Source: Neocallimastix lanati (nom. inval.) (taxonomy: Eukaryota > Neocallimastigomycota > Neocallimastigomycetes > Neocallimastigales > Neocallimastigaceae). Taken from it: a stretch of DNA of 64,000 nucleotides. The stretch covers positions 777,501-841,500 of the forward strand of contig JACVTC010000018.1 in assembly GCA_016946835.1 (NCBI GenBank), given 5' to 3'. Below the pieces are notes generated by a model that did not search any database, was not told the origin of the DNA, and worked only from the letters and a program-made list of their open reading frames with translations. Position numbers and translations under genes: made by a program. Of this stretch, positions 1 to 64,000 are shown in pieces (position 1 is the first letter of the stretch; each line of letters begins with the position of its first letter).

Positions 1-888
1 AATTATATTTTAAAATAATTATTACAATATATTAATATTTATGCATTTAATTTAAAATAATTAAGTACTAGTGATTAATTATCAAAAAAAAATATTAATG
101 AAGTTGATATTATTATAAACCTCAAATTGTTTATTAAGAGTCTTATATAACTCTAATTAAATATAATAAAAAGTTTTTGCACTATTTATATTGAACACCA
201 ATTTAGCTACCAGCCAAATACGATCAAGCTAAATATATATATATATATATATATATTTTTTTTGAGATTTAAATATAAAATATGGAAATCCTGAAATATA
301 TTTTTAAAATTTAAGTTTTTAAGTGAAATATTTTCTTATTTTATTGAATAAATATTGAAATGCTCTAAAGATTTGAAACAATGAAACCATTTAATGTTAA
401 ATTAATTAGGAAATGATTTTTTTTGACAAACGAGAATTTAAATAATTTTTATTATTCCATTTGATAACAATATATTTATTTAATATTTTTTAAAATAAAT
501 TAATATTACAGTAACATTTTAAAATTTTGAAAATTTAAATTTTAAAATTTTAAAACAAATATTTTAATTAATACAATAAAAATTAGAAAATATTTCTAAA
601 ATTGTTTATAAAGTCATAAATGGATTAAGATATTCTAAGGACTGAAATTTTTTGAAATTAAAGTAATTTGAATTTAACAAAATAAACAATGAAATTTTAT
701 TATATTTTAGATACCAATTTAAATTTTGAAGGTATAAAATATATTTCATTAAAGTAAATAAACAAAAAAAGTTAACCTAAGAAGTAATTTTAATTTCAAA
801 ATTTTATATAAATTTGTTTCATAAAAATTTAAATATATTATTTTTTATACAAATAAGTTTTTATTAAAAATTATAAAATATAAAATTA
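1..888. other. 5' flank of SGNH gene 1, duplicated upstream of SGNH gene 2
   Basis: AT-rich non-coding sequence with no open frame of note. It aligns along its whole length by eye with 20700-21563, the flank of the second SGNH gene; shared landmarks include the segment around 61-120 (aattaagtactagtgattaa) and the stretch just before the start codon. Promoter elements are probably within the last few hundred bases, but no specific motif can be defended in such biased DNA. Confidence 0.7.
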
Positions 889-1947
889 ATGATGAATATG
901 AATTATAAATTTTCAGTTATTATTATACTACTTTTTTCTATATTCTTTGTTGAATTAGAATATGCTTTTACTATAAAAGAATCGAAAACTCATAGATTAT
1001 TACTACATTGTAAGAAAAAATGCCAAAACAAAAATATGAAATCAAAAAGATTTTGTAAGAAATGTCATTCTTTAGGAATGTTTAATAAAAATGAAATGTT
1101 AGAGAAGAAAAATTCATTAGTAATGTTATCTAATTCTTCAAAATTTGATTATAATAAAATTGAAAATTTGATAGTTTTTGGTGATTCTCATTCAGCAGTT
1201 CTTACCAATTTTACTGATATGTCATATACTGGATGGAATTTTTCTGGTGGTAAAAATTGGCCATTGTACTTAATAGATTTTAATAATATTAAATTATGGA
1301 ATTATGCTGTAAGAGGTGCGTATATAAATAAAAAATTTTCAAAATTTGTAAATAATATTGATTTAGAAAAACAATACACGTATTATTATGAAAATATGTC
1401 GGAAGGAAAACAATTCTCAAATGTGTGGAATAAATATAATTCATTATATGTATTTTGGTTTGGTACTTGTGATATTGGGTGGAGAATTAAAGGAACTAAC
1501 AAAGAAATTATTGAAAACCTATTTAATGTTATTAAAAGAATATATGATGTTGGTGCAAGAAATATATTGATACTGGGAGCTCCCCCTTTGTATAGAATAC
1601 CATATCGTAAAAATTATAACCAGTGTAAAGGTATTTCAGATGGCGAATGTATAGAAGTTTTGAAAAAAGAAGTTTTAGAATTCAATAATGAAATAATAAA
1701 ATTATCAAAAATATTTTTCAAAAAATATTCATATATGAATCTTATCTATTATAGTACTGTGAATATATTTGAAGATATAATTAAAAATTGTTATGAATAT
1801 GGATTTAAAGATTGTATTAATTCATGGGGAGGAAACAAAAAAAAGAATGTTAGTGATTTTTTTTGGGCTAATTCACATATATCATATCCAGCAAATATAA
1901 TTCTAGCAAAAAATATAAATGAATTACTCAACTCTCTAAATAAGTAA
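889..1947 (+). CDS. Secreted SGNH/GDSL-hydrolase-like protein, copy 1 (catalytic motifs eroded)
   Basis: A 352-residue protein. It opens with a hydrophobic signal peptide (about residues 5-26), then a Lys-rich Cys segment with two C-x-K-C type motifs (about 41-60), then an SGNH hydrolase domain. Block I is kept as FGDSHS with the nucleophile Ser near residue 100. The block III position reads GTCD near 192, where the paralogue at 21564 has GTND, and the C-terminal acid/His block reads ANSH near 327, where the paralogue has FDSH. The oxyanion Asn and catalytic Asp therefore appear lost. The paralogue starts at the Met matching position 892, which may be the true start. Family members are lipases, carbohydrate esterases or acyltransferases; gut-fungal relatives include CE16-like acetylesterases. 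This copy may be inactive or a binding protein. Confidence 0.8.
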   Translation: MMNMNYKFSVIIILLFSIFFVELEYAFTIKESKTHRLLLHCKKKCQNKNMKSKRFCKKCHSLGMFNKNEMLEKKNSLVMLSNSSKFDYNKIENLIVFGDSHSAVLTNFTDMSYTGWNFSGGKNWPLYLIDFNNIKLWNYAVRGAYINKKFSKFVNNIDLEKQYTYYYENMSEGKQFSNVWNKYNSLYVFWFGTCDIGWRIKGTNKEIIENLFNVIKRIYDVGARNILILGAPPLYRIPYRKNYNQCKGISDGECIEVLKKEVLEFNNEIIKLSKIFFKKYSYMNLIYYSTVNIFEDIIKNCYEYGFKDCINSWGGNKKKNVSDFFWANSHISYPANIILAKNINELLNSLNK

Positions 1948-3059
1948 ATCAGTATCATAACAATTATATGTATTCATTAATCATTAATAATTATATATAG
2001 TCGCAGTGTATTTCAGAATTCCCTATTTCTCTAAATATTTTATGTTATTATTATCTTCTTTTTATTTAATTTTAAAAAATATTTATATTATATATATATA
2101 TAAAAATAAAAAACAATATATAATTTAAAATATTAAATTAGAAAAAGAAAATATTCTTTTAAAGGTGTAAATATAATTGTGTATTAAATTAATTTGTTTT
2201 GTGTTAAAATTTCTTTGCCTCGCATTAGCATTAATTTATAAAATTCAATTATAAAATTATATATTGTAAAAAAAAATAAATGTTCCCACTAAAATAATAA
2301 TATATTATATATATTAAAATAATAAAAAATCATAACTATTATAACTATTAGCAAAAAGTTAATGTTGAATTTTGAATTATTTAATATATTTATATAACTA
2401 ATTATTATTTTTTAACTAATTATTATTTTTAAAAGAAAAAATTATTATATCATATTTATATGTTATTATTTCTAACTATATTTAAAAGTTTTATATTTTT
2501 ATAAAATTTAACTGGTAAATTATTTTTAAGGGTTAGGAAATAAATTTTCAACAAAATAAAAATAATAAAAAACTTCTCTTATAAAATAGGTCTTTAAAAT
2601 ATTTAAAGATCATAAATTTAATAGTATACTTTAATAAATTTTATAATTATTAAAATATGATAATTTTTATTAAGGAATTTTCTATCAGTGATAAAAAAAT
2701 TAAACAATTAATACTTTTAAAATAGAAAATTAGTTAACGATTTAATTGTTAGTAAAATAAATAAAATATTAATATAACAAATATAATGAATTTTGTCATG
2801 ATAATTTCAAATTAACCGTCCGATAAATTTTATTATTAATATAAATATTAAAAATTTATATTTATATTAATTTAAGGAATAATGTTATAAACTTTAGTAT
2901 ATATTATGTAATATATTTGGTCAATAGTATTGAAATATTTATTTGAGTTTTTATTTTTATTAAGATTTTTAGTTAGAGTCTATTAGAGAAAAATAAATAT
3001 ATTTATAAATATTTTTATTTTTATAATTTTATTTTTTAATGTTATTATTCATATAGATT
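1948..3059. other. AT-rich intergenic sequence
   Basis: No open frame or RNA gene recognised; mono- and dinucleotide-rich spacer after the SGNH gene. Confidence 0.6.
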
Positions 3060-3430
3060 TTGAATTTGTTAATATAACCTTGATCAATTCAATGCTGAAG
3101 ATTTGATTTCCATCATAAGGGCAAATTGCTTTATATTGTCAGAAAACCTGACATTGATTTTATTGAACTTGAATCACCATCATAGTCTACTTCAGAATAA
3201 AAATTAAAATTTTAAATTTAAAATATTGATTTATACAAGCCATGTTTATCATAATTACTTATACTATAATATTAGAATAATCAATTATCATTAAAAATTC
3301 TTAAGTTGATCTTCTTAAGTTGATATACCCTGCATAATCAGCATTCATAAATATTTTTAAATGTTTCTGCTTTAAGAACTTAATTCCATAATCTGTTGTA
3401 TATTTCAAGTATTTAAGTATTTTTTTTGAA
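3060..3430 (-). mobile_element. Fossil fragment of a Ty1/Copia element (RNase H region)
   Basis: Reading the minus strand gives broken pieces of a Copia RNase H domain, such as ILKYLKYTTDYGIKF, MNADYAG and KSMSGFLT, in the same order as in the larger elements of this window. Many breaks; an old copy. No LTR could be assigned to it. Confidence 0.6.
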
Positions 3431-4019
3431 TTGTAGTATTATTAGTTAAATGCATATAAAGAATTAAAGATTAGGGTTAGTTATTTTTAATATAAATATT
3501 ATTTATAAGGTCTCATGAGATAAATAATTACAATAGCTTTTTAGAGATAATCTTAAGTTATATCTATTTTAATAATTTTAATAAAAGACATAATTTATAT
3601 TTTGAATATAAAATATAATTTTAATCATATATTTACAAATAAATTTATATTTAATATTCCTATTTTTATAAAAATGAAATTTTATTTTATAATATATTTT
3701 TAGTAAATTTATATTCATTAAATACATTTTATATAAATAAAAGATATAAAAGTAATGAATATAAATATTTAAAAATTATTATTAATTTTTTTTTGTATTA
3801 TATTCAAATACAAAATATATATAATTAGAAAATTATTTTTGAAAAAATAAAAAAAATAATAAATTATATTAATAATAAATAAAATTTATTATTATTTAAA
3901 TATTTTATTTTATTTTTTTTATAAAAAGTAAACAGAAAAATATTTATATATTTCTTTACTAAAAATTTCAGTCTATATTTGATCAAATATGTAACTATAT
4001 AATAAATATAAATTTTAAT
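3431..4019. other. AT-rich intergenic sequence
   Basis: No gene seen. The final five bases before the Copia insertion (4020-4024, tcctt) are the left target-site duplication of the element that follows. Confidence 0.6.
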
Positions 4020-4024
4020 TCCTT

Positions 4025-4293
4025 TGTGAAAAACAAATTTATAAATCTAAGACAAACACTGTATTAATAAAAACAATATAACAAAGTATTTTATGTTATG
4101 AGTAATATTATAAAATGTTTATTAATAATTTTTATTATGAGGATATATATATTTTTCTAAGAGATATTTTTACATTAAATTTATTTCATATTTTATATCT
4201 TAGTTAACATTATTTAATTTAATTAAAGATTAATTATTGGTTGATATAAATTAATAATATAAATAAATGTATGTAACGATTTCGTCTCTAACA
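4025..4293 (-). repeat. 3' LTR of Copia A
   Basis: 269 bp, identical by eye to 9797-10065; bounded by the internal purine tract on one side and the tcctt target duplication on the other. Confidence 0.95.
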
Positions 4294-7200
4294 TTCCCCC
4301 ACAATTATAACCTATTTTTTAAGGTTATAATTGATTATTTTTTTTATTTTAAAAAACTTAAGTTAATAAATTTTTAAGTCCATTGGCTGTGTTAATAATG
4401 AATTTCTAAATTTATCCATGGAAGATCCGTTTAGATATTTCGTAAAGCCATCTGCTAAATTGTTTTGAGATTTTACATATTTCAATATTATTTTATTGCT
4501 CTTTACTAATTCTCTTACATAGTGCAATCTTATGTCCATATGCTTTGTTCTTGGATTAATCGATTGGTTTTTTGCATTATAGATTGCGGCTTTATTGTCT
4601 ATGTTGACTTCAATACCACTGATGTTGTATTTTAATTCCTTCAATAAATTTATGTACCACATGCAATGTTTGCTACATTCGCTAAGACTATAATATTCGG
4701 CCTCAGCTGTGGAAGTCGATACACAATGCTGTAGTTTTGAACACCAACTAGTAGGTGAATCTCCTATTGTAATTACAAATCCTGTAGTCGATCTTCTTGT
4801 TTTTGTGTCCCCAGCGTAGTCTGCATCTACGAAAGCTTTGACATTTGAGTTTCTTGATATGTTAATACCATATTTTATTGTTCCCTTTAAATATTTTAAT
4901 ATTCGTTTTAAATTTTCCCAATCTTCCAAGTTAGGTTCTTTTGATTTTTGTGCTGCTTTGGATACTGCATATAATATATCGGGTCTAGTACAGATACCTA
5001 AGTATAATAAGCTTCCAACAGCGCTTCTATAAGTAGTTTCATTCATTTTCGTTTTTCTTAATTCTTCATTTTCAATTGGTGTTATATTACGAATAGGAGT
5101 AGCACTTGACAATCCATATTTGATAATTATATCGTTTATATATCTTTCTTGATTTAAGAAATAACCGTTTTTATGCTTTACAAATTTTATTCCTATTATG
5201 AAATTGACTTCACCGATTTCTTTTATTTTGAATTTATTTTTTATCATATTTTTGATTTGATCTACTTTTGCTTTGTTACCTGCAAGTAGTATATCGTCCA
5301 CATAAACAGCTATGAGGCATGTAATCTTGTTATGTTTATCTGTTGTAAAGTATATACATGGTTCACAAGTCAATCTTTTGAAGCCAATGTTTAGTAGATG
5401 CCCATTTAATTCATTGTTCCATTCCATTCCGCTTTGCTTTAAACCATATATGGCTTTCTTGAGTTTCCAGATGTATTTCTTGTGATCGGGATGTCCTTTT
5501 GGAGGCTCCATGTATATTTCTTCCTTTAGATGAGCGTTTAAATAAGCAGCATTAACATCTATTTGTTCTATTTGGAAATTATTTCTTGCAGCTATATGTG
5601 TAAATATTCTTATCGAATCTAGTTTTAAGGTGGGTGCAAATGTATCTTTATAGTCTATTCCATGTTGCTGTGTGAACCCTTTTGCTACAAGTCTTGTTTT
5701 TCTTTTGACTATGTCCCCTTTAGAATTTCTTTTGTATTTGAATATTAGTCTAGATTTGATAATATTAGCTTCTTCTGGGATTTCATCTTTATTTACTTGT
5801 TCATAAACTTTTAGGTCTCTCAAGTTGCCAAATTCATTTTCAGCAGAGTTAAACCATTCTTCTTGATCTTCGAGGTTGTATATATCGTCATAGTCTAAAG
5901 GTTCTCTTAAATTTTTATTTAATACTTGATTGTTACATATAAAAGTATTATTATTGTTAGGTGTTTGGTTTCCTTTAACTTTATTGTTTTGGTTGCTTAT
6001 AATACTGTTGATATTCATATCGTTTGTTTCAGAATGAATGTTCGTATTTAAATGATTGTTGTTGTTTTTTGTTTGATTAGTGTTGATGTTATTATCATTG
6101 CTTTGAGTAGTATTAATAGTGTTATTTTGATTATTATTGATGTTGTTATTTTTGATAGTGCTGGTAACTTTGGGTTGATTTGTGCTATTAGTTGTATTTA
6201 GAGTAGAAGTGTTATTAGTGTTTTGGTCTTTTCCTTGTTTATTGAAATGAACTGTGCTTTTGTTTATGCTGTTTTCTGGAATAAATATTGATGCTGGTTT
6301 TGCGTTAATAGGATTTTTTGTGTAAGAGTTATTGTAGTAATAAGAACTACTATTCCCCCAAATTTCATAATTGGGAATAAAATTTTGATGGTCAGTACAG
6401 CAATTAGTCGTATAAAAATCTCCAGGATTGGATTCAAAAAATTCAACACTACGTGAGAGTATTATTTTATTGTTAGATGTGTCTAAAATTTTATAAGCTC
6501 TGGGGTTATCTGAATAACCAAGAAAAATACCAGGAGAAGCATTATTTTGAAATTTTGTTCTAAAGGATTTTGGGATGTAGTAATAGACTTTACATCCAAA
6601 TACTCTTATATTTGAATAATCTACTTTTGATTTGTTTAGCCGTTCATATGGGATGATGTTGTTGATTCCACGATGTGGTAGTCGATTATGTATATAATTA
6701 GAGGTGTGAACGGCGTCTTCCCAAAAGTGTTTACTCAGCTTAGCATCGTTAAGCATTACTTTGGCAGATGAGATTAGAGTTCCATTGAATCGCTCAGCTC
6801 TTCCATTTTGCTGAGGATTGTGTGGAACAGTAAATTGTTGAATGATTCCGTAAGATTGACAGAAGTCCTTGAAGTTATTATTGCGGAATTCCGTACCATT
6901 ATCAGACCGTAAATATTTTATTCTAGTATTGTACAAATTTTTTACGTTATTGAACCATTTATAAAAAGCGGGAAATGTGTAATCTTTACCTTTTAGAAAA
7001 AGAACCCAACCGTATCTAGAGTAATCGTCTAAAATAGTAAAAAAATATTTGTTTCCGTGAATGGATTCAGGTAATGGACCTACCAAGTCCAAGTGTAGTA
7101 GTTCAAAGATATGCTTAGTTGTATTGATATTTTTTGAATAAGGTTTGTTTTTAATCTTGGATTGAGCACATAGAGGACATTTTAATTTGATATCTGTCTT

Positions 7201-9268
7201 AAGTAATTTGTTTTTAATTGATTTTATATCGAAGTGACTAAACCTTCTGTGCCATAAATTTAATTTATCAGGAATCTTCATGTTAATATAGTTGATTTCA
7301 TCATTTGTGTTTCTGGTATTATTGTCGTGTAGAAATATACGTTGGGTTGATAACCAAATGTTGAATGTGTTATTTGCATTTGAAATAATATTGGCGATTT
7401 TGTTTTGGTATTTGTCATAGATCGTGACATATGATTTGTTGTGATTGGTGTTAAATAAAATTTTATAATTTTGTTTAATTAAGTTTCCAATTGATATTAA
7501 ATTTTTATTGATTAATGGTGAGTAATAAACATCTTCGATTGTAAATTCGTATTCATTAATGTATCCTATGAAGGTGCCTACTTTATTAATGATAATCGAT
7601 TGATTATTTGCAAAAAATATTTTTTCATTGCAATATTTAATATTTGTGAGTTTATCTAGTCTGTTGGTGATGTTGATTGAAGCTCCTGAATCTAAGGTCC
7701 AACAGATTAATTCTTTATTAATAGACTTTGTTGATTTATTTTTATTATCTATTAAGTCTATAGTATTTGATTCATTTGTGTTGTAATCTTGAGAAAAACA
7801 CTCTGCATATATATCGTTATAGTTGTTTCTTTGAATGTTATCTATAACCTTTTTGTTTTTTATATTTGATTTATTATAATTGTTTTTTCTTTTAAAATTT
7901 GTATTGCTTCGTCTTCTTAATTGGTTTCTTTTTCTTTTAAAGCAATTGTAAAAGAAATGCCCTCTTTTACCACAGTAGTTGCATTTTATATTTGGTCGTT
8001 TTGTATTTTTATTGATATTCTTGATTGTATCGTTTTGATTTTTCTTGATTCTTTTTGTATGTACTCTCAGCTGAAAAAATGTTTTTATTATTGTTTTCTT
8101 TAATGTAATTTGATTCTGTTAGATTGGATAACAAGATTTGTGGTATTACATTTTTTACATAATCGGTACATTTTTCCCAATCACTGTTGTATTGAAATAC
8201 ATTGATGAAGCGAAGGTTTTCCGGTAGCGCCCTATTCAAAATACCGACTTTTGTGCTGGTGCTTAGATCTTCATCTATTTTTTCTAATTCTTCAATAGTG
8301 TTTTGAAGATCTGCCATAAATATATTTATATCTTGTTCTTCTTCGAACTTTAACTCGTTTAGTTTTTTCTTTAGTTCTAACTTTCTAGATTCCTTTGATT
8401 TAGTAAATGATTTCTCTAAGAGTTTCCAAACTTGATGAGCTGTTTTTCCATTTCCCTTTACTATTTCTTGAGTCTTTTCTCCTAAGGTGTTAAGTATCAT
8501 CCACTTTGCTGTAATATCGTTGTTAATGTCATTTTCATTAGTATTTTTAGCATATACTAATGTGTTGTCAAATTGGTCTTCCGTGTAGTTTAATATGTCC
8601 TCTTTGATGTCTTTCTTTCTTAATTTCTTAATTTTTTCTTTAGTGGCGTAAAGTACTAGATCATTTATGGTCAATAAATAAAGGATGTTTCCTTTCCATC
8701 TCGGATAATTTTCAGTTGTTAATTCAATTACTCTATTGAAATTCTCAGAGTAATTGAAATTCACTATCTTCCTTGGATTGTCAGTAGCTTCCACGTTGAT
8801 TACTTGATTAATTCTTTTTGGTGTCATTTTATTCTTTATTAATAATTGAAGTAATATTAATATATCTTATATTTAATTTTTAATATTGTTTTAAATTATT
8901 TAATATCAGAAGAGAATTTTGTGTTTTAGGATATTCTATTTTATATATATTATTTTTATTATTTTATTAATTATATATTAAAATTATATATATTTATATT
9001 AAAAATAAATTTTGTTTATATTATATATGTCCTTTGATTCGTATATAAAAATAAAAAATATAAACCATTTAAATTCATTGGGTACTATTAATAGTAACCA
9101 ATTTTGTTTTGTATATATATATATTGTTGTGAATATTGAAATTACTTTGTCTATAACTATAAATGTATTTGATTGCTTTTATTCTATATTAATTTAATTT
9201 AAATTTTATTTATTTTTAACCCCTAGTTTTAATGACATAAATTACTATTATTTATTTCAATTATTTTC

Positions 9269-9472
9269 AACATAGTTAGTTGTCAATTATTTTTATTTAA
9301 TAGTCAATTATTTACAACTTAACCAGTTGATATTTATTTTATTTTTATTTTTATTCAACCTAGCTAGTTGACAATTATTTATATTTTAATATCAATTATT
9401 TACAACTTAGCTAGTTTGCATTTATTTTTTATTTTCAATAATTCTCAACTTAGATGAACTAGTTGACTATTA
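9269..9472 (-). repeat. Leader hairpin array of Copia A (about five units)
   Basis: About five diverged units spaced roughly 45 bp, each with a short palindromic core of the type CAACctaGCTAGTTG, for example at 9269, 9314, 9356, 9400 and 9447. The array lies between the primer-binding site and gag. The sequence differs from the arrays of the other elements in the window, but position and design match. Confidence 0.7.
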
Positions 9473-9535
9473 TTTTATTTTATTTTTTATTTTATTTATT
9501 TTATTATTTTTATTTATATAATTATGTATATATAT

Positions 9536-9539
<4 letters not shown>

Positions 9540-9570
<31 letters not shown>
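9540..9570. repeat. Poly-T tract in Copia A leader
   Basis: About 30 consecutive T residues, i.e. poly-A in element orientation, upstream of the hairpin array. Copia C has long A tracts in the same zone of its leader. Confidence 0.9.
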
Positions 9571-9576
<6 letters not shown>

Positions 9577-9765
9577 TCAAAAATAACTATGACCTATTAC
9601 AATATATTCTCACCTTTGTTTTGTAATATTTGTCTATTAATATTGGTTATTACTTTTTGTTTCTATAATGAATATTATGAAAATAATAAAAATATAATTT
9701 TATTAGTTAGGATATTAATGATAAATTGATTTTATGTTTTATTTATTCCAACTTAGCTTTATTGA

Positions 9766-9796
9766 TAGCTCAACTGAAGAGTTGAGACTCTTAATC
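9766..9796 (-). promoter_or_regulatory. Primer-binding site of Copia A, complementary to a tRNA-Lys(CUU) 5' half
   Basis: The + strand here reads like the D-arm to anticodon-loop part of a eukaryotic tRNA-Lys(CUU): tagctcaa, then gttgagactcttaatc, ending exactly at the LTR border. The element strand is therefore complementary to a tRNA fragment ending just after the anticodon. Copia-type elements are known to prime from cleaved tRNA halves. Confidence 0.75.
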
Positions 9797-10065
9797 TGTG
9801 AAAAACAAATTTATAAATCTAAGACAAACACTGTATTAATAAAAACAATATAACAAAGTATTTTATGTTATGAGTAATATTATAAAATGTTTATTAATAA
9901 TTTTTATTATGAGGATATATATATTTTTCTAAGAGATATTTTTACATTAAATTTATTTCATATTTTATATCTTAGTTAACATTATTTAATTTAATTAAAG
10001 ATTAATTATTGGTTGATATAAATTAATAATATAAATAAATGTATGTAACGATTTCGTCTCTAACA
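9797..10065 (-). repeat. 5' LTR of Copia A
   Basis: 269 bp, identical by eye to 4025-4293; followed by the right target duplication tcctt at 10066-10070. Confidence 0.95.
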
Positions 10066-10589
10066 TCCTTTTATTAAGATTAATTATACAGTTATTTAAA
10101 GTATAGTAATATGAAAAGTATATTTCATTATAATATTATTTTAATTGATTATTTATATTAATAATAAAATAAGCAAAAAAAAAAAAAAAAAGAAAAAAGA
10201 GAAGAATACTTTATATTATTATATATAATTATTTTTCTAATTTAAATTTTTTTAAAAAAAGTATAAATATTAAGTATATTTATATATTTTTAATAATATA
10301 TTTACTTATTTAAAAAATATTTTATTCATATAATATATTATCAAAAAAAATTAAAAATATTTAAATTATAAACCTTTAATAATATTATTGTTTTTCAATG
10401 CATACTATAATAAAAGAATTACTTAAATATATAATATATAAAATTACTTTAATGCATTATCATTATTAAAATAAAGATATTACATTTACATTTAAATGTT
10501 TTTTTTTAATTATATTTCCTATTAATTCAATTTAATATTATAATAATTTATTTAAAAGTTAGATTTTTATGTTATGTACAAAAATATTT

Positions 10590-10790
10590 TATTCAAATTT
10601 TTAATTTACTAAAGATCTTATAATATAATATAATTTGAAAAGTAGAAATCTTTTTTTATATTATGTAAGAATTAAGAATAGTATATATATTTAATTTTGT
10701 ACATTTTATAGTATTTATATTCAACATATAGTCAACATAATATGTGGCCTATTACTATTATTAGTCACACATATCTTATACTAATATATT
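10590..10790 (-). repeat. Diverged LTR-like repeat, family E
   Basis: Shares the succession 'gtaga..tctttttttat', 'tttatagtatttat' and 'aatatgtggcctattactatta' with 39730-39845, and in inverted orientation with the LTR-like sequence at 20365-20728. Boundaries are uncertain. Probably an old solo LTR; the 10071-10589 flank shows nothing else. Confidence 0.4.
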
Positions 10791-10896
10791 ATTGTAAGAT
10801 ATATATATATTTTTTTTTTTTTTTTTATTTTTTTAGACAGGGAAGAGAATACACTTCCAAAACTTTATTAAATTTTATTTTAAAAAATACATGTAG

Positions 10897-11259
10897 GTGA
10901 AAAGTACATTTGAAATTAAAAATAAAAAAATAAAAAATAAAAAAATAAAAAAGCTCGAAAATACTATGTATTTCGGCAAGTTGTACTATGCGGGAATTTT
11001 TCCCTTCCTATCAAATAAAAAAGAAATAAAACCTAGAAGTAACATCTTTAAAATAGATAGTGTGGTGTCCACTAAACTCTCCCAGGACTCATCATTTATT
11101 GAACTACTAGGGAGAGATTCATCCTTCGTAGCAATAGATGACGATCCTGTATTATCATTATGCCTTATCAGTACGACGTCGAAGCTCTTGGATAAGTTTG
11201 ATATTTTGCAATACCTATCAAATAATAGAAGATATATATATATAACATTACTCCTTTAA
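10897..11259 (+). other. Unrecognised repeated open frame (120 aa)
   Basis: An open frame of 120 residues, clearly less AT-rich than its surroundings over 10950-11220. It starts with a Lys/Ile/Asn run and then has a Ser/Asp-rich stretch (SSFIELLGRDSSFVAIDDD). I recognise no family. A decayed second copy exists at about 31280-31440, where 'atctttaaa..aga.tgagtggt.tct.ttaaa.tctc' and 'gagaatt' line up. Being repeated, and lying near LTR-like sequence, it is more likely part of an unknown transposable element than a host gene. The ATG is weakly supported; only the part after about residue 20 looks coding. Confidence 0.4.
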
Positions 11260-11299
11260 TTAATATAATTATAAATATTTATATTTTTGTTTCTAACAT

Positions 11300-11415
11300 A
11301 TAATATAATATAATATAATATAATATAATATAATATAATATAATATAATATTATATTATATAATATAATATAATATAATATAATATAATATAATATAATA
11401 TAATATAATATAATA
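11300..11415. repeat. AATAT pentanucleotide microsatellite
   Basis: About 20 units of a 5-bp aatat repeat. A shorter run occupies the matching position (24549-24619) beside the second dehydrogenase copy, so it predates the block duplication. Confidence 0.9.
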
Positions 11416-11967
11416 TATTAATATAAAACTAATATATTAAATTTATATATATTTAAATTGTAAATACAGAATTTTATAAGAAATTAGATTTTAAAATTTA
11501 ATTTATATTTAATTTATATTTAATTTATATTTAATTTTTTTATATTAAATATTTATTTTATTTTCCGAAATATTGAAATTTTATTAAATAATGTTCATGA
11601 TTTTTTGATGAATAAATTTTTATTTTAAGTTTGTTATTTAATTATTACAAAAAAATGATTAAGTTGATATTTTTTAAAATGCAAATTTAGTCTAATACTT
11701 ATTTTAGTTTCTTATAGGTAAAATATTTTTAATAATAGAATATAAAAAAAAATTATTACTTATATTCGATTTAAAGAATATAATAATATTATTTAATTGT
11801 TTTATTTGAATTATCAATAGTCATTTTTTACATAATTTAAACATTAAAAATAGATACAATTTTTTAATAAATTTAATTAATTTACATATAAAGAGTATAT
11901 ATAAGTTTTGTTTTTTTTAAATATTAATTAATTGATTTCAATAAATAAGATAACAAATTATTATTAA

Positions 11968-14351
11968 TTATAATTGTTTTCCTATGGCTTCAACGGAAAA
12001 ACCAATTTGTTTTAATTCTTTATGATTTAAAATTAGTCTTCCATCAAAAATAAATGCAGGTTTTGACATATCATTATATATTCTTTTGTAGTCTAAAGAT
12101 TTAAATTCATCCCATTCGGTACAAATTACTATGGCATTAGCACCGTAAGAGGCTTCATAGCATGAATGGCAAACACTAATATTTGAAATATATTCTTTTT
12201 TTTTTTTTATTTGAAATAATAAAAGCATAAATAATTGAAGAAATAAATTTACGAAAATTTTCTTATCAAATATAAAATAATGCTAATTTTAAAAACTTAT
12301 TCATTTTATAAGTACCATTATTTTCTTGAAAATCACAATTTTCTTTAATATCATTTTTTATTTGATTTTCAGGAACTTTGGGATCAAATATTTTAATGAT
12401 AGCACCTTCTTTTAATAGTGATAAAACAACAGTTAATGCGGGAGATTCTCTAATTAATTTTTTTTTTAAATTTTTCATTTAATAAATATTTATATTTTAG
12501 TAAAAATTATTTAAAATTATATGATTTCGAATAACTTACCTTGTATCTTTAGTATTTTTTTTAAATGAAAAACCATATATTGCAATTATTTTACCTGAAA
12601 TTGTATTAAAAAGTTTATTATAAATTGTTTTGACAAATCTTGTCTTTCTATAGTCATGATAATTACTTGTTTCCAGTATTCCACAACATCAGGAAGTTTA
12701 AAGTAATTAGAGAGATAAACTAAATTTAAAACATCCTTCTTGAAGCAGCTCCCACCGAAACCTATATATATAGATTTTTTATCAACATTAATGCATCAGT
12801 TAATTATTATTGAATTAATTTATTATCTTATTGAAGAACGAGTCACCCACCAATACTAGCGTTAAGAAATTTTGATCCAATTCGTGAATCTAAACCACAA
12901 GCTAAAGCTATTTCTTGGATATCAGCCCCTGTTTCTTCACATAAAGCACTTTGAGAATTTATACTTGATATCCTCTGAGCCAATAATGCATTTGCACTCT
13001 TAATAGATTTTTTTACAAAAATATAAAAGTATATATATTAAAATTTTTATTTTTATATAATATTTTATAATTATATTTAAATAAATTAAAAAATTTAAAA
13101 TATTATATGATTTTTAATAATATAAATGTAATAAAAAATTATTATTTCATATTTCAAATTAAATTTAAAAAAACTTTAAACATATTACTAGTTTTGATAA
13201 TTCTGCAGACCAGAGACCCATTTTTATAATATTTTCTTGTGGTACCCAATAGGAATATAGTTTACATAAAATCTCTTGAGCTATCCGACCTTCCTTTGTT
13301 TCATTACCACCAATTAATATTCTATCAGGATAGAGAATATCATTAACTGCTGTTCCTTCTGCTAGAAATTCAGGATTAGATAATATTTCAAAATGAATGG
13401 AGGTATCTTTATTATCAAAATCATTAATTATTGGTTCATTATCAAATTTTAAATCTTCATTATTTAAAGTTGAATTACTACTTGAACGAGATATACTTAA
13501 ATTACAAATATTTAAATTATTATTTTCCAAATTTTCATGTATTAATTTATTATCTTTTATTTATAAATAAATATATATAAACATATTAGTAAATTAAACA
13601 TTAGATACTTATTTTAAAAACTTTAATTACATTTATTCATTGTACCATTATTAATTTTGTTTGCATTTAATATTGTTCGTATGTGATCTGCTGTTTTACA
13701 AGGCACTGTTGATTTTTCTATAATAATTTTTGAATTTTTGGATATATTTGCAATTTTTCTAGCTGTCATTTCCACAAAACTTTTATAAATAAATAAAAAA
13801 TTTTTATTAGAACTTTCATTAGAAATTGATGTACTTTTATTTAACTTTTTTTTTAAAAAAAAACCAAAGTTCAACTGCTTGTCCTGCTCCTATTCCTCTA
13901 TTTTTAGTTGGTGTTCCTATTGAAATAAATATAATATCAGCCGAGTAAATAGAATTATCTATATCTTTCGTAAAGAATAAGTTTTTTCCTCTTTTCTTTT
14001 TAACAATCTCAATCTAATCCTGGTTCATAGATTGGAAGCTTCAATATTCAATTAAAATAATAATTATAAATATTATATTGTTAAGCTCTTTTAAATAATA
14101 TTAAAATTTACATTATCTGAATTCCATGAATTTATTTTTTCTGAATCAACATCACAAACAGTTACAATAACTTCATCTTCAGGACATTTATATGCCATTA
14201 CAGAGCTTGATGTGCCCCCAACATATCCCGCACCTATATAGCAAACATTCAAAGGTCTATTTAAGTACTTTTTAAAAGAGAATTTTTTTTTGTTATTTAT
14301 TATTTGATTAGTATCATTATTTTCATTAATAGGAAAAATATTATATATCAT
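11968..14351 (-). pseudogene. UDP-glucose 6-dehydrogenase pseudogene (copy 1)
   Basis: Eight exons of a UDP-glucose 6-dehydrogenase can be traced: Rossmann start [13 protein letters not shown] in exon 1, LPIYEPGL and the GTPTK segment in exon 2, [12 protein letters not shown] in exon 3, [12 protein letters not shown] in exon 4, the catalytic Cys segment [10 protein letters not shown] in exon 6, and [13 protein letters not shown] in the last exon. Exon order and GT-AG introns match copy 2 (25690-28077). Compared with it, copy 1 has one extra base just after YEPGL in exon 2 (near 14015) and lacks four bases in the WKQVIIM segment of exon 6 (near 12655). Both shift the frame, so it should not make full enzyme. 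The last intron keeps a proper GT donor, unlike copy 2. Functional homologues oxidise UDP-glucose to UDP-glucuronate with two NAD+. Confidence 0.85.
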
Positions 14352-17265
14352 ATTTTGATAAGATTATAACGTATAATTATTATACAAAAAAAAAGTTAAT
14401 TATTAAAATTTTAATTTATTGATTATAAAATAAGTAAACTTTTTATAGATTCTATTTTGAGTTAATAATCACTCTTTTTATAAGAAAAATATAATTTTTG
14501 ATTATTGAATTTTAATTTATTTTTAAATAATTATTAAAAAATATGGCTTTCAGTTTATTTTAAAAATTTAGAATAGACATTTTAAATTTTTTTATTTAAT
14601 TAATAAATAATTTTTTAATTTATAATTTTGAATAATTGATAAGATATTTATTAAAAATATAATTAATAATAAAAATATAAAAAATATTCGGAGTTTTTAA
14701 TATTTATCAAATATTATTAAAAAACAAAAATTAATTATTTTTAGAATTATTCTGATATACTTATTGTAAAATTATATATTTAATAGTATATTTAATATTT
14801 TTACATTAAAGCTAATTTTATTAATAGATTTCAATAATTTATAATAGTTTAAAAATTTCAAATATTTTGTAGTAAAGAATATATAATAAATATTAATTTA
14901 AAATGCTGTATTATTATTTATTTTCAAATATAAGTGTTTATAAATTTTTAAATTTTATCATGGTTTAATAATTCTTAAATTTAACTTTTATTTTAATTAA
15001 ATCAAAGATAGAATATCATCTAAAAGTAATAAAATTAATATAGTATATAATTTCATTACATAATTTTTATATTTTAAATTTTATTATAAATATCAAAATT
15101 TTAATATTTGTTTATTTAGTAAATAAAAATAAACATAAAATACTTAAAAATATTACTGAATATAAATTGATTATATTATTATATTGACTAGATTAAAATT
15201 AGTAATAAATTTATTTTATCTGTATTAATTTTATTAATTCATTAGAATTTTAAAGGTTTTTTTTATTAGAAAATCATAAATTATTATAAAATAGAATATA
15301 TTACATTAAAGATTAAAGTTTAAAAAAATTAATTTCAATTTATTTATAATCAAGAAATAAAAAAAAATACTTAAAATAATTTTTTTATTATAAATATAAT
15401 TATTATTTACAATAATTGCAACTTTTATGATTTTTATTATTTAATCAAATTTAATAAAACTAATTAAAATTAATTATTTATTTCATTTTTATTACGAAAT
15501 ATATTCATATTAATAAAAAAAATAAAAAAAAAAAAAAATAAAAATAAAAATATAAATATTAACTAATAATAATTTAGAATTTAATGTTAAAATTAATTTA
15601 TAAAGTAAATGATTTTTTCGGAGGTAAAATTAAATTTTAAATTAAATATATTATGAACTTTTGAATACTAATTTTAATAATAAAATTAAATAGATCTAAT
15701 TTAAAAGAAAATTTTAAAAAAAAAAAAAAAAAAAAAACATTTAATTAATATAATAAAATGAGTTTATATATAGTTTTTTATTTTATTTTTCATTATATAA
15801 TAGGTTTTAATTTAAATTATTGTAAAAACTAATAAGAATAGAAATTAAAATTTTGTTAAATTGGAAAAAGATAAAATAGTTATTGTTGTATATATTAGAG
15901 AAAAAATGACAAATTATAAATTGATAATGAAATCATTTTACTATAAGAAAAGTTAACACTTAAAAAATAAATATATAATTATATTTCTCATATCAATACT
16001 ACAAATAAATTATATTTTTTATTTTAAAAAAAATAGATTTAAACTTTAAGAAGTTCTTTAAGTAATTAAAATAATATTCTACAAAATATCTTTATCATTA
16101 TTTCTTATTGACTATTACTAAGAAAAATTTTAAATAAAAGAGAAATCAATATTATAATGATTAACACATAAATAGGGAAAAAATATTTAAGAAGCTCCAT
16201 TAAAAAAAAAAAAAATTATAAAGGCTTAATATTAACATAAGTGATTTATGAGAAAATAAATTTTATATGGAATAAAAATATTTATGAGAGAAACAGAATA
16301 AATAAAAAATTATTATTAATCAAAAAATAAATGTTATTAATGATATATGAATTATATTATTTATTTATTTATTTTAAAAAGTAATACGAAATAAAAATGA
16401 AAAACAATTATTCTTTTATTCATAAATTAAAAAAAAATAAATAAATATATATATATAATTTTAAAAATATATAATATAAAATATAAAATATATAGTGTTA
16501 TATTTAATATAAAAAATATAAATTTTTAGAAATATAAATATAAAAATATAAAATTTTATTTAAATTTGGATAAATTTAATTTATTTGTCTTTGTATATTT
16601 TTTTTTATAAATTAAAAACACACGTATTTGAAATATCTTAGTTAATTAAATTATTTTAGCCTCTTGTAAAACTGTTACTAGTATTGTTATTGCTATTATT
16701 GTTATTTTTAACTTCATTACTATAGCTAGTTATATTTTGGTTTGATTGAATTAAATAATTTATTTTCTCTTTCTTTATTTCCAGAATCATCATCAGAATT
16801 ATTTGGGGATTTTTTAGTAATATAAATTTATTTACATTTCTTCTAAATTTTCTCTCTAGTCTTCTTCATTTTATATATATATTTTCTATTTGAATTTATG
16901 ATTTTTTGTGAATTATTTAGTTATAGATGTCCAATTGGATGATTTTGATCTTTTAATTGTTGCGATTGTAATGGCTTTTGCTGAACTTGATTACTATATA
17001 TTTAATTTATTTTGATAATGAATTTAAATAAGTGTTATTAATTAAAATTTAGTAATATAATAAAATTATAAAATTTAAATATCAAGTCATATTGACATTA
17101 TTTTATATATAAAACTTTAATTAGTACTATTTTTATTGATAAGTTGATTTAGGATAAGAAAAGTCTGTTTTTTTGATTTTAATTGGTAAATCAAGTATTA
17201 TTTATTAAAATTTGATAATATAATGAAATTAACATTTTTATGAATTAAAGTTTGAAAATATGATG
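14352..17265. other. Non-coding AT-rich spacer; first kilobase duplicated upstream of UDP-glucose dehydrogenase copy 2
   Basis: 14352-15350 aligns by eye with 28078-29000. The remainder is A/T tracts. On the minus strand around 16650-16870 there is a short decayed coding-like stretch (KKSPNNSDDDSGNKEREN) of low complexity, not assignable to a family. Confidence 0.5.
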
Positions 17266-17269
17266 AAAT

Positions 17270-18600
17270 ACCCTACGTACCATGATTGACACGATAAGTA
17301 TCAATATTCCTCTTGTAATTATGAGTTCTCATGACAAAATAGCAAAACCATTTACATTTACTACCTATTTTAATATAGACGAACATTTTGAGCACACGAT
17401 ATTCTTAGGATAAAACTTCTTAAAGTAGCACAAGATCTATAGTAGTTTCGATGACCAAGGAAAAAGAACCACGAAGATAGTCTGTCTGGGAGGATCCCGC
17501 CTAAACTACCTTCTGGTAGACAAAACATGTTCAATAACTGTCGCTACTAACGAAGGTATAAACTTAAAAGAATTAATAACTACAAAAGGCATGTAAGAAC
17601 TTCTTATTAAATCAATAAAAAATAAGTTATAGTAAGATGAACGCAACCCTCCTAAAATCATATAAGAGAAAATTCTACCAGCATAAATTATTCTAAATCA
17701 GGACAACCAAGACTACCTTCCAGAAATATGATAAAAGAAACTTTGGCCAGAGAAAATTTTTCTAAGCCAAAAACTAAACGACGACCCTACGGAATAATTA
17801 TAGGCACCACTTCAACCAGAGATAATTTTCCAAGACCACAACAGGAGAGACAACCCTACAGAAGAAGTTAAAGACAAAGTTCTTAGTATTATTGTATGTA
17901 CTAAAGGATCAATACCCCAGAATACTTATGATTAACTACCGAAAAATTAGTGAGGAAATAATACTCCGCTTGGATTGAAGTATTCAGCGAAAAATTAGCA
18001 AACACGTTACCTAAGCATAGATCCTACGACTGTGCCATAGAGTTGAAGGAAGGTATGTATGATATATATGATCATATATATCATACATCCAAAAAAGAGG
18101 ACGAAGAGATTCAGAAATATTTTAAAGATAACCTTACTAACGGATTTATCAAAGGATTTATTTCTCCCGTTGCACGCCTAGCCCTATTTCAAAGGATGAA
18201 AAATGCAAATCTCTGCCTATGTATTGACTACAGAAAATTAAACCAGCAAATCCTACGGGATTCCTACCAGCTCCCCTTGATCACTGTTGTTTTCGAGGCT
18301 ATGAAAGGCTTGAAAATTTTTAGTAAGCTCAATTAAAAAGTGCTTATAACCTTATTAAATTATGTGAAAGTGATGAATTCAAAACCGCCATCCTTACCAA
18401 ATATGGCCATTTTGAATATACAGTGATGACTTTTGGTCTTACCAACGTCCCTGCTATTTTTAAATGTTTCATCAACACTATACTACTCGTTGTTATTAAC
18501 AAATATATCCAAGTTCAACTAGATGATATTGTAATCTATTCAAAAAATTTAAAAGAACATTTTAAACTGGTACAAACTATGGAGTAGATATTAATAATGA
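17270..18600 (+). mobile_element. Fossil Ty3/Gypsy element (pol remnant)
   Basis: A less AT-rich island whose forward frames carry Ty3/Gypsy reverse-transcriptase signatures: CIDYRKLNQ, a D-Y-Q-L-P-L segment, FGLTN and QLDDIVIYSKN. The zone upstream includes the typical pre-RT spacer (LPKHRSYDCAIELK). Many breaks; no integrase or RNase H recognised. Old. Its link with the LTR-like sequence at 20365 is not established. Confidence 0.8.
18055..18088. repeat. Perfect 34-bp palindrome
   Basis: The half atgtatgatatatatga is followed immediately by its exact reverse complement. It falls inside the fossil Ty3/Gypsy pol frame and could extrude as a cruciform; AT content makes a chance origin possible. 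Confidence 0.85.
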
Positions 18601-18800
18601 AAATAAATTTAGGTAAACATAATTATACACAATTATTTTATGCATATAAAAGTAGAAATAAAAAAATTTAGAAGAATACTTGGTGGAACACGGAGCATTT
18701 ATAAATAAACTTAATGAATATAATGAAACACCATTAAATTATGAACATGAAAGTAGAAATAAAGATTAAGTAGAATACTTGGAACAAATATAAATAAATA
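18590..18800 (+). pseudogene. Ankyrin-repeat gene remnant
   Basis: Forward translation shows degenerate ankyrin repeats: VDINNENK, then EYLVEHGAFINKLNEYNETP, then ESRNKD and VEYL, i.e. the helix-turn pattern YLVEHGAxINKxNxxxETPL with about 33-residue spacing. Stops interrupt it in several places. Ankyrin arrays of this wording are abundant in gut fungi (recalled from family knowledge). It directly abuts the Ty3/Gypsy fossil, which may have disrupted the gene. Confidence 0.6.
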
Positions 18801-20340
18801 ATAATCATAAAAACAAGTAAAAAAAATTGACTGTATAAAAATATAATTATTTAATTCATGAAAATAGAGGAAATATAGGTTAATATAAGTAAGAAATATT
18901 ATAATTAAAACTTTGAAGGATCAAATAAAAATAAAAATATATAAAAGTATAAAGGAAAAGGAAAATAAATAAATTATTGTTATTACAAACAAAAGTATAC
19001 CCAACAATAATAATGAAGTGAAAACAGCAATAATGGTAATAACTATGTTAGCAGAATTCTAATAGCACCACTAAAATCAATATTAATATAATAAGAGAAG
19101 ATAGCAATACAAACACTATAATTGACAGTTTAATGAGTGTAGTTCTTCAAATATCAGAAGAAGAGAAAAGAATAAGTAATACATTAACACCGTTAGTATT
19201 ACAAGAAATTAATTCAGTATCTTTCATGAAAACATCTATGCCAAATGATGAACAGTATCCATCTCATGTATTATCACCAGCGCCAATGATGTTAAGTATT
19301 CTACCATTTTACTAAATTTCTCATTAATAAATAATAAACTTCATTAAGTAATAATATTAAATCCTTAAGATCAGATAAAGAAGAAATTATTTAAAAAATA
19401 AAGTTAATATTAAATAATGAAGACCATCAAATAGATAAAATTAATAGTAGCACTGAATCCTTAATGGTTTCAGATAATAATAATGTAGAAAATAGTGATA
19501 ATAAAACAAACAAAAAAAAATTAAAGTTGAAAAATAATTTCTTTTAAAATTTGAAATAATTAGTCAAATGATGTTAATATTAACAGACGAAACTAAAAAA
19601 ATATTGAAGAGATTGAGGAAAATAAAATTAAAAAGATAATATAGGATGAACAACAGTTAATAGTGGAAATTAGAGATATAGAAGTTATTCAATAAAAATA
19701 TATTGATATTGAAGAAGAATTAAATACTAAGTTCAAGATATTAATGAAATTTTAAAATATTTTGATTTTGACTTAGATATCAAACCAATTCCAATCCTTA
19801 ATGAATTAGATTTTAGAGATATACGTGGTAATTATTCTACAAGTACTGATGATATGGAATTCGTAAATATTACTGAAGAAAGTTCAATTGAAATTCCTTA
19901 TAATTCATTGTATAATTATGGATGCTACAATGGTGACAGTTATAACTCTTAATAATATGAAAACATTCTTATTATCATTAATAAATGAAATGATATAACT
20001 TTTATAAATACTCAAAATATTTAAAAATATGGATAATTTAATGAATAAGAAAAATAATGACAATATTATAAAATTAGATGATGAAAATAATGATGAAATC
20101 AATAGTGATGATAAAGTAGATAAAAAGTTGTTTTTTTTTTTTAAAAAAAAAAAAAAAAAAGATAATCATGTACGAAAGTCGAACAACTTTCAACATACAA
20201 ATAATTTTTTAAATTTATAAGTAAAAAAACTTTTGCTCCCTTACTTTATAATTTATTCTTTATATAATCATATTAAAAAAAATAGTTTATAATGCAATAC
20301 ATATATTATATTTATTATTTATATTCAACTTTAACTTTTA
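18801..20340 (+). other. Decayed coding-like stretch, unassigned
   Basis: Several short forward frames (19133-19315, about 19740-19950 with DFRDIRGNYSTSTDDMEF, and 20029-20220) are Asn/Asp/Ser-rich and separated by stops. I recognise no domain. It may be the rest of a broken low-complexity host protein or of a retroelement. A T-run followed by an A-run (about 20130-20160) forms a perfect homopolymer hairpin. Confidence 0.35.
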
Positions 20341-20364
20341 TCCAAAGTTAGAGTTGAGAAGGAA

Positions 20365-20728
20365 TGTTAGAAATGTAAATATAAAATTCTATAATTACAT
20401 TAATTTAAAGAGTTAATTTATATTAATATATCTCTATAAAATATAAAACTAGTAATAATAATAAGCCACATCCACATATTTTGTCAACTATAAATTCCAC
20501 AAAAATGTATAATTTTATAAAAAATATGTACTATACTTATATTTTCACATAATAACGATATTCTTATTTTTAAAATTTTATTTATTATTTATTATTTATT
20601 AATTATTATTATTATTATTATTATTATTATTTATTTATTTTTATTACTAGATTACGTGAAATATATAAAAAATAAATTTCAAATATATTGAATTATATTT
20701 TAACGTAATTATTGTATAAGTCCCAACA
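20365..20728 (+). repeat. LTR-like sequence, family E
   Basis: Starts TGTTAG directly after a purine tract (gttgagaaggaa), as 3' LTRs of the other elements do, and could end at cccaaca (20728), giving TG...CA termini and about 364 bp. The internal motif aataataataagccacat is the reverse complement of a motif in the repeats at 10740 and 39830. The second SGNH block begins right at its end. Confidence 0.45.
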
Positions 20729-21563
20729 GAATATATTAATATATAGGCAACTAATTTAAAATAATTAAGTACTAGTGATTAATTATCAAAAAAAATATTA
20801 ATGAAGTTGTCTTTATTATAAACCCAAAATTGTTTATTAAGAGTCTTATATAATTATAATTAATACTAATAAAAACTTCTTACATTATTTATATTTTTGA
20901 CCAATTTAGCTACCAGCCGAATATGATCAAGCAAAATATTTTTTTTTTTCGAGATCTATATATGAAATATAGAAATTCTTAAAATAAAAATTTAAAATTT
21001 AAGTTTATAAGTGAAATATTTTCTTACTTTATTGAACAAATATTAAAATGTTCTAAAGATTAGAAATAATGAAACCGTTTAATGTTTAATAAATTAAGAA
21101 ATGATTTTTTTCTGACAAACGAAATTTAAATAATTTTTATTATTCCATTTGATAAAAATATATTTATTTAAAATTTTTTAAATAAATTTAAATTACAGTA
21201 ACATTTTAAAATTTTGAAAATTTAAATTTTAAAACAGGTAATATAATTAATACAATTGAAAATAGAAAGAAATTTAAAAATGATTTCTAAAGTTATAAAT
21301 GGATAAACATATTCTAACTAATGAAATTTTGAAATATAAGTAATTTAAATTTAACAAAATAAACAATGAAATTTTAATATATTTAGGATTCACATTTAAA
21401 TTTTGAAAGAATAAAATATTTTTCAATTAAGAAAATAAACAAAGTTAATTAACCTAAGAATTTTAATTTCAATATTTTATATAAATTTGTTTTTTAAAAT
21501 TCAAATATATTATTTTTTATACAAATAATTTTTTATTGAAAATTATAAAATATAAAATTAAAG

Positions 21564-22652
21564 ATGAATATGAATTATAAATTTTCAGTTATTATTATAC
21601 TATTTTTTTTTATATTTTTTATTAAATTATACTTTGCTTTTACTGTAAAAGAATCAAAAATTCATAGATTATTACTTCGTAAGAAAAAATGTCAAACCAA
21701 AAATATGAAATCAAAAAGACTTTATAAAAAATGTCATTCTTTAGGAATGTTTAATAAAAATGAAATTTCTGAGAAAAAAAAATCATTAGTAATGTTATCT
21801 AGTTCTTCAAAATTTGATTACAATAAAATAGAAAATTTGATTGTTTTTGGAGATTCTCATTCATCAGTTGATACAAATTTTACAGATATGTCTTATACTG
21901 GAAATAATCATTCTGGTGGTAAAAATTGGCCTTTATATCTGTTAGAATTTAACAATAATATGAAATTATTGAATTTTGCATCAAGAGGAGCGGTTGTTGA
22001 TTCAAATATTGCCTTTCATAGGAAAAATACCATTGATTTTTTAAAACAGTATAAATTATTTTATGAAAAAACAATTTTTGAAAAGAAATCTCTTAATGAA
22101 TGGAATAGTTATAATACACTATTCGCAATTTATATAGGAACAAACGATATTTATCATATAAATCATAAATGTAAAGATGAATATTCTATTTTTTGCACTA
22201 AAAATAATAAACAGGTAATTGATAATATAAACGATATTATCGATATCATTTTTAATATAATTTATAAATTATACAATACCGGAGCAAGAAATATAATGAT
22301 ATTTACCATATCTCCAAAGAGCTATATTTTAAATAATTATTTAAAAAATGATGTTATAAGATTTAACGATAATATAATTGAAAAATCAAAGTACTTTTTT
22401 AAGAAGCATTCTGACATTAATTTTATTATTTATAATATCACTGATAAACTTAAAGAAATTATTTCTAATTGCACTATGTATAAATTTAAAGATTGTACAA
22501 ATATGTGGAAATTTAATAAGGAAAATAATTTATCAGATTATTTATGGTTTGATAGCCATCTAACTGATCATGGAAATAAAATATTAGCATATGATATAAA
22601 TTATTTACTTTATTCCTTAAGTACTTATTATAATGCTAAAAAGATAAATTAG
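21564..22652 (+). CDS. Secreted SGNH/GDSL-hydrolase-like protein, copy 2 (motifs intact)
   Basis: A 362-residue protein paralogous to 889-1947. Signal peptide at about residues 4-26, a Lys/Cys segment with C-x-x-x-x-x-K and KKCHSL, then the hydrolase domain: FGDSHS near residue 96 (nucleophile Ser), the conserved G of block II near SGGKNWP, GTND near 192 (oxyanion Asn) and FDSHLTDHGN near 330 (acid and His). The last motif is spaced D-x-H rather than the textbook D-x-x-H, so the exact acid is uncertain. Family activity: ester hydrolysis or acyl transfer on secreted polysaccharides. Two- to ten-residue insertions relative to copy 1 lie in the middle third. It is the probable functional member of the pair. 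Confidence 0.85.
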   Translation: MNMNYKFSVIIILFFFIFFIKLYFAFTVKESKIHRLLLRKKKCQTKNMKSKRLYKKCHSLGMFNKNEISEKKKSLVMLSSSSKFDYNKIENLIVFGDSHSSVDTNFTDMSYTGNNHSGGKNWPLYLLEFNNNMKLLNFASRGAVVDSNIAFHRKNTIDFLKQYKLFYEKTIFEKKSLNEWNSYNTLFAIYIGTNDIYHINHKCKDEYSIFCTKNNKQVIDNINDIIDIIFNIIYKLYNTGARNIMIFTISPKSYILNNYLKNDVIRFNDNIIEKSKYFFKKHSDINFIIYNITDKLKEIISNCTMYKFKDCTNMWKFNKENNLSDYLWFDSHLTDHGNKILAYDINYLLYSLSTYYNAKKIN

Positions 22653-25600
22653 AAAGTTTTAGTAAATAATAAAGTGTTTAATACTATGTTAGCTTTATTT
22701 GATTAATATTATATTATATTACGATATTGAAAAATGACTAAATAGTTACAATGAGTTAATTAATAAATATTATATTTATTTATATGTTTATATTTAAATA
22801 AAATTGCAATAATAATTTTGAAGAGAAAAACACTGTTAAGTATATATAAGAAAAAATTATGGATCTTCATTCTTCTATATGGAATATTAATTAAAATTAC
22901 AATTTTATATTTTAACAAATAGAACTCTAAGTTATTAGTAATGTACTATATTTATATATAGAGGAATCTACTTTATAATAAATTATTTCTATTATATGAA
23001 TATACAAAACAAATTTAATAACATACATTACAAAAATTTAAGCAATCCTAAATTAAACAATTAAAATTGTTAAACAGCAAACCTATTATTTAAAATAGAG
23101 TTATTTAATGTTAATTTATATATACCAAATGTGTATATATATAATAACAACAATAATGAAAAAAATTATATATCAGAGATATGATACAAAATAACTTTAA
23201 ATTTAATATCCCAAATGCTCAAGGGAAATATAATAGAATGATAATTCCAAGTGTGATATTAGGTGCATTCTAACTATAATAATATTATTAAACTTAACAT
23301 GAAATGAATTTAGTTAATAATTTGTATATATAATCATAGTACAAACCTTCGGAATAAAAGGTATAATAAATTAATATATATATCACAAGTTATATATTAA
23401 TAGATGACATTAATTCAATTATGAATCGTACTTATTGATTGGGAAGTATTAAAAAAGTCATAAATATTAAACTTTTATCTTTAATATTTTAATTATAAGA
23501 AAATTCAAATAAATAAAATCCTTTTAGAAATTTGAAATATAAGGAAAAATGCGTATCATAAAATAAAAAATATAAATATTAAGGGAAAGTTACTTAGCTA
23601 ATTCTTTTTATTGATTATTTATAAATCATATTTATTTTAGAAATAAATAAAAATAAATTTAAAGAGAAAATTAGCAAAAATTAATCTACAAGAAAAATTA
23701 AATAAAATTTAGAAACTTTATAAAATATTAAATAATTTAAATTATATACTAATAAGTTTAAATTGCTAAATAATATAATTTGTTACAATTATAATTCAAA
23801 TTTAATCCCCAAGATTATAATTTTTCAAGTAAAACAATATATAATAAATAACAATTTATTTTAATAAATATTGTTAAAACTACAAAGAGAAAAAATATAA
23901 AAGTTTATGATAATTTATAAATGGGATTATAATTGAAAGTGATATAAATCTTAATATATATAAGTGTTTGGTATTTACAAATTAAGATACATAAAATTAT
24001 CCTTCAAGAGAAAGGCTTCCATCATATTAATGATATATATAAATCATATAAATAAGGGATTTTTTAGATACATCAAATATTAATGATGTAATAATATTAG
24101 ATACATATATTTTTGAAAAAATATTATATTACAAATATATTTAAGAAATTATTTTAGAAATATTTAATTAAAAAAAAGATATAAAGAAAAATTATCTTAT
24201 TTACTAAAAATTAAATAAATAATTCATAGCTTAATAAAATAAAATATATAATATTATAATAGTAGGATAAATTTAATAATTTGAAAATAACTTTTTATTA
24301 GTTTATTTTTTTTTATTATTATCAATAAAAAAGATTAAAAAGAGAATATTTTATTTTTAGGGACTTTAGAACGACTTATATCATTTATGAAACATATATT
24401 ATTATTATTCATGAAATATAATAATTTATTCGTAACCAATAATTGGATGTATTTAAATTAATAATAAAAATGAATGTTGTTTTTATTTCCAATAATTTTA
24501 GAATATTACAAATTTAAATTAAATAATAAATAGTTATATTTAAGAAATCCAATATAATATAATATAATATAATATAATATAATATAATATAATATAATAT
24601 AATATAATATAATATAATATTAACTTTTTTAATTTTATAACATACTTAATTTATAAATAAATAATTTTATTGTAAATTAGATTTAAATATTTAATTAATA
24701 TTTAATTTATATATAATTATTTATATATTAAATTTTATTTTATTTTCCGAAACTTTGAATTTTATTAAATAATGTTCATTATTTATTGAAGATAAAATTT
24801 TATTTTAGGTTTATCATTTTATTTTTACTAAATAATGATTAAGATGATATTTTTTATAATTATACAGTACTATTTATTGCTTAAAAATATTAATTTATAT
24901 TCTAACCCTTCTTATTAAATCTGTATTTGATAATATCTAATATATAAAAAGAACACTAATTTTCTTTAATAATTCAATTATTAATATGAATATTATTTAT
25001 TAAAATTTCTTATGTAAATATTTAAAAAAAATTAATATCTTGGATTCTTGTGAACTAAATATTTTTATTTTCATAAAATAAAAATAAATTATTAACAAAA
25101 TTCAATTTTAAGAATATTAATAATACTTAAGAAATTAATTTATTTTATTGTTTTATTTAAATTATCAATAGTCATTTATATATAATTTAATTCAAAATAA
25201 TTTAGATTAATGTTGAATTTCTTTTTAATGCTTTAAAAAAAATTAAATATTGCTTATGAATTTACAAAAAAAAAAAAAAAAAAAATAAATGTTCATTTCA
25301 TTATTATAAATATAAATTTTTATTTACAAATACGTAATATTAATAATAATAATTAATTAATATTATTATATTCTAATTGAACAAATAATAATTATTTTTT
25401 TATTGTGTTTTTTTTTTAAAAAAATATTTATCTTATTAATAAATAAAGTTATAACTTTCTATTTAATAAAAAAGTGTAATAATATTAAAATATATTTTTT
25501 TGAGACTTCTTTTATTTGAACTATTTTACGGTTTAACGATTTTTTTTAATATTTAATATATAAAATTTAAACATCAAAAGTAATTCAATTTTTTATAAAT

Positions 25601-25689
25601 TTAATTAATTTACATATAAATATTATATATAAGTTTTTTTTTTTTTTGAATATTAATTAATTGATTTCAATCAATAAGATAACAAATTA
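22653..25689. other. AT-rich spacer between SGNH copy 2 and UDP-glucose dehydrogenase copy 2
   Basis: No gene recognised. From about 24640 to 25689 it aligns with 11420-11967 downstream of dehydrogenase copy 1, although interrupted by insertions. The part 22653-24500 has no visible counterpart in copy 1. Confidence 0.5.
24549..24619. repeat. AATAT pentanucleotide microsatellite
   Basis: About 14 units of the same 5-bp repeat as at 11300-11415, at the equivalent position of the duplicated block. Confidence 0.9.
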
Positions 25690-28077
25690 TTATGAATATA
25701 ATCGTTTTCCTATAGCTTCAACAGAAAAACCAATTTGTTTTAATTTTTTATGATTCAAAATTAGTCTTCCATCAAAAATAAATGCAGGTTTTGTCATATC
25801 ATTATATATTCTTTTGTAGTCCAAAGATTTAAATTCATCCCATTCGGTACAAATTACTATGGCATTAGCACCATAAGAGGCTTCATAGCATGAATGGCAA
25901 ACACTTATATTTGAAATATATTCTTTTTTTTTTTAATTGAAATAATAAAAGCATAAATAATTGAAGAAATAAATTTACGAAAATTTTCTTAAAAAATATA
26001 AAATAATGCTAAATTTAAAAATCTTATTCATTTTATAAGTACCATTATATTCTTGAAAATCACAATTTTCTTTAATATCATTTTTTATTTGATTTTCAGG
26101 AACTTTGGGATCAAATATTTTAATGATAGCACCTTCTTTTAATAGTGATAAAACAACAGTTAACGCTGGAGATTCTCTAATTAATTTTTTTTTAAATTTT
26201 TCATTTAATAAATATTTATATTTTAGTAAAAGTCATTTAAAATTATATGATTTCGAATAACTTACCTTGTATCTTTAGTATTTTTTTTAAATGAAAAACC
26301 ATATATTGCTATTATTTTACCTGTAATTGTATTAAAAAGTTTATTATAAATTGTTTTGACAAATCTTGTCTTTCTATAGTCATTCATGATAATTACTTGT
26401 TTCCAGTATTCCGCAACATCAGGAAGCTTAAAGTAATTTGAGAGATAAACTAAATTTAAAACATCCTTCTTGAAGCAGCTCCCACCGAAACCTTTATATG
26501 ATTTTTTATCAAAATTAATTCATCAATTAATTATTATTGGGTTCATTTATTATCTTATTGAATAATGATTCACCTACCAACACTAGCATTAAGAAATTTT
26601 GATCCAATTCGTGAATCTAAACCACAAGCTAAAGCTATTTCTTGGATATCAGCCCCTGTTTCTTCACATAAAGCACTTAGAGAATTAATACTTGATATTC
26701 TCTGAGCCAATAATGCATTTGCGCTCTTATTAGATATATAACAAAATTATAAAAATATATATATATAAATTTTTTTATTATTATATAAAATTTAATAATT
26801 ATATTTAAATAAATAAAAAATTTAAAATAATATATTATTTTTAATAATAAAAATGTAATAAATAATAAATATTTCATATTTCATATTAAATTTAAAAAAA
26901 AATTAAAAAAATTACTAGTTTTGATAATTCTGCAGACCAGAGACCCATTTTTATAATTTTTTCTTTTGGTATCCAATAGGAATATAGTTTACATAAAATA
27001 TCTTGAGCTACTCGACCTTCCTTTGTTTCGTTACCACCAATTAATATTCTATCAGGATAGAGAATATCATTAACTGCTGTTCCTTCTGCTAAAAATTCAG
27101 GATTAGATAATATTTCAAAATGAATGGATGTATTTTTATGATCAAAATCATTATTTATTGGTTCATAATCTGATTTTAAATCTTCATTATTTAAAGTTGA
27201 ATTACTACTTATACGTGACATACTTAAATCGCAATTATTTAAATTATTATTTTCCCGATTTTCATTTAATAATTTAATATCTTTTAATTATAAATAAATT
27301 TATATAGATATTTAGTAAATTAATTATTAGATTTTTATTTTAAAAATTCTAATAAAATTATTCGTTTTACTATTATTAATTTTGTTTGCATTTAATATTA
27401 TTCTTATGTGATCTGCTGTTTTACAAGGTACTGTTGATTTTTCTATAATAATTTTTGAATTTTTGGACACATCTGCAATTTTTCTCGCTGCAATTTCAAC
27501 AAAACTTTTATAAATAAATAAAAAATTTTTATTAGAACTTTCATTAGAAATTAATGTATTTTAATTTAACTTTTTTTTAAAAAAAAACCTAAGTTCAGCT
27601 GCTTGTCCTGCTCCTATTCCTCTATTTTTAGTTGGAGTTCCTACTGAAATAAATATAATATCAGCCGAATAAATAGAATTATCTATATCTTTCGTAAAGA
27701 ATAAGTTTTTTCCTCTTTTTTTTTTAACAATTTCTTCTAACCCTGGCTCATAGATTGGAAGCTTCAATATTCAATTAAAATAATAATTATAAATATTATA
27801 TTGTTAAGCTCTTTTAAATAATATTAAAATTTACATTATCTGAATTCCATGAATTTATTTTTTCTGAATCAACATCACAAACAGTTACAATAACTTCATC
27901 TTCAGGACATTTATATGCCATTACAGAGCTTGATGTGCCCCCAACATATCCCGCACCTATATAGCAAACATTCAAAGGTCTATTTAAGTACTTTTTAAAA
28001 GAGAAATAATTTTTTTTATTGTTTATAATTTCATTATTATCTTCATTTTCATTAATAGGAATAATATTAAATATCAT
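25690..28077 (-). CDS. UDP-glucose 6-dehydrogenase (copy 2), eight exons
   Basis: Exons read on the minus strand: 28077-27835, 27761-27589, 27504-27371, 27280-26916, 26725-26578, 26491-26266, 26176 to about 25979, and 25903-25690. Phases join correctly. Landmarks: NAD-binding [46 protein letters not shown], catalytic Cys in [19 protein letters not shown], and VICTEWDEF near the C-terminus. About 565 residues, longer than the animal enzyme (about 490) because of an Asn/Ser-rich insert of about 45 residues before the EILSNPEF segment. The donor of the last intron, GT in copy 1 (gaataagttt), is GA here (26022-26023). A GTAAAT at 25978 lies 45 bases downstream in the same phase with an open frame between, so splicing may have moved there. 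Cytosolic enzyme: UDP-glucose to UDP-glucuronate, precursor for uronic-acid glycans. Confidence 0.85.
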
Positions 28078-29328
28078 ATTTTGGAATGAAAGTTATATAA
28101 AATTATAATACTAAAAAAAAAAATAAATTATAAAAAATTTAATTAATTAATATAAAATATTTAAATTCTTTACATATTTTATTTTCAGTAAATAGTCATT
28201 CTTTTTATATGAAAAATATTATTTTTAATAATTATACTTTATTTTATTTTAAATAGGTCACAAAAAATATATGATTTTCTGTTAATTTTAAAATTTATAA
28301 TAGATATTTTAAATTTTTTTATTTAATTAAGAAGTTATTTTTTAGTTTATAATTTTTAATAACAGGTAATAAAATTCATCCAAAATATAATAATTAAATG
28401 AAATATTAAATATTTTCGGAGTTTTTAATATTAAACAATATTTTAAAATAACAAAAATAAATATTGCATAAAATTATTCTAATATAACTAATACTAAATT
28501 ACATGTATTAGCATTTTTAATATTTTTAAATTCAAATTAAGAATATTTAATAAACATTAATTTAAAATGTTAATATTTATTTTCAAATATATAATTATAA
28601 TTTTTTTTATTAAATATTAATAATTTTTAAATTATATTTTTATTTTATATAAAATAAAGGTAAAATATCATTTAAAAATAATAAAAATGACATTGTATTA
28701 TTTCATTAAATAATTTATATATGTAAATTATTATATTATATATCTATGTCAAAATTTTTTTTATTGAATAAATAAAAACGAATTTGAAATAATTAAAAAT
28801 TTTATTATGTTTATATATATTATGCTACTATATCCAATTAACTAAAATTAATATAAAATTTATTTTATCTTTGTTTATTTTAATAATACAATATTAAAAT
28901 TATAAAAGTTTTTCTTTATTAAAGTATTATTAATTATGATAAAATATAATATATAATATAAAAGATTAAAGTTTAAAAAAATAATTTAATTTATATTTTA
29001 ATTTTTGTTAAAAAAAGAAAACAATAATATATTAATAAATCTTTTGTTTCGTTAAAACAAATTACTTACATTTATTATATTCATTTTTTAAAATAGTCAA
29101 TTTAAAAAGTTTATAATAGAATTGATATTCATAAATAAGCAAAATTTAACAAAAATATATTAATTAAATAATTTTTTTTTAAAATAAAACATTAAAGTTT
29201 ATTTGTTTTTATTAAAAATAATTTTAATATTTTTATTAATTAAAATTATAATTAAAAATTAAAAATTAAAAATATCTAATAAAAAATTGTTAAATATAAA
29301 CTTTTTCTTAATAAACGATAAATTAAAA
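28078..29328. other. Divergent intergenic region between UDP-glucose dehydrogenase copy 2 and the family-2 glycosyltransferase
   Basis: AT-rich; 28078-29000 is shared with copy 1, and 29000-29328 is unique and should hold the glycosyltransferase promoter. The two genes are transcribed away from each other. No motif can be singled out. Confidence 0.5.
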
Positions 29329-30090
29329 ATGAATTTAATTTTTGAAGTATTTTTAATTATATTTTTATATTTAGAAATATTTGTAAAGAACATTTATGCA
29401 CTACCGTTATCCATTGTTGTGCCTGTATTTAATACAGCATCATACTTGGATCGGTGTATAAGTTCAATATTGAATCAAAAATTCAAAGATTTTGAATTAA
29501 TATGTGTTGACGATGGATCAACAGATAATTCAATGGAAATATTAGAAAAATATAAAATGACTGATAACAGAGTTAAAATTATTCATTTTGAAGAAAATAA
29601 AGGAGCCAGCGCTGCAAGAAACACAGGAATTGAAAATGCAAAAGGAGAATTTATTGGATTTGTTGATAGTGATGACTATATTGATGAAAGATTTTATGAA
29701 AATCTGATTCAAAAATCAAATGATTATGATATTGTTGTTGGTCAACTTGTATTAAGTACTAATATTTCTAAATATTATTATCAAGAAAAATATGAAAAAC
29801 ATTGGTCAATTTATGATTCAATATGGAGAAAAAAGTTCTTAAACGAAAATAATATCAGATATGATGAAACGTTGAAAATTGGAAATGACTTTGCTTTTAA
29901 TGTATTAGCATATAAATATAATCCAAAAATTTTAAACTTACCTGATGAAGGAATATATTATTATTATAAGAGAAGAACAGGTTCCCTTAGAAATTTTTCA
30001 AAAAGTGATTTAAAAAAATTTAATAAAAATGCTTATAGAAGTTTTAAGAATAATAAAAAGGACCTAAAGAAGAAAAAAGAATACTTTTAA
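29329..30090 (+). CDS. Family-2 glycosyltransferase with N-terminal secretion signal, bacterial capsule type
   Basis: A 253-residue protein from the ATG at 29329; the frame is open further upstream but without an ATG. Residues 1-24 form a signal peptide or signal anchor. The GT-A fold begins at LPLSIVVPVFN (25-35), with CVDDGSTDNS (DD at 61-62), GASAARNTGI (92-101) and the metal-binding FVDSDDYID (DSDD at 113-116). IWRKKFL and the acidic GNDFAFN segment fit family-2 enzymes of bacterial capsule and exopolysaccharide clusters. A Lys-rich tail ends it; at 253 residues it is shorter than many bacterial relatives. Bacterial homologues are cytosolic, so a secretion signal implies relocation to the ER or Golgi lumen (inference). 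Donor and acceptor sugars cannot be told from the sequence. Confidence 0.85.
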   Translation: MNLIFEVFLIIFLYLEIFVKNIYALPLSIVVPVFNTASYLDRCISSILNQKFKDFELICVDDGSTDNSMEILEKYKMTDNRVKIIHFEENKGASAARNTGIENAKGEFIGFVDSDDYIDERFYENLIQKSNDYDIVVGQLVLSTNISKYYYQEKYEKHWSIYDSIWRKKFLNENNIRYDETLKIGNDFAFNVLAYKYNPKILNLPDEGIYYYYKRRTGSLRNFSKSDLKKFNKNAYRSFKNNKKDLKKKKEYF

Positions 30091-30666
30091 ATTATTATAT
30101 TTTTTTTTAATTTTTTTAATTAAAAATTATATTTATTAAAATTTTAATTTGCCATTATTTCTTTTATTATCAATGTTATTTATTTTAATTTTTTTATTAA
30201 ATTTTCATATTTTATAATTTCATTAACTATTTCATTATTAAATTATATTTTTAATTATTTAATTTAATATTTTTCTAAAGTTCAAAAAATAAAAATATTA
30301 ATTTTTTTTACTCAAAAGCATTAATAAGTATTTTTATATATTATTAATGTATTAAAATCATTATTTATGTTATTATATATAATATATTAAAATCTTTTAT
30401 ATTTTATTAATTTTTTCATTTTTTCATGTAATTTAAAATAAATATTATTTTGTTTGAATTATAACTTTTTAATAACTAAGCTTAATATTAAAAAAGTTCG
30501 GAATTTTAATTAATTAAAGAAATTTATGGACAGAATTCTAAAATTAAAATTAAAAAAAAATGAATATACTTCAACAATCATCACAAACAATATCGATTTA
30601 GATTAATAATAAAAATCTATGATATTAAAAATATAACTTAAATAATAACTTATTCAAAAATTAAAA

Positions 30667-30778
30667 ATATTTATTTTACTAATTAAAGTGTTTAATATTT
30701 ATTTTACTAATTAAAGTGTTTAATATTTATTTTACTAATTAAAGTGTTTAATATTTATTTTACTAATTAAAGTGTTTA
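30667..30778. repeat. 28-bp tandem repeat, four copies
   Basis: Period of 28 bases, unit aattaaagtgtttaatattt followed by attttact, three full units from 30681 plus partial units at both ends, with no differences seen between units. Looks recently expanded. Confidence 0.9.
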
Positions 30779-31279
30779 TATATTATTATTATTTTTCATA
30801 ATTCTAAGTGCATATTAACTATATATTAATAATTTAAAAATTAAAATTTATATAAATATTATATATTAATAAATTTTGCTCTAAATTCATATGTTCATTC
30901 AAAATTAAAAAGGAGTTTAATAAAAAACATATATATAAATAAGTATATTTATTAATAACTAAAAAATATAATCAAAAAAATAATTAATATGGAAAGCAAA
31001 CATAACAATAATTATTGTTATATTAATTATAATTAAAATTAAAGTAATAATTATTGATAAAAAAATTTTTTTTTTTTATTCGGTAAAGCATATATTTTCA
31101 ATGCTTAATTAAATAGACGATTATATGTATTTATGTATTATATTTGATAAAAAAATACATTAAAGATAAAAATAAAATGTGAGTAAAAGATTATTTAAAG
31201 TAAAAAATAATAAAAATAAAAAAAAATAAATTTTAATTGATCAGAGAAAATTTAATGTAATAAAGAATAAAAATAAGTT

Positions 31280-31440
31280 ATTTAAAATAATAAAACAAAG
31301 AATTAATATCTTTAAATTAGATTGAGTGGTATCTATTAAATTCTCTTTTGAATATACAAAAAATATCTCATTAAGAGAATTATTCTTTATAGTTATAGTG
31401 ATTGAAACTATACTGTAAGTATTATTAAAAATATAAAAGA
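31280..31440 (+). repeat. Diverged copy of the repeat at 10897-11259
   Basis: Matches 11030-11165 over roughly 135 bases with many changes; no longer open. The less AT-rich character of the other copy has been lost, consistent with long neutral decay. Confidence 0.55.
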
Positions 31441-31985
31441 TAAATAAATAACATTATATATTTTCATAAAATAATTATTTCATTATTATGCGATCACTTT
31501 ATAATTATATATTTTTATTTAAAACATAAAAGATTACACATTAATTTATTACTTCAGTGAAAAAATTATAAATATTTAATCGTTATAATTTTTTTTTATT
31601 TATTATTAAGAATTCAATGATTTTTTATATTTAAATACTTTTTAAAAATTAATCATTGAATTAATAAAAGCTAAAGTAAAATTATTGAATTTTAATATTG
31701 AATTATATTAAAAAAAGTCTTTTTTTATACATATTTGAAAATTATAAATATTTTTTTTTCACAAGAAACTATTTACATAATATTTCTTTTTAAATTAAAA
31801 ATAATAAAAATTATATAAATTAAATATTCTTAAATATATACTAAATAATTTTTTTATTTTTTTTGTATTATTAAAATAATAAATAAATAGATTTTTAAAA
31901 ATTATTTTTAAAATTTTATATAAATTTATAGATTCATGCATAATTTGAATTTATATAGTAAAATTTTAAATTTTTTCTAATGATA

Positions 31986-33801
31986 TCACGAAGTATTGGT
32001 TAACTTACATATTCCTTTATTACATTCAAATTCCAAAACATCAGTTATTTTATTATTGTTCATTGGACATGTATCACTTTTTTCCATAACTTTTTGATTT
32101 CCACTACTACTATTAACATAGACATATTTCATATTATTATTGTATTTTGAGTTTAATGTAATGATTTGATCCTTTATTGATATTATTGCATATTCTCCGT
32201 TTGAAGCAAATAAGATATCCTCCTCGGAGTTACTACTACCATTGTCACTATTACTTTTTCTTCCACTACCGGTTACCATATAATTTCCATTATTGCTTTT
32301 TAATATATCAACTGAAATTTTACCATCAAGACAAATTGAAAGTTTATTGTCTTTATAAACAATTCTTCCAATTGCATTGCTATCACATACACCAACAGTA
32401 TCATCTTTTCTACAAGTAGTATTGGAACAGAAATAAATTGTATCCTTATCTACAATATAGTAACCAGTTTCTGTAATTTGTATACATTCTTTTTCTGTCT
32501 TACAATAGTATAATAATCCAGATCCAGTAGTAATATTATTAAGTGTTTTTTCATGAACAAGATAATAGGAATTTTCAACACAATTTGTTCCCGTATTAAT
32601 GTCACATTCTTTTGGGCAATATTTATCATCTACTGGAACAACACTTCCTTCCCCAATTTTAATGCAAACTTTACTACCATCACTAAGGCCTAAAAAATTA
32701 TCTTCATCATCTTCATCATCCACAGGATTATTTACAGTAATAGAAATATATTTTATTTTTTCGGAATTAGATTGAATTTCAATAATATCTTTTTCATCTT
32801 CAGAATCTGAAGTACAAAGATATGCTTTTTTTGATCCATCTTTTTCTGTTTTCACAATAACATCACCAGCACCATAACAAATATTATCATCTTCTGCAAT
32901 ATCACAAAATTCAATATCTTTTTCACATACAATTATTCTTCCTTCAGAATCACCAGAATTTGTATTGATAAAGTAACCTGAAATGTTTTCTTCTACATAA
33001 CATCCTTGTTTGGTACATGTAATAACTTTATCTTCCTCCATTGAAATATAATGATCTATTGTATTAGAAGCATTATTATCCATTTTTTCACATTCAAATT
33101 CAGTATTACTACCACCTCCATTGTTACTTGTACTACGACTTTGATGTGGGACATTTTTTCCTTCACATCTTATTAATTTGTTATATTTCTTATCAGAAGT
33201 AACTGAAGCTCCATCCAAGTAAAAGGTGGCGCTTCCATTCAAATCCTCTGGAAATTCAGTAATTAAACTACATTTACCCTCACCTTCGCATTTGAATAAT
33301 TCATTACTTGGATCATTTGATTCATTTTGATTTAAATAGTACCCGGCTTCAATTATTTCTGAACAACTACTAGAAGTAATACAATTAAATAAATATTTAC
33401 CGTAATTACTTTCAGAACAATCTGTTCCTTTATTACATTTTGCATTAAATAAATAATATTTTTTTTCACCTATCATAATAATGTGTTAATATTTAAAAAG
33501 TTTTATTTAACAAAATTCTTTATATCTATCAGCAACTTACATCCATCCCATTGACCATTACTTGAATCAAATGTACAACCTGTACCTATGTATTGGATGT
33601 TGGGTATAAATTTATTAATATAAAAATTAATTATAAAGAATTATTTTTTAAATTTATTAATTAATATTAATTTAATTTATTTATATATAAGACTTCAATA
33701 TTCTATTATTTATTTATAAATTTAGTAAAATGAAATTTAACCTGCATATACTAAATTGAATATTAATGCGATTAATATTACTATAGCCCTAATATTTTCA
33801 T
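31986..33801 (-). CDS. Secreted cysteine-module protein (scaffoldin-like repeats suspected), three exons
   Basis: The main exon (33469-31986) encodes about 490 residues. A 45-bp exon (33585-33541, GTGCTFDSSNGQWDG) joins it through GT-AG introns, creating ..WDGCEKKYYLF. Further up, 33795-33742 encodes a signal-peptide-like IRAIVILIALIFNLVYA ending at a GT donor in matching phase. The only nearby ATG (33801) is one base out of frame with it, in an A-run. The body is built of diverged 35-45-residue modules: a GYY-hydrophobic motif (AGYYLN, SGYFIN, TGYYIV), then a Lys/Ile/hydrophobic-Cys, then C-x(4-6)-C. Acidic and Ser/Asn-rich linkers separate them. From memory this resembles repeat modules of gut-fungal scaffoldin-type cell-surface proteins, which can be far longer. 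A GTAAGT lies just before the stop, so more exons or a truncation are possible. Confidence 0.65.
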
Positions 33802-34869
33802 AAATTAATATGTGATGTTAGTTATAGTATATTTTTTAAAAAATTATATTATTTCTATAACATTTTAAAATATTTACTTAAAAATAAATCGTATACCCAT
33901 TTTTTACAAATATATTTAATTTAAATTTATTATCTGAATTAAATAAAATAATAAAAATGATTTTAATAATAATATGAAAGCCTAAATAATTTCTAATAAT
34001 AAAAATAATAAATAATTAAATAATTTTCATATTTTAATAATATATAAATAAAGAGTAAAAAAATATATTTATATTATAATTTAATCTTAATAATATATTT
34101 TATTTTATTTTTAATTTTTTTTTTATTTTCGAATATTACATTTAAATTTATATTAATTTGTCTTTAATAATTTTTCATTATTGAAAGGTTATTTTTGTTG
34201 CTTCTTTAAATGAAATAATTTTAATTATTTTAATTTATTTTGTTATAATTATTCAATAATTATATAAATAAATAAATATTAATTTTATTCATGAATAATA
34301 TTTTGAAAAATTTAATTAATTATTATTAATTTTAGTGTTTTTGTTATTAGTATTTTTATTTAATATTTATTTTTAATAATTTATTAATTATTATATATTA
34401 TCTACTATTTATAATATATAATTTATTTTATATTATTTTTAAATTTTTATTATTTTTTATTTCTCTATTTCAATATTTCTATATTATAATAGAATAAAAT
34501 TAAAAGAACATGTAAATGCAAGCTTAAAATTAAATATATTAGAATAAATCGTTTACAATTAAATAAAATTGATATATTTTAAAAAAAAATAAATAGAGAA
34601 TGAAAAAGTAAATATTGTTAAAATATATAAAATATAAAACAACTGAAATTTTTTTTTCTTCCTGAACTTCAACCTTAAATATAATAAATATATTTAATTT
34701 ATTAATTGTTTATTAAGATTAACATATTAAATTTAAAAGTACTTTTTTATTTAAAAAATATATTATTAATATTTATAAAAAAATAGTTAGCTAATTTATT
34801 AATTTAAACAATTAATAAAAATTTTCAATTTATTATAATAAATATATAAATTATTAACTTTTAAATCGA
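33802..34869. other. AT-rich intergenic sequence
   Basis: Nothing recognisable; probably holds the promoter of the cysteine-module gene at its left end. Confidence 0.55.
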
Positions 34870-37090
34870 ATTAAAAAATGGTAAATTCACTATTGAAAAA
34901 GAATAATTTATCAATATTGACAATCCAAATAACACACATGGAATTGTAAATTTCAATTATTTTGAGAACTTTAATAGAATAATTAATTTAAGTAAGGAAA
35001 ATTATCCTTGATGGAAAAATAATATAATTTAACTTTTAGTTATAAATATATTAATATACTATTAAACACCAAAAAATATTAAAAAATTTAGATATATTTT
35101 TATTATAGTATTTTTTATATAATATTTGTTATTTAATTTTATTTATCTTTATTTTTATAATTATAAAAGTATATCTTTTATCAAAGTTATATTTTATTTC
35201 TTTTATATATTATATTTAAATATAATAATATTTTGATTGGGTAAACTATATTAAAGTCATTATTAAATATTTATTTTTTATAGTCTAACATAAACTATGT
35301 GACTAATTAATTATTAAAAAACTATGAAAAAAGGTCTTAAGAGGTAGCACGTCAAATTTAATCAATCTCTAATCGATTCAATGATATTTACTGAAAAAGA
35401 GTAAATTATTATTATTTATGAATGTAGGATAAGTAAAAAAAAAACTAATTCAATAAAAACTATAAGGAAAAATATTTCTTTAAAATCTAATAATTAAAGT
35501 ACTAATAATAATAATAAAAACTATTCAAATAATATCCAGAAAAATAATTATAAAATCATTTATGATAATCTTTTCGTTCAAAAATACAATATCAAAAATT
35601 TTCTAAATATTGATTTAAATTAAAAAATTATCTAACCTAATATGAAAACATTACATAAGAATGAATTACTTTATGGAATCTTTGATTCGAATGCCTCTAT
35701 TAACATAACAAACAGATTAGATAAATAAATAAATTTAATAAATTGCAATGAAAAGTTATATTTTGCCAATAATCAATTATTAAATTCAAAAATCGTTAGG
35801 ACCGCTAAATAACATATCCTCAATCATGAAATAACAATTAATGATGTTAATTATACACTCACAATTAATATAAATCTATTATTAGTGGGTAATATAACAA
35901 AACCAAACTTTAAAATTATTTTTAATAATTTAAATCACAATAAACCATGTACAATAGTTTATGATTACTACACCAATCCATATATTTTCAAATTCAAATA
36001 ACATTTATATATTATAGGTTTTAAAACAGAAACTTCATTTAAAAAATATTAATAATATTAGTGTTAATAAAAATCAAGTATGTAAAAATGAAAATTCCAG
36101 TGAAACTTAATTAATGACATAGAAGATCAGCTTATTTTGATATTTGCTAAATTAAATATAAATTTTTAAAGAATAATATAAATTTTAAAGTTAATTGTTT
36201 AAATATTATAGTATATATATGTAAAGAATGCTTTAGAATGCTTTATATCTCAAATTTAAATAATTAAATTTGAAAATAATCCAATTCCAGATTTTTTTTG
36301 GCTATTTTAAGAATTTTATTAGTTATAAGATTTTAGGTATTAATAATGATAAATTCATAAAATCATTCTTTCCAGAAAAGTTAAATTTTTCTAGTCTAAA
36401 AATAATAATTCTTATACTTTTTTCTTATTTTAAATATAAATTTCTTATATTTAATAATGAAATTTGAACAAATTATTATAAAAATTTTAATTACAACCTA
36501 AGTAACTTCAATAATTAAAATGAAGCAATAAATGATGATAATAATAAAAAATAACAATGGAAATAATATTAATTCCAATATAAGTAATAAAATTATAAAC
36601 AATAATATGAAGAGTAAAGATAATTATTATATAAAAAATATTTTCAATAAGAATAAAAAATTCATTTATATCATTAATTAATAATTGTTCTAATTATTAA
36701 ATTAACGTATATAAAATATAAAGTTATACTTTATATTAAAATAAAAATTTAAGTCTCAAACAGATATATTATTTATATTATTAATCAAATATTATCTAAT
36801 TATGTTATAAAATAAATTATTTATATTTATTAATTTTTTTCAAATTAAAGATATTCAAAAAGTATTAAAACACTTAAAAAGAAATATACAATTAGGAATT
36901 AAATTATCAAAAAGTGCATATATCAGATCTTTCATTTATGTTGATAATTTAAGTGATATAAAAACTTGTATTTCTATAAATGGATTTGTAAAATTAAGTG
37001 GATATTCTTTAACAAGTTGAAATTCTAAATTACAACAACGCCTATCTACTTATATTACTGAATTGAAATATTAGAGTCTTCAGGAATTCT
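34870..37090 (+). mobile_element. Fossil Ty1/Copia element, heavily decayed
   Basis: Collinear but broken remnants of a Copia polyprotein: gag start (NFNYFENFNRIINLSKENYP), protease (DSNASINITNRLD), the post-protease segment (NIIL-type and FNNLN), a piece of the region after integrase (YKILGINN), and RNase H (VLKHLKRNIQLGIKLSKS). Many breaks and missing blocks; an old copy. A solo LTR of family C sits inside its gag zone (35060-35290). Its own LTRs are not recognised. Confidence 0.8.
35060..35290 (-). repeat. Solo LTR of Copia family C nested in the fossil Copia
   Basis: The reverse complement aligns end to end with the 239-bp LTR of Copia C (52211-52449), with roughly one difference per ten bases. 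It runs from tattaaacacc to tctaaca. Flanks tatac (35055-35059) and taaac (35291-35295) look like a target duplication with one change. A full element was presumably lost by LTR-LTR recombination. Confidence 0.85.
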
Positions 37091-37899
37091 GATAAATATT
37101 ATATTTAGGATCTAAATTATTTAATAAATTAAATTAGAAAAATAAATAATCCATAAAATAAATTAAAATTACTTATTGTATAAAAATTTATAATTTAAAA
37201 TATAATTATTATTTCTCTCTTTTAACTTGTTTTTTCTAAATACTATAATACTTCATAAAATACATAAAAAGTATTCCAATAATTTATAATTTAAATATTA
37301 TTTTTATTCTTTGAATAATATTAATATATTGTTTAAATAATATAAATAAATAATTAATATAGATTTAATATTTAAATATCATTATTTATTTAATTTTGAT
37401 TTGTTTTAAAATAAATATTTATTTATATTTAATTTCAATAAACAATGAACTTAATATAATTTATTTTTTTTAATTAAATCCTTATTATAATAAAATATTC
37501 AGATTTAAATATTTTTTAATTAAATTTATTTCAAATATAAAATTACTTATTATTAAAAATAAATTTTATAAAGCTCATTTTAATAATAAACATATATTAA
37601 TATAATAAATTAATTGGTAAATTAGTATATTTTAAAAAAATTTAAATAAATTAATTCAGTTGAAATTTATATAAAAAAAATTAAAAATATGAAAATTATA
37701 AATAATTCTAGAATTTCCACGAAGTAAAATTAAATCAAAATAGAAATTTTAACAAATAAAAATAATAAAATAAAATAGATTAAATAAATACGTATTATTT
37801 ATTTAGAAATTTTATTTATATTTTTTAATAAAAAAGATCAAATATTTTTAAAATATAATTTAAACTTAAAATTAGTTTCAAGTATAATTTTAATATTTT
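37091..37899. other. AT-rich intergenic sequence
   Basis: No coding remnant recognised; upstream flank of the TupA-like gene. Confidence 0.55.
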
Positions 37900-38950
37900 A
37901 TGTTTTTTAAAAATATGAGAAATAAAAATATTTTGATTTTTATTTTGATTATTATTAAATTAATATGTTCTTCTGAAAGTAAAATTTCCAAATGTGAAAA
38001 ACTAATTAAAAAATATCATTCACAAAAAACTAATAGTACTATTGAATATTTTAATTATAATGAATATACTTATAAATTAACATGCAATGAAACATGTAAA
38101 AATCATATATTTAAAGTTTGTAAGAAAGATTTAATAAAATGGTATAAATTAAAAATGAAAATTAATGATTTTGATATAGAAAATCCAAAGACATTTAATG
38201 AAAAAATACAATGGATGAAATTATATGATAATAGTCCTTTGAAAACACAATTAACAGATAAATACTTAGTAAGAGATTGGATAAAAGAAAAAATTGGTGA
38301 AAAATATTTAATACCATTACTAGGGGTTTGGGATTCATTTGATGAAATAAATTTTAATTTATTGCCTAATCAATTTGTCAAAAAGCAAATCATGGTTGTC
38401 AGTTTAATATTATTGTTACAAATAAATCAAAATTAAATATTGAAAAAGCTAAAAAAAAATGAATAAATGGCTAAAAATTAATTTCGCATTTAAATACGGA
38501 TTTGAATTTCAGTATTTGAATATTAAACCAAAAATAATAGCAGAAAAATATATTGAAAATATTAATGGAGATGTTTATGATTACAAAGTTTTTTGTTTTA
38601 ATGGTAAAGCAGAAAGTATACTTGTTATTAATGATAGAAAAACAAAGTTAAAAATGTCTTTTTATGATTTAAATTGGAATAAATTAGATTATATTTATTC
38701 ATTTTCTTTAAATAAAGAAATTGTACCTAAACCAAAAAATTTAAATTTATTAATTGAATTAGCTGAAAAATTAGCTGAAGGTTTTTCTCATGTTAGAGTA
38801 GATTTTTACATTCTTAATGATGGCACTATTAAATTTGGTGAAATGACTTTTAGTTCAGCAAGTGGAATATGTAAGTGGAATCCAATTCAACAAGATAAAA
38901 TATTCGGAGATTTAATTGAACTACCACCCAAAAAAAATTTTTTTTTATAA
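37900..38950 (+). pseudogene. TupA-like ATP-grasp protein with signal peptide, frame disrupted
   Basis: Two frames, 37900-38436 and 38459-38950, together cover a TupA-like ATP-grasp protein (bacterial teichuronopeptide or capsule biosynthesis family). N-terminus: signal peptide (MRNKNILIFILIIIKLICSS), Cys-rich stalk, then the family hallmark NPKTFNEKIQWMKLYDNSPL and LTDKYLVRDWI. The C-terminal half has DYKVFCFNGKAE, HVRVDFYIL and FGEMTFSSASG (metal and ATP-binding end). Relative to the related copy at 41430-41975 and to the family NHG motif, one base is missing at an A-run near 38385 and one at the A-run near 38455. Both sites being A homopolymers, a consensus error in the assembly is an alternative to a real pseudogene. 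Confidence 0.75.
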
Positions 38951-39580
38951 ATTAATTTTACTATTAAATTATAATTTATTAATATTTTTTAAAATGAACA
39001 TTTTTTATTTATTTTCAACAGTATAAACATGTTTTTTAATAATATTGACATAAAAATTTAATAATAATATATTTTATTTGAAATTTTTTATATATTAAAA
39101 ATTACAATAGTTATAATAAATATATTTATAAAAAAAATAAATATTTATTAAAAATTTTAACTATATTTTTTATTTAAAAAAAATAATGGTGTGTCACATA
39201 AATTCATAAATTTTTTATTAAATGTAATTAAAAAAATTAAAATAAAAATTATAATAAAAAATTAGAAAAAATAATAATAAAATTAAAAAAAATAACAAAA
39301 TATTTAGATGAGCAATAAATCCTATTTTAAAAATAAAATACATAAAAATAAAAATTTTTTTATTATGTATGCTTCATGTTTAATATAAAAAAATAAAAAA
39401 AATTTATTAACAATTATTTTTTTGTAGATTACTATTTGATAAAATTATGTTATAAATTAAAAATATAAATCTATATTTTAAGTTTAATTTTTTAAAAAAT
39501 GAAGTAATATACAAAGTTAAATTTTCATTTAAAAATTATTTAATTGTTTAGATTTTAATTATTAATTTTGTGTTTTCCTT
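38951..39580. other. AT-rich intergenic sequence downstream of TupA-like gene
   Basis: The first 100 bases resemble 41976-42080, the 3' flank of the second TupA-like sequence, showing that the duplication included the 3' flank. Nothing else seen. Confidence 0.5.
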
Positions 39581-39843
39581 AACTGAAGAGTAGAGAATAT
39601 TAATCTTTAAAAACTAAAATTTCAATATAATATTGTAGAAATTATTAAATAGTAATTTATTTAAAATAAGAGTCAAAAATAGAAAATATTAAAAAATATC
39701 TTATTATGTTTTAATAATAAAATTGTTAAAAGTAGGAAACTCTTTTTTATTATTATATTAGAATAAAAAATAGTCTATAAGCATAATTTTATACTTTTTT
39801 ATGGTATTTATAGTAAATGTAATATGTGGCTTATTATTACTAT
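39581..39843 (-). repeat. Degenerate primer-site plus LTR-like remnant, family E
   Basis: 39581-39605 (aactgaagagtagagaatattaatc) is a decayed version of the tRNA-Lys primer-site sequence of Copia A, oriented for an element on the minus strand. The following 39606-39843 shares motifs with the repeats at 10590-10790 and 20365-20728. Confidence 0.4.
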
Positions 39844-40035
39844 TTGTTAAACGACAATATTAATGTGTCGAACATACTATCTACTAATCATATTTTACAT
39901 ACAAACAAAATAAGATAAGAATATTACAAATAGTTCATAAAAATGTAGTTAATCTTGTTTTTATATAATAAATAAAAATGCTATATTAATATTATATACT
40001 TTATAAGTGTACTTCTATAATTTTAGTGTTTAAAA

Positions 40036-40063
40036 GATTAAGAGTTTCATCTAACCTCAACTC
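40036..40063 (+). promoter_or_regulatory. Primer-binding site of Copia D (tRNA-Lys(CUU) 5' half)
   Basis: Begins gattaagagtttcatctaac; complementary to the anticodon-loop end of tRNA-Lys(CUU) with one change from Copia A, B and C. Confidence 0.6.
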
Positions 40064-40144
40064 ATATAAAGCTAAGTATTAAAATATATATAGTATAAAA
40101 AATAAATAATAAAATATATTCTTACTAATTAATATCTTAAAATA

Positions 40145-40146
40145 CC

Positions 40147-40174
<28 letters not shown>
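40145..40174. repeat. Poly-A tract in Copia D leader
   Basis: About 30 A residues; a second run at about 40710-40738 is followed by (AT)n. Confidence 0.9.
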
Positions 40175-40177
<3 letters not shown>

Positions 40178-40302
40178 AATTTTTTTAATCAAATTCAACA
40201 TTATACATATATATTTAAAAGATGAAAAACAATTCATTTTTTTTAATTTATATACAAAAAAAAAAACAAAAAAAAGGGCTTACATAGATAAGAAATAAAT
40301 AA

Positions 40303-40442
40303 TGCTATGCTGAAATAGTCAGCTGCAAATAAGAGGTAAATAATGCTATGCTGAAATAGTCAGCAGCAAATAAAAGGTAAATAATGCTATGCTGAAATAG
40401 TCAGCAGCTAATAAAAACGTCACACTGAAAATAGTCAGTGAC
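40303..40442 (+). repeat. Leader hairpin array of Copia D (four units)
   Basis: Three 41-bp units carry gctatgctgaaatagtcagc (hairpin GCTG/CAGC around aaatagt). A fourth, gtcacactgaaaatagtcagtgac, has a near-perfect GTCAC.CTG/CAGTGAC stem. All share the loop-like sequence gaaa(a)tagtc. Confidence 0.8.
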
Positions 40443-40706
40443 AAAACAAAATCTTATTAAAATTTCAATTAAATAATAAGATTTAAAAGGAAATATAATT
40501 CGCGTTATGAACAAATGAATAAACAAATAATTTATCGAATAGAATTTAAAATAAAAATATATATTAAATTAATAATAAATTAAAGGTGAATTTAATTATT
40601 CCTATATAGATATATAAAACAATGAAGAATATTAATATCAAAATTTAAACCAATAATTTAAATACATTAAAATTACCATAATTATTACTTAACCAATTAA
40701 ATTTAA

Positions 40707-40755
<49 letters not shown>

Positions 40756-40958
40756 TATAAGTATTAATCATCCAACAAATCAAATAATAGTATTTCAACC
40801 AATTAAATTAAATAATATAATAAAATAAAACAAACAAACATTCAATATTCAATCACATCATATGCTAACATAAAGTTCTTAAAGACTTAGTAAACGAACA
40901 AAAAAAATTTTTTTATCAAGAAAACATTTATCCAAAAATTCAAAAGGGAGATAACAAT

Positions 40959-41975
40959 ATGAGTAGAAACAGAAACAACATACCTATAACTATTGATGAC
41001 ACAGATGAAACCTTAACAAAAGGTATCACGTTCAATTACTCGGAAAATTTCAATCGTGTTATTGAACTATCTACAGAAAATTACCCCAGCTGGAGAACGA
41101 ACATTCTATATCTACTGATGATTAACAACCTTGAAGGATACGTAATGGAAGAAAAGATAAAGAAACTTAGAAAAAGAAATCTCAGGGATGACCTTGACAA
41201 CTACCTTGAAGACAAGTTTGACCCCAGCCTAGTATACGATAAGAACACATCGTTAAAAGACATAAAAAACGATGTAATGGTAAAATGGATCATTACCAAC
41301 AGCCTAGGAGAGAATACAAAGAAAATAATTGAAGGTAATGGAAAGACAGCTCATCAAATATGGATTACATTAGAAAAGTCCTTCACAATGAGTCCAGAGA
41401 AAAGGAAACTTGAAATTAAAAGCAAAATAAATATAATTGTTAAAAATAAAAAAAATTTAAATATTGAAGAAGCCAAAAAAAAAATTAATAAATGGATGAA
41501 AATTAATTTTGCTTTTAATTATGGATTTGAATTTCAGTATTTGAATATTAAACCAAAAATAATAGCAAAGGAATATATGGAAAACATTGATGGATATTTG
41601 TATGATTATAAAGTATTTTGTTTTAATGGTAAAGCAGAAAGTATAAATGTTTTTAATGATAGAAACACAAAACTAAAAATATCCTTTTATGACTTAAAAT
41701 GGAATAAATTAAATTACTATTATACGTTTCCTTTAAACAAAGAAATAGTACCTAAACCAAAAAATTTAAATTTATTAATTGAATTAGCTGAAAAATTAGC
41801 AGAAGGCTTCGCACATGTTAGAGTAGATTTTTATATACTTAATGATGGCACTATTAAATTTGGTGAAATGACTTTTAGTTCAATGAGTGGAATATCTATA
41901 TGGAAACCTATTCAAAAGGATAAAATATTTGGAGATTTAATTAAATTACCACCAAAAAAGCCATTTGTATTATAA
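40959..41975 (+). CDS. Chimeric frame: Copia gag N-terminus fused to TupA-like ATP-grasp C-terminal half
   Basis: One uninterrupted 338-residue frame. Residues 1 to about 155 are Copia gag (GITFNYSENFNRVIEL, YLLMINNLEGYV, KTAHQIWITLEKSF). From about residue 158 (NIIVKNKKNLNIEEAKKKIN) to the end it is the C-terminal half of a TupA-like protein, close to 38459-38950 (shared EFQYLNIKPKIIA, DYKVFCFNGKAES, KFGEMTFSS). It keeps the ATP-grasp metal-site end (RVDFY, GEMTFSS.SG) but lacks the signal peptide, the Cys stalk and the NPKTFNEK half. The junction lies near 41425. An LTR and leader stand in front, so LTR-driven transcription is conceivable. Without the N-terminal half the ATP-grasp part is unlikely to be a working enzyme. 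It is either a fossil of recombination or a young chimeric gene. Confidence 0.75.
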   Translation: MSRNRNNIPITIDDTDETLTKGITFNYSENFNRVIELSTENYPSWRTNILYLLMINNLEGYVMEEKIKKLRKRNLRDDLDNYLEDKFDPSLVYDKNTSLKDIKNDVMVKWIITNSLGENTKKIIEGNGKTAHQIWITLEKSFTMSPEKRKLEIKSKINIIVKNKKNLNIEEAKKKINKWMKINFAFNYGFEFQYLNIKPKIIAKEYMENIDGYLYDYKVFCFNGKAESINVFNDRNTKLKISFYDLKWNKLNYYYTFPLNKEIVPKPKNLNLLIELAEKLAEGFAHVRVDFYILNDGTIKFGEMTFSSMSGISIWKPIQKDKIFGDLIKLPPKKPFVL

Positions 41976-42929
41976 ATTATTATAATATTATTTATTAATT
42001 TATAATAAATTAATATTTTTTAAAATTAATATATTTTTTATTTAATTTTTCCTGCTTAAATATACTTTTTTATAATGATGAAATGAGTAAATTAATTTAA
42101 ATAAATTTCATATTAATTAATTTAGATATTAAAAATAACAACAAATACAATAAATGTAAATAATATATTTATTTATAATAAAAAAAAAATAATTATTTTT
42201 AATAATTTTTTTATAAATTTATTTCTTATTTATAATTAAATAATTAATAAAAATTATATTCAATGGAACATACATTTTTATTATTAAATACATAATTTTA
42301 TTGTAATAATATATATGAGACTTATAAAATTTTTAAAACAATATTATTTGTATCATAAACTATATAAACTTAATATTAAATTAATATATTCTATTTATTT
42401 GTAAAATATTAATTTTTTATTTTACCATTATTATTTCTAATTTCTTATAATTTCTTGTTATAATTTTTTTTAATTTTAGTTAATTCTGTTTTATAAATAA
42501 ATTTAAGAATTTATAAATAACACTAATATAAAAATATTAAATCATATATTTTTATTAATAATTCAAACTTTTTTAAAAAATAAAATTTTAGTAAAAAGGA
42601 AATATTTATTTAAGATTTTTTATCCAATTAAGAAACTCATTGATTCTTTATTGTTTTTTAGATATATTTATATTTGAAAAATAAATTGAGAAATTTAGTA
42701 ATTAGTTATTAGTACTATTGTCGATTGATTAATAATCAATAAAATAAATATGTAAAATTTAAGAAGTAAACCGAGTTGATAAATAGTAATTGATTGAATA
42801 AGTTCTAATTTAGTGAATTGTTCTATAAATAAATTAAAAAATTACTTAACGGATTTAAAATAATAATTTATTCAATGTAATAAGCTTTATATTAATTAGA
42901 ATGTTTAAATTTAATTTTAATTTTAATAA
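41976..42929. other. AT-rich intergenic sequence
   Basis: Starts with the 3' flank shared with the TupA-like gene at 38951; otherwise nothing recognised. Confidence 0.5.
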
Positions 42930-43281
42930 CCCCAATGATGTGGACTGTTTTTCCAGGTCCATAGAGGGTTGATGGAAAAGGAATAGCCTTTATCAGGTGT
43001 ACTAATTGCAGCCTTCTGTGAATTTGATGATAATCAATGGTTATCCTTTCTAAAGTAGCTTATTGTACGAAGAGAAAAAACTGGAATACTGGAAGACTGT
43101 AGAAAGTGAACTTGATGTTTTATATTGTTTTAAACTGGATATGTAGAAACATTGGAATTGTATAATTAATAATATCATGTAGTTTCTACATATTATCATT
43201 GTAATGAATCTATTGTATTTTTTACTTTGGCATTATTTTGTATATGTATTTTTCTATAGTATTATTTATACTTTCATGTAG
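42930..43281. other. Less AT-rich island of unknown nature
   Basis: Base composition is visibly less AT-biased than the flanks (for example ccaggtccatagagggttga). It contains a perfect 10-bp inverted repeat, atgtagaaac ... gtttctacat, with about 30 bases between the arms (43139-43190). It lies directly upstream of the LINE remnant and could be its 5' region. No protein or RNA family recognised. Confidence 0.35.
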
Positions 43282-43527
43282 CTATTGTAAAATGGAAATG
43301 TAGGAGATAGATTCACTCCAAAGCTTGTGTTTAAGACATTATTTAACGGATGGGAATCTTTTTATAGTCTTTCACTACTAAAATTATTTACATTTTCATT
43401 TCAGTTTATTTATGATTACATTAGAGGAATTTTTTTATTAATCAAAGCTTTACAAATCGAATAGAATTTCAGAAACTCAATTGTTAACAGAAAATACAAA
43501 ATTGAAAAAAAAAAAGATTATTCACAA

Positions 43528-43573
<46 letters not shown>

Positions 43574-44930
43574 AAGAAAAAAAATATTATTCATTATTAC
43601 AAAATTCTTAAGTTGTTCTTTAAACATAATCAATTACTCCACAAAGATAAGATTTTCATATTATTTTTTTTCATATTTTTCTATTTTATTTTTTATATAA
43701 ATATATATATATATATTTTTTTTATATTTATATTTCTTAGTTTTTTGTATTTAGTTTTTATTTGTTTCATTTTTTATTTTGTATTTTTTTAGTTCATTAT
43801 GGAAAAAATATTTCACCTGGTTTCTTGCTGTTATGGAGCATCTATTGACAACACAGGGTTGTTTTTATCCGTGGTATACACTCATAGACTAATACTAAAA
43901 TGAAAGAATTTATTCATTCTAAATGCAAAAAATTCATTAATAATATTTTGTCAGTAAAATGAATTACTAAATTTAATGATAGCTTCTTTAGGATAAAAGT
44001 ATATGCTCCAAATTTCAACTACGAAAAATTAAAAGAAGTATTTGAAAATGCACTATCAGGAGTTAAAATTTCATATAATAGATGTTCTAAATGGAATCAT
44101 AAGTTTTCTTTTCGACATTTAAAACAAAATTTAATATCTAATAACACATCCAATGATATTAACACAGTAAACGTCAGTTCAACAAATTTAGTAAATGTTA
44201 GTAATGCCAATCATGAGCTCATTACTCCCAATATTCCTAATCTTAATTCTCAAAATCCATTTTCACATTCTAACACAGGAAAGTTTTCTTTTTGTCTTAG
44301 TTGGAATACCAACGGATGAACCTTTGTGAAAAGAAGGAGTACTGAGTACTTCAACACAATATTTAAACAATTATTTCTATGTTTTCAGGAAAAAGGTAGA
44401 TATTCATCAGATATTGATCATGCGTTAGTCAATTCAAATTTGTTGGATAAAATACCAAGTGTTTATTTTGTTGATTATCATTCTGTATCTGATCATAAAT
44501 CTCTCGTAATTTATAGTAAGAAAATTACCACAAATGAATCATTTTTGTTACCAAAAAAATTTATAAGATGGGATAGGTATAAATGTCTTGATCAAAAGAA
44601 AAAAATATGTCATCAAAATAAATTTGATATTCATAGTGAAGAAATAGGAAATGAACAACTTTCAATAGATTGTGATATTAAAAAGTTCATTAACACTACT
44701 AATTTGATTGCTAAGGATTTATCAATTACATCTTCAACAGAAATCAGAATAGCGATGTTTAGAATGTCACGAAAAATTTATTGTCTTAACAAGATTAAAC
44801 ACATTAAATACAAACAAATGATTCCAATGAATTTGCTAAAATATTTGACTCGTAAAACTAAATTGTGAATCAGTTCATAAAAAATGTAACAAATTTAGGA
44901 AAAAAAAATATTTATATTGGATTAAATTGG
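43282..44930 (+). mobile_element. LINE (non-LTR retrotransposon) remnant, endonuclease region
   Basis: Upstream frames: LVFKTLFNGWESFYSLSLLK and, after a long poly-A tract, FRIKVYAPNFNYEKLKEVFE, SKWNHKFSFRHLKQNL. Then FSFCLSWNTNG, which resembles the opening of an apurinic-type endonuclease of LINE ORF2, with a stop where W would be expected. From 44326 an open frame (180 aa) has DIDHALVNSNLLDKIPS and YHSVSDHKSL, the SDH motif at the end of the same domain. The central part of the endonuclease is missing by internal deletion, and no reverse transcriptase follows: the copy ends near 44930. A truncated, decayed insertion. Confidence 0.6.
43530..43571. repeat. Poly-A tract
   Basis: About 40 A residues within the LINE remnant region; either a coding Lys run or the tail of an older insertion. 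Confidence 0.85.
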
Positions 44931-45776
44931 ATGTTCATTAGCTCTTAAAAAGGATAGTAGGAAAGTAGGGTTAAATAAAATTAATATATTATATTTAAAA
45001 ATTAAAAATATAATATAAAAGGTTTAAAATAATAAATTTAATTGATTATTTTAATTAATATAAATTAATTATTTATTATCAAACTATAATTTATTAAATA
45101 AGATATGTAATTATTGTTCAAAATTCTTTTCTCTTAAAACCGATAATATTTATATTTATACATGTAAAATAAAAATAAACTTTATTTATAATTATTTAAC
45201 TGAAATCTTCAAATTCAATTATTAATATAAATTAAAATATTTTCTCAAACGTATATTATACTACACTATATTTCTTCGAGAAAATAAAATAATTATTAAA
45301 CATATTCTTTAAATTACTTCTATTTAATATTTCTTTTTTTATATTTCAAATAATTAAAAAAAATAAACATTAATTTTTACATTATTTTATTACAATAATT
45401 AGATATTATTGTATTAAATATAATTAATAATATATAAATAATGTATAATTTATTCTTAAATTATCTTTATTTTTAAATTTATATAACTAAATTTATTAAA
45501 GAATGTGGTGCATTTCGACATAATTTATGTATAATCAGCATAAATATTTGTACAATAAGTATAAATTATGTAATATGCCACAACTTTCAATGTATATTTT
45601 TATTTATTGTATTTTAGCATTAAAAAAATAAAATAAAAACTAAAAAAAAATAATAAATAAAAGAATAAATAAGTTTTCTGTTATGAATTTTATTTTAATT
45701 TTATTTATTTTCAATTATTTAATTAATTTTAATTTTATTATTATATTTTATTATTAAATATTTAATAATAAAACCT
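44931..45776. other. AT-rich spacer with one imperfect inverted repeat
   Basis: No gene. Arms at 45504-45528 (tgtggtgcatttcgacataa...) and 45560-45583 (...ttatgtaatatgccaca) are imperfect reverse complements, about 24 bp each with about 31 bases between. Confidence 0.6.
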
Positions 45777-45979
45777 TTTTAGACACATTAATGTTCATTT
45801 AATTAAATAATAGTTTAATTTATTTATATTATAGATATTTTATTATTCATTAATATATTTTTTATAAAATAGAACTAAAGAAAAACATGTTCATTTAGAA
45901 AGCTTTTATACATGAATATTATTTATTAAACTAATTGATTGGTTAATATAAAATGAAATATAGTAAATATATTTTAACA
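45777..45979 (-). repeat. 3' LTR of Copia B
   Basis: 203 bp; aligns with 51892-52085 except for an indel of about 10 bases near the end and scattered substitutions. Adjoins the ctcctcctc (purine tract, minus strand). Confidence 0.9.
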
Positions 45980-46043
45980 CTCCTCCTCAAATGTAACTTC
46001 GTTTCAATGTTACATTTGTTTAATTTTAACTATATTTTTAGAA

Positions 46044-49000
46044 TTAAAATTTTAAATCCTCAATTTTATATAACAAAGAATTTCTGAATTTTTCCATAAG
46101 GGTGTTGTTTAGATATTTAGTGAATCCATCGGCCAAATTATTTTGAGATTGAATATATTCTAATTTTATAAAATTTTTATTTATTATTTCTCTAATATAA
46201 TGAATTCTTATATCAATATGTTTTGTCTTCGGATTAATGGATTGATTTTTGCTATTGAATATGGCAGCTTTGTTATCTATTTTTATTTTAATACATTTAA
46301 TATTATAATATAATTCTTTCATTAAGTTTAAATACCAAATGCAGTGCTTGCCACATTCACTCAGACTATAATACTCCGATTCTGCAGTAGATGTTGACAC
46401 ACAGTGTTGTAGCTTGGAACACCAGCTAGTTGGTGCATTGCCCATGTTTACTAAAAAACCTGTTGTTGATCTTCTGGTTTCAGTGTCTCCTGCAAAGTCG
46501 GCATCAACAAAGGCTTCTATTCCTAGTTTCCTTGTATAGTTTATCCCGTAACTCGTTGTTCCTTTAAGATATCTTAGTATTCGTACGACATTGTTCCAGT
46601 CTTCCATATTCGGATTATTTGATTTTCGTGCTGCTTTACTTACCGAAAATAGAATATCAGGTCTGGTGCATATAGCAATGTAGAGTAAATTTCCTATTGC
46701 ACTTCGGTAGGTAGTTTGATTAAACTTTATATTTTTAAGTTTGTCGTCCGTAATTGGTTTTGTATTCCTTAATGGTTTTTCATTATTCATATTGAATTTC
46801 TCTAAAACCTCTACAATGTATCTTCTTTGATGCATAAAATATCCATTTTTGTGTTTAACAAATTTTATTCCGATAACGAAATCCACGTCTCCAATTTCTT
46901 TTATTTTATATTTTCTTTTGAAATATTCTTTTATAATTTTAATTTCATTATCTTTTCCAGCGATTAAAATATCGTCAACATAAATACCGACGATACATAA
47001 AATGTTTTTATTTTTACCATTTTTTACATATATACATGGTTCACTTACCATTCTTCTAAGTCCTATTTTAGTTAAGAATTTATTAATTTCTTTATTCCAT
47101 TCTCGTCCGCTTTGTTTCAGACCATATATAGCCTTGTTTAATTTCCAGTATTTTCTATTAAAATCTGGATGACCTTCTGGAGGTTTCATATAAATATTTT
47201 CACTTAACTTGGCATTAAGGTAAGCAGCGTTTATATCGATTTGTTCTATATTAAAATTATTTTGGGCAGCAATTGAAGTTAAAATTCTGATAGAGTCGTG
47301 TTTTAACGTTGGTGCAAAAGTATCATGAAAGTCTATTCCAAGTTCTTGGGTAAAACCTCGTGCTACCAATCTTGCCTTTCTTTTTGTTATCTCGCCATTT
47401 GCATTTCTTTTATATTTGAAAATCCATCGTGAGGAAATTACATTGGCATTTTTGGGTATATATTTAATTGTATTAAATACATTTAAGTTTTTCATATTGC
47501 TTAATTCTTCATTTACTGCATTAATCCACTCTTTTCTATCGATTAAATTTTGAATGTCTTTATAATTTTCTGGTTCTCTTAAGGTATTTGTTGTCTTTCT
47601 TCTTTTGTTATTACTTTCATTTATAATATTCATAGTTCTTTTTTTATTATTGGTCTCGATATTATTTAATTTAAATGAATTGTTATTAGTCAATAAAGTA
47701 TTTATAATTTCGTTTCCATTACGTTGAATATAATTTTTATTGATAATTGTGTTGTCATTTACTCTGCTGCTTTCAATATTATTATTGGTATTGATTGTTT
47801 TATTGACTGTATTATCATTTATTTTATTATTATTATCTTCTATATTTTGGCTATTATTATTATTTTCAATATTATTATTATTAATTCTAATTTTATTATT
47901 AGTATTATTTGTATTATTATTATTACTATTATTTGTATTATTATTATTATTATTATTTATATTATTATTATTGATAAAATTATTATTGGTTATGTCATTA
48001 TTATTAATATTATTATTGTTTATATTATTATTATTATTTGTATTATTATTAATGAAATTATTGTTATGGTTATTATTATTGATATTTTCATTGTTATTGT
48101 TACTATTATTGTTACTGTAATTATTATTTCTTTGTTTTTTGTTATATTTTCTTTTATTCTTAGGATTATTTTTATTGATTATATCTTCGTATATATTTTG
48201 TATATTGCTATTATTTAATATTGGTGAATTATTTAGGATGTTTTTTGAATTAAAAAATTCTTTAGAACCTGGATAATCAATTTTATTTAATCTTTGTTGA
48301 ATATTATGATTAATGTTATATGTATTGGTATCGTATGTATTTTTATTATAGTATGTATTATATGTATTATTTCCCCTGATTTCGTGATCCGGAATAAAAT
48401 TGGAAAATTCAGGTGAGCATTCTTTAAGATAACTGTTTCCAGGATTGGATTCGAAAAAAGCAACAGATCTAGATAGGATTATTTTATTAGTAGTAATATC
48501 TAAAATTTTGTAAGCTGATGGATTTTCAGAGTATAATAGAAAAATCCCTGGTTTAGTATTGTTATCGAATTTAGATCTAAAGACTTTAGGAATAAAGAAA
48601 TAAACTTTGCATCCAAATACTTTAATATTTGAGTAGTTGACCTTTGTTTTGTTAATTATTTCATAAGGTATTTTCATATTTATTCCTTTGTGTGGAATGC
48701 GATTATGTATATAATTAGCAGTAGAAGTAGCATCTTCCCAAAATTGGTGACTAAGTTTAGAGTCATTCAGCATAGCTTTGGCTGAATTAATTAGGGTGCC
48801 ATTGAATCGTTCCACCCTTCCATTTTGTTGTGGGTTATATGGTATAGTTAGCTGATGTTTGATACCATAAGATTTAAAGAATAAATTAAAATTATTATTG
48901 CAAAATTCTGTACCATTATCCGTTCGAATATATATAATTCTAGTATTATACTTATTTTTAATACTTAAAAACCAATTGTAAAATGAGTTAAAGGTGTCGC

Positions 49001-50858
49001 TTTTAGATTTTAAAAACAAAGTCCATCCATAGCGTGAATAGTCATCGAGGATTGTAAAAAGATATTTGTTACCATAAAGTGATTCAGGAAGAGGACCAAC
49101 CAAGTCCATGTGAAGTAATTCAAATATATGTTTCGACTTATTTGTTGCTTGCTTATATGGTTTATTTTTAAGTTTTGAATTCATACAAATTGGGCATTGA
49201 TTAACTGGTGTATTAAGTTTTAATAATTTGTTTTTAATATGACTAATATCAAAATGACATAATCTTCTATGCCATAAATTTAATCTCTTTACTGCATTTG
49301 GTGTAGTGAAATTTATTTCTAAATTATTATGTTGATTGTTATTATTATTGAGATTTATTTTATTATTGGAAAACCAAATTTTAAATGTATTAGTCTTGGT
49401 TGCAGTGATGTTAACTATTCTTTTATCATTGCTATCGTAAATGATTGCATATGATTTATTATTTGAATTATTAAAAACTATTTTATAATTTTCTTTTAGT
49501 AATTTGCATATGGATATTAAATTTTTATTGATGGCTGGAGAGTAGTATACCTCATTAAGTATTATTTCATTGTTGTTTACATACCCTTTAAATTTTCCTT
49601 TATGGACAGCTGTAATTATTTGTCCATTAGCTAGATTAATTTCTTCATTACATTTTTTTATGTCTATTAGAAGATTAAGATTGCTTGTGATATTGATTGA
49701 AGCACCGGAGTCCAAAATCCAACATGAAAGAAAGTTTTTGTCACTATCTTCATTTAAAAATTCTTTTTCAACGTTACAGTAATTTAATTCAATATTATTT
49801 TCTGTATTATAATCTTTAGTAAAGGCATCTGCGTATATTGTGTCATAATTACTTGAAGAGGCATCATTAGTGTTCACATAATTAATATCGTTTTGAAATT
49901 TTCTTTTGTTTTTAGTTCTTTTATTAAATTTATTTTTGTTTTGATTTTTATATAAATTATTTTTTCTGAATTTACATTCATAGAAGTAATGTCCTCTTCT
50001 TCCACAATAGTTGCATCTTCCACTACTCCTTTTGAGACTTTTTCTTTTACCTTTAGTTCTATTATTGTTTCGATAATTCTTACTCTTTCTTGTTTCAGCA
50101 TTGAAGAGAACATTATTGTTATTTTCCTGAATTGAATTTTTTTTTTTTAAATTAGATAAAACGATATTAGGGATGATTTCCTTAACATAGGAGCAGCATG
50201 ATTCCCAACTCTTATGTTGAAAGACGTTTATCCACCTTAGATCTTCAGGTAAGCATCTATTTAGAATGCCGATTTTTGTATTTATACTAAGGTCATTGTC
50301 AATTTTCTCAAGTTCGTCTATTAAATTTTGCAAATTGGCAATGAATATATTTATATCGGTCTTGGTGTCAAACTTCATTGTTTCAATTTTGTTTTGGATT
50401 TCGATTTTTCTTCTTTCCTTGCTTTTGGTTAACGATTCTTGGAAGATGTTCCAAATTTGAAAAGCGGTCTTTTCATTTCCATTTATTAGTTTTTGTGTTT
50501 GCTCTCCAAGCTCATTTATGATAATCCATTTTGCCGTGATGTCGTTAGTTATATCAATGTTTTTAGTGTTCTTTTCATAAACTAACGAACTATCAAATTG
50601 ATCCTCCGGGTAATCTGTTAATTCTTCTCTTATATCTCTCTTTCTTAACTTCTTTACAATTGGATGAAGAACATATTTGGTTAATTTATTTATTGTTAGC
50701 AAATACAGAATTTTTCTTCTCCAACCAGGGTAGTTTTCTGTATTTAGTTCAGTAATTTGGTTGAAATTTTCGGAATAATTAAAGGTTATTCCGTTATGTG
50801 TAATATCTTCTCCGGTGAGGTTGATAACTTGTTCTTGGTTTCTTCTTCTTCCAGCCAT
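46044..50858 (-). CDS. Gag-pol polyprotein of Copia B (1604 aa)
   Basis: Single frame. Approximate order: gag (residues 1-270, TFNYSENFNQITEL near the start), zinc knuckle CNYCGRRGHYFYEC (about 280), protease WILDSGASINIT (about 380), GAG-pre-integrase LNLWHRRLCHF and CPICMNSKLKNK, integrase with HMDLVGP (about 584), RTDNGTEF (about 646) and QQNGRVERFNGT (about 680). Then an Asn-rich low-complexity linker (about 885-1045), reverse transcriptase with KARLVARGFTQ and YVDDIL (about 1293), and RNase H with DADFAGD and STSTAESEYYSL. Gag and pol share one frame with no visible frameshift or stop between them, as in Copia elements that regulate the gag:pol ratio by other means. All catalytic signatures appear present. 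Confidence 0.95.
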   Translation of the reverse strand: MAGRRRNQEQVINLTGEDITHNGITFNYSENFNQITELNTENYPGWRRKILYLLTINKLTKYVLHPIVKKLRKRDIREELTDYPEDQFDSSLVYEKNTKNIDITNDITAKWIIINELGEQTQKLINGNEKTAFQIWNIFQESLTKSKERRKIEIQNKIETMKFDTKTDINIFIANLQNLIDELEKIDNDLSINTKIGILNRCLPEDLRWINVFQHKSWESCCSYVKEIIPNIVLSNLKKKNSIQENNNNVLFNAETRKSKNYRNNNRTKGKRKSLKRSSGRCNYCGRRGHYFYECKFRKNNLYKNQNKNKFNKRTKNKRKFQNDINYVNTNDASSSNYDTIYADAFTKDYNTENNIELNYCNVEKEFLNEDSDKNFLSCWILDSGASINITSNLNLLIDIKKCNEEINLANGQIITAVHKGKFKGYVNNNEIILNEVYYSPAINKNLISICKLLKENYKIVFNNSNNKSYAIIYDSNDKRIVNITATKTNTFKIWFSNNKINLNNNNNQHNNLEINFTTPNAVKRLNLWHRRLCHFDISHIKNKLLKLNTPVNQCPICMNSKLKNKPYKQATNKSKHIFELLHMDLVGPLPESLYGNKYLFTILDDYSRYGWTLFLKSKSDTFNSFYNWFLSIKNKYNTRIIYIRTDNGTEFCNNNFNLFFKSYGIKHQLTIPYNPQQNGRVERFNGTLINSAKAMLNDSKLSHQFWEDATSTANYIHNRIPHKGINMKIPYEIINKTKVNYSNIKVFGCKVYFFIPKVFRSKFDNNTKPGIFLLYSENPSAYKILDITTNKIILSRSVAFFESNPGNSYLKECSPEFSNFIPDHEIRGNNTYNTYYNKNTYDTNTYNINHNIQQRLNKIDYPGSKEFFNSKNILNNSPILNNSNIQNIYEDIINKNNPKNKRKYNKKQRNNNYSNNNSNNNNENINNNNHNNNFINNNTNNNNNINNNNINNNDITNNNFINNNNINNNNNNNTNNSNNNNTNNTNNKIRINNNNIENNNNSQNIEDNNNKINDNTVNKTINTNNNIESSRVNDNTIINKNYIQRNGNEIINTLLTNNNSFKLNNIETNNKKRTMNIINESNNKRRKTTNTLREPENYKDIQNLIDRKEWINAVNEELSNMKNLNVFNTIKYIPKNANVISSRWIFKYKRNANGEITKRKARLVARGFTQELGIDFHDTFAPTLKHDSIRILTSIAAQNNFNIEQIDINAAYLNAKLSENIYMKPPEGHPDFNRKYWKLNKAIYGLKQSGREWNKEINKFLTKIGLRRMVSEPCIYVKNGKNKNILCIVGIYVDDILIAGKDNEIKIIKEYFKRKYKIKEIGDVDFVIGIKFVKHKNGYFMHQRRYIVEVLEKFNMNNEKPLRNTKPITDDKLKNIKFNQTTYRSAIGNLLYIAICTRPDILFSVSKAARKSNNPNMEDWNNVVRILRYLKGTTSYGINYTRKLGIEAFVDADFAGDTETRRSTTGFLVNMGNAPTSWCSKLQHCVSTSTAESEYYSLSECGKHCIWYLNLMKELYYNIKCIKIKIDNKAAIFNSKNQSINPKTKHIDIRIHYIREIINKNFIKLEYIQSQNNLADGFTKYLNNTLMEKFRNSLLYKIEDLKF

Positions 50859-51365
50859 TTCGAATACTTTTGAAATTTAAAATTTTTATTATTGTTTTAA
50901 ATTAATTATATATTTTTTTAAAATCTCAATTAATAAAAATATATTAGTAGTTTTAAAAAAAAAATATTATAATATTTAATTCTGTTAATTTTTATTAATT
51001 TATTAGTATTAATTTGTTATATTAAAAATTCTCATTTTAATTTTTACTTAAATTTGATTTCATTAATTTGTTACTATTTTTATCTCATTTAGTATTGTAA
51101 TACCAAACTTTAATAAATAAGGCATTTATATTATTTAATTTATTATTAATTTTGATTAAATAAAAGGTGATTATTATTTGATTAGATTTTTTATTTTTTA
51201 TTCATTGATTAGTTTTATAATTTCATTTTAATATATTTGATATATTATATAATGTGATTTATTCAAAATTTTATTTAATACATATAATTAGTTTTTTTAT
51301 TATTATTTTAATTTATTTATATTTTTTTTATATTAATAATATTTTAGTTTCAAATTTATCTAAAT

Positions 51366-51662
51366 ACCATCAGTTGACTATTTATTTCTCATCTTGATGA
51401 TATTAGATTTAATTTAATTTAATATTAGTATCATCAGTTGACTATTTATTTCTCATCTTGATGATACTGTGTTTATTTTATTTTTAATATTAATATCATC
51501 AGTTGACAATGAATTTTTCATCTTGATGATATCATTTTTATTTTATTTTAATATTAATATCATCAGTTGACAATAAATTTTTCATCTTGATGATATCATT
51601 TTTATTTTATTTTAATATTAATATCATCAGTTGACAATAAATTTTTCATCTTGATGATATTA
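51366..51662 (-). repeat. Leader hairpin array of Copia B (five units of about 62 bp)
   Basis: Five tandem units, each with atcatcagttgac at one side and catcttgatgat at the other, so that ATCATC pairs with GATGAT around a loop of about 25 bases. The last three units are nearly identical and the first two more diverged. Lies between the primer site and gag. Confidence 0.9.
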
Positions 51663-51861
51663 ATTTTATTATTTAACAATTTAATTATAATTTTATTTAT
51701 TGTTGATTAAAAAAAATATCTTTATTTCTTATGGATTTGATTCGGTAATAAATAAAATACAATAAATAGTAAAAATAATAATTTATTAGTTCTTTGGTTT
51801 TATTGAAAGGTAAAAATAGAAAAATTTAATTTATATTATAACTTAACTTTATTTTAATTCA

Positions 51862-51891
51862 AACTCAATTAGTAGATTGAGACTCTTAATC
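51862..51891 (-). promoter_or_regulatory. Primer-binding site of Copia B (tRNA-Lys(CUU) 5' half)
   Basis: The + strand reads aactcaattagtagattgag followed by actcttaatc up to the LTR border, matching the D-arm to anticodon-loop stretch of tRNA-Lys(CUU). Confidence 0.75.
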
Positions 51892-52085
51892 TTTTAGACA
51901 CATTAATGTTTATAATAGTTTAATTTATTTATATTATAGATATTTTATTATTTATTAATATATATTTTATAAAAATAGAACTAAAGAAAAACATATTCAT
52001 TTAGAAAGCTTTTATACATGAATATTATTTATTAAACTAATTGATTGGTTAATATAAAATGAAGTATAATAAATATATTTTAACA
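51892..52085 (-). repeat. 5' LTR of Copia B
   Basis: 194 bp; see 45777-45979. Only 125 bases separate it from the 5' LTR of Copia C, which points the other way. Confidence 0.9.
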
Positions 52086-52210
52086 AGTATAATAAAAATA
52101 AAAAACATAAAATAATAAAATAAAATTTTAATTCAATTAAAATTTCAATTTAAAAAATAAAAAAAAAATAATAGTCATAAAAATTAATAATTATAATTTT
52201 ATAATAATTA

Positions 52211-52449
52211 TGTTAGAATATAAAAAAATAAATACTTAATAATGACTTTAATATATTTTACCCAATCAGAATATTATTATATTTAAATAAAATTATAAAA
52301 GAAATAAAATGTAACCTTGTTAAAAATATATACACTTTTGTAATTATAAAAAAATAAAGATAAATAAAATTAAATATTAAGTATTATATATAAAATGTTA
52401 TTCTAAAAATATATCTAATTTTCTCAATATTTGTTTTTGGTGTTTAATA
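52211..52449 (+). repeat. 5' LTR of Copia C
   Basis: 239 bp, identical by eye to 58414-58652; its right limit is set by the start of the primer site (gattaagagtctcag) and by the target duplication on the other copy. Confidence 0.95.
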
Positions 52450-52483
52450 GATTAAGAGTCTCAGTCTACAACTGAGCTTAACC
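52450..52483 (+). promoter_or_regulatory. Primer-binding site of Copia C (tRNA-Lys(CUU) 5' half)
   Basis: gattaagagtctcagtctac then aactgagcttaacc. The reverse complement follows a tRNA-Lys(CUU) from the D-arm (agctcag) to the anticodon loop (ctcttaa); the best match of the four elements. Confidence 0.8.
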
Positions 52484-52703
52484 ATAAGTTAAGTTATAAT
52501 TTACATAATTAATATATAAATATATTCATTTTATAAATAAATTGAACTAACGCTTTCTTATTTTTAATATTAAAAATCATTTTTATATTTATCAATAATA
52601 ACATCTAATTTTGAATTATCAAAGAAATAATTTAATTAATTATGAATCTACATAATTAACTTTGTTATCTTCATAATAATTAAATCAAAATATATTATCA
52701 AAA

Positions 52704-52708
<5 letters not shown>

Positions 52709-52750
<42 letters not shown>
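52709..52750. repeat. Poly-A tract in Copia C leader
   Basis: About 42 A residues followed by (aaat)n; a second run of about 23 A lies at 52940-52963. Confidence 0.9.
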
Positions 52751-52752
<2 letters not shown>

Positions 52753-52837
52753 AATAAATAAATAAATTAATGAAGGATTAATACAATTTAATAATATCAC
52801 TATTTATTCATTGTATATAAAAATATACGTATATATT

Positions 52838-52939
52838 ATAGTCAGTCAAATTATAATTCGAACTGAAAAAAATAATATAGTCAGTCAATTATAATTTGAA
52901 CTGAAAATTAGTATTATCAATAAAATTTTATATTGAAAT

Positions 52940-52970
<31 letters not shown>

Positions 52971-53168
52971 TAAAATAAAATAATAAAATAGTCAGTCAAT
53001 TATAATTTGAACTGAAAATCATATGGTCAGTCAAATAATTAATTTGAACTGTAAAAATAGTATAGTCAGTCAAATAATTAATTTGAACTGAAAATCATAT
53101 GGTCAGTCAAATAATTAATTTGAACTGAAAATCATATGGTCAGTCAAATAATTAATTTGAACTGAAAA
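52838..53168 (+). repeat. Leader hairpin array of Copia C (seven units)
   Basis: Seven units of the type gtcagtcaaataattaattt followed by gaactg: CAGTCAAAT pairs with ATTTGAACTG with one bulge. Units start near 52841, 52881, 52989, 53025, 53063, 53101 and 53138. A poly-A tract splits units 2 and 3. Confidence 0.9.
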
Positions 53169-53692
53169 TATTATTGTCAATTATTAACAATAAAATTAAA
53201 AAAAAAAAAACATATATATTTTTAATTCCAATATTAATAAATGTAAATCAAGTATAAATACCTTTTTCAAACATAAAAAACCAATAATATAAATGTTTAA
53301 TTAAATTAATTTCAAATAGCATAATGAAAAATATTACATTAAAAAATAAGATAAAAATAGAAACCAATCATAATTCTGAATTATATTATTTTATAATTTT
53401 TTATTAAGTAATAAATATAACTTAACCAATTATCAAAAAATATATATTATTAAAGTTCATTATAAATTATCAAGGAAATATTAAACAATATATATTTCAA
53501 TTTACATTTATTTAATGAAAATAGAATAAGGTTTTAATCAATATATTGAATATGTATAAATAAACAATCCAGACATACAACATATCCCTCATCAATTATT
53601 CTTTAAAATTTTAAAAAAAAAAAAAAAAATATTCGCATAATATAAAATATTAATAAATTATTAAAAAATAAATTAATTTAAAATTCTCCACA

Positions 53693-56600
53693 ATGGTTAA
53701 CACAAGAAGAAACAATAGAAATGAAGTAATTACCATTGAAGAACCCATTGACATCAGGCCAACAATTAAATTTAACTACTCTGAAAATTTTAACAGAGTA
53801 GTTGAATTAAATACTGAAAACTATAATAGATGGAGAACCAAAATCCTTCATCTATTATCAATTAACAACCTAGTTGGCTATATCACCAAAGAAAAAGTTA
53901 AGAAATTAAGGAAGAGAGATATACAAGATGACCTATCTAAGTATATCGAAGATGAATTTGATGACACATTGGTGTATGACAAAAGCACCAATGTAGTTGA
54001 TATCAATAACGATATCACAACAAAATGGATCGTCCTAAACAGTATTGGAGAAAAAACACAAGACATTGTGCAAGGATCAAATAAAACCGCCTTTGAATTG
54101 TGGAAGATTCTAAAAAGATCTTTTACCAAAAACATCAACACGCGTAAATTAGAACTTAAAACCAAACTCGATAATTTGAAGTATAACCCAGAAGTGGACA
54201 TTAATATATTTATTGCTGAACTACAGAACACACTTGATGAACTCGAGAAAATAGATAATGACATTGAATCAAGTGTTAAAGTAGGCATCCTTAACAGAAG
54301 CCTCCCAGAAGAACTCCGTTGGATTAATGTGTTTCAATTTAAAAATGATTGGAATAAATGCAGTGAATATGTTAAGGATGTATTGCCTGAAATAATCTCT
54401 TCAAACCTAAAAGAATCCTTAACAAATAATCAAAATAATAAAAATATATTTTCAATAGAAAATAATACTAACATTAATACAAATAAGAAAAAACTTACTA
54501 AAATAAAAACATCTACTAAAAAGACCAAAAATGGTAGATGTAATTATTGTGGTAAATGGGGCCATTTCTTTTATGACTGTAAAATTAGAAGAGATGATAA
54601 AAATAATAACAAAAGAAGAAAAATTTTCAAAAGAAGAAGAAATAATTTTAAAAGAAAATTTAATAAACGTAGAAATTATGCAAATTTCATGGGAAAAGAA
54701 AGGTACGATACAAGCTATGCCGATGCTTTTACCAAGGATTACAATTCTCAAGAAAACCTTGATATTAATTTTGCCGAAGTAAATAAACAAAACGAAGAAA
54801 ATAAACAAAAAGAAATGATGTGTTGGATATTGGACTCCGGTGCATCAATAAATATTACTGGTCATTTAAATAAATTACATAATATTCAAAAGTGCAATGA
54901 CAAGGTTTATTTAGCTAATAATCAAGTTATATCAACACAATTTAAAGGAGATCTCATAGGATACATTAATAATCACAAAATAATCATTAAGAATGTTTAT
55001 TACTCACCAAAAATAAATAAAAATTTATTATCAATTGGAAATCTAACACAACAAGGATACAAAATAATTTTCAATAATACTAATAATAAATCATATGCAC
55101 TAATTTATGACGAACACAATCAAAGAATATTATCAATTAAATCGAACCAATCTAATACATTTAAATTTTGGATTTCAACTCAACCATTAAATTTTCAAAA
55201 CAACCAACATAATAATAATTTGGTTGAAATCAATTATACACATTTAAAATCAATTGATAAACTAAATTTATGGCATCGTCGTTTTGCCCATTTTAATATC
55301 AATAGTATCAAAAATAAAATTTTAAAAATCAACGTAAACTCAAAGTGCCCTATTTGTAGTTATTCAAAACTTAAAAATAAGCCCTTCAAATCATCACATA
55401 ATAGAGCCAAAAATATATTTCAACTCATACACATGGATCTTATAGGTCCAATACAAAACTCTATCTATGACAATAAATATATCTTAACCATTTTGGATGA
55501 CCATTCAAGATTTGGGTGGACTCTCTTTATGAAGAGTAAATCAGAATCTTTTTATCACTTCCTTAATTGGTTTAATAAAATAAAAAATCAATTTAACAAA
55601 AGAATTCAATATATCCGTACAGATAATGGTACCGAATTTAACAACAAAAATTTCAAACAATTTTGCATTGACTTTGGAATACAACATCAATTTACTGTTC
55701 CCTACCACCCACAACAAAATGGTAGGATTGAACGATTCAACGGCACTATAATCAATTCTGCAAAGTCAATGTTAAATGACGCAAAACTTAGCTTACAATT
55801 TTGGGAAGACGCCGTCTCTACTTCGAACTACATTCATAATCGAATCCCTCATAAAGGGATAAATAATAAAATTCCATATGAACTTTTAACCAATAACAAA
55901 GTTGATTATTCAAACATACGTGTCTTCGGATGTAAAGTTTTTTATTACGTTCCAAAACTATTCCGTACCAAATTTCAAAATAACTCATCTCCTGGCATAT
56001 TCTTGGGGTATGTTGATAATCCCACAGCATACAAAATTCTTGATATAACAAATAATAAAATTATAATTTCACGAAACGTTGAATTCTTTGAATTTACACC
56101 AGGAAATTCACATTTATCTCATTGCAATAATGACATCTCAAATTTTATTCCCAATAATATAATAAGGAGGAATGATAATACCTACTTTTATGATAACACG
56201 TATGATATAAACCATGGCAAAGACTTTAATAATACTAACAATAATAATCCGTATTATCAATATAATAACAATAACTCAAATAATATTCAAATATTAGACA
56301 ATAATACTCAAATAAATGAAAATAATATACCAAGTAAAAACATTCAAATAAAAAATAAAAGAACATATAACAAAAGAAAAAACAACAATAATAACAACAC
56401 CAAAAATATTAATAATAATCAAAACAAAGATTATAATAATAATATAGAATCTCAAGATAATAACATTAACAACAACGACAATAATAATAACAATAACACA
56501 AGTAACAATAAAATTAATAACAACGATAACACAAACAGCAACAACAACACTACCAACAGCAATAATAACAAAATAAATAATAATATTAATGAAAACGACA

Positions 56601-58360
56601 ATATGATCACTGTCAGTAATAAAAACAATCATAATAATTCAAATATAGACAGATATAATTCAAACAATAATAACGATAACAACAATGAACAACGAATCAT
56701 TAATAACTTAACGAATAACAAATTATTTAACATAGAATCTTCCATATATTTAGGAAAAAGAAATAGAAATGAAAACTTCATATTAAATTCAAATAACAAA
56801 AAACAAAAATCATTAAAAGAATTACGCGAACCAAATAATTATGATGATATCTTTAATTTAAATGATAAAAATGAATGGTTAAAATCAGTCGATAATGAAC
56901 TCGACAATATGAGAAATCTAAAAGTATATGAAACAATTGATAAAATACCTAAGAACGCAAACTTAATATCATCAAGATGGATATTCAAATTCAAACGAAA
57001 CTCAAATGGAGAAATAATCAAAAGAAAATCAAGATTAGTAGCAAAGGGATTTACGCAAGAATACGGCATAGATTATAAAGAAACCTTTGCACCTACCTTA
57101 AAACAGGATTCAATAAGAATCTTTACAGCAATTGCCACTCAGAACAATTTTGAAATAAACCAAATAGATATAACTGCCGCCTATTTAAATGCTGAATTAA
57201 ATGAAGATTTGTATATGAAACCTCCTAAAGGACATGAAGATTACAATAAGAAATTTTGGAAATTGAAGAAGGCAATATATGGACTGAAACAAAGTGGTGC
57301 CAAGTGGAATGATAAATTAAACGGCTATCTAATAAAAATTGGATATAAAAGACTTATAAGTGAACCTTGTCTGTACGTTAAATTTAATAAAGGAAAACTT
57401 TTAAGTATGTTAGCTATATATGTGGATGATATTCTAATATCAGGATCAAAGAAAACAATAGAAAGTGTAAAATTATTAATTGAGAAAAAGTTCAAAATGA
57501 AAGATATAGGTAATGTTGATTATATTATTGGAATAAAATTTATAAAACATAAAAATGGTTACTTTTTACATCAACACAGATATATAGATGAATTACTTTC
57601 TAAGTTTAATATGAAAAATTGTACACCTCTTAGAATTATGACTCCAATTGAAAATGAAGATCTTAGGAAGGTAAAAGTAGATGAAACAAAATATAGAAGC
57701 ATAATAGGAAATTTATTATATCTCAGTATATGTACAAGACCCGACATTATCTTCTCAGTATCAAAAGCAGCTAGAAGGGCAAAGGAACCAAATATGGAAG
57801 ACTGGAATAACGTAATGAGAATATTAAGATATTTAAAAGGAACTAAAAAATATGGAATAAATTTCACAAATAATCCGAATGTTAAAGCGTATGTCGATTC
57901 GGATTACGGAGGTGACTTGGAAACTAGACGTTCAACAACAGGATTCTTAATAACATTTGGCGGTGCACCAACAAGCTGGTGTTCAAAGTTACAAAAATCA
58001 ATATCGACTTCAACAGCCGAGTCCGAATATTACAGTCTTAGTGAATGCGGTAAACAATGTATATGGTACTTAAATTTATTCGAAGAATTGAACTTAAATA
58101 TTAAAAATATTGAAGTAAATGTTGACAATAAAGCAGCTATTTATAACGCTACAAATCAAACTATCAACCCAAAAACTAAACATGTAGACATTAGGGTCCA
58201 TTACATAAGAGAAATAGTCAAAGAAAATAAAATCTATCTTAAATATATAAAATCTGAAAACAATCTCGCTGATGGGTTTACGAAGTATTTAAATGGGACA
58301 TTAATGGATAAATTTAGAAATTCCTTATTAACAAAAATTGATGATTTATATTTTATTTGA
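53693..58360 (+). CDS. Gag-pol polyprotein of Copia C (1555 aa)
   Basis: Single frame with the same architecture as Copia B: gag (IKFNYSENFNRVVEL), zinc knuckle CNYCGKWGHFFYDC near residue 283, protease WILDSGASINIT near 378, GAG-pre-integrase LNLWHRRFAHF and CPICSYSKLKNK, integrase HMDLIGP / RTDNGTEF / QQNGRIERFNGT (about 580-690), then an Asn-rich linker (about 850-1010). Reverse transcriptase follows with SRLVAKGFTQ and YVDDIL near 1243, and RNase H with VDSDYGGD and STSTAESEYYSL. In-frame gag-pol without interruption. The ATG at 53693 follows the leader closely and matches the gag starts of the other elements. Confidence 0.96.
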   Translation: MVNTRRNNRNEVITIEEPIDIRPTIKFNYSENFNRVVELNTENYNRWRTKILHLLSINNLVGYITKEKVKKLRKRDIQDDLSKYIEDEFDDTLVYDKSTNVVDINNDITTKWIVLNSIGEKTQDIVQGSNKTAFELWKILKRSFTKNINTRKLELKTKLDNLKYNPEVDINIFIAELQNTLDELEKIDNDIESSVKVGILNRSLPEELRWINVFQFKNDWNKCSEYVKDVLPEIISSNLKESLTNNQNNKNIFSIENNTNINTNKKKLTKIKTSTKKTKNGRCNYCGKWGHFFYDCKIRRDDKNNNKRRKIFKRRRNNFKRKFNKRRNYANFMGKERYDTSYADAFTKDYNSQENLDINFAEVNKQNEENKQKEMMCWILDSGASINITGHLNKLHNIQKCNDKVYLANNQVISTQFKGDLIGYINNHKIIIKNVYYSPKINKNLLSIGNLTQQGYKIIFNNTNNKSYALIYDEHNQRILSIKSNQSNTFKFWISTQPLNFQNNQHNNNLVEINYTHLKSIDKLNLWHRRFAHFNINSIKNKILKINVNSKCPICSYSKLKNKPFKSSHNRAKNIFQLIHMDLIGPIQNSIYDNKYILTILDDHSRFGWTLFMKSKSESFYHFLNWFNKIKNQFNKRIQYIRTDNGTEFNNKNFKQFCIDFGIQHQFTVPYHPQQNGRIERFNGTIINSAKSMLNDAKLSLQFWEDAVSTSNYIHNRIPHKGINNKIPYELLTNNKVDYSNIRVFGCKVFYYVPKLFRTKFQNNSSPGIFLGYVDNPTAYKILDITNNKIIISRNVEFFEFTPGNSHLSHCNNDISNFIPNNIIRRNDNTYFYDNTYDINHGKDFNNTNNNNPYYQYNNNNSNNIQILDNNTQINENNIPSKNIQIKNKRTYNKRKNNNNNNTKNINNNQNKDYNNNIESQDNNINNNDNNNNNNTSNNKINNNDNTNSNNNTTNSNNNKINNNINENDNMITVSNKNNHNNSNIDRYNSNNNNDNNNEQRIINNLTNNKLFNIESSIYLGKRNRNENFILNSNNKKQKSLKELREPNNYDDIFNLNDKNEWLKSVDNELDNMRNLKVYETIDKIPKNANLISSRWIFKFKRNSNGEIIKRKSRLVAKGFTQEYGIDYKETFAPTLKQDSIRIFTAIATQNNFEINQIDITAAYLNAELNEDLYMKPPKGHEDYNKKFWKLKKAIYGLKQSGAKWNDKLNGYLIKIGYKRLISEPCLYVKFNKGKLLSMLAIYVDDILISGSKKTIESVKLLIEKKFKMKDIGNVDYIIGIKFIKHKNGYFLHQHRYIDELLSKFNMKNCTPLRIMTPIENEDLRKVKVDETKYRSIIGNLLYLSICTRPDIIFSVSKAARRAKEPNMEDWNNVMRILRYLKGTKKYGINFTNNPNVKAYVDSDYGGDLETRRSTTGFLITFGGAPTSWCSKLQKSISTSTAESEYYSLSECGKQCIWYLNLFEELNLNIKNIEVNVDNKAAIYNATNQTINPKTKHVDIRVHYIREIVKENKIYLKYIKSENNLADGFTKYLNGTLMDKFRNSLLTKIDDLYFI

Positions 58361-58413
58361 AATAATATAAATTTAAAATATGACATTTTAGGAAAGTCAT
58401 ATTTTAGGAGGAA

Positions 58414-58652
58414 TGTTAGAATATAAAAAAATAAATACTTAATAATGACTTTAATATATTTTACCCAATCAGAATATTATTATATTTAAATAAAATTATA
58501 AAAGAAATAAAATGTAACCTTGTTAAAAATATATACACTTTTGTAATTATAAAAAAATAAAGATAAATAAAATTAAATATTAAGTATTATATATAAAATG
58601 TTATTCTAAAAATATATCTAATTTTCTCAATATTTGTTTTTGGTGTTTAATA
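58414..58652 (+). repeat. 3' LTR of Copia C
   Basis: 239 bp, identical to the 5' LTR by eye; followed by the target duplication aatta (58653-58657). Confidence 0.95.
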
Positions 58653-58657
58653 AATTA

Positions 58658-60817
58658 AAATCAACTAAATTAAATATATATGATTCTAAAAAAATTCCTA
58701 TTATTTAATAAAAATCTAAAATTTTTAAAATAAACTAAATTTTAAATAAATTTGTAAAATCATTATATTAAAATTTTATTTCAATTTATTTGAATGTTAT
58801 TATTTTGGCATGACTATTATTAATTTTAATTTATAAATTTATAAATATGACTATATTATATAATTTTTCAAAACAAGAGAATTAAAAAAAAAAAAAAAAA
58901 GTAAAAATATTTAATGTAGTGTTTTATTTTTTACTTAAAGTTATTTTTATTTAATAATAAATTATCTTTATAATAATCTTGTAAATATCATATAGAAGAA
59001 ATAAAAATTGAAAATTATAGAAAATAATTTTTGAAATAATTCATATGGCTTGTTATGAGTAGCTTATCTTTCCTATTTTATTTTTGAAAGAATTGAAATA
59101 AAAAAATGGAGTATAATGGTTAGTGAAAGTGCCCAAAGATTCAATAGAATAATAATTTCTTCTATTAAATCCCTTCTGAATTATACAAATTTTAATAATA
59201 AATTTAATTTGTTGCTAATTATACATACAATAGAATAACACATTAATGAATAAGTTCATAAATAATTTATTTATTAAATTATAAGAAATTATAATAATAT
59301 GTTAACCAAATCAAAATTTAACATTTAAATAAAAAAAAGTTAATTTTAAAGGAAGTATTATTTAACATAAATAAATATTAATAGTTGAAATATTTTTTAT
59401 TTATTTATTTTAAGTCATATAGATAAAGTAAAATTATAATGAAATAAAAATTATTTTTTAATACTTAAACACAAAAATTTTCTACCAATGTGTTCACAAT
59501 TATAGAATTAACATTATATAAACCTTAACTGATTTATTTCAATTTTATTAGATATTTTATTAATTTAACTTACTTTAAACTACTATATATTTTTTAATTT
59601 TAAGTTTTACTTAATCAATTTATTTCAAAGTTAATTTTAATGTTTAAAAATTAAATACATACAAAAATAATATTAAAATTGGAAGAATTACAAAAATAAT
59701 AAAATAAAAATATTAAATAAATTGAGTTAAAATAGTCAATTGATAAAAAAATAAATTAGTCAAATTTTAAAAAAAAACAGTTAAATAAATTAAAATTAAA
59801 AATTTTTAAAAAAATATAAATTTAAATACATTTTGATCCTTATAACATTATAACAATTATTAATTTACATTTAAAAGTCTTTTTCTTTAAATTTATATTT
59901 ACTATTATAGTTTAAACTCTCAACCAATGCGTAAGGATGAATATAAAATAGTCTTTTTGTATTATTTTATTTGTTAATTAAACATAATTTATATTTTAAA
60001 TATAACCATATAATCAGTATTAGATTTAAAATTTAAAATATACATCAAAAGTAATATGAAACTTAATAGAATTAAAAATATATTAAATCAAGTTTTAATA
60101 AATTTCCAAATAAAATCTATATATTGATATAATTATATTTATATATATTCATATATTAAAATAAGATAAATAAAATATTTATTAATAAATATAATTCTTT
60201 AACTCCTTTTAAACTAAACTTTATTTTTTAAATTTTGTATTTAAAAAATTTAATATAACTACAATTAATTCATTATAAATAATATTATTAATTAATATTT
60301 TAATAAAAAAAATATTGAATAATTAAAATTTGATTAATAATTTACATAATAAAATTTTTTTTAGTTTAATTAATACAGTTTAATTAAATTTAACAAAAAA
60401 ATAAAGTCAAATTAAGTAAATATTATTGTAAAATATTAGTAATTTCAAAGAAAATATAATAGAATCAAAAATAATAAATAATTATAACCTAGTATTAAAT
60501 ATATGAAATCAATAACAAAATTTATTTCTATGTTTTCAAATTTTATTTATAATATTTAAAAAGTCATTATTATACTTTTTAATAATATTTATTATAATAT
60601 AATAAAATAAAATGAAGATTCAAATTTACAACTTATGTATTTTAATATTATTTTTATATTCATATTGTATTTAATCAAAGAAACTTAATTTCGTTAAATC
60701 ATTTTCCAAATATTTTTAATAATATTATTAATACACTAAGCCATTTTCTAGGAAAGTTTTTCATTTCTAATTTTGTTATATTTTAGAGAATTTAATATTA
60801 ATATCACAGCTGATTTT
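58658..60817. other. AT-rich intergenic sequence
   Basis: No gene or repeat recognised over about 2.1 kb; only A/T tracts and scattered short frames. Confidence 0.55.
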
Positions 60818-62917
60818 TTATATTCTTTTCTGTTTTTTAAGTAATTCCTTTTTTTTTATTGGTTTTTCTGTTTTCTTTTTATCTTTTTTTTGCTTCTTCA
60901 GTTTTTGTTTATCATTTTCAATATTGATCTTAACACTATATAATTCATCTAATTCATTATAATAATTATGCCAAATATTATTAATATATTTGTATTCAGG
61001 TTCATTTGAATTCCAAGGCTTTTTTATAATATAATGAATTATTTTTTCATTAGAAACATATCTAATATTTCCATAAAATACTCTTTTCATGGTATTATAT
61101 ATATTAGATTCTAAAGTTACCTTTATATTATTTTCTTGGAAATATACTTGCATAATATCTTGATCTGGACATCCATTATAATGTGGAAATGATTTATCAT
61201 ATTTATATGTTAAATTTAACATTCTATCAATATGTGTTTTATCTAACATATTTTTGTTTATAAATATTACACCATTATTTATGTTTGTATTTATTTCATC
61301 ATGTATATTATTCCATATTTCTTTATTTTTCACTTTATATTTTTCATGTGTAAAGCATATTATATTTTCATTATTATTAAATAATTCATAAATATTTGAG
61401 AGCACTAGAGTATCTGAATCAATATATAAAACTTTATCATAATCTGTTAAGCCAAAAATTTCAAATTTTATTAAAGGAGGTATAAATTTTTTGGGTATAA
61501 AATTCAAATTTATTTTACTATATTTTAAAGTATCTATTTTCAAAAATTTTACATTAGGAAATTTGTATAATATTCTTTTTTTAGATTCATTCGATAAAAT
61601 ACTGTATTTGTCATCATGTATTATTAGAATATCTCCATTAAACCAATTATTATGTTTATAAAATGAGAATAACATTGTTTCAAAACCTATTACATAATCA
61701 TCATTTAATATTGTACACAAACAATACTTATAATGTATTAATTTAAATTTTTCATCCAATTTCTTTTTTAAATCAGGAAATTCATTTATGATATTTTTTA
61801 AAATTAAATCATATTTTTTATCATTTACTTTATATAATGAAGTGACTTGTGAATCTTTAATGATATCTTTTGTATAATCGTAAATTTTTGATGATTGACG
61901 TAATGTTTTATTTTCAATAATATTAAAGCACCATTGCCAAGATTCATCTGATGTAGGAGATAATTTCATAAATAAATTTTCATTAAAAAATCTTTTATCT
62001 GTAAATGTATTTTTTGGATATAAAGTACCTCCAAATCCATTCATAGGTTTTCCTGTATTAACAATTATATTTTTTACCGCGTTTAATCTACCTGCTTTTG
62101 TTTTTATATATAAATATTTATATGATTCCCATTTTAATTCAGGTGTTAAATATTGCTTTGATGCACCAAAAATTATGTCATTAGGATATTTTAAATGATC
62201 TTCTAAAAACATTTTTATCCACCATGGTTTTCTAATGATATCATCATCACAAATTAATATTGGATTATTAGGATATTTATTTAATGTAGGTATCAACTTT
62301 TTATGGCTTATTATATTTTTTTCATACCATAAAATTTCAATTAAATCAGGATATTTATGTATAAAATTCATTAAATCAACAGGCAAATCATTTTCTTTAT
62401 TTGGAAATTCAGGAATAGCTAATACTAAAACAATATGATACACTGAAAATGGTATGAATTGATTTACCAATGATTCAAGTACGAGTTTTACAAATTTTAT
62501 TCTAGCAGGATATGATGTTAAAGAAATAATAAGTTTTTCTTGGTTTTTGTATGAATTTAAGGAATTTTTTTGTATATAATTATCTATTAATCCATTATTT
62601 GTTAATGTAACTATATTTTGTTTATTATAATATCCTTCAAGAGATAAAATACTTTTTTTATTTAAATTTTTATTGCAGTAGAATTTTTCCAAATTTTTTT
62701 TTTCATATTTTTTATTCAATTTATTGCATTTTAAACAATATTTAATAAATATTTTATTAAAATAATTATTTTTATTATTCTTTATTTTATATTTGTTATT
62801 TAGTTCTCCACATTTTAAACAATGCTTAATTAGAGCATTTTCAGATATACCAATAGTTCTTTTAACTAAAAAACAAATTATAAGAATTATTAAAAATAAT
62901 TTAAAAAAAATTTTCAT
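60818..62917 (-). CDS. Secretory two-domain glycosyltransferase: bacterial-type GT-A domain plus family-8 domain
   Basis: 699 residues. A signal peptide or anchor (residues 4-23) is followed by a stalk with two C-L-K-C motifs (about 34-60). Domain 1 (about 128-390) starts ISLTSYPARI and has the acidic metal motif ICDDDIIRKPWW near 223, resembling GT-A proteins of bacterial capsule loci. Domain 2 (about 397-645) is a family-8 (glycogenin/LgtC-like) transferase: YCLCTILNDDYVIG, VLYIDSDTLVLSN (DxD near 497), NNGVIFIN, DQDIMQVYFQ near 586, and IIHYIIKKPW near 629 as the nucleotide-sugar His/Lys motif. A Lys-rich tail ends it. Family-8 enzymes are retaining and use UDP-glucose or UDP-galactose-type donors; the actual sugars are unknown. 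Secretory localisation and domain pairing suggest a lumenal enzyme adding two successive residues (inference). Confidence 0.85.
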   Translation of the reverse strand: MKIFFKLFLIILIICFLVKRTIGISENALIKHCLKCGELNNKYKIKNNKNNYFNKIFIKYCLKCNKLNKKYEKKNLEKFYCNKNLNKKSILSLEGYYNKQNIVTLTNNGLIDNYIQKNSLNSYKNQEKLIISLTSYPARIKFVKLVLESLVNQFIPFSVYHIVLVLAIPEFPNKENDLPVDLMNFIHKYPDLIEILWYEKNIISHKKLIPTLNKYPNNPILICDDDIIRKPWWIKMFLEDHLKYPNDIIFGASKQYLTPELKWESYKYLYIKTKAGRLNAVKNIIVNTGKPMNGFGGTLYPKNTFTDKRFFNENLFMKLSPTSDESWQWCFNIIENKTLRQSSKIYDYTKDIIKDSQVTSLYKVNDKKYDLILKNIINEFPDLKKKLDEKFKLIHYKYCLCTILNDDYVIGFETMLFSFYKHNNWFNGDILIIHDDKYSILSNESKKRILYKFPNVKFLKIDTLKYSKINLNFIPKKFIPPLIKFEIFGLTDYDKVLYIDSDTLVLSNIYELFNNNENIICFTHEKYKVKNKEIWNNIHDEINTNINNGVIFINKNMLDKTHIDRMLNLTYKYDKSFPHYNGCPDQDIMQVYFQENNIKVTLESNIYNTMKRVFYGNIRYVSNEKIIHYIIKKPWNSNEPEYKYINNIWHNYYNELDELYSVKINIENDKQKLKKQKKDKKKTEKPIKKKELLKKQKRI

Positions 62918-64000
62918 TTGATTTTGAATTTTAATTTATATAATTGTAATTCAGGTTCAATTATCTATATATAAAATTTGTGAAGAAGGATCATTTGTAA
63001 TTTATATTTTTAGAATGAGATAAAGTTTAATATATTTAAATATTTAAAATCTTTAAGATTTATTTTGAATTGTTCTTTAAGAATTTGAATATTTTTTTTT
63101 ATCTGAATTTTAAATTGTATTATCTTCTCAAATTATTAAATTTGAGTTTTTTTGTTTATTTTTTTGAATTTTAAGATATGTCATTCACTTTTTAAAATAA
63201 AATTAAAATTCAAACTAAAATCGGTAGTTTAAATTATTATGAAAATAAACCTTTCAAAATTAAAAAAACACTTAATTTAATTTATTTTAAATTCTTTTTT
63301 TTAAATATAAAAATAAATTTAATTGTTTATTTACTTTTAATATAAAATATTTTTGAATCTTTAAATTAAATCATTAAAATTTTATTTTATTTTAGAATAT
63401 AAAATAAATATATATTAAAATAATATTTATCTCAGTAATAATTATTTATATAAAATATAAAAAAGAATTAAATACAATAATAAAATTTCTCTTTCTTAAA
63501 ATTTATTTCCTCAGGAATGATTAAAAACTGAAATGTTTATTACCTTGAATTTATAAGAATTTTTATATAAAAAAAAATATTTAATTCCATATCTTTGCAA
63601 ATATATAAATCAAGCTAATTTCAGTAAAATTTATTTATTAGTTTATTACTTATATAAATTAAGAACAAATTAATAAAGAGTTAATAATATAAATATGATT
63701 TCTTTTTAATTTTTTTAAAATACATAAGGGTTAAATATATTTTACACTTAACACTCATGTTAACTTAAAGCTTCGTAAATAAACAATTTTAAGCAAAAAT
63801 TTTATATTTATATATAAAAAAAATAAAAAAAATAAAAAAAAATTTAAAAATGATATAAAACTATAATAATTTTTTATTTAGGTAAACAGAATAATATAGA
63901 TATAAAATAATTAATTAATATTTCAAAGTTAAATCTATTAATTTTTTTTTAAATTGAATAATATCAAATTTTTAATATTTTTTAAGAATATTATACTTAT
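62918..64000. other. 5' flank of the two-domain glycosyltransferase
   Basis: AT-rich, no gene seen up to the window end; should contain the promoter of the minus-strand gene at its left end. Confidence 0.5.

What the first reader, a model, noticed from the sequence alone, without database searches (positions are those of the whole stretch)
40959..41975. In-frame gag/TupA chimera behind a Copia LTR and leader
A single 338-residue frame starts as Copia gag and continues as the C-terminal half of a TupA-like ATP-grasp protein closely related to 38459-38950. LTR, primer site and leader precede it, and the 3' flank matches that of the host gene. So a retroelement 5' end has replaced the promoter, signal peptide and first half of a host gene copy without losing frame. 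It could be a transcribed chimeric gene or an accident of recombination or template switching during reverse transcription.
Basis: partly seen in the sequence, partly recalled or inferred. Interest (0 to 1): 0.72.

Follow-up and report, generated by a model that had tools for sequence, protein, structure and literature searches.

The report
Accidental retroelement–host gene fusion by deletion
In what looks like an anaerobic gut fungus, the front end of a recently inserted Copia retrotransposon now runs, in frame, into the back half of a duplicated bacterial-type enzyme gene; one chance deletion after insertion explains it best, and nothing seen so far says that the fused gene does anything.

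Summary
Frame 40959-41975 (338 codons) is Copia gag for 157-158 codons, then the C-terminal part of a TupA-like ATP-grasp gene. The join is at 41430-41433 (not 41425), with a 4-bp overlap, AATA. An LTR (39845-40035), a tRNA-Lys(CUU) primer site and a leader precede it; about 270 bp of TupA-type 3' flank follow. The whole junction was found once in the 199-Mb assembly.

Nesting orders the events: a TupA gene (now in two frames) with its 3' flank; part of a second family's LTR in that flank; the Copia element inside that LTR; then the join. Missing to the right are the rest of the second LTR, about 3.9 kb of Copia with its 3' LTR, and the second TupA gene's first half; no orphan first half was found elsewhere. 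This fits one deletion better than template switching. Landing in frame has a one-in-three chance.

gag carries 1 private change in 472 bp, so the insertion is young, and dN/dS or the open frame say nothing about selection since. The fusion lost 17 of 18 conserved N-terminal TupA positions, about half of the Gag core match and the zinc knuckle. Expression is untested. Ordinary; low interest.

The parts
37900..38436 (+). TupA-1, N-terminal part, frame
   Evidence: PF14305 profile 1-62; 80% aa identity to L016 residues 1-162; one base shorter than L015 just before the frame is lost (by eye)
38459..38950 (+). TupA-1, C-terminal part, other frame
   Evidence: PF14305 profile 86-240; 88% aa identity to L016 residues 177-344
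38951..39711 (+). TupA-1 3' flank
   Evidence: 38963-39711 is 75% identical to the 3' flank of the intact gene in L016
39724..39844 (-). Part of the LTR of a second family (LTR-B); its continuation is not to the right of the join
   Evidence: 11 fetched dispersed copies match; the 10 that were printed go on past this point with other sequence; 40 matches scored include mostly this stretch
39845..40035 (+). 5' LTR of the Copia element (LTR-A), 191 bp
   Evidence: Matches both LTRs of L009-L012
40036..40049 (+). Primer site, 13 of 14 bases complementary to tRNA-Lys(CUU)
40050..40958 (+). Copia leader
   Evidence: Inside the Copia DNA match 39845-41433
40959..41433 (+). gag, first 157-158 codons
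   Evidence: 98.5-99.6% identical to 8 copies, one private synonymous site
41430..41433 (+). Junction: AATA shared by gag and TupA
   Evidence: an overlap of 4 or more occurs in 3.7-4.3% of random breakpoint pairs
41430..41975 (+). C-terminal part of a second TupA gene (TupA-2), in frame with gag
   Evidence: PF14305 E 2.7e-29; 88.2% DNA identity to L015 and to L016 over 164 codons
41976..42245 (+). TupA-2 3' flank
   Evidence: Similarity to L016, L017 and TupA-1 continues to about 42245

Best explanation
Two TupA-like genes lay one after the other. LTR sequence of one family came to lie in the 3' flank of the first gene, and a Copia element (5.4-5.5 kb in full copies) inserted into that LTR. 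A single deletion, joined at a 4-bp match, then removed the Copia element from about codon 158 of gag through its 3' LTR, the rest of the first LTR, and the promoter and first half of the second TupA gene. The join fell in frame by chance, leaving LTR, leader, gag(1-158), TupA(C-terminal part) and host 3' flank. Shown: the layers, the join, and what is absent. Inferred: that the two genes were in tandem and that one deletion did it. If made at all, from the LTR promoter, the product should be an inactive enzyme fragment on a truncated Gag.
For: Nested order of TupA-1 flank, LTR-B and LTR-A. No second LTR-A, and no continuation of LTR-B between the join and 58400. TupA part followed by genomic-type 3' flank. 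Five TupA places in the assembly and no orphan N-half. 4-bp overlap, 3.7-4.3% by chance. gag has 1 private site of 472 and LTR-A 3 of 191, against 27 of 537 in the TupA part: the TupA changes are mostly older than the insertion. Chance of staying free of new stops without selection 0.76-0.91. 17 of 18 positions conserved in bacterial relatives before the join are lost, and one of 16 after it is changed.
Against: Neither the intact tandem pair nor the undeleted element was seen; no related strain could be searched. The chimera's 3' flank stops resembling the other loci at 42245, while TupA-1 and L016 stay alike for about 760 bp past the stop, so a further event, or a TupA fragment rather than a whole second gene, is possible. 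A 4-bp overlap is only mildly unusual in such AT-rich DNA. Right of the join only about 22 kb were examined for the missing parts.
Confidence: 0.74

Rival explanations
1. Break repair joined the broken Copia element to a TupA fragment from elsewhere in the genome (translocation or copied fragment), not to a tandem neighbour.
For: TupA copies lie on three contigs; the flank homology of the fused part ends at 42245; the tandem state was not seen.
Against: The fused part is at most 88.2% identical to the other copies, so it is no recent copy of one of them; a neighbouring TupA-1 in the same orientation makes a tandem origin simpler.
Confidence: 0.12
2. Template switching: during reverse transcription the Copia cDNA was joined to a TupA transcript and the chimeric cDNA was integrated.
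For: A Copia 5' end with LTR and primer site is joined to host gene sequence in the same sense, as in transduction.
Against: No 3' LTR right of the TupA part in the window; similarity to genomic loci runs about 270 bp past the stop with no poly(A) at a shared end; the rest of LTR-B should then follow on the right and was not found up to 58400.
Confidence: 0.06
3. Assembly artefact: a misjoin inside a repeat made the fusion.
For: The Copia side is a repeat with 8 places identical over the last 84 bases.
Against: No orphan first half of TupA-2 was found in the assembly, and the join has a plain 4-bp overlap with unique sequence at its right. Reads could not be examined.
Confidence: 0.05
4. A working chimeric gene, kept by selection after the fusion.
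For: The frame is open, with an LTR in front and host 3' flank behind; dN/dS of the TupA part is 0.20-0.33.
Against: The same ratio is seen between intact copies (0.28-0.35) and the changes predate the insertion; catalytic half of the enzyme and Gag zinc knuckle are absent.
Confidence: 0.03

Closest known systems
Bs1 of maize, an LTR retroelement with transduced pieces of host genes (named in PMC7264820, passages seen; the original paper PMC2899935 is not held; its gag fusion is recalled)
   Same: LTR retroelement 5' end with host gene sequence in the same sense behind it
   Different: Bs1 is described as a transduction and exon shuffling by the retrotransposon; here no 3' LTR follows, genomic-type 3' flank is kept, and one place carries the join
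Truncation of LTR retrotransposons by illegitimate recombination at short homologies (recalled; papers seen only as a search listing)
   Same: Internal breakpoint, short shared bases, loss of one LTR
   Different: Here the other breakpoint lies inside a host gene and the frame happens to continue
TupA-like ATP-grasp proteins (PF14305); one such domain, of Cj1438 of Campylobacter jejuni, is reported to make amide bonds (PMC11800379, passages)
   Same: The C-terminal part of the fusion matches the profile to its end
   Different: The N-terminal part of the domain with the FVLK-NHG stretch is missing

Membership tests
Ty1/copia LTR retrotransposon (complete element) | Two LTRs with a target-site duplication | tested here: not met
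   Only one LTR-A in the window. L009-L012 have both.
Ty1/copia LTR retrotransposon (complete element) | LTR followed by primer site and gag | tested here: met
Ty1/copia LTR retrotransposon (complete element) | pol (integrase, reverse transcriptase) in the same frame | tested here: not met
   Copia homology ends at the join
TupA-like ATP-grasp (PF14305) | Score over Pfam's cut-off | tested here: met
   102.9 bits, cut-off 25; the match draws about 30 gag residues into the alignment
TupA-like ATP-grasp (PF14305) | Complete domain with the positions conserved among relatives | tested here: not met
   1 of 18 positions before the join and 15 of 16 after it kept; three intact fungal copies keep 34 of 34
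Retroelement transduction of a host gene (Bs1-like) | Host sequence enclosed between two LTRs | tested here: not met
   No LTR-A right of the TupA part in the window
Functional retroelement-host chimeric gene | Selection on the fused frame since the fusion | tested here: inconclusive
   1 private site in 472 bp of gag; too few changes
Functional retroelement-host chimeric gene | Transcript or protein across the join | not testable with these tools
   No RNA or protein data on hand

The most novel reading that the evidence does not exclude
The LTR drives a fused protein whose N-terminal part of Gag, nearly identical to that of young Copia copies, enters their Gag particles and hampers them: a newborn Gag-derived restriction factor with a host protein tail.
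Probability: 0.03. Interest if true: 0.6.

Novelty: new member of a known kind. Interest (0 to 1): 0.2.

Why it matters
It is a readable snapshot of how a mobile element plus one deletion can make a new in-frame reading frame at once, with nested layers that give the order of events. As evidence of gene birth it is weak: young, found once, and without the N-terminal half of the enzyme.

Tried and rejected
Private changes in the TupA part are 11 synonymous and 16 not; the other four copies have 5/7 (L015), 2/5 (L016), 7/17 (L017) and 4/1 (TupA-1), so no excess is plain. The private counts of gag (not shared with any of 8 copies) and of the TupA part (all other copies agree) are not defined alike.

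Base rate: one search lists 119 places, of which 4 are other TupA places, the chimera is one, and 114 are other gag places (a lower bound). I examined 49 of these 114: 9 relatives fetched first and 40 of those with frames below 800 aa. Eight of 49 lose Copia homology within about 1.2 kb of the gag start (L053, L057, L062, L064, L066, L067, L071, L076, with gaps up to 400 bp bridged). In L062, L064 and L076 the Copia DNA resumes after an insertion. None of the eight runs in frame into a recognised protein domain by the reading (their tails were not scanned with Pfam): L057 runs 110 residues, mostly asparagine repeats, L076 18, L066 1, the others none.

Structure predictions gave mean pLDDT 33.9 for the chimera and 39.1 for the intact TupA, useless; no fold search was made. 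No solved structure matched the intact TupA by sequence at E 1. ARAGORN on ten loci with the primer-site word gave no tRNA-Lys; a stricter word found it. Literature searches showed no report of this fusion in their listings; listings were capped at 6-15 papers.

Full report
Setting. The window lies in contig C90 (777501-841500) of a 199-Mb assembly of 762 contigs; its 2-kb bins have 11-29% G+C. The assembly gives 150 scored matches to PF02013 with 0 of 14 control genomes matching. From general knowledge of fungal dockerins I take it as an anaerobic gut fungus, perhaps Neocallimastix; a published N. lanati genome has a similar size (200.97 Mb, 970 contigs; PMC8561657, passages). No tool named the organism.

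The frame. 40959-41975 is open for 338 codons. DNA comparison gives a clean join: Copia copies match up to 41433, TupA loci match from 41430, with AATA shared. Just left of the overlap the window has A, as gag does, while the four other TupA copies have C or T (by eye), so the overlap is four bases. Eight places are identical to the window over the last 84 bases before the join. After the join the two other frames close after 0 and 2 codons; the one used stays open for 179.

The Copia side. LTR-A is 39845-40035, 191 bp. Four full copies (L009-L012) are 5432-5516 bp long and show 5-bp target-site repeats (TAATA, ATTAG, GATTC, GTAAC; by eye). Of the 14 bases after the LTR, 13 are complementary to a tRNA-Lys(CUU) from the anticodon loop backwards, so this family seems to use a half tRNA as primer (inference). 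The gag part is 98.5-99.6% identical to eight copies, with one private, synonymous site in 472 bp. LTR-A has 3 private sites in an alignment of 12 LTRs.

The layers on the left. 38963-39711, in the 3' flank of TupA-1, is 75% identical to the 3' flank of the intact gene in L016. 39724-39844 belongs to a second LTR family. All 11 dispersed copies fetched for it match, and the 10 that were printed go on past the point where the window changes to LTR-A. Its orientation (minus) is read from a primer-site-like word, again of tRNA-Lys type, that precedes it in L031, L034, L035 and L037; its coding region was not examined. So LTR-A is nested in LTR-B, and LTR-B lies in or at the end of the TupA-1 flank. 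The continuation of LTR-B was not found between the join and 58400; a 41-bp piece at 58401-58441 and several pieces left of the join, belonging to other copies, are the matches in the window.

The TupA side. The assembly gave five TupA places: three intact genes (L015, L016, L017), TupA-1 in two frames, and the chimera's C-terminal part (9 candidates scored). No orphan first half was found. TupA-1 is one base shorter than L015 at two places (by eye), so it is a pseudogene or suffers from homopolymer errors. Bacterial relatives reach 59% identity, many in gut metagenome genomes, so the gene looks bacterial in origin (inference).

What the fusion could do. In an alignment with 78 of 80 bacterial relatives, 34 positions are conserved in at least 95%; each of the three intact fungal copies keeps 34 of 34. 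The chimera keeps 1 of 18 before the join and 15 of 16 after it, with K at E210. In the Copia copy L010 the gag profile PF14223 covers residues 105-205 and the zinc knuckle 271-295; the chimera leaves gag after 157-158 residues and has no PF14223 match of its own. It therefore has neither a complete enzyme nor a complete Gag. I infer that it is inactive.

Selection and age. NG86 dN/dS of the chimera's TupA part against four relatives is 0.20-0.33; the three intact pairs give 0.28-0.35. The TupA part has 27 private changes in 537 columns (11 synonymous, 16 not), gag 1 in 472. So the ratio mostly reflects the time before the fusion. About 1 to 3 changes are expected in the TupA part since the insertion, and the chance of no new stop is 0.91 to 0.76 without selection (assuming a 2:1 bias to A/T).

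Origin. One deletion after insertion explains what is missing on both sides. A random join is in phase in one third of cases. Overlaps of four or more bases occur in 3.7-4.3% of random breakpoint pairs, mild support for end joining at short homology. Template switching would need a 3' LTR and would not be expected to bring genomic flank. A TupA fragment from elsewhere cannot be excluded, since the tandem state was not seen.

Rarity. Among 50 gag copies examined, the chimera included, this is the only one seen to run in frame into a recognised non-Copia domain; 65 of the 114 other gag places were not examined. One in-frame case among nine copies that are truncated or interrupted near gag is not surprising.

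Verdict. It is best read as a young accident, a new instance of a known kind of event, with expression untested.

Noticed in passing
40036-40049; L092; G000 contigs C188, C251, C266 and others: Two LTR families share a primer-site word complementary to the 5' half of tRNA-Lys(CUU), and 73 copies of that tRNA's core word lie in arrays, in C188 about 5.5 kb apart on alternating strands.
   Followed up: partly
37900-38950: TupA-1 is split between two frames by two one-base shortfalls against L015: a pseudogene or homopolymer errors.
   Followed up: partly
41568-41570: The chimera's TupA part has K where E210 is conserved in at least 95% of 78 bacterial relatives; the second TupA gene may have been decaying before the fusion, or the local EK/KE order shifts the alignment.
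   Followed up: partly
10611-10791 and 11240-11299: What looks like another interrupted LTR of the LTR-B type.
   Followed up: no
42930-43500: High-copy repeat: about 40 scored matches at 87-95% identity; nature unknown.
   Followed up: no
877-1947, 21549-22652, 29263-30090, 60818-62935: Two GDSL lipase-like genes, a family 2 and a family 8 glycosyltransferase among Copia elements.
   Followed up: no
L057 (C699:661296-664000): A gag frame that runs into about 100 residues of mostly asparagine repeat, where another repeat has come in.
   Followed up: no
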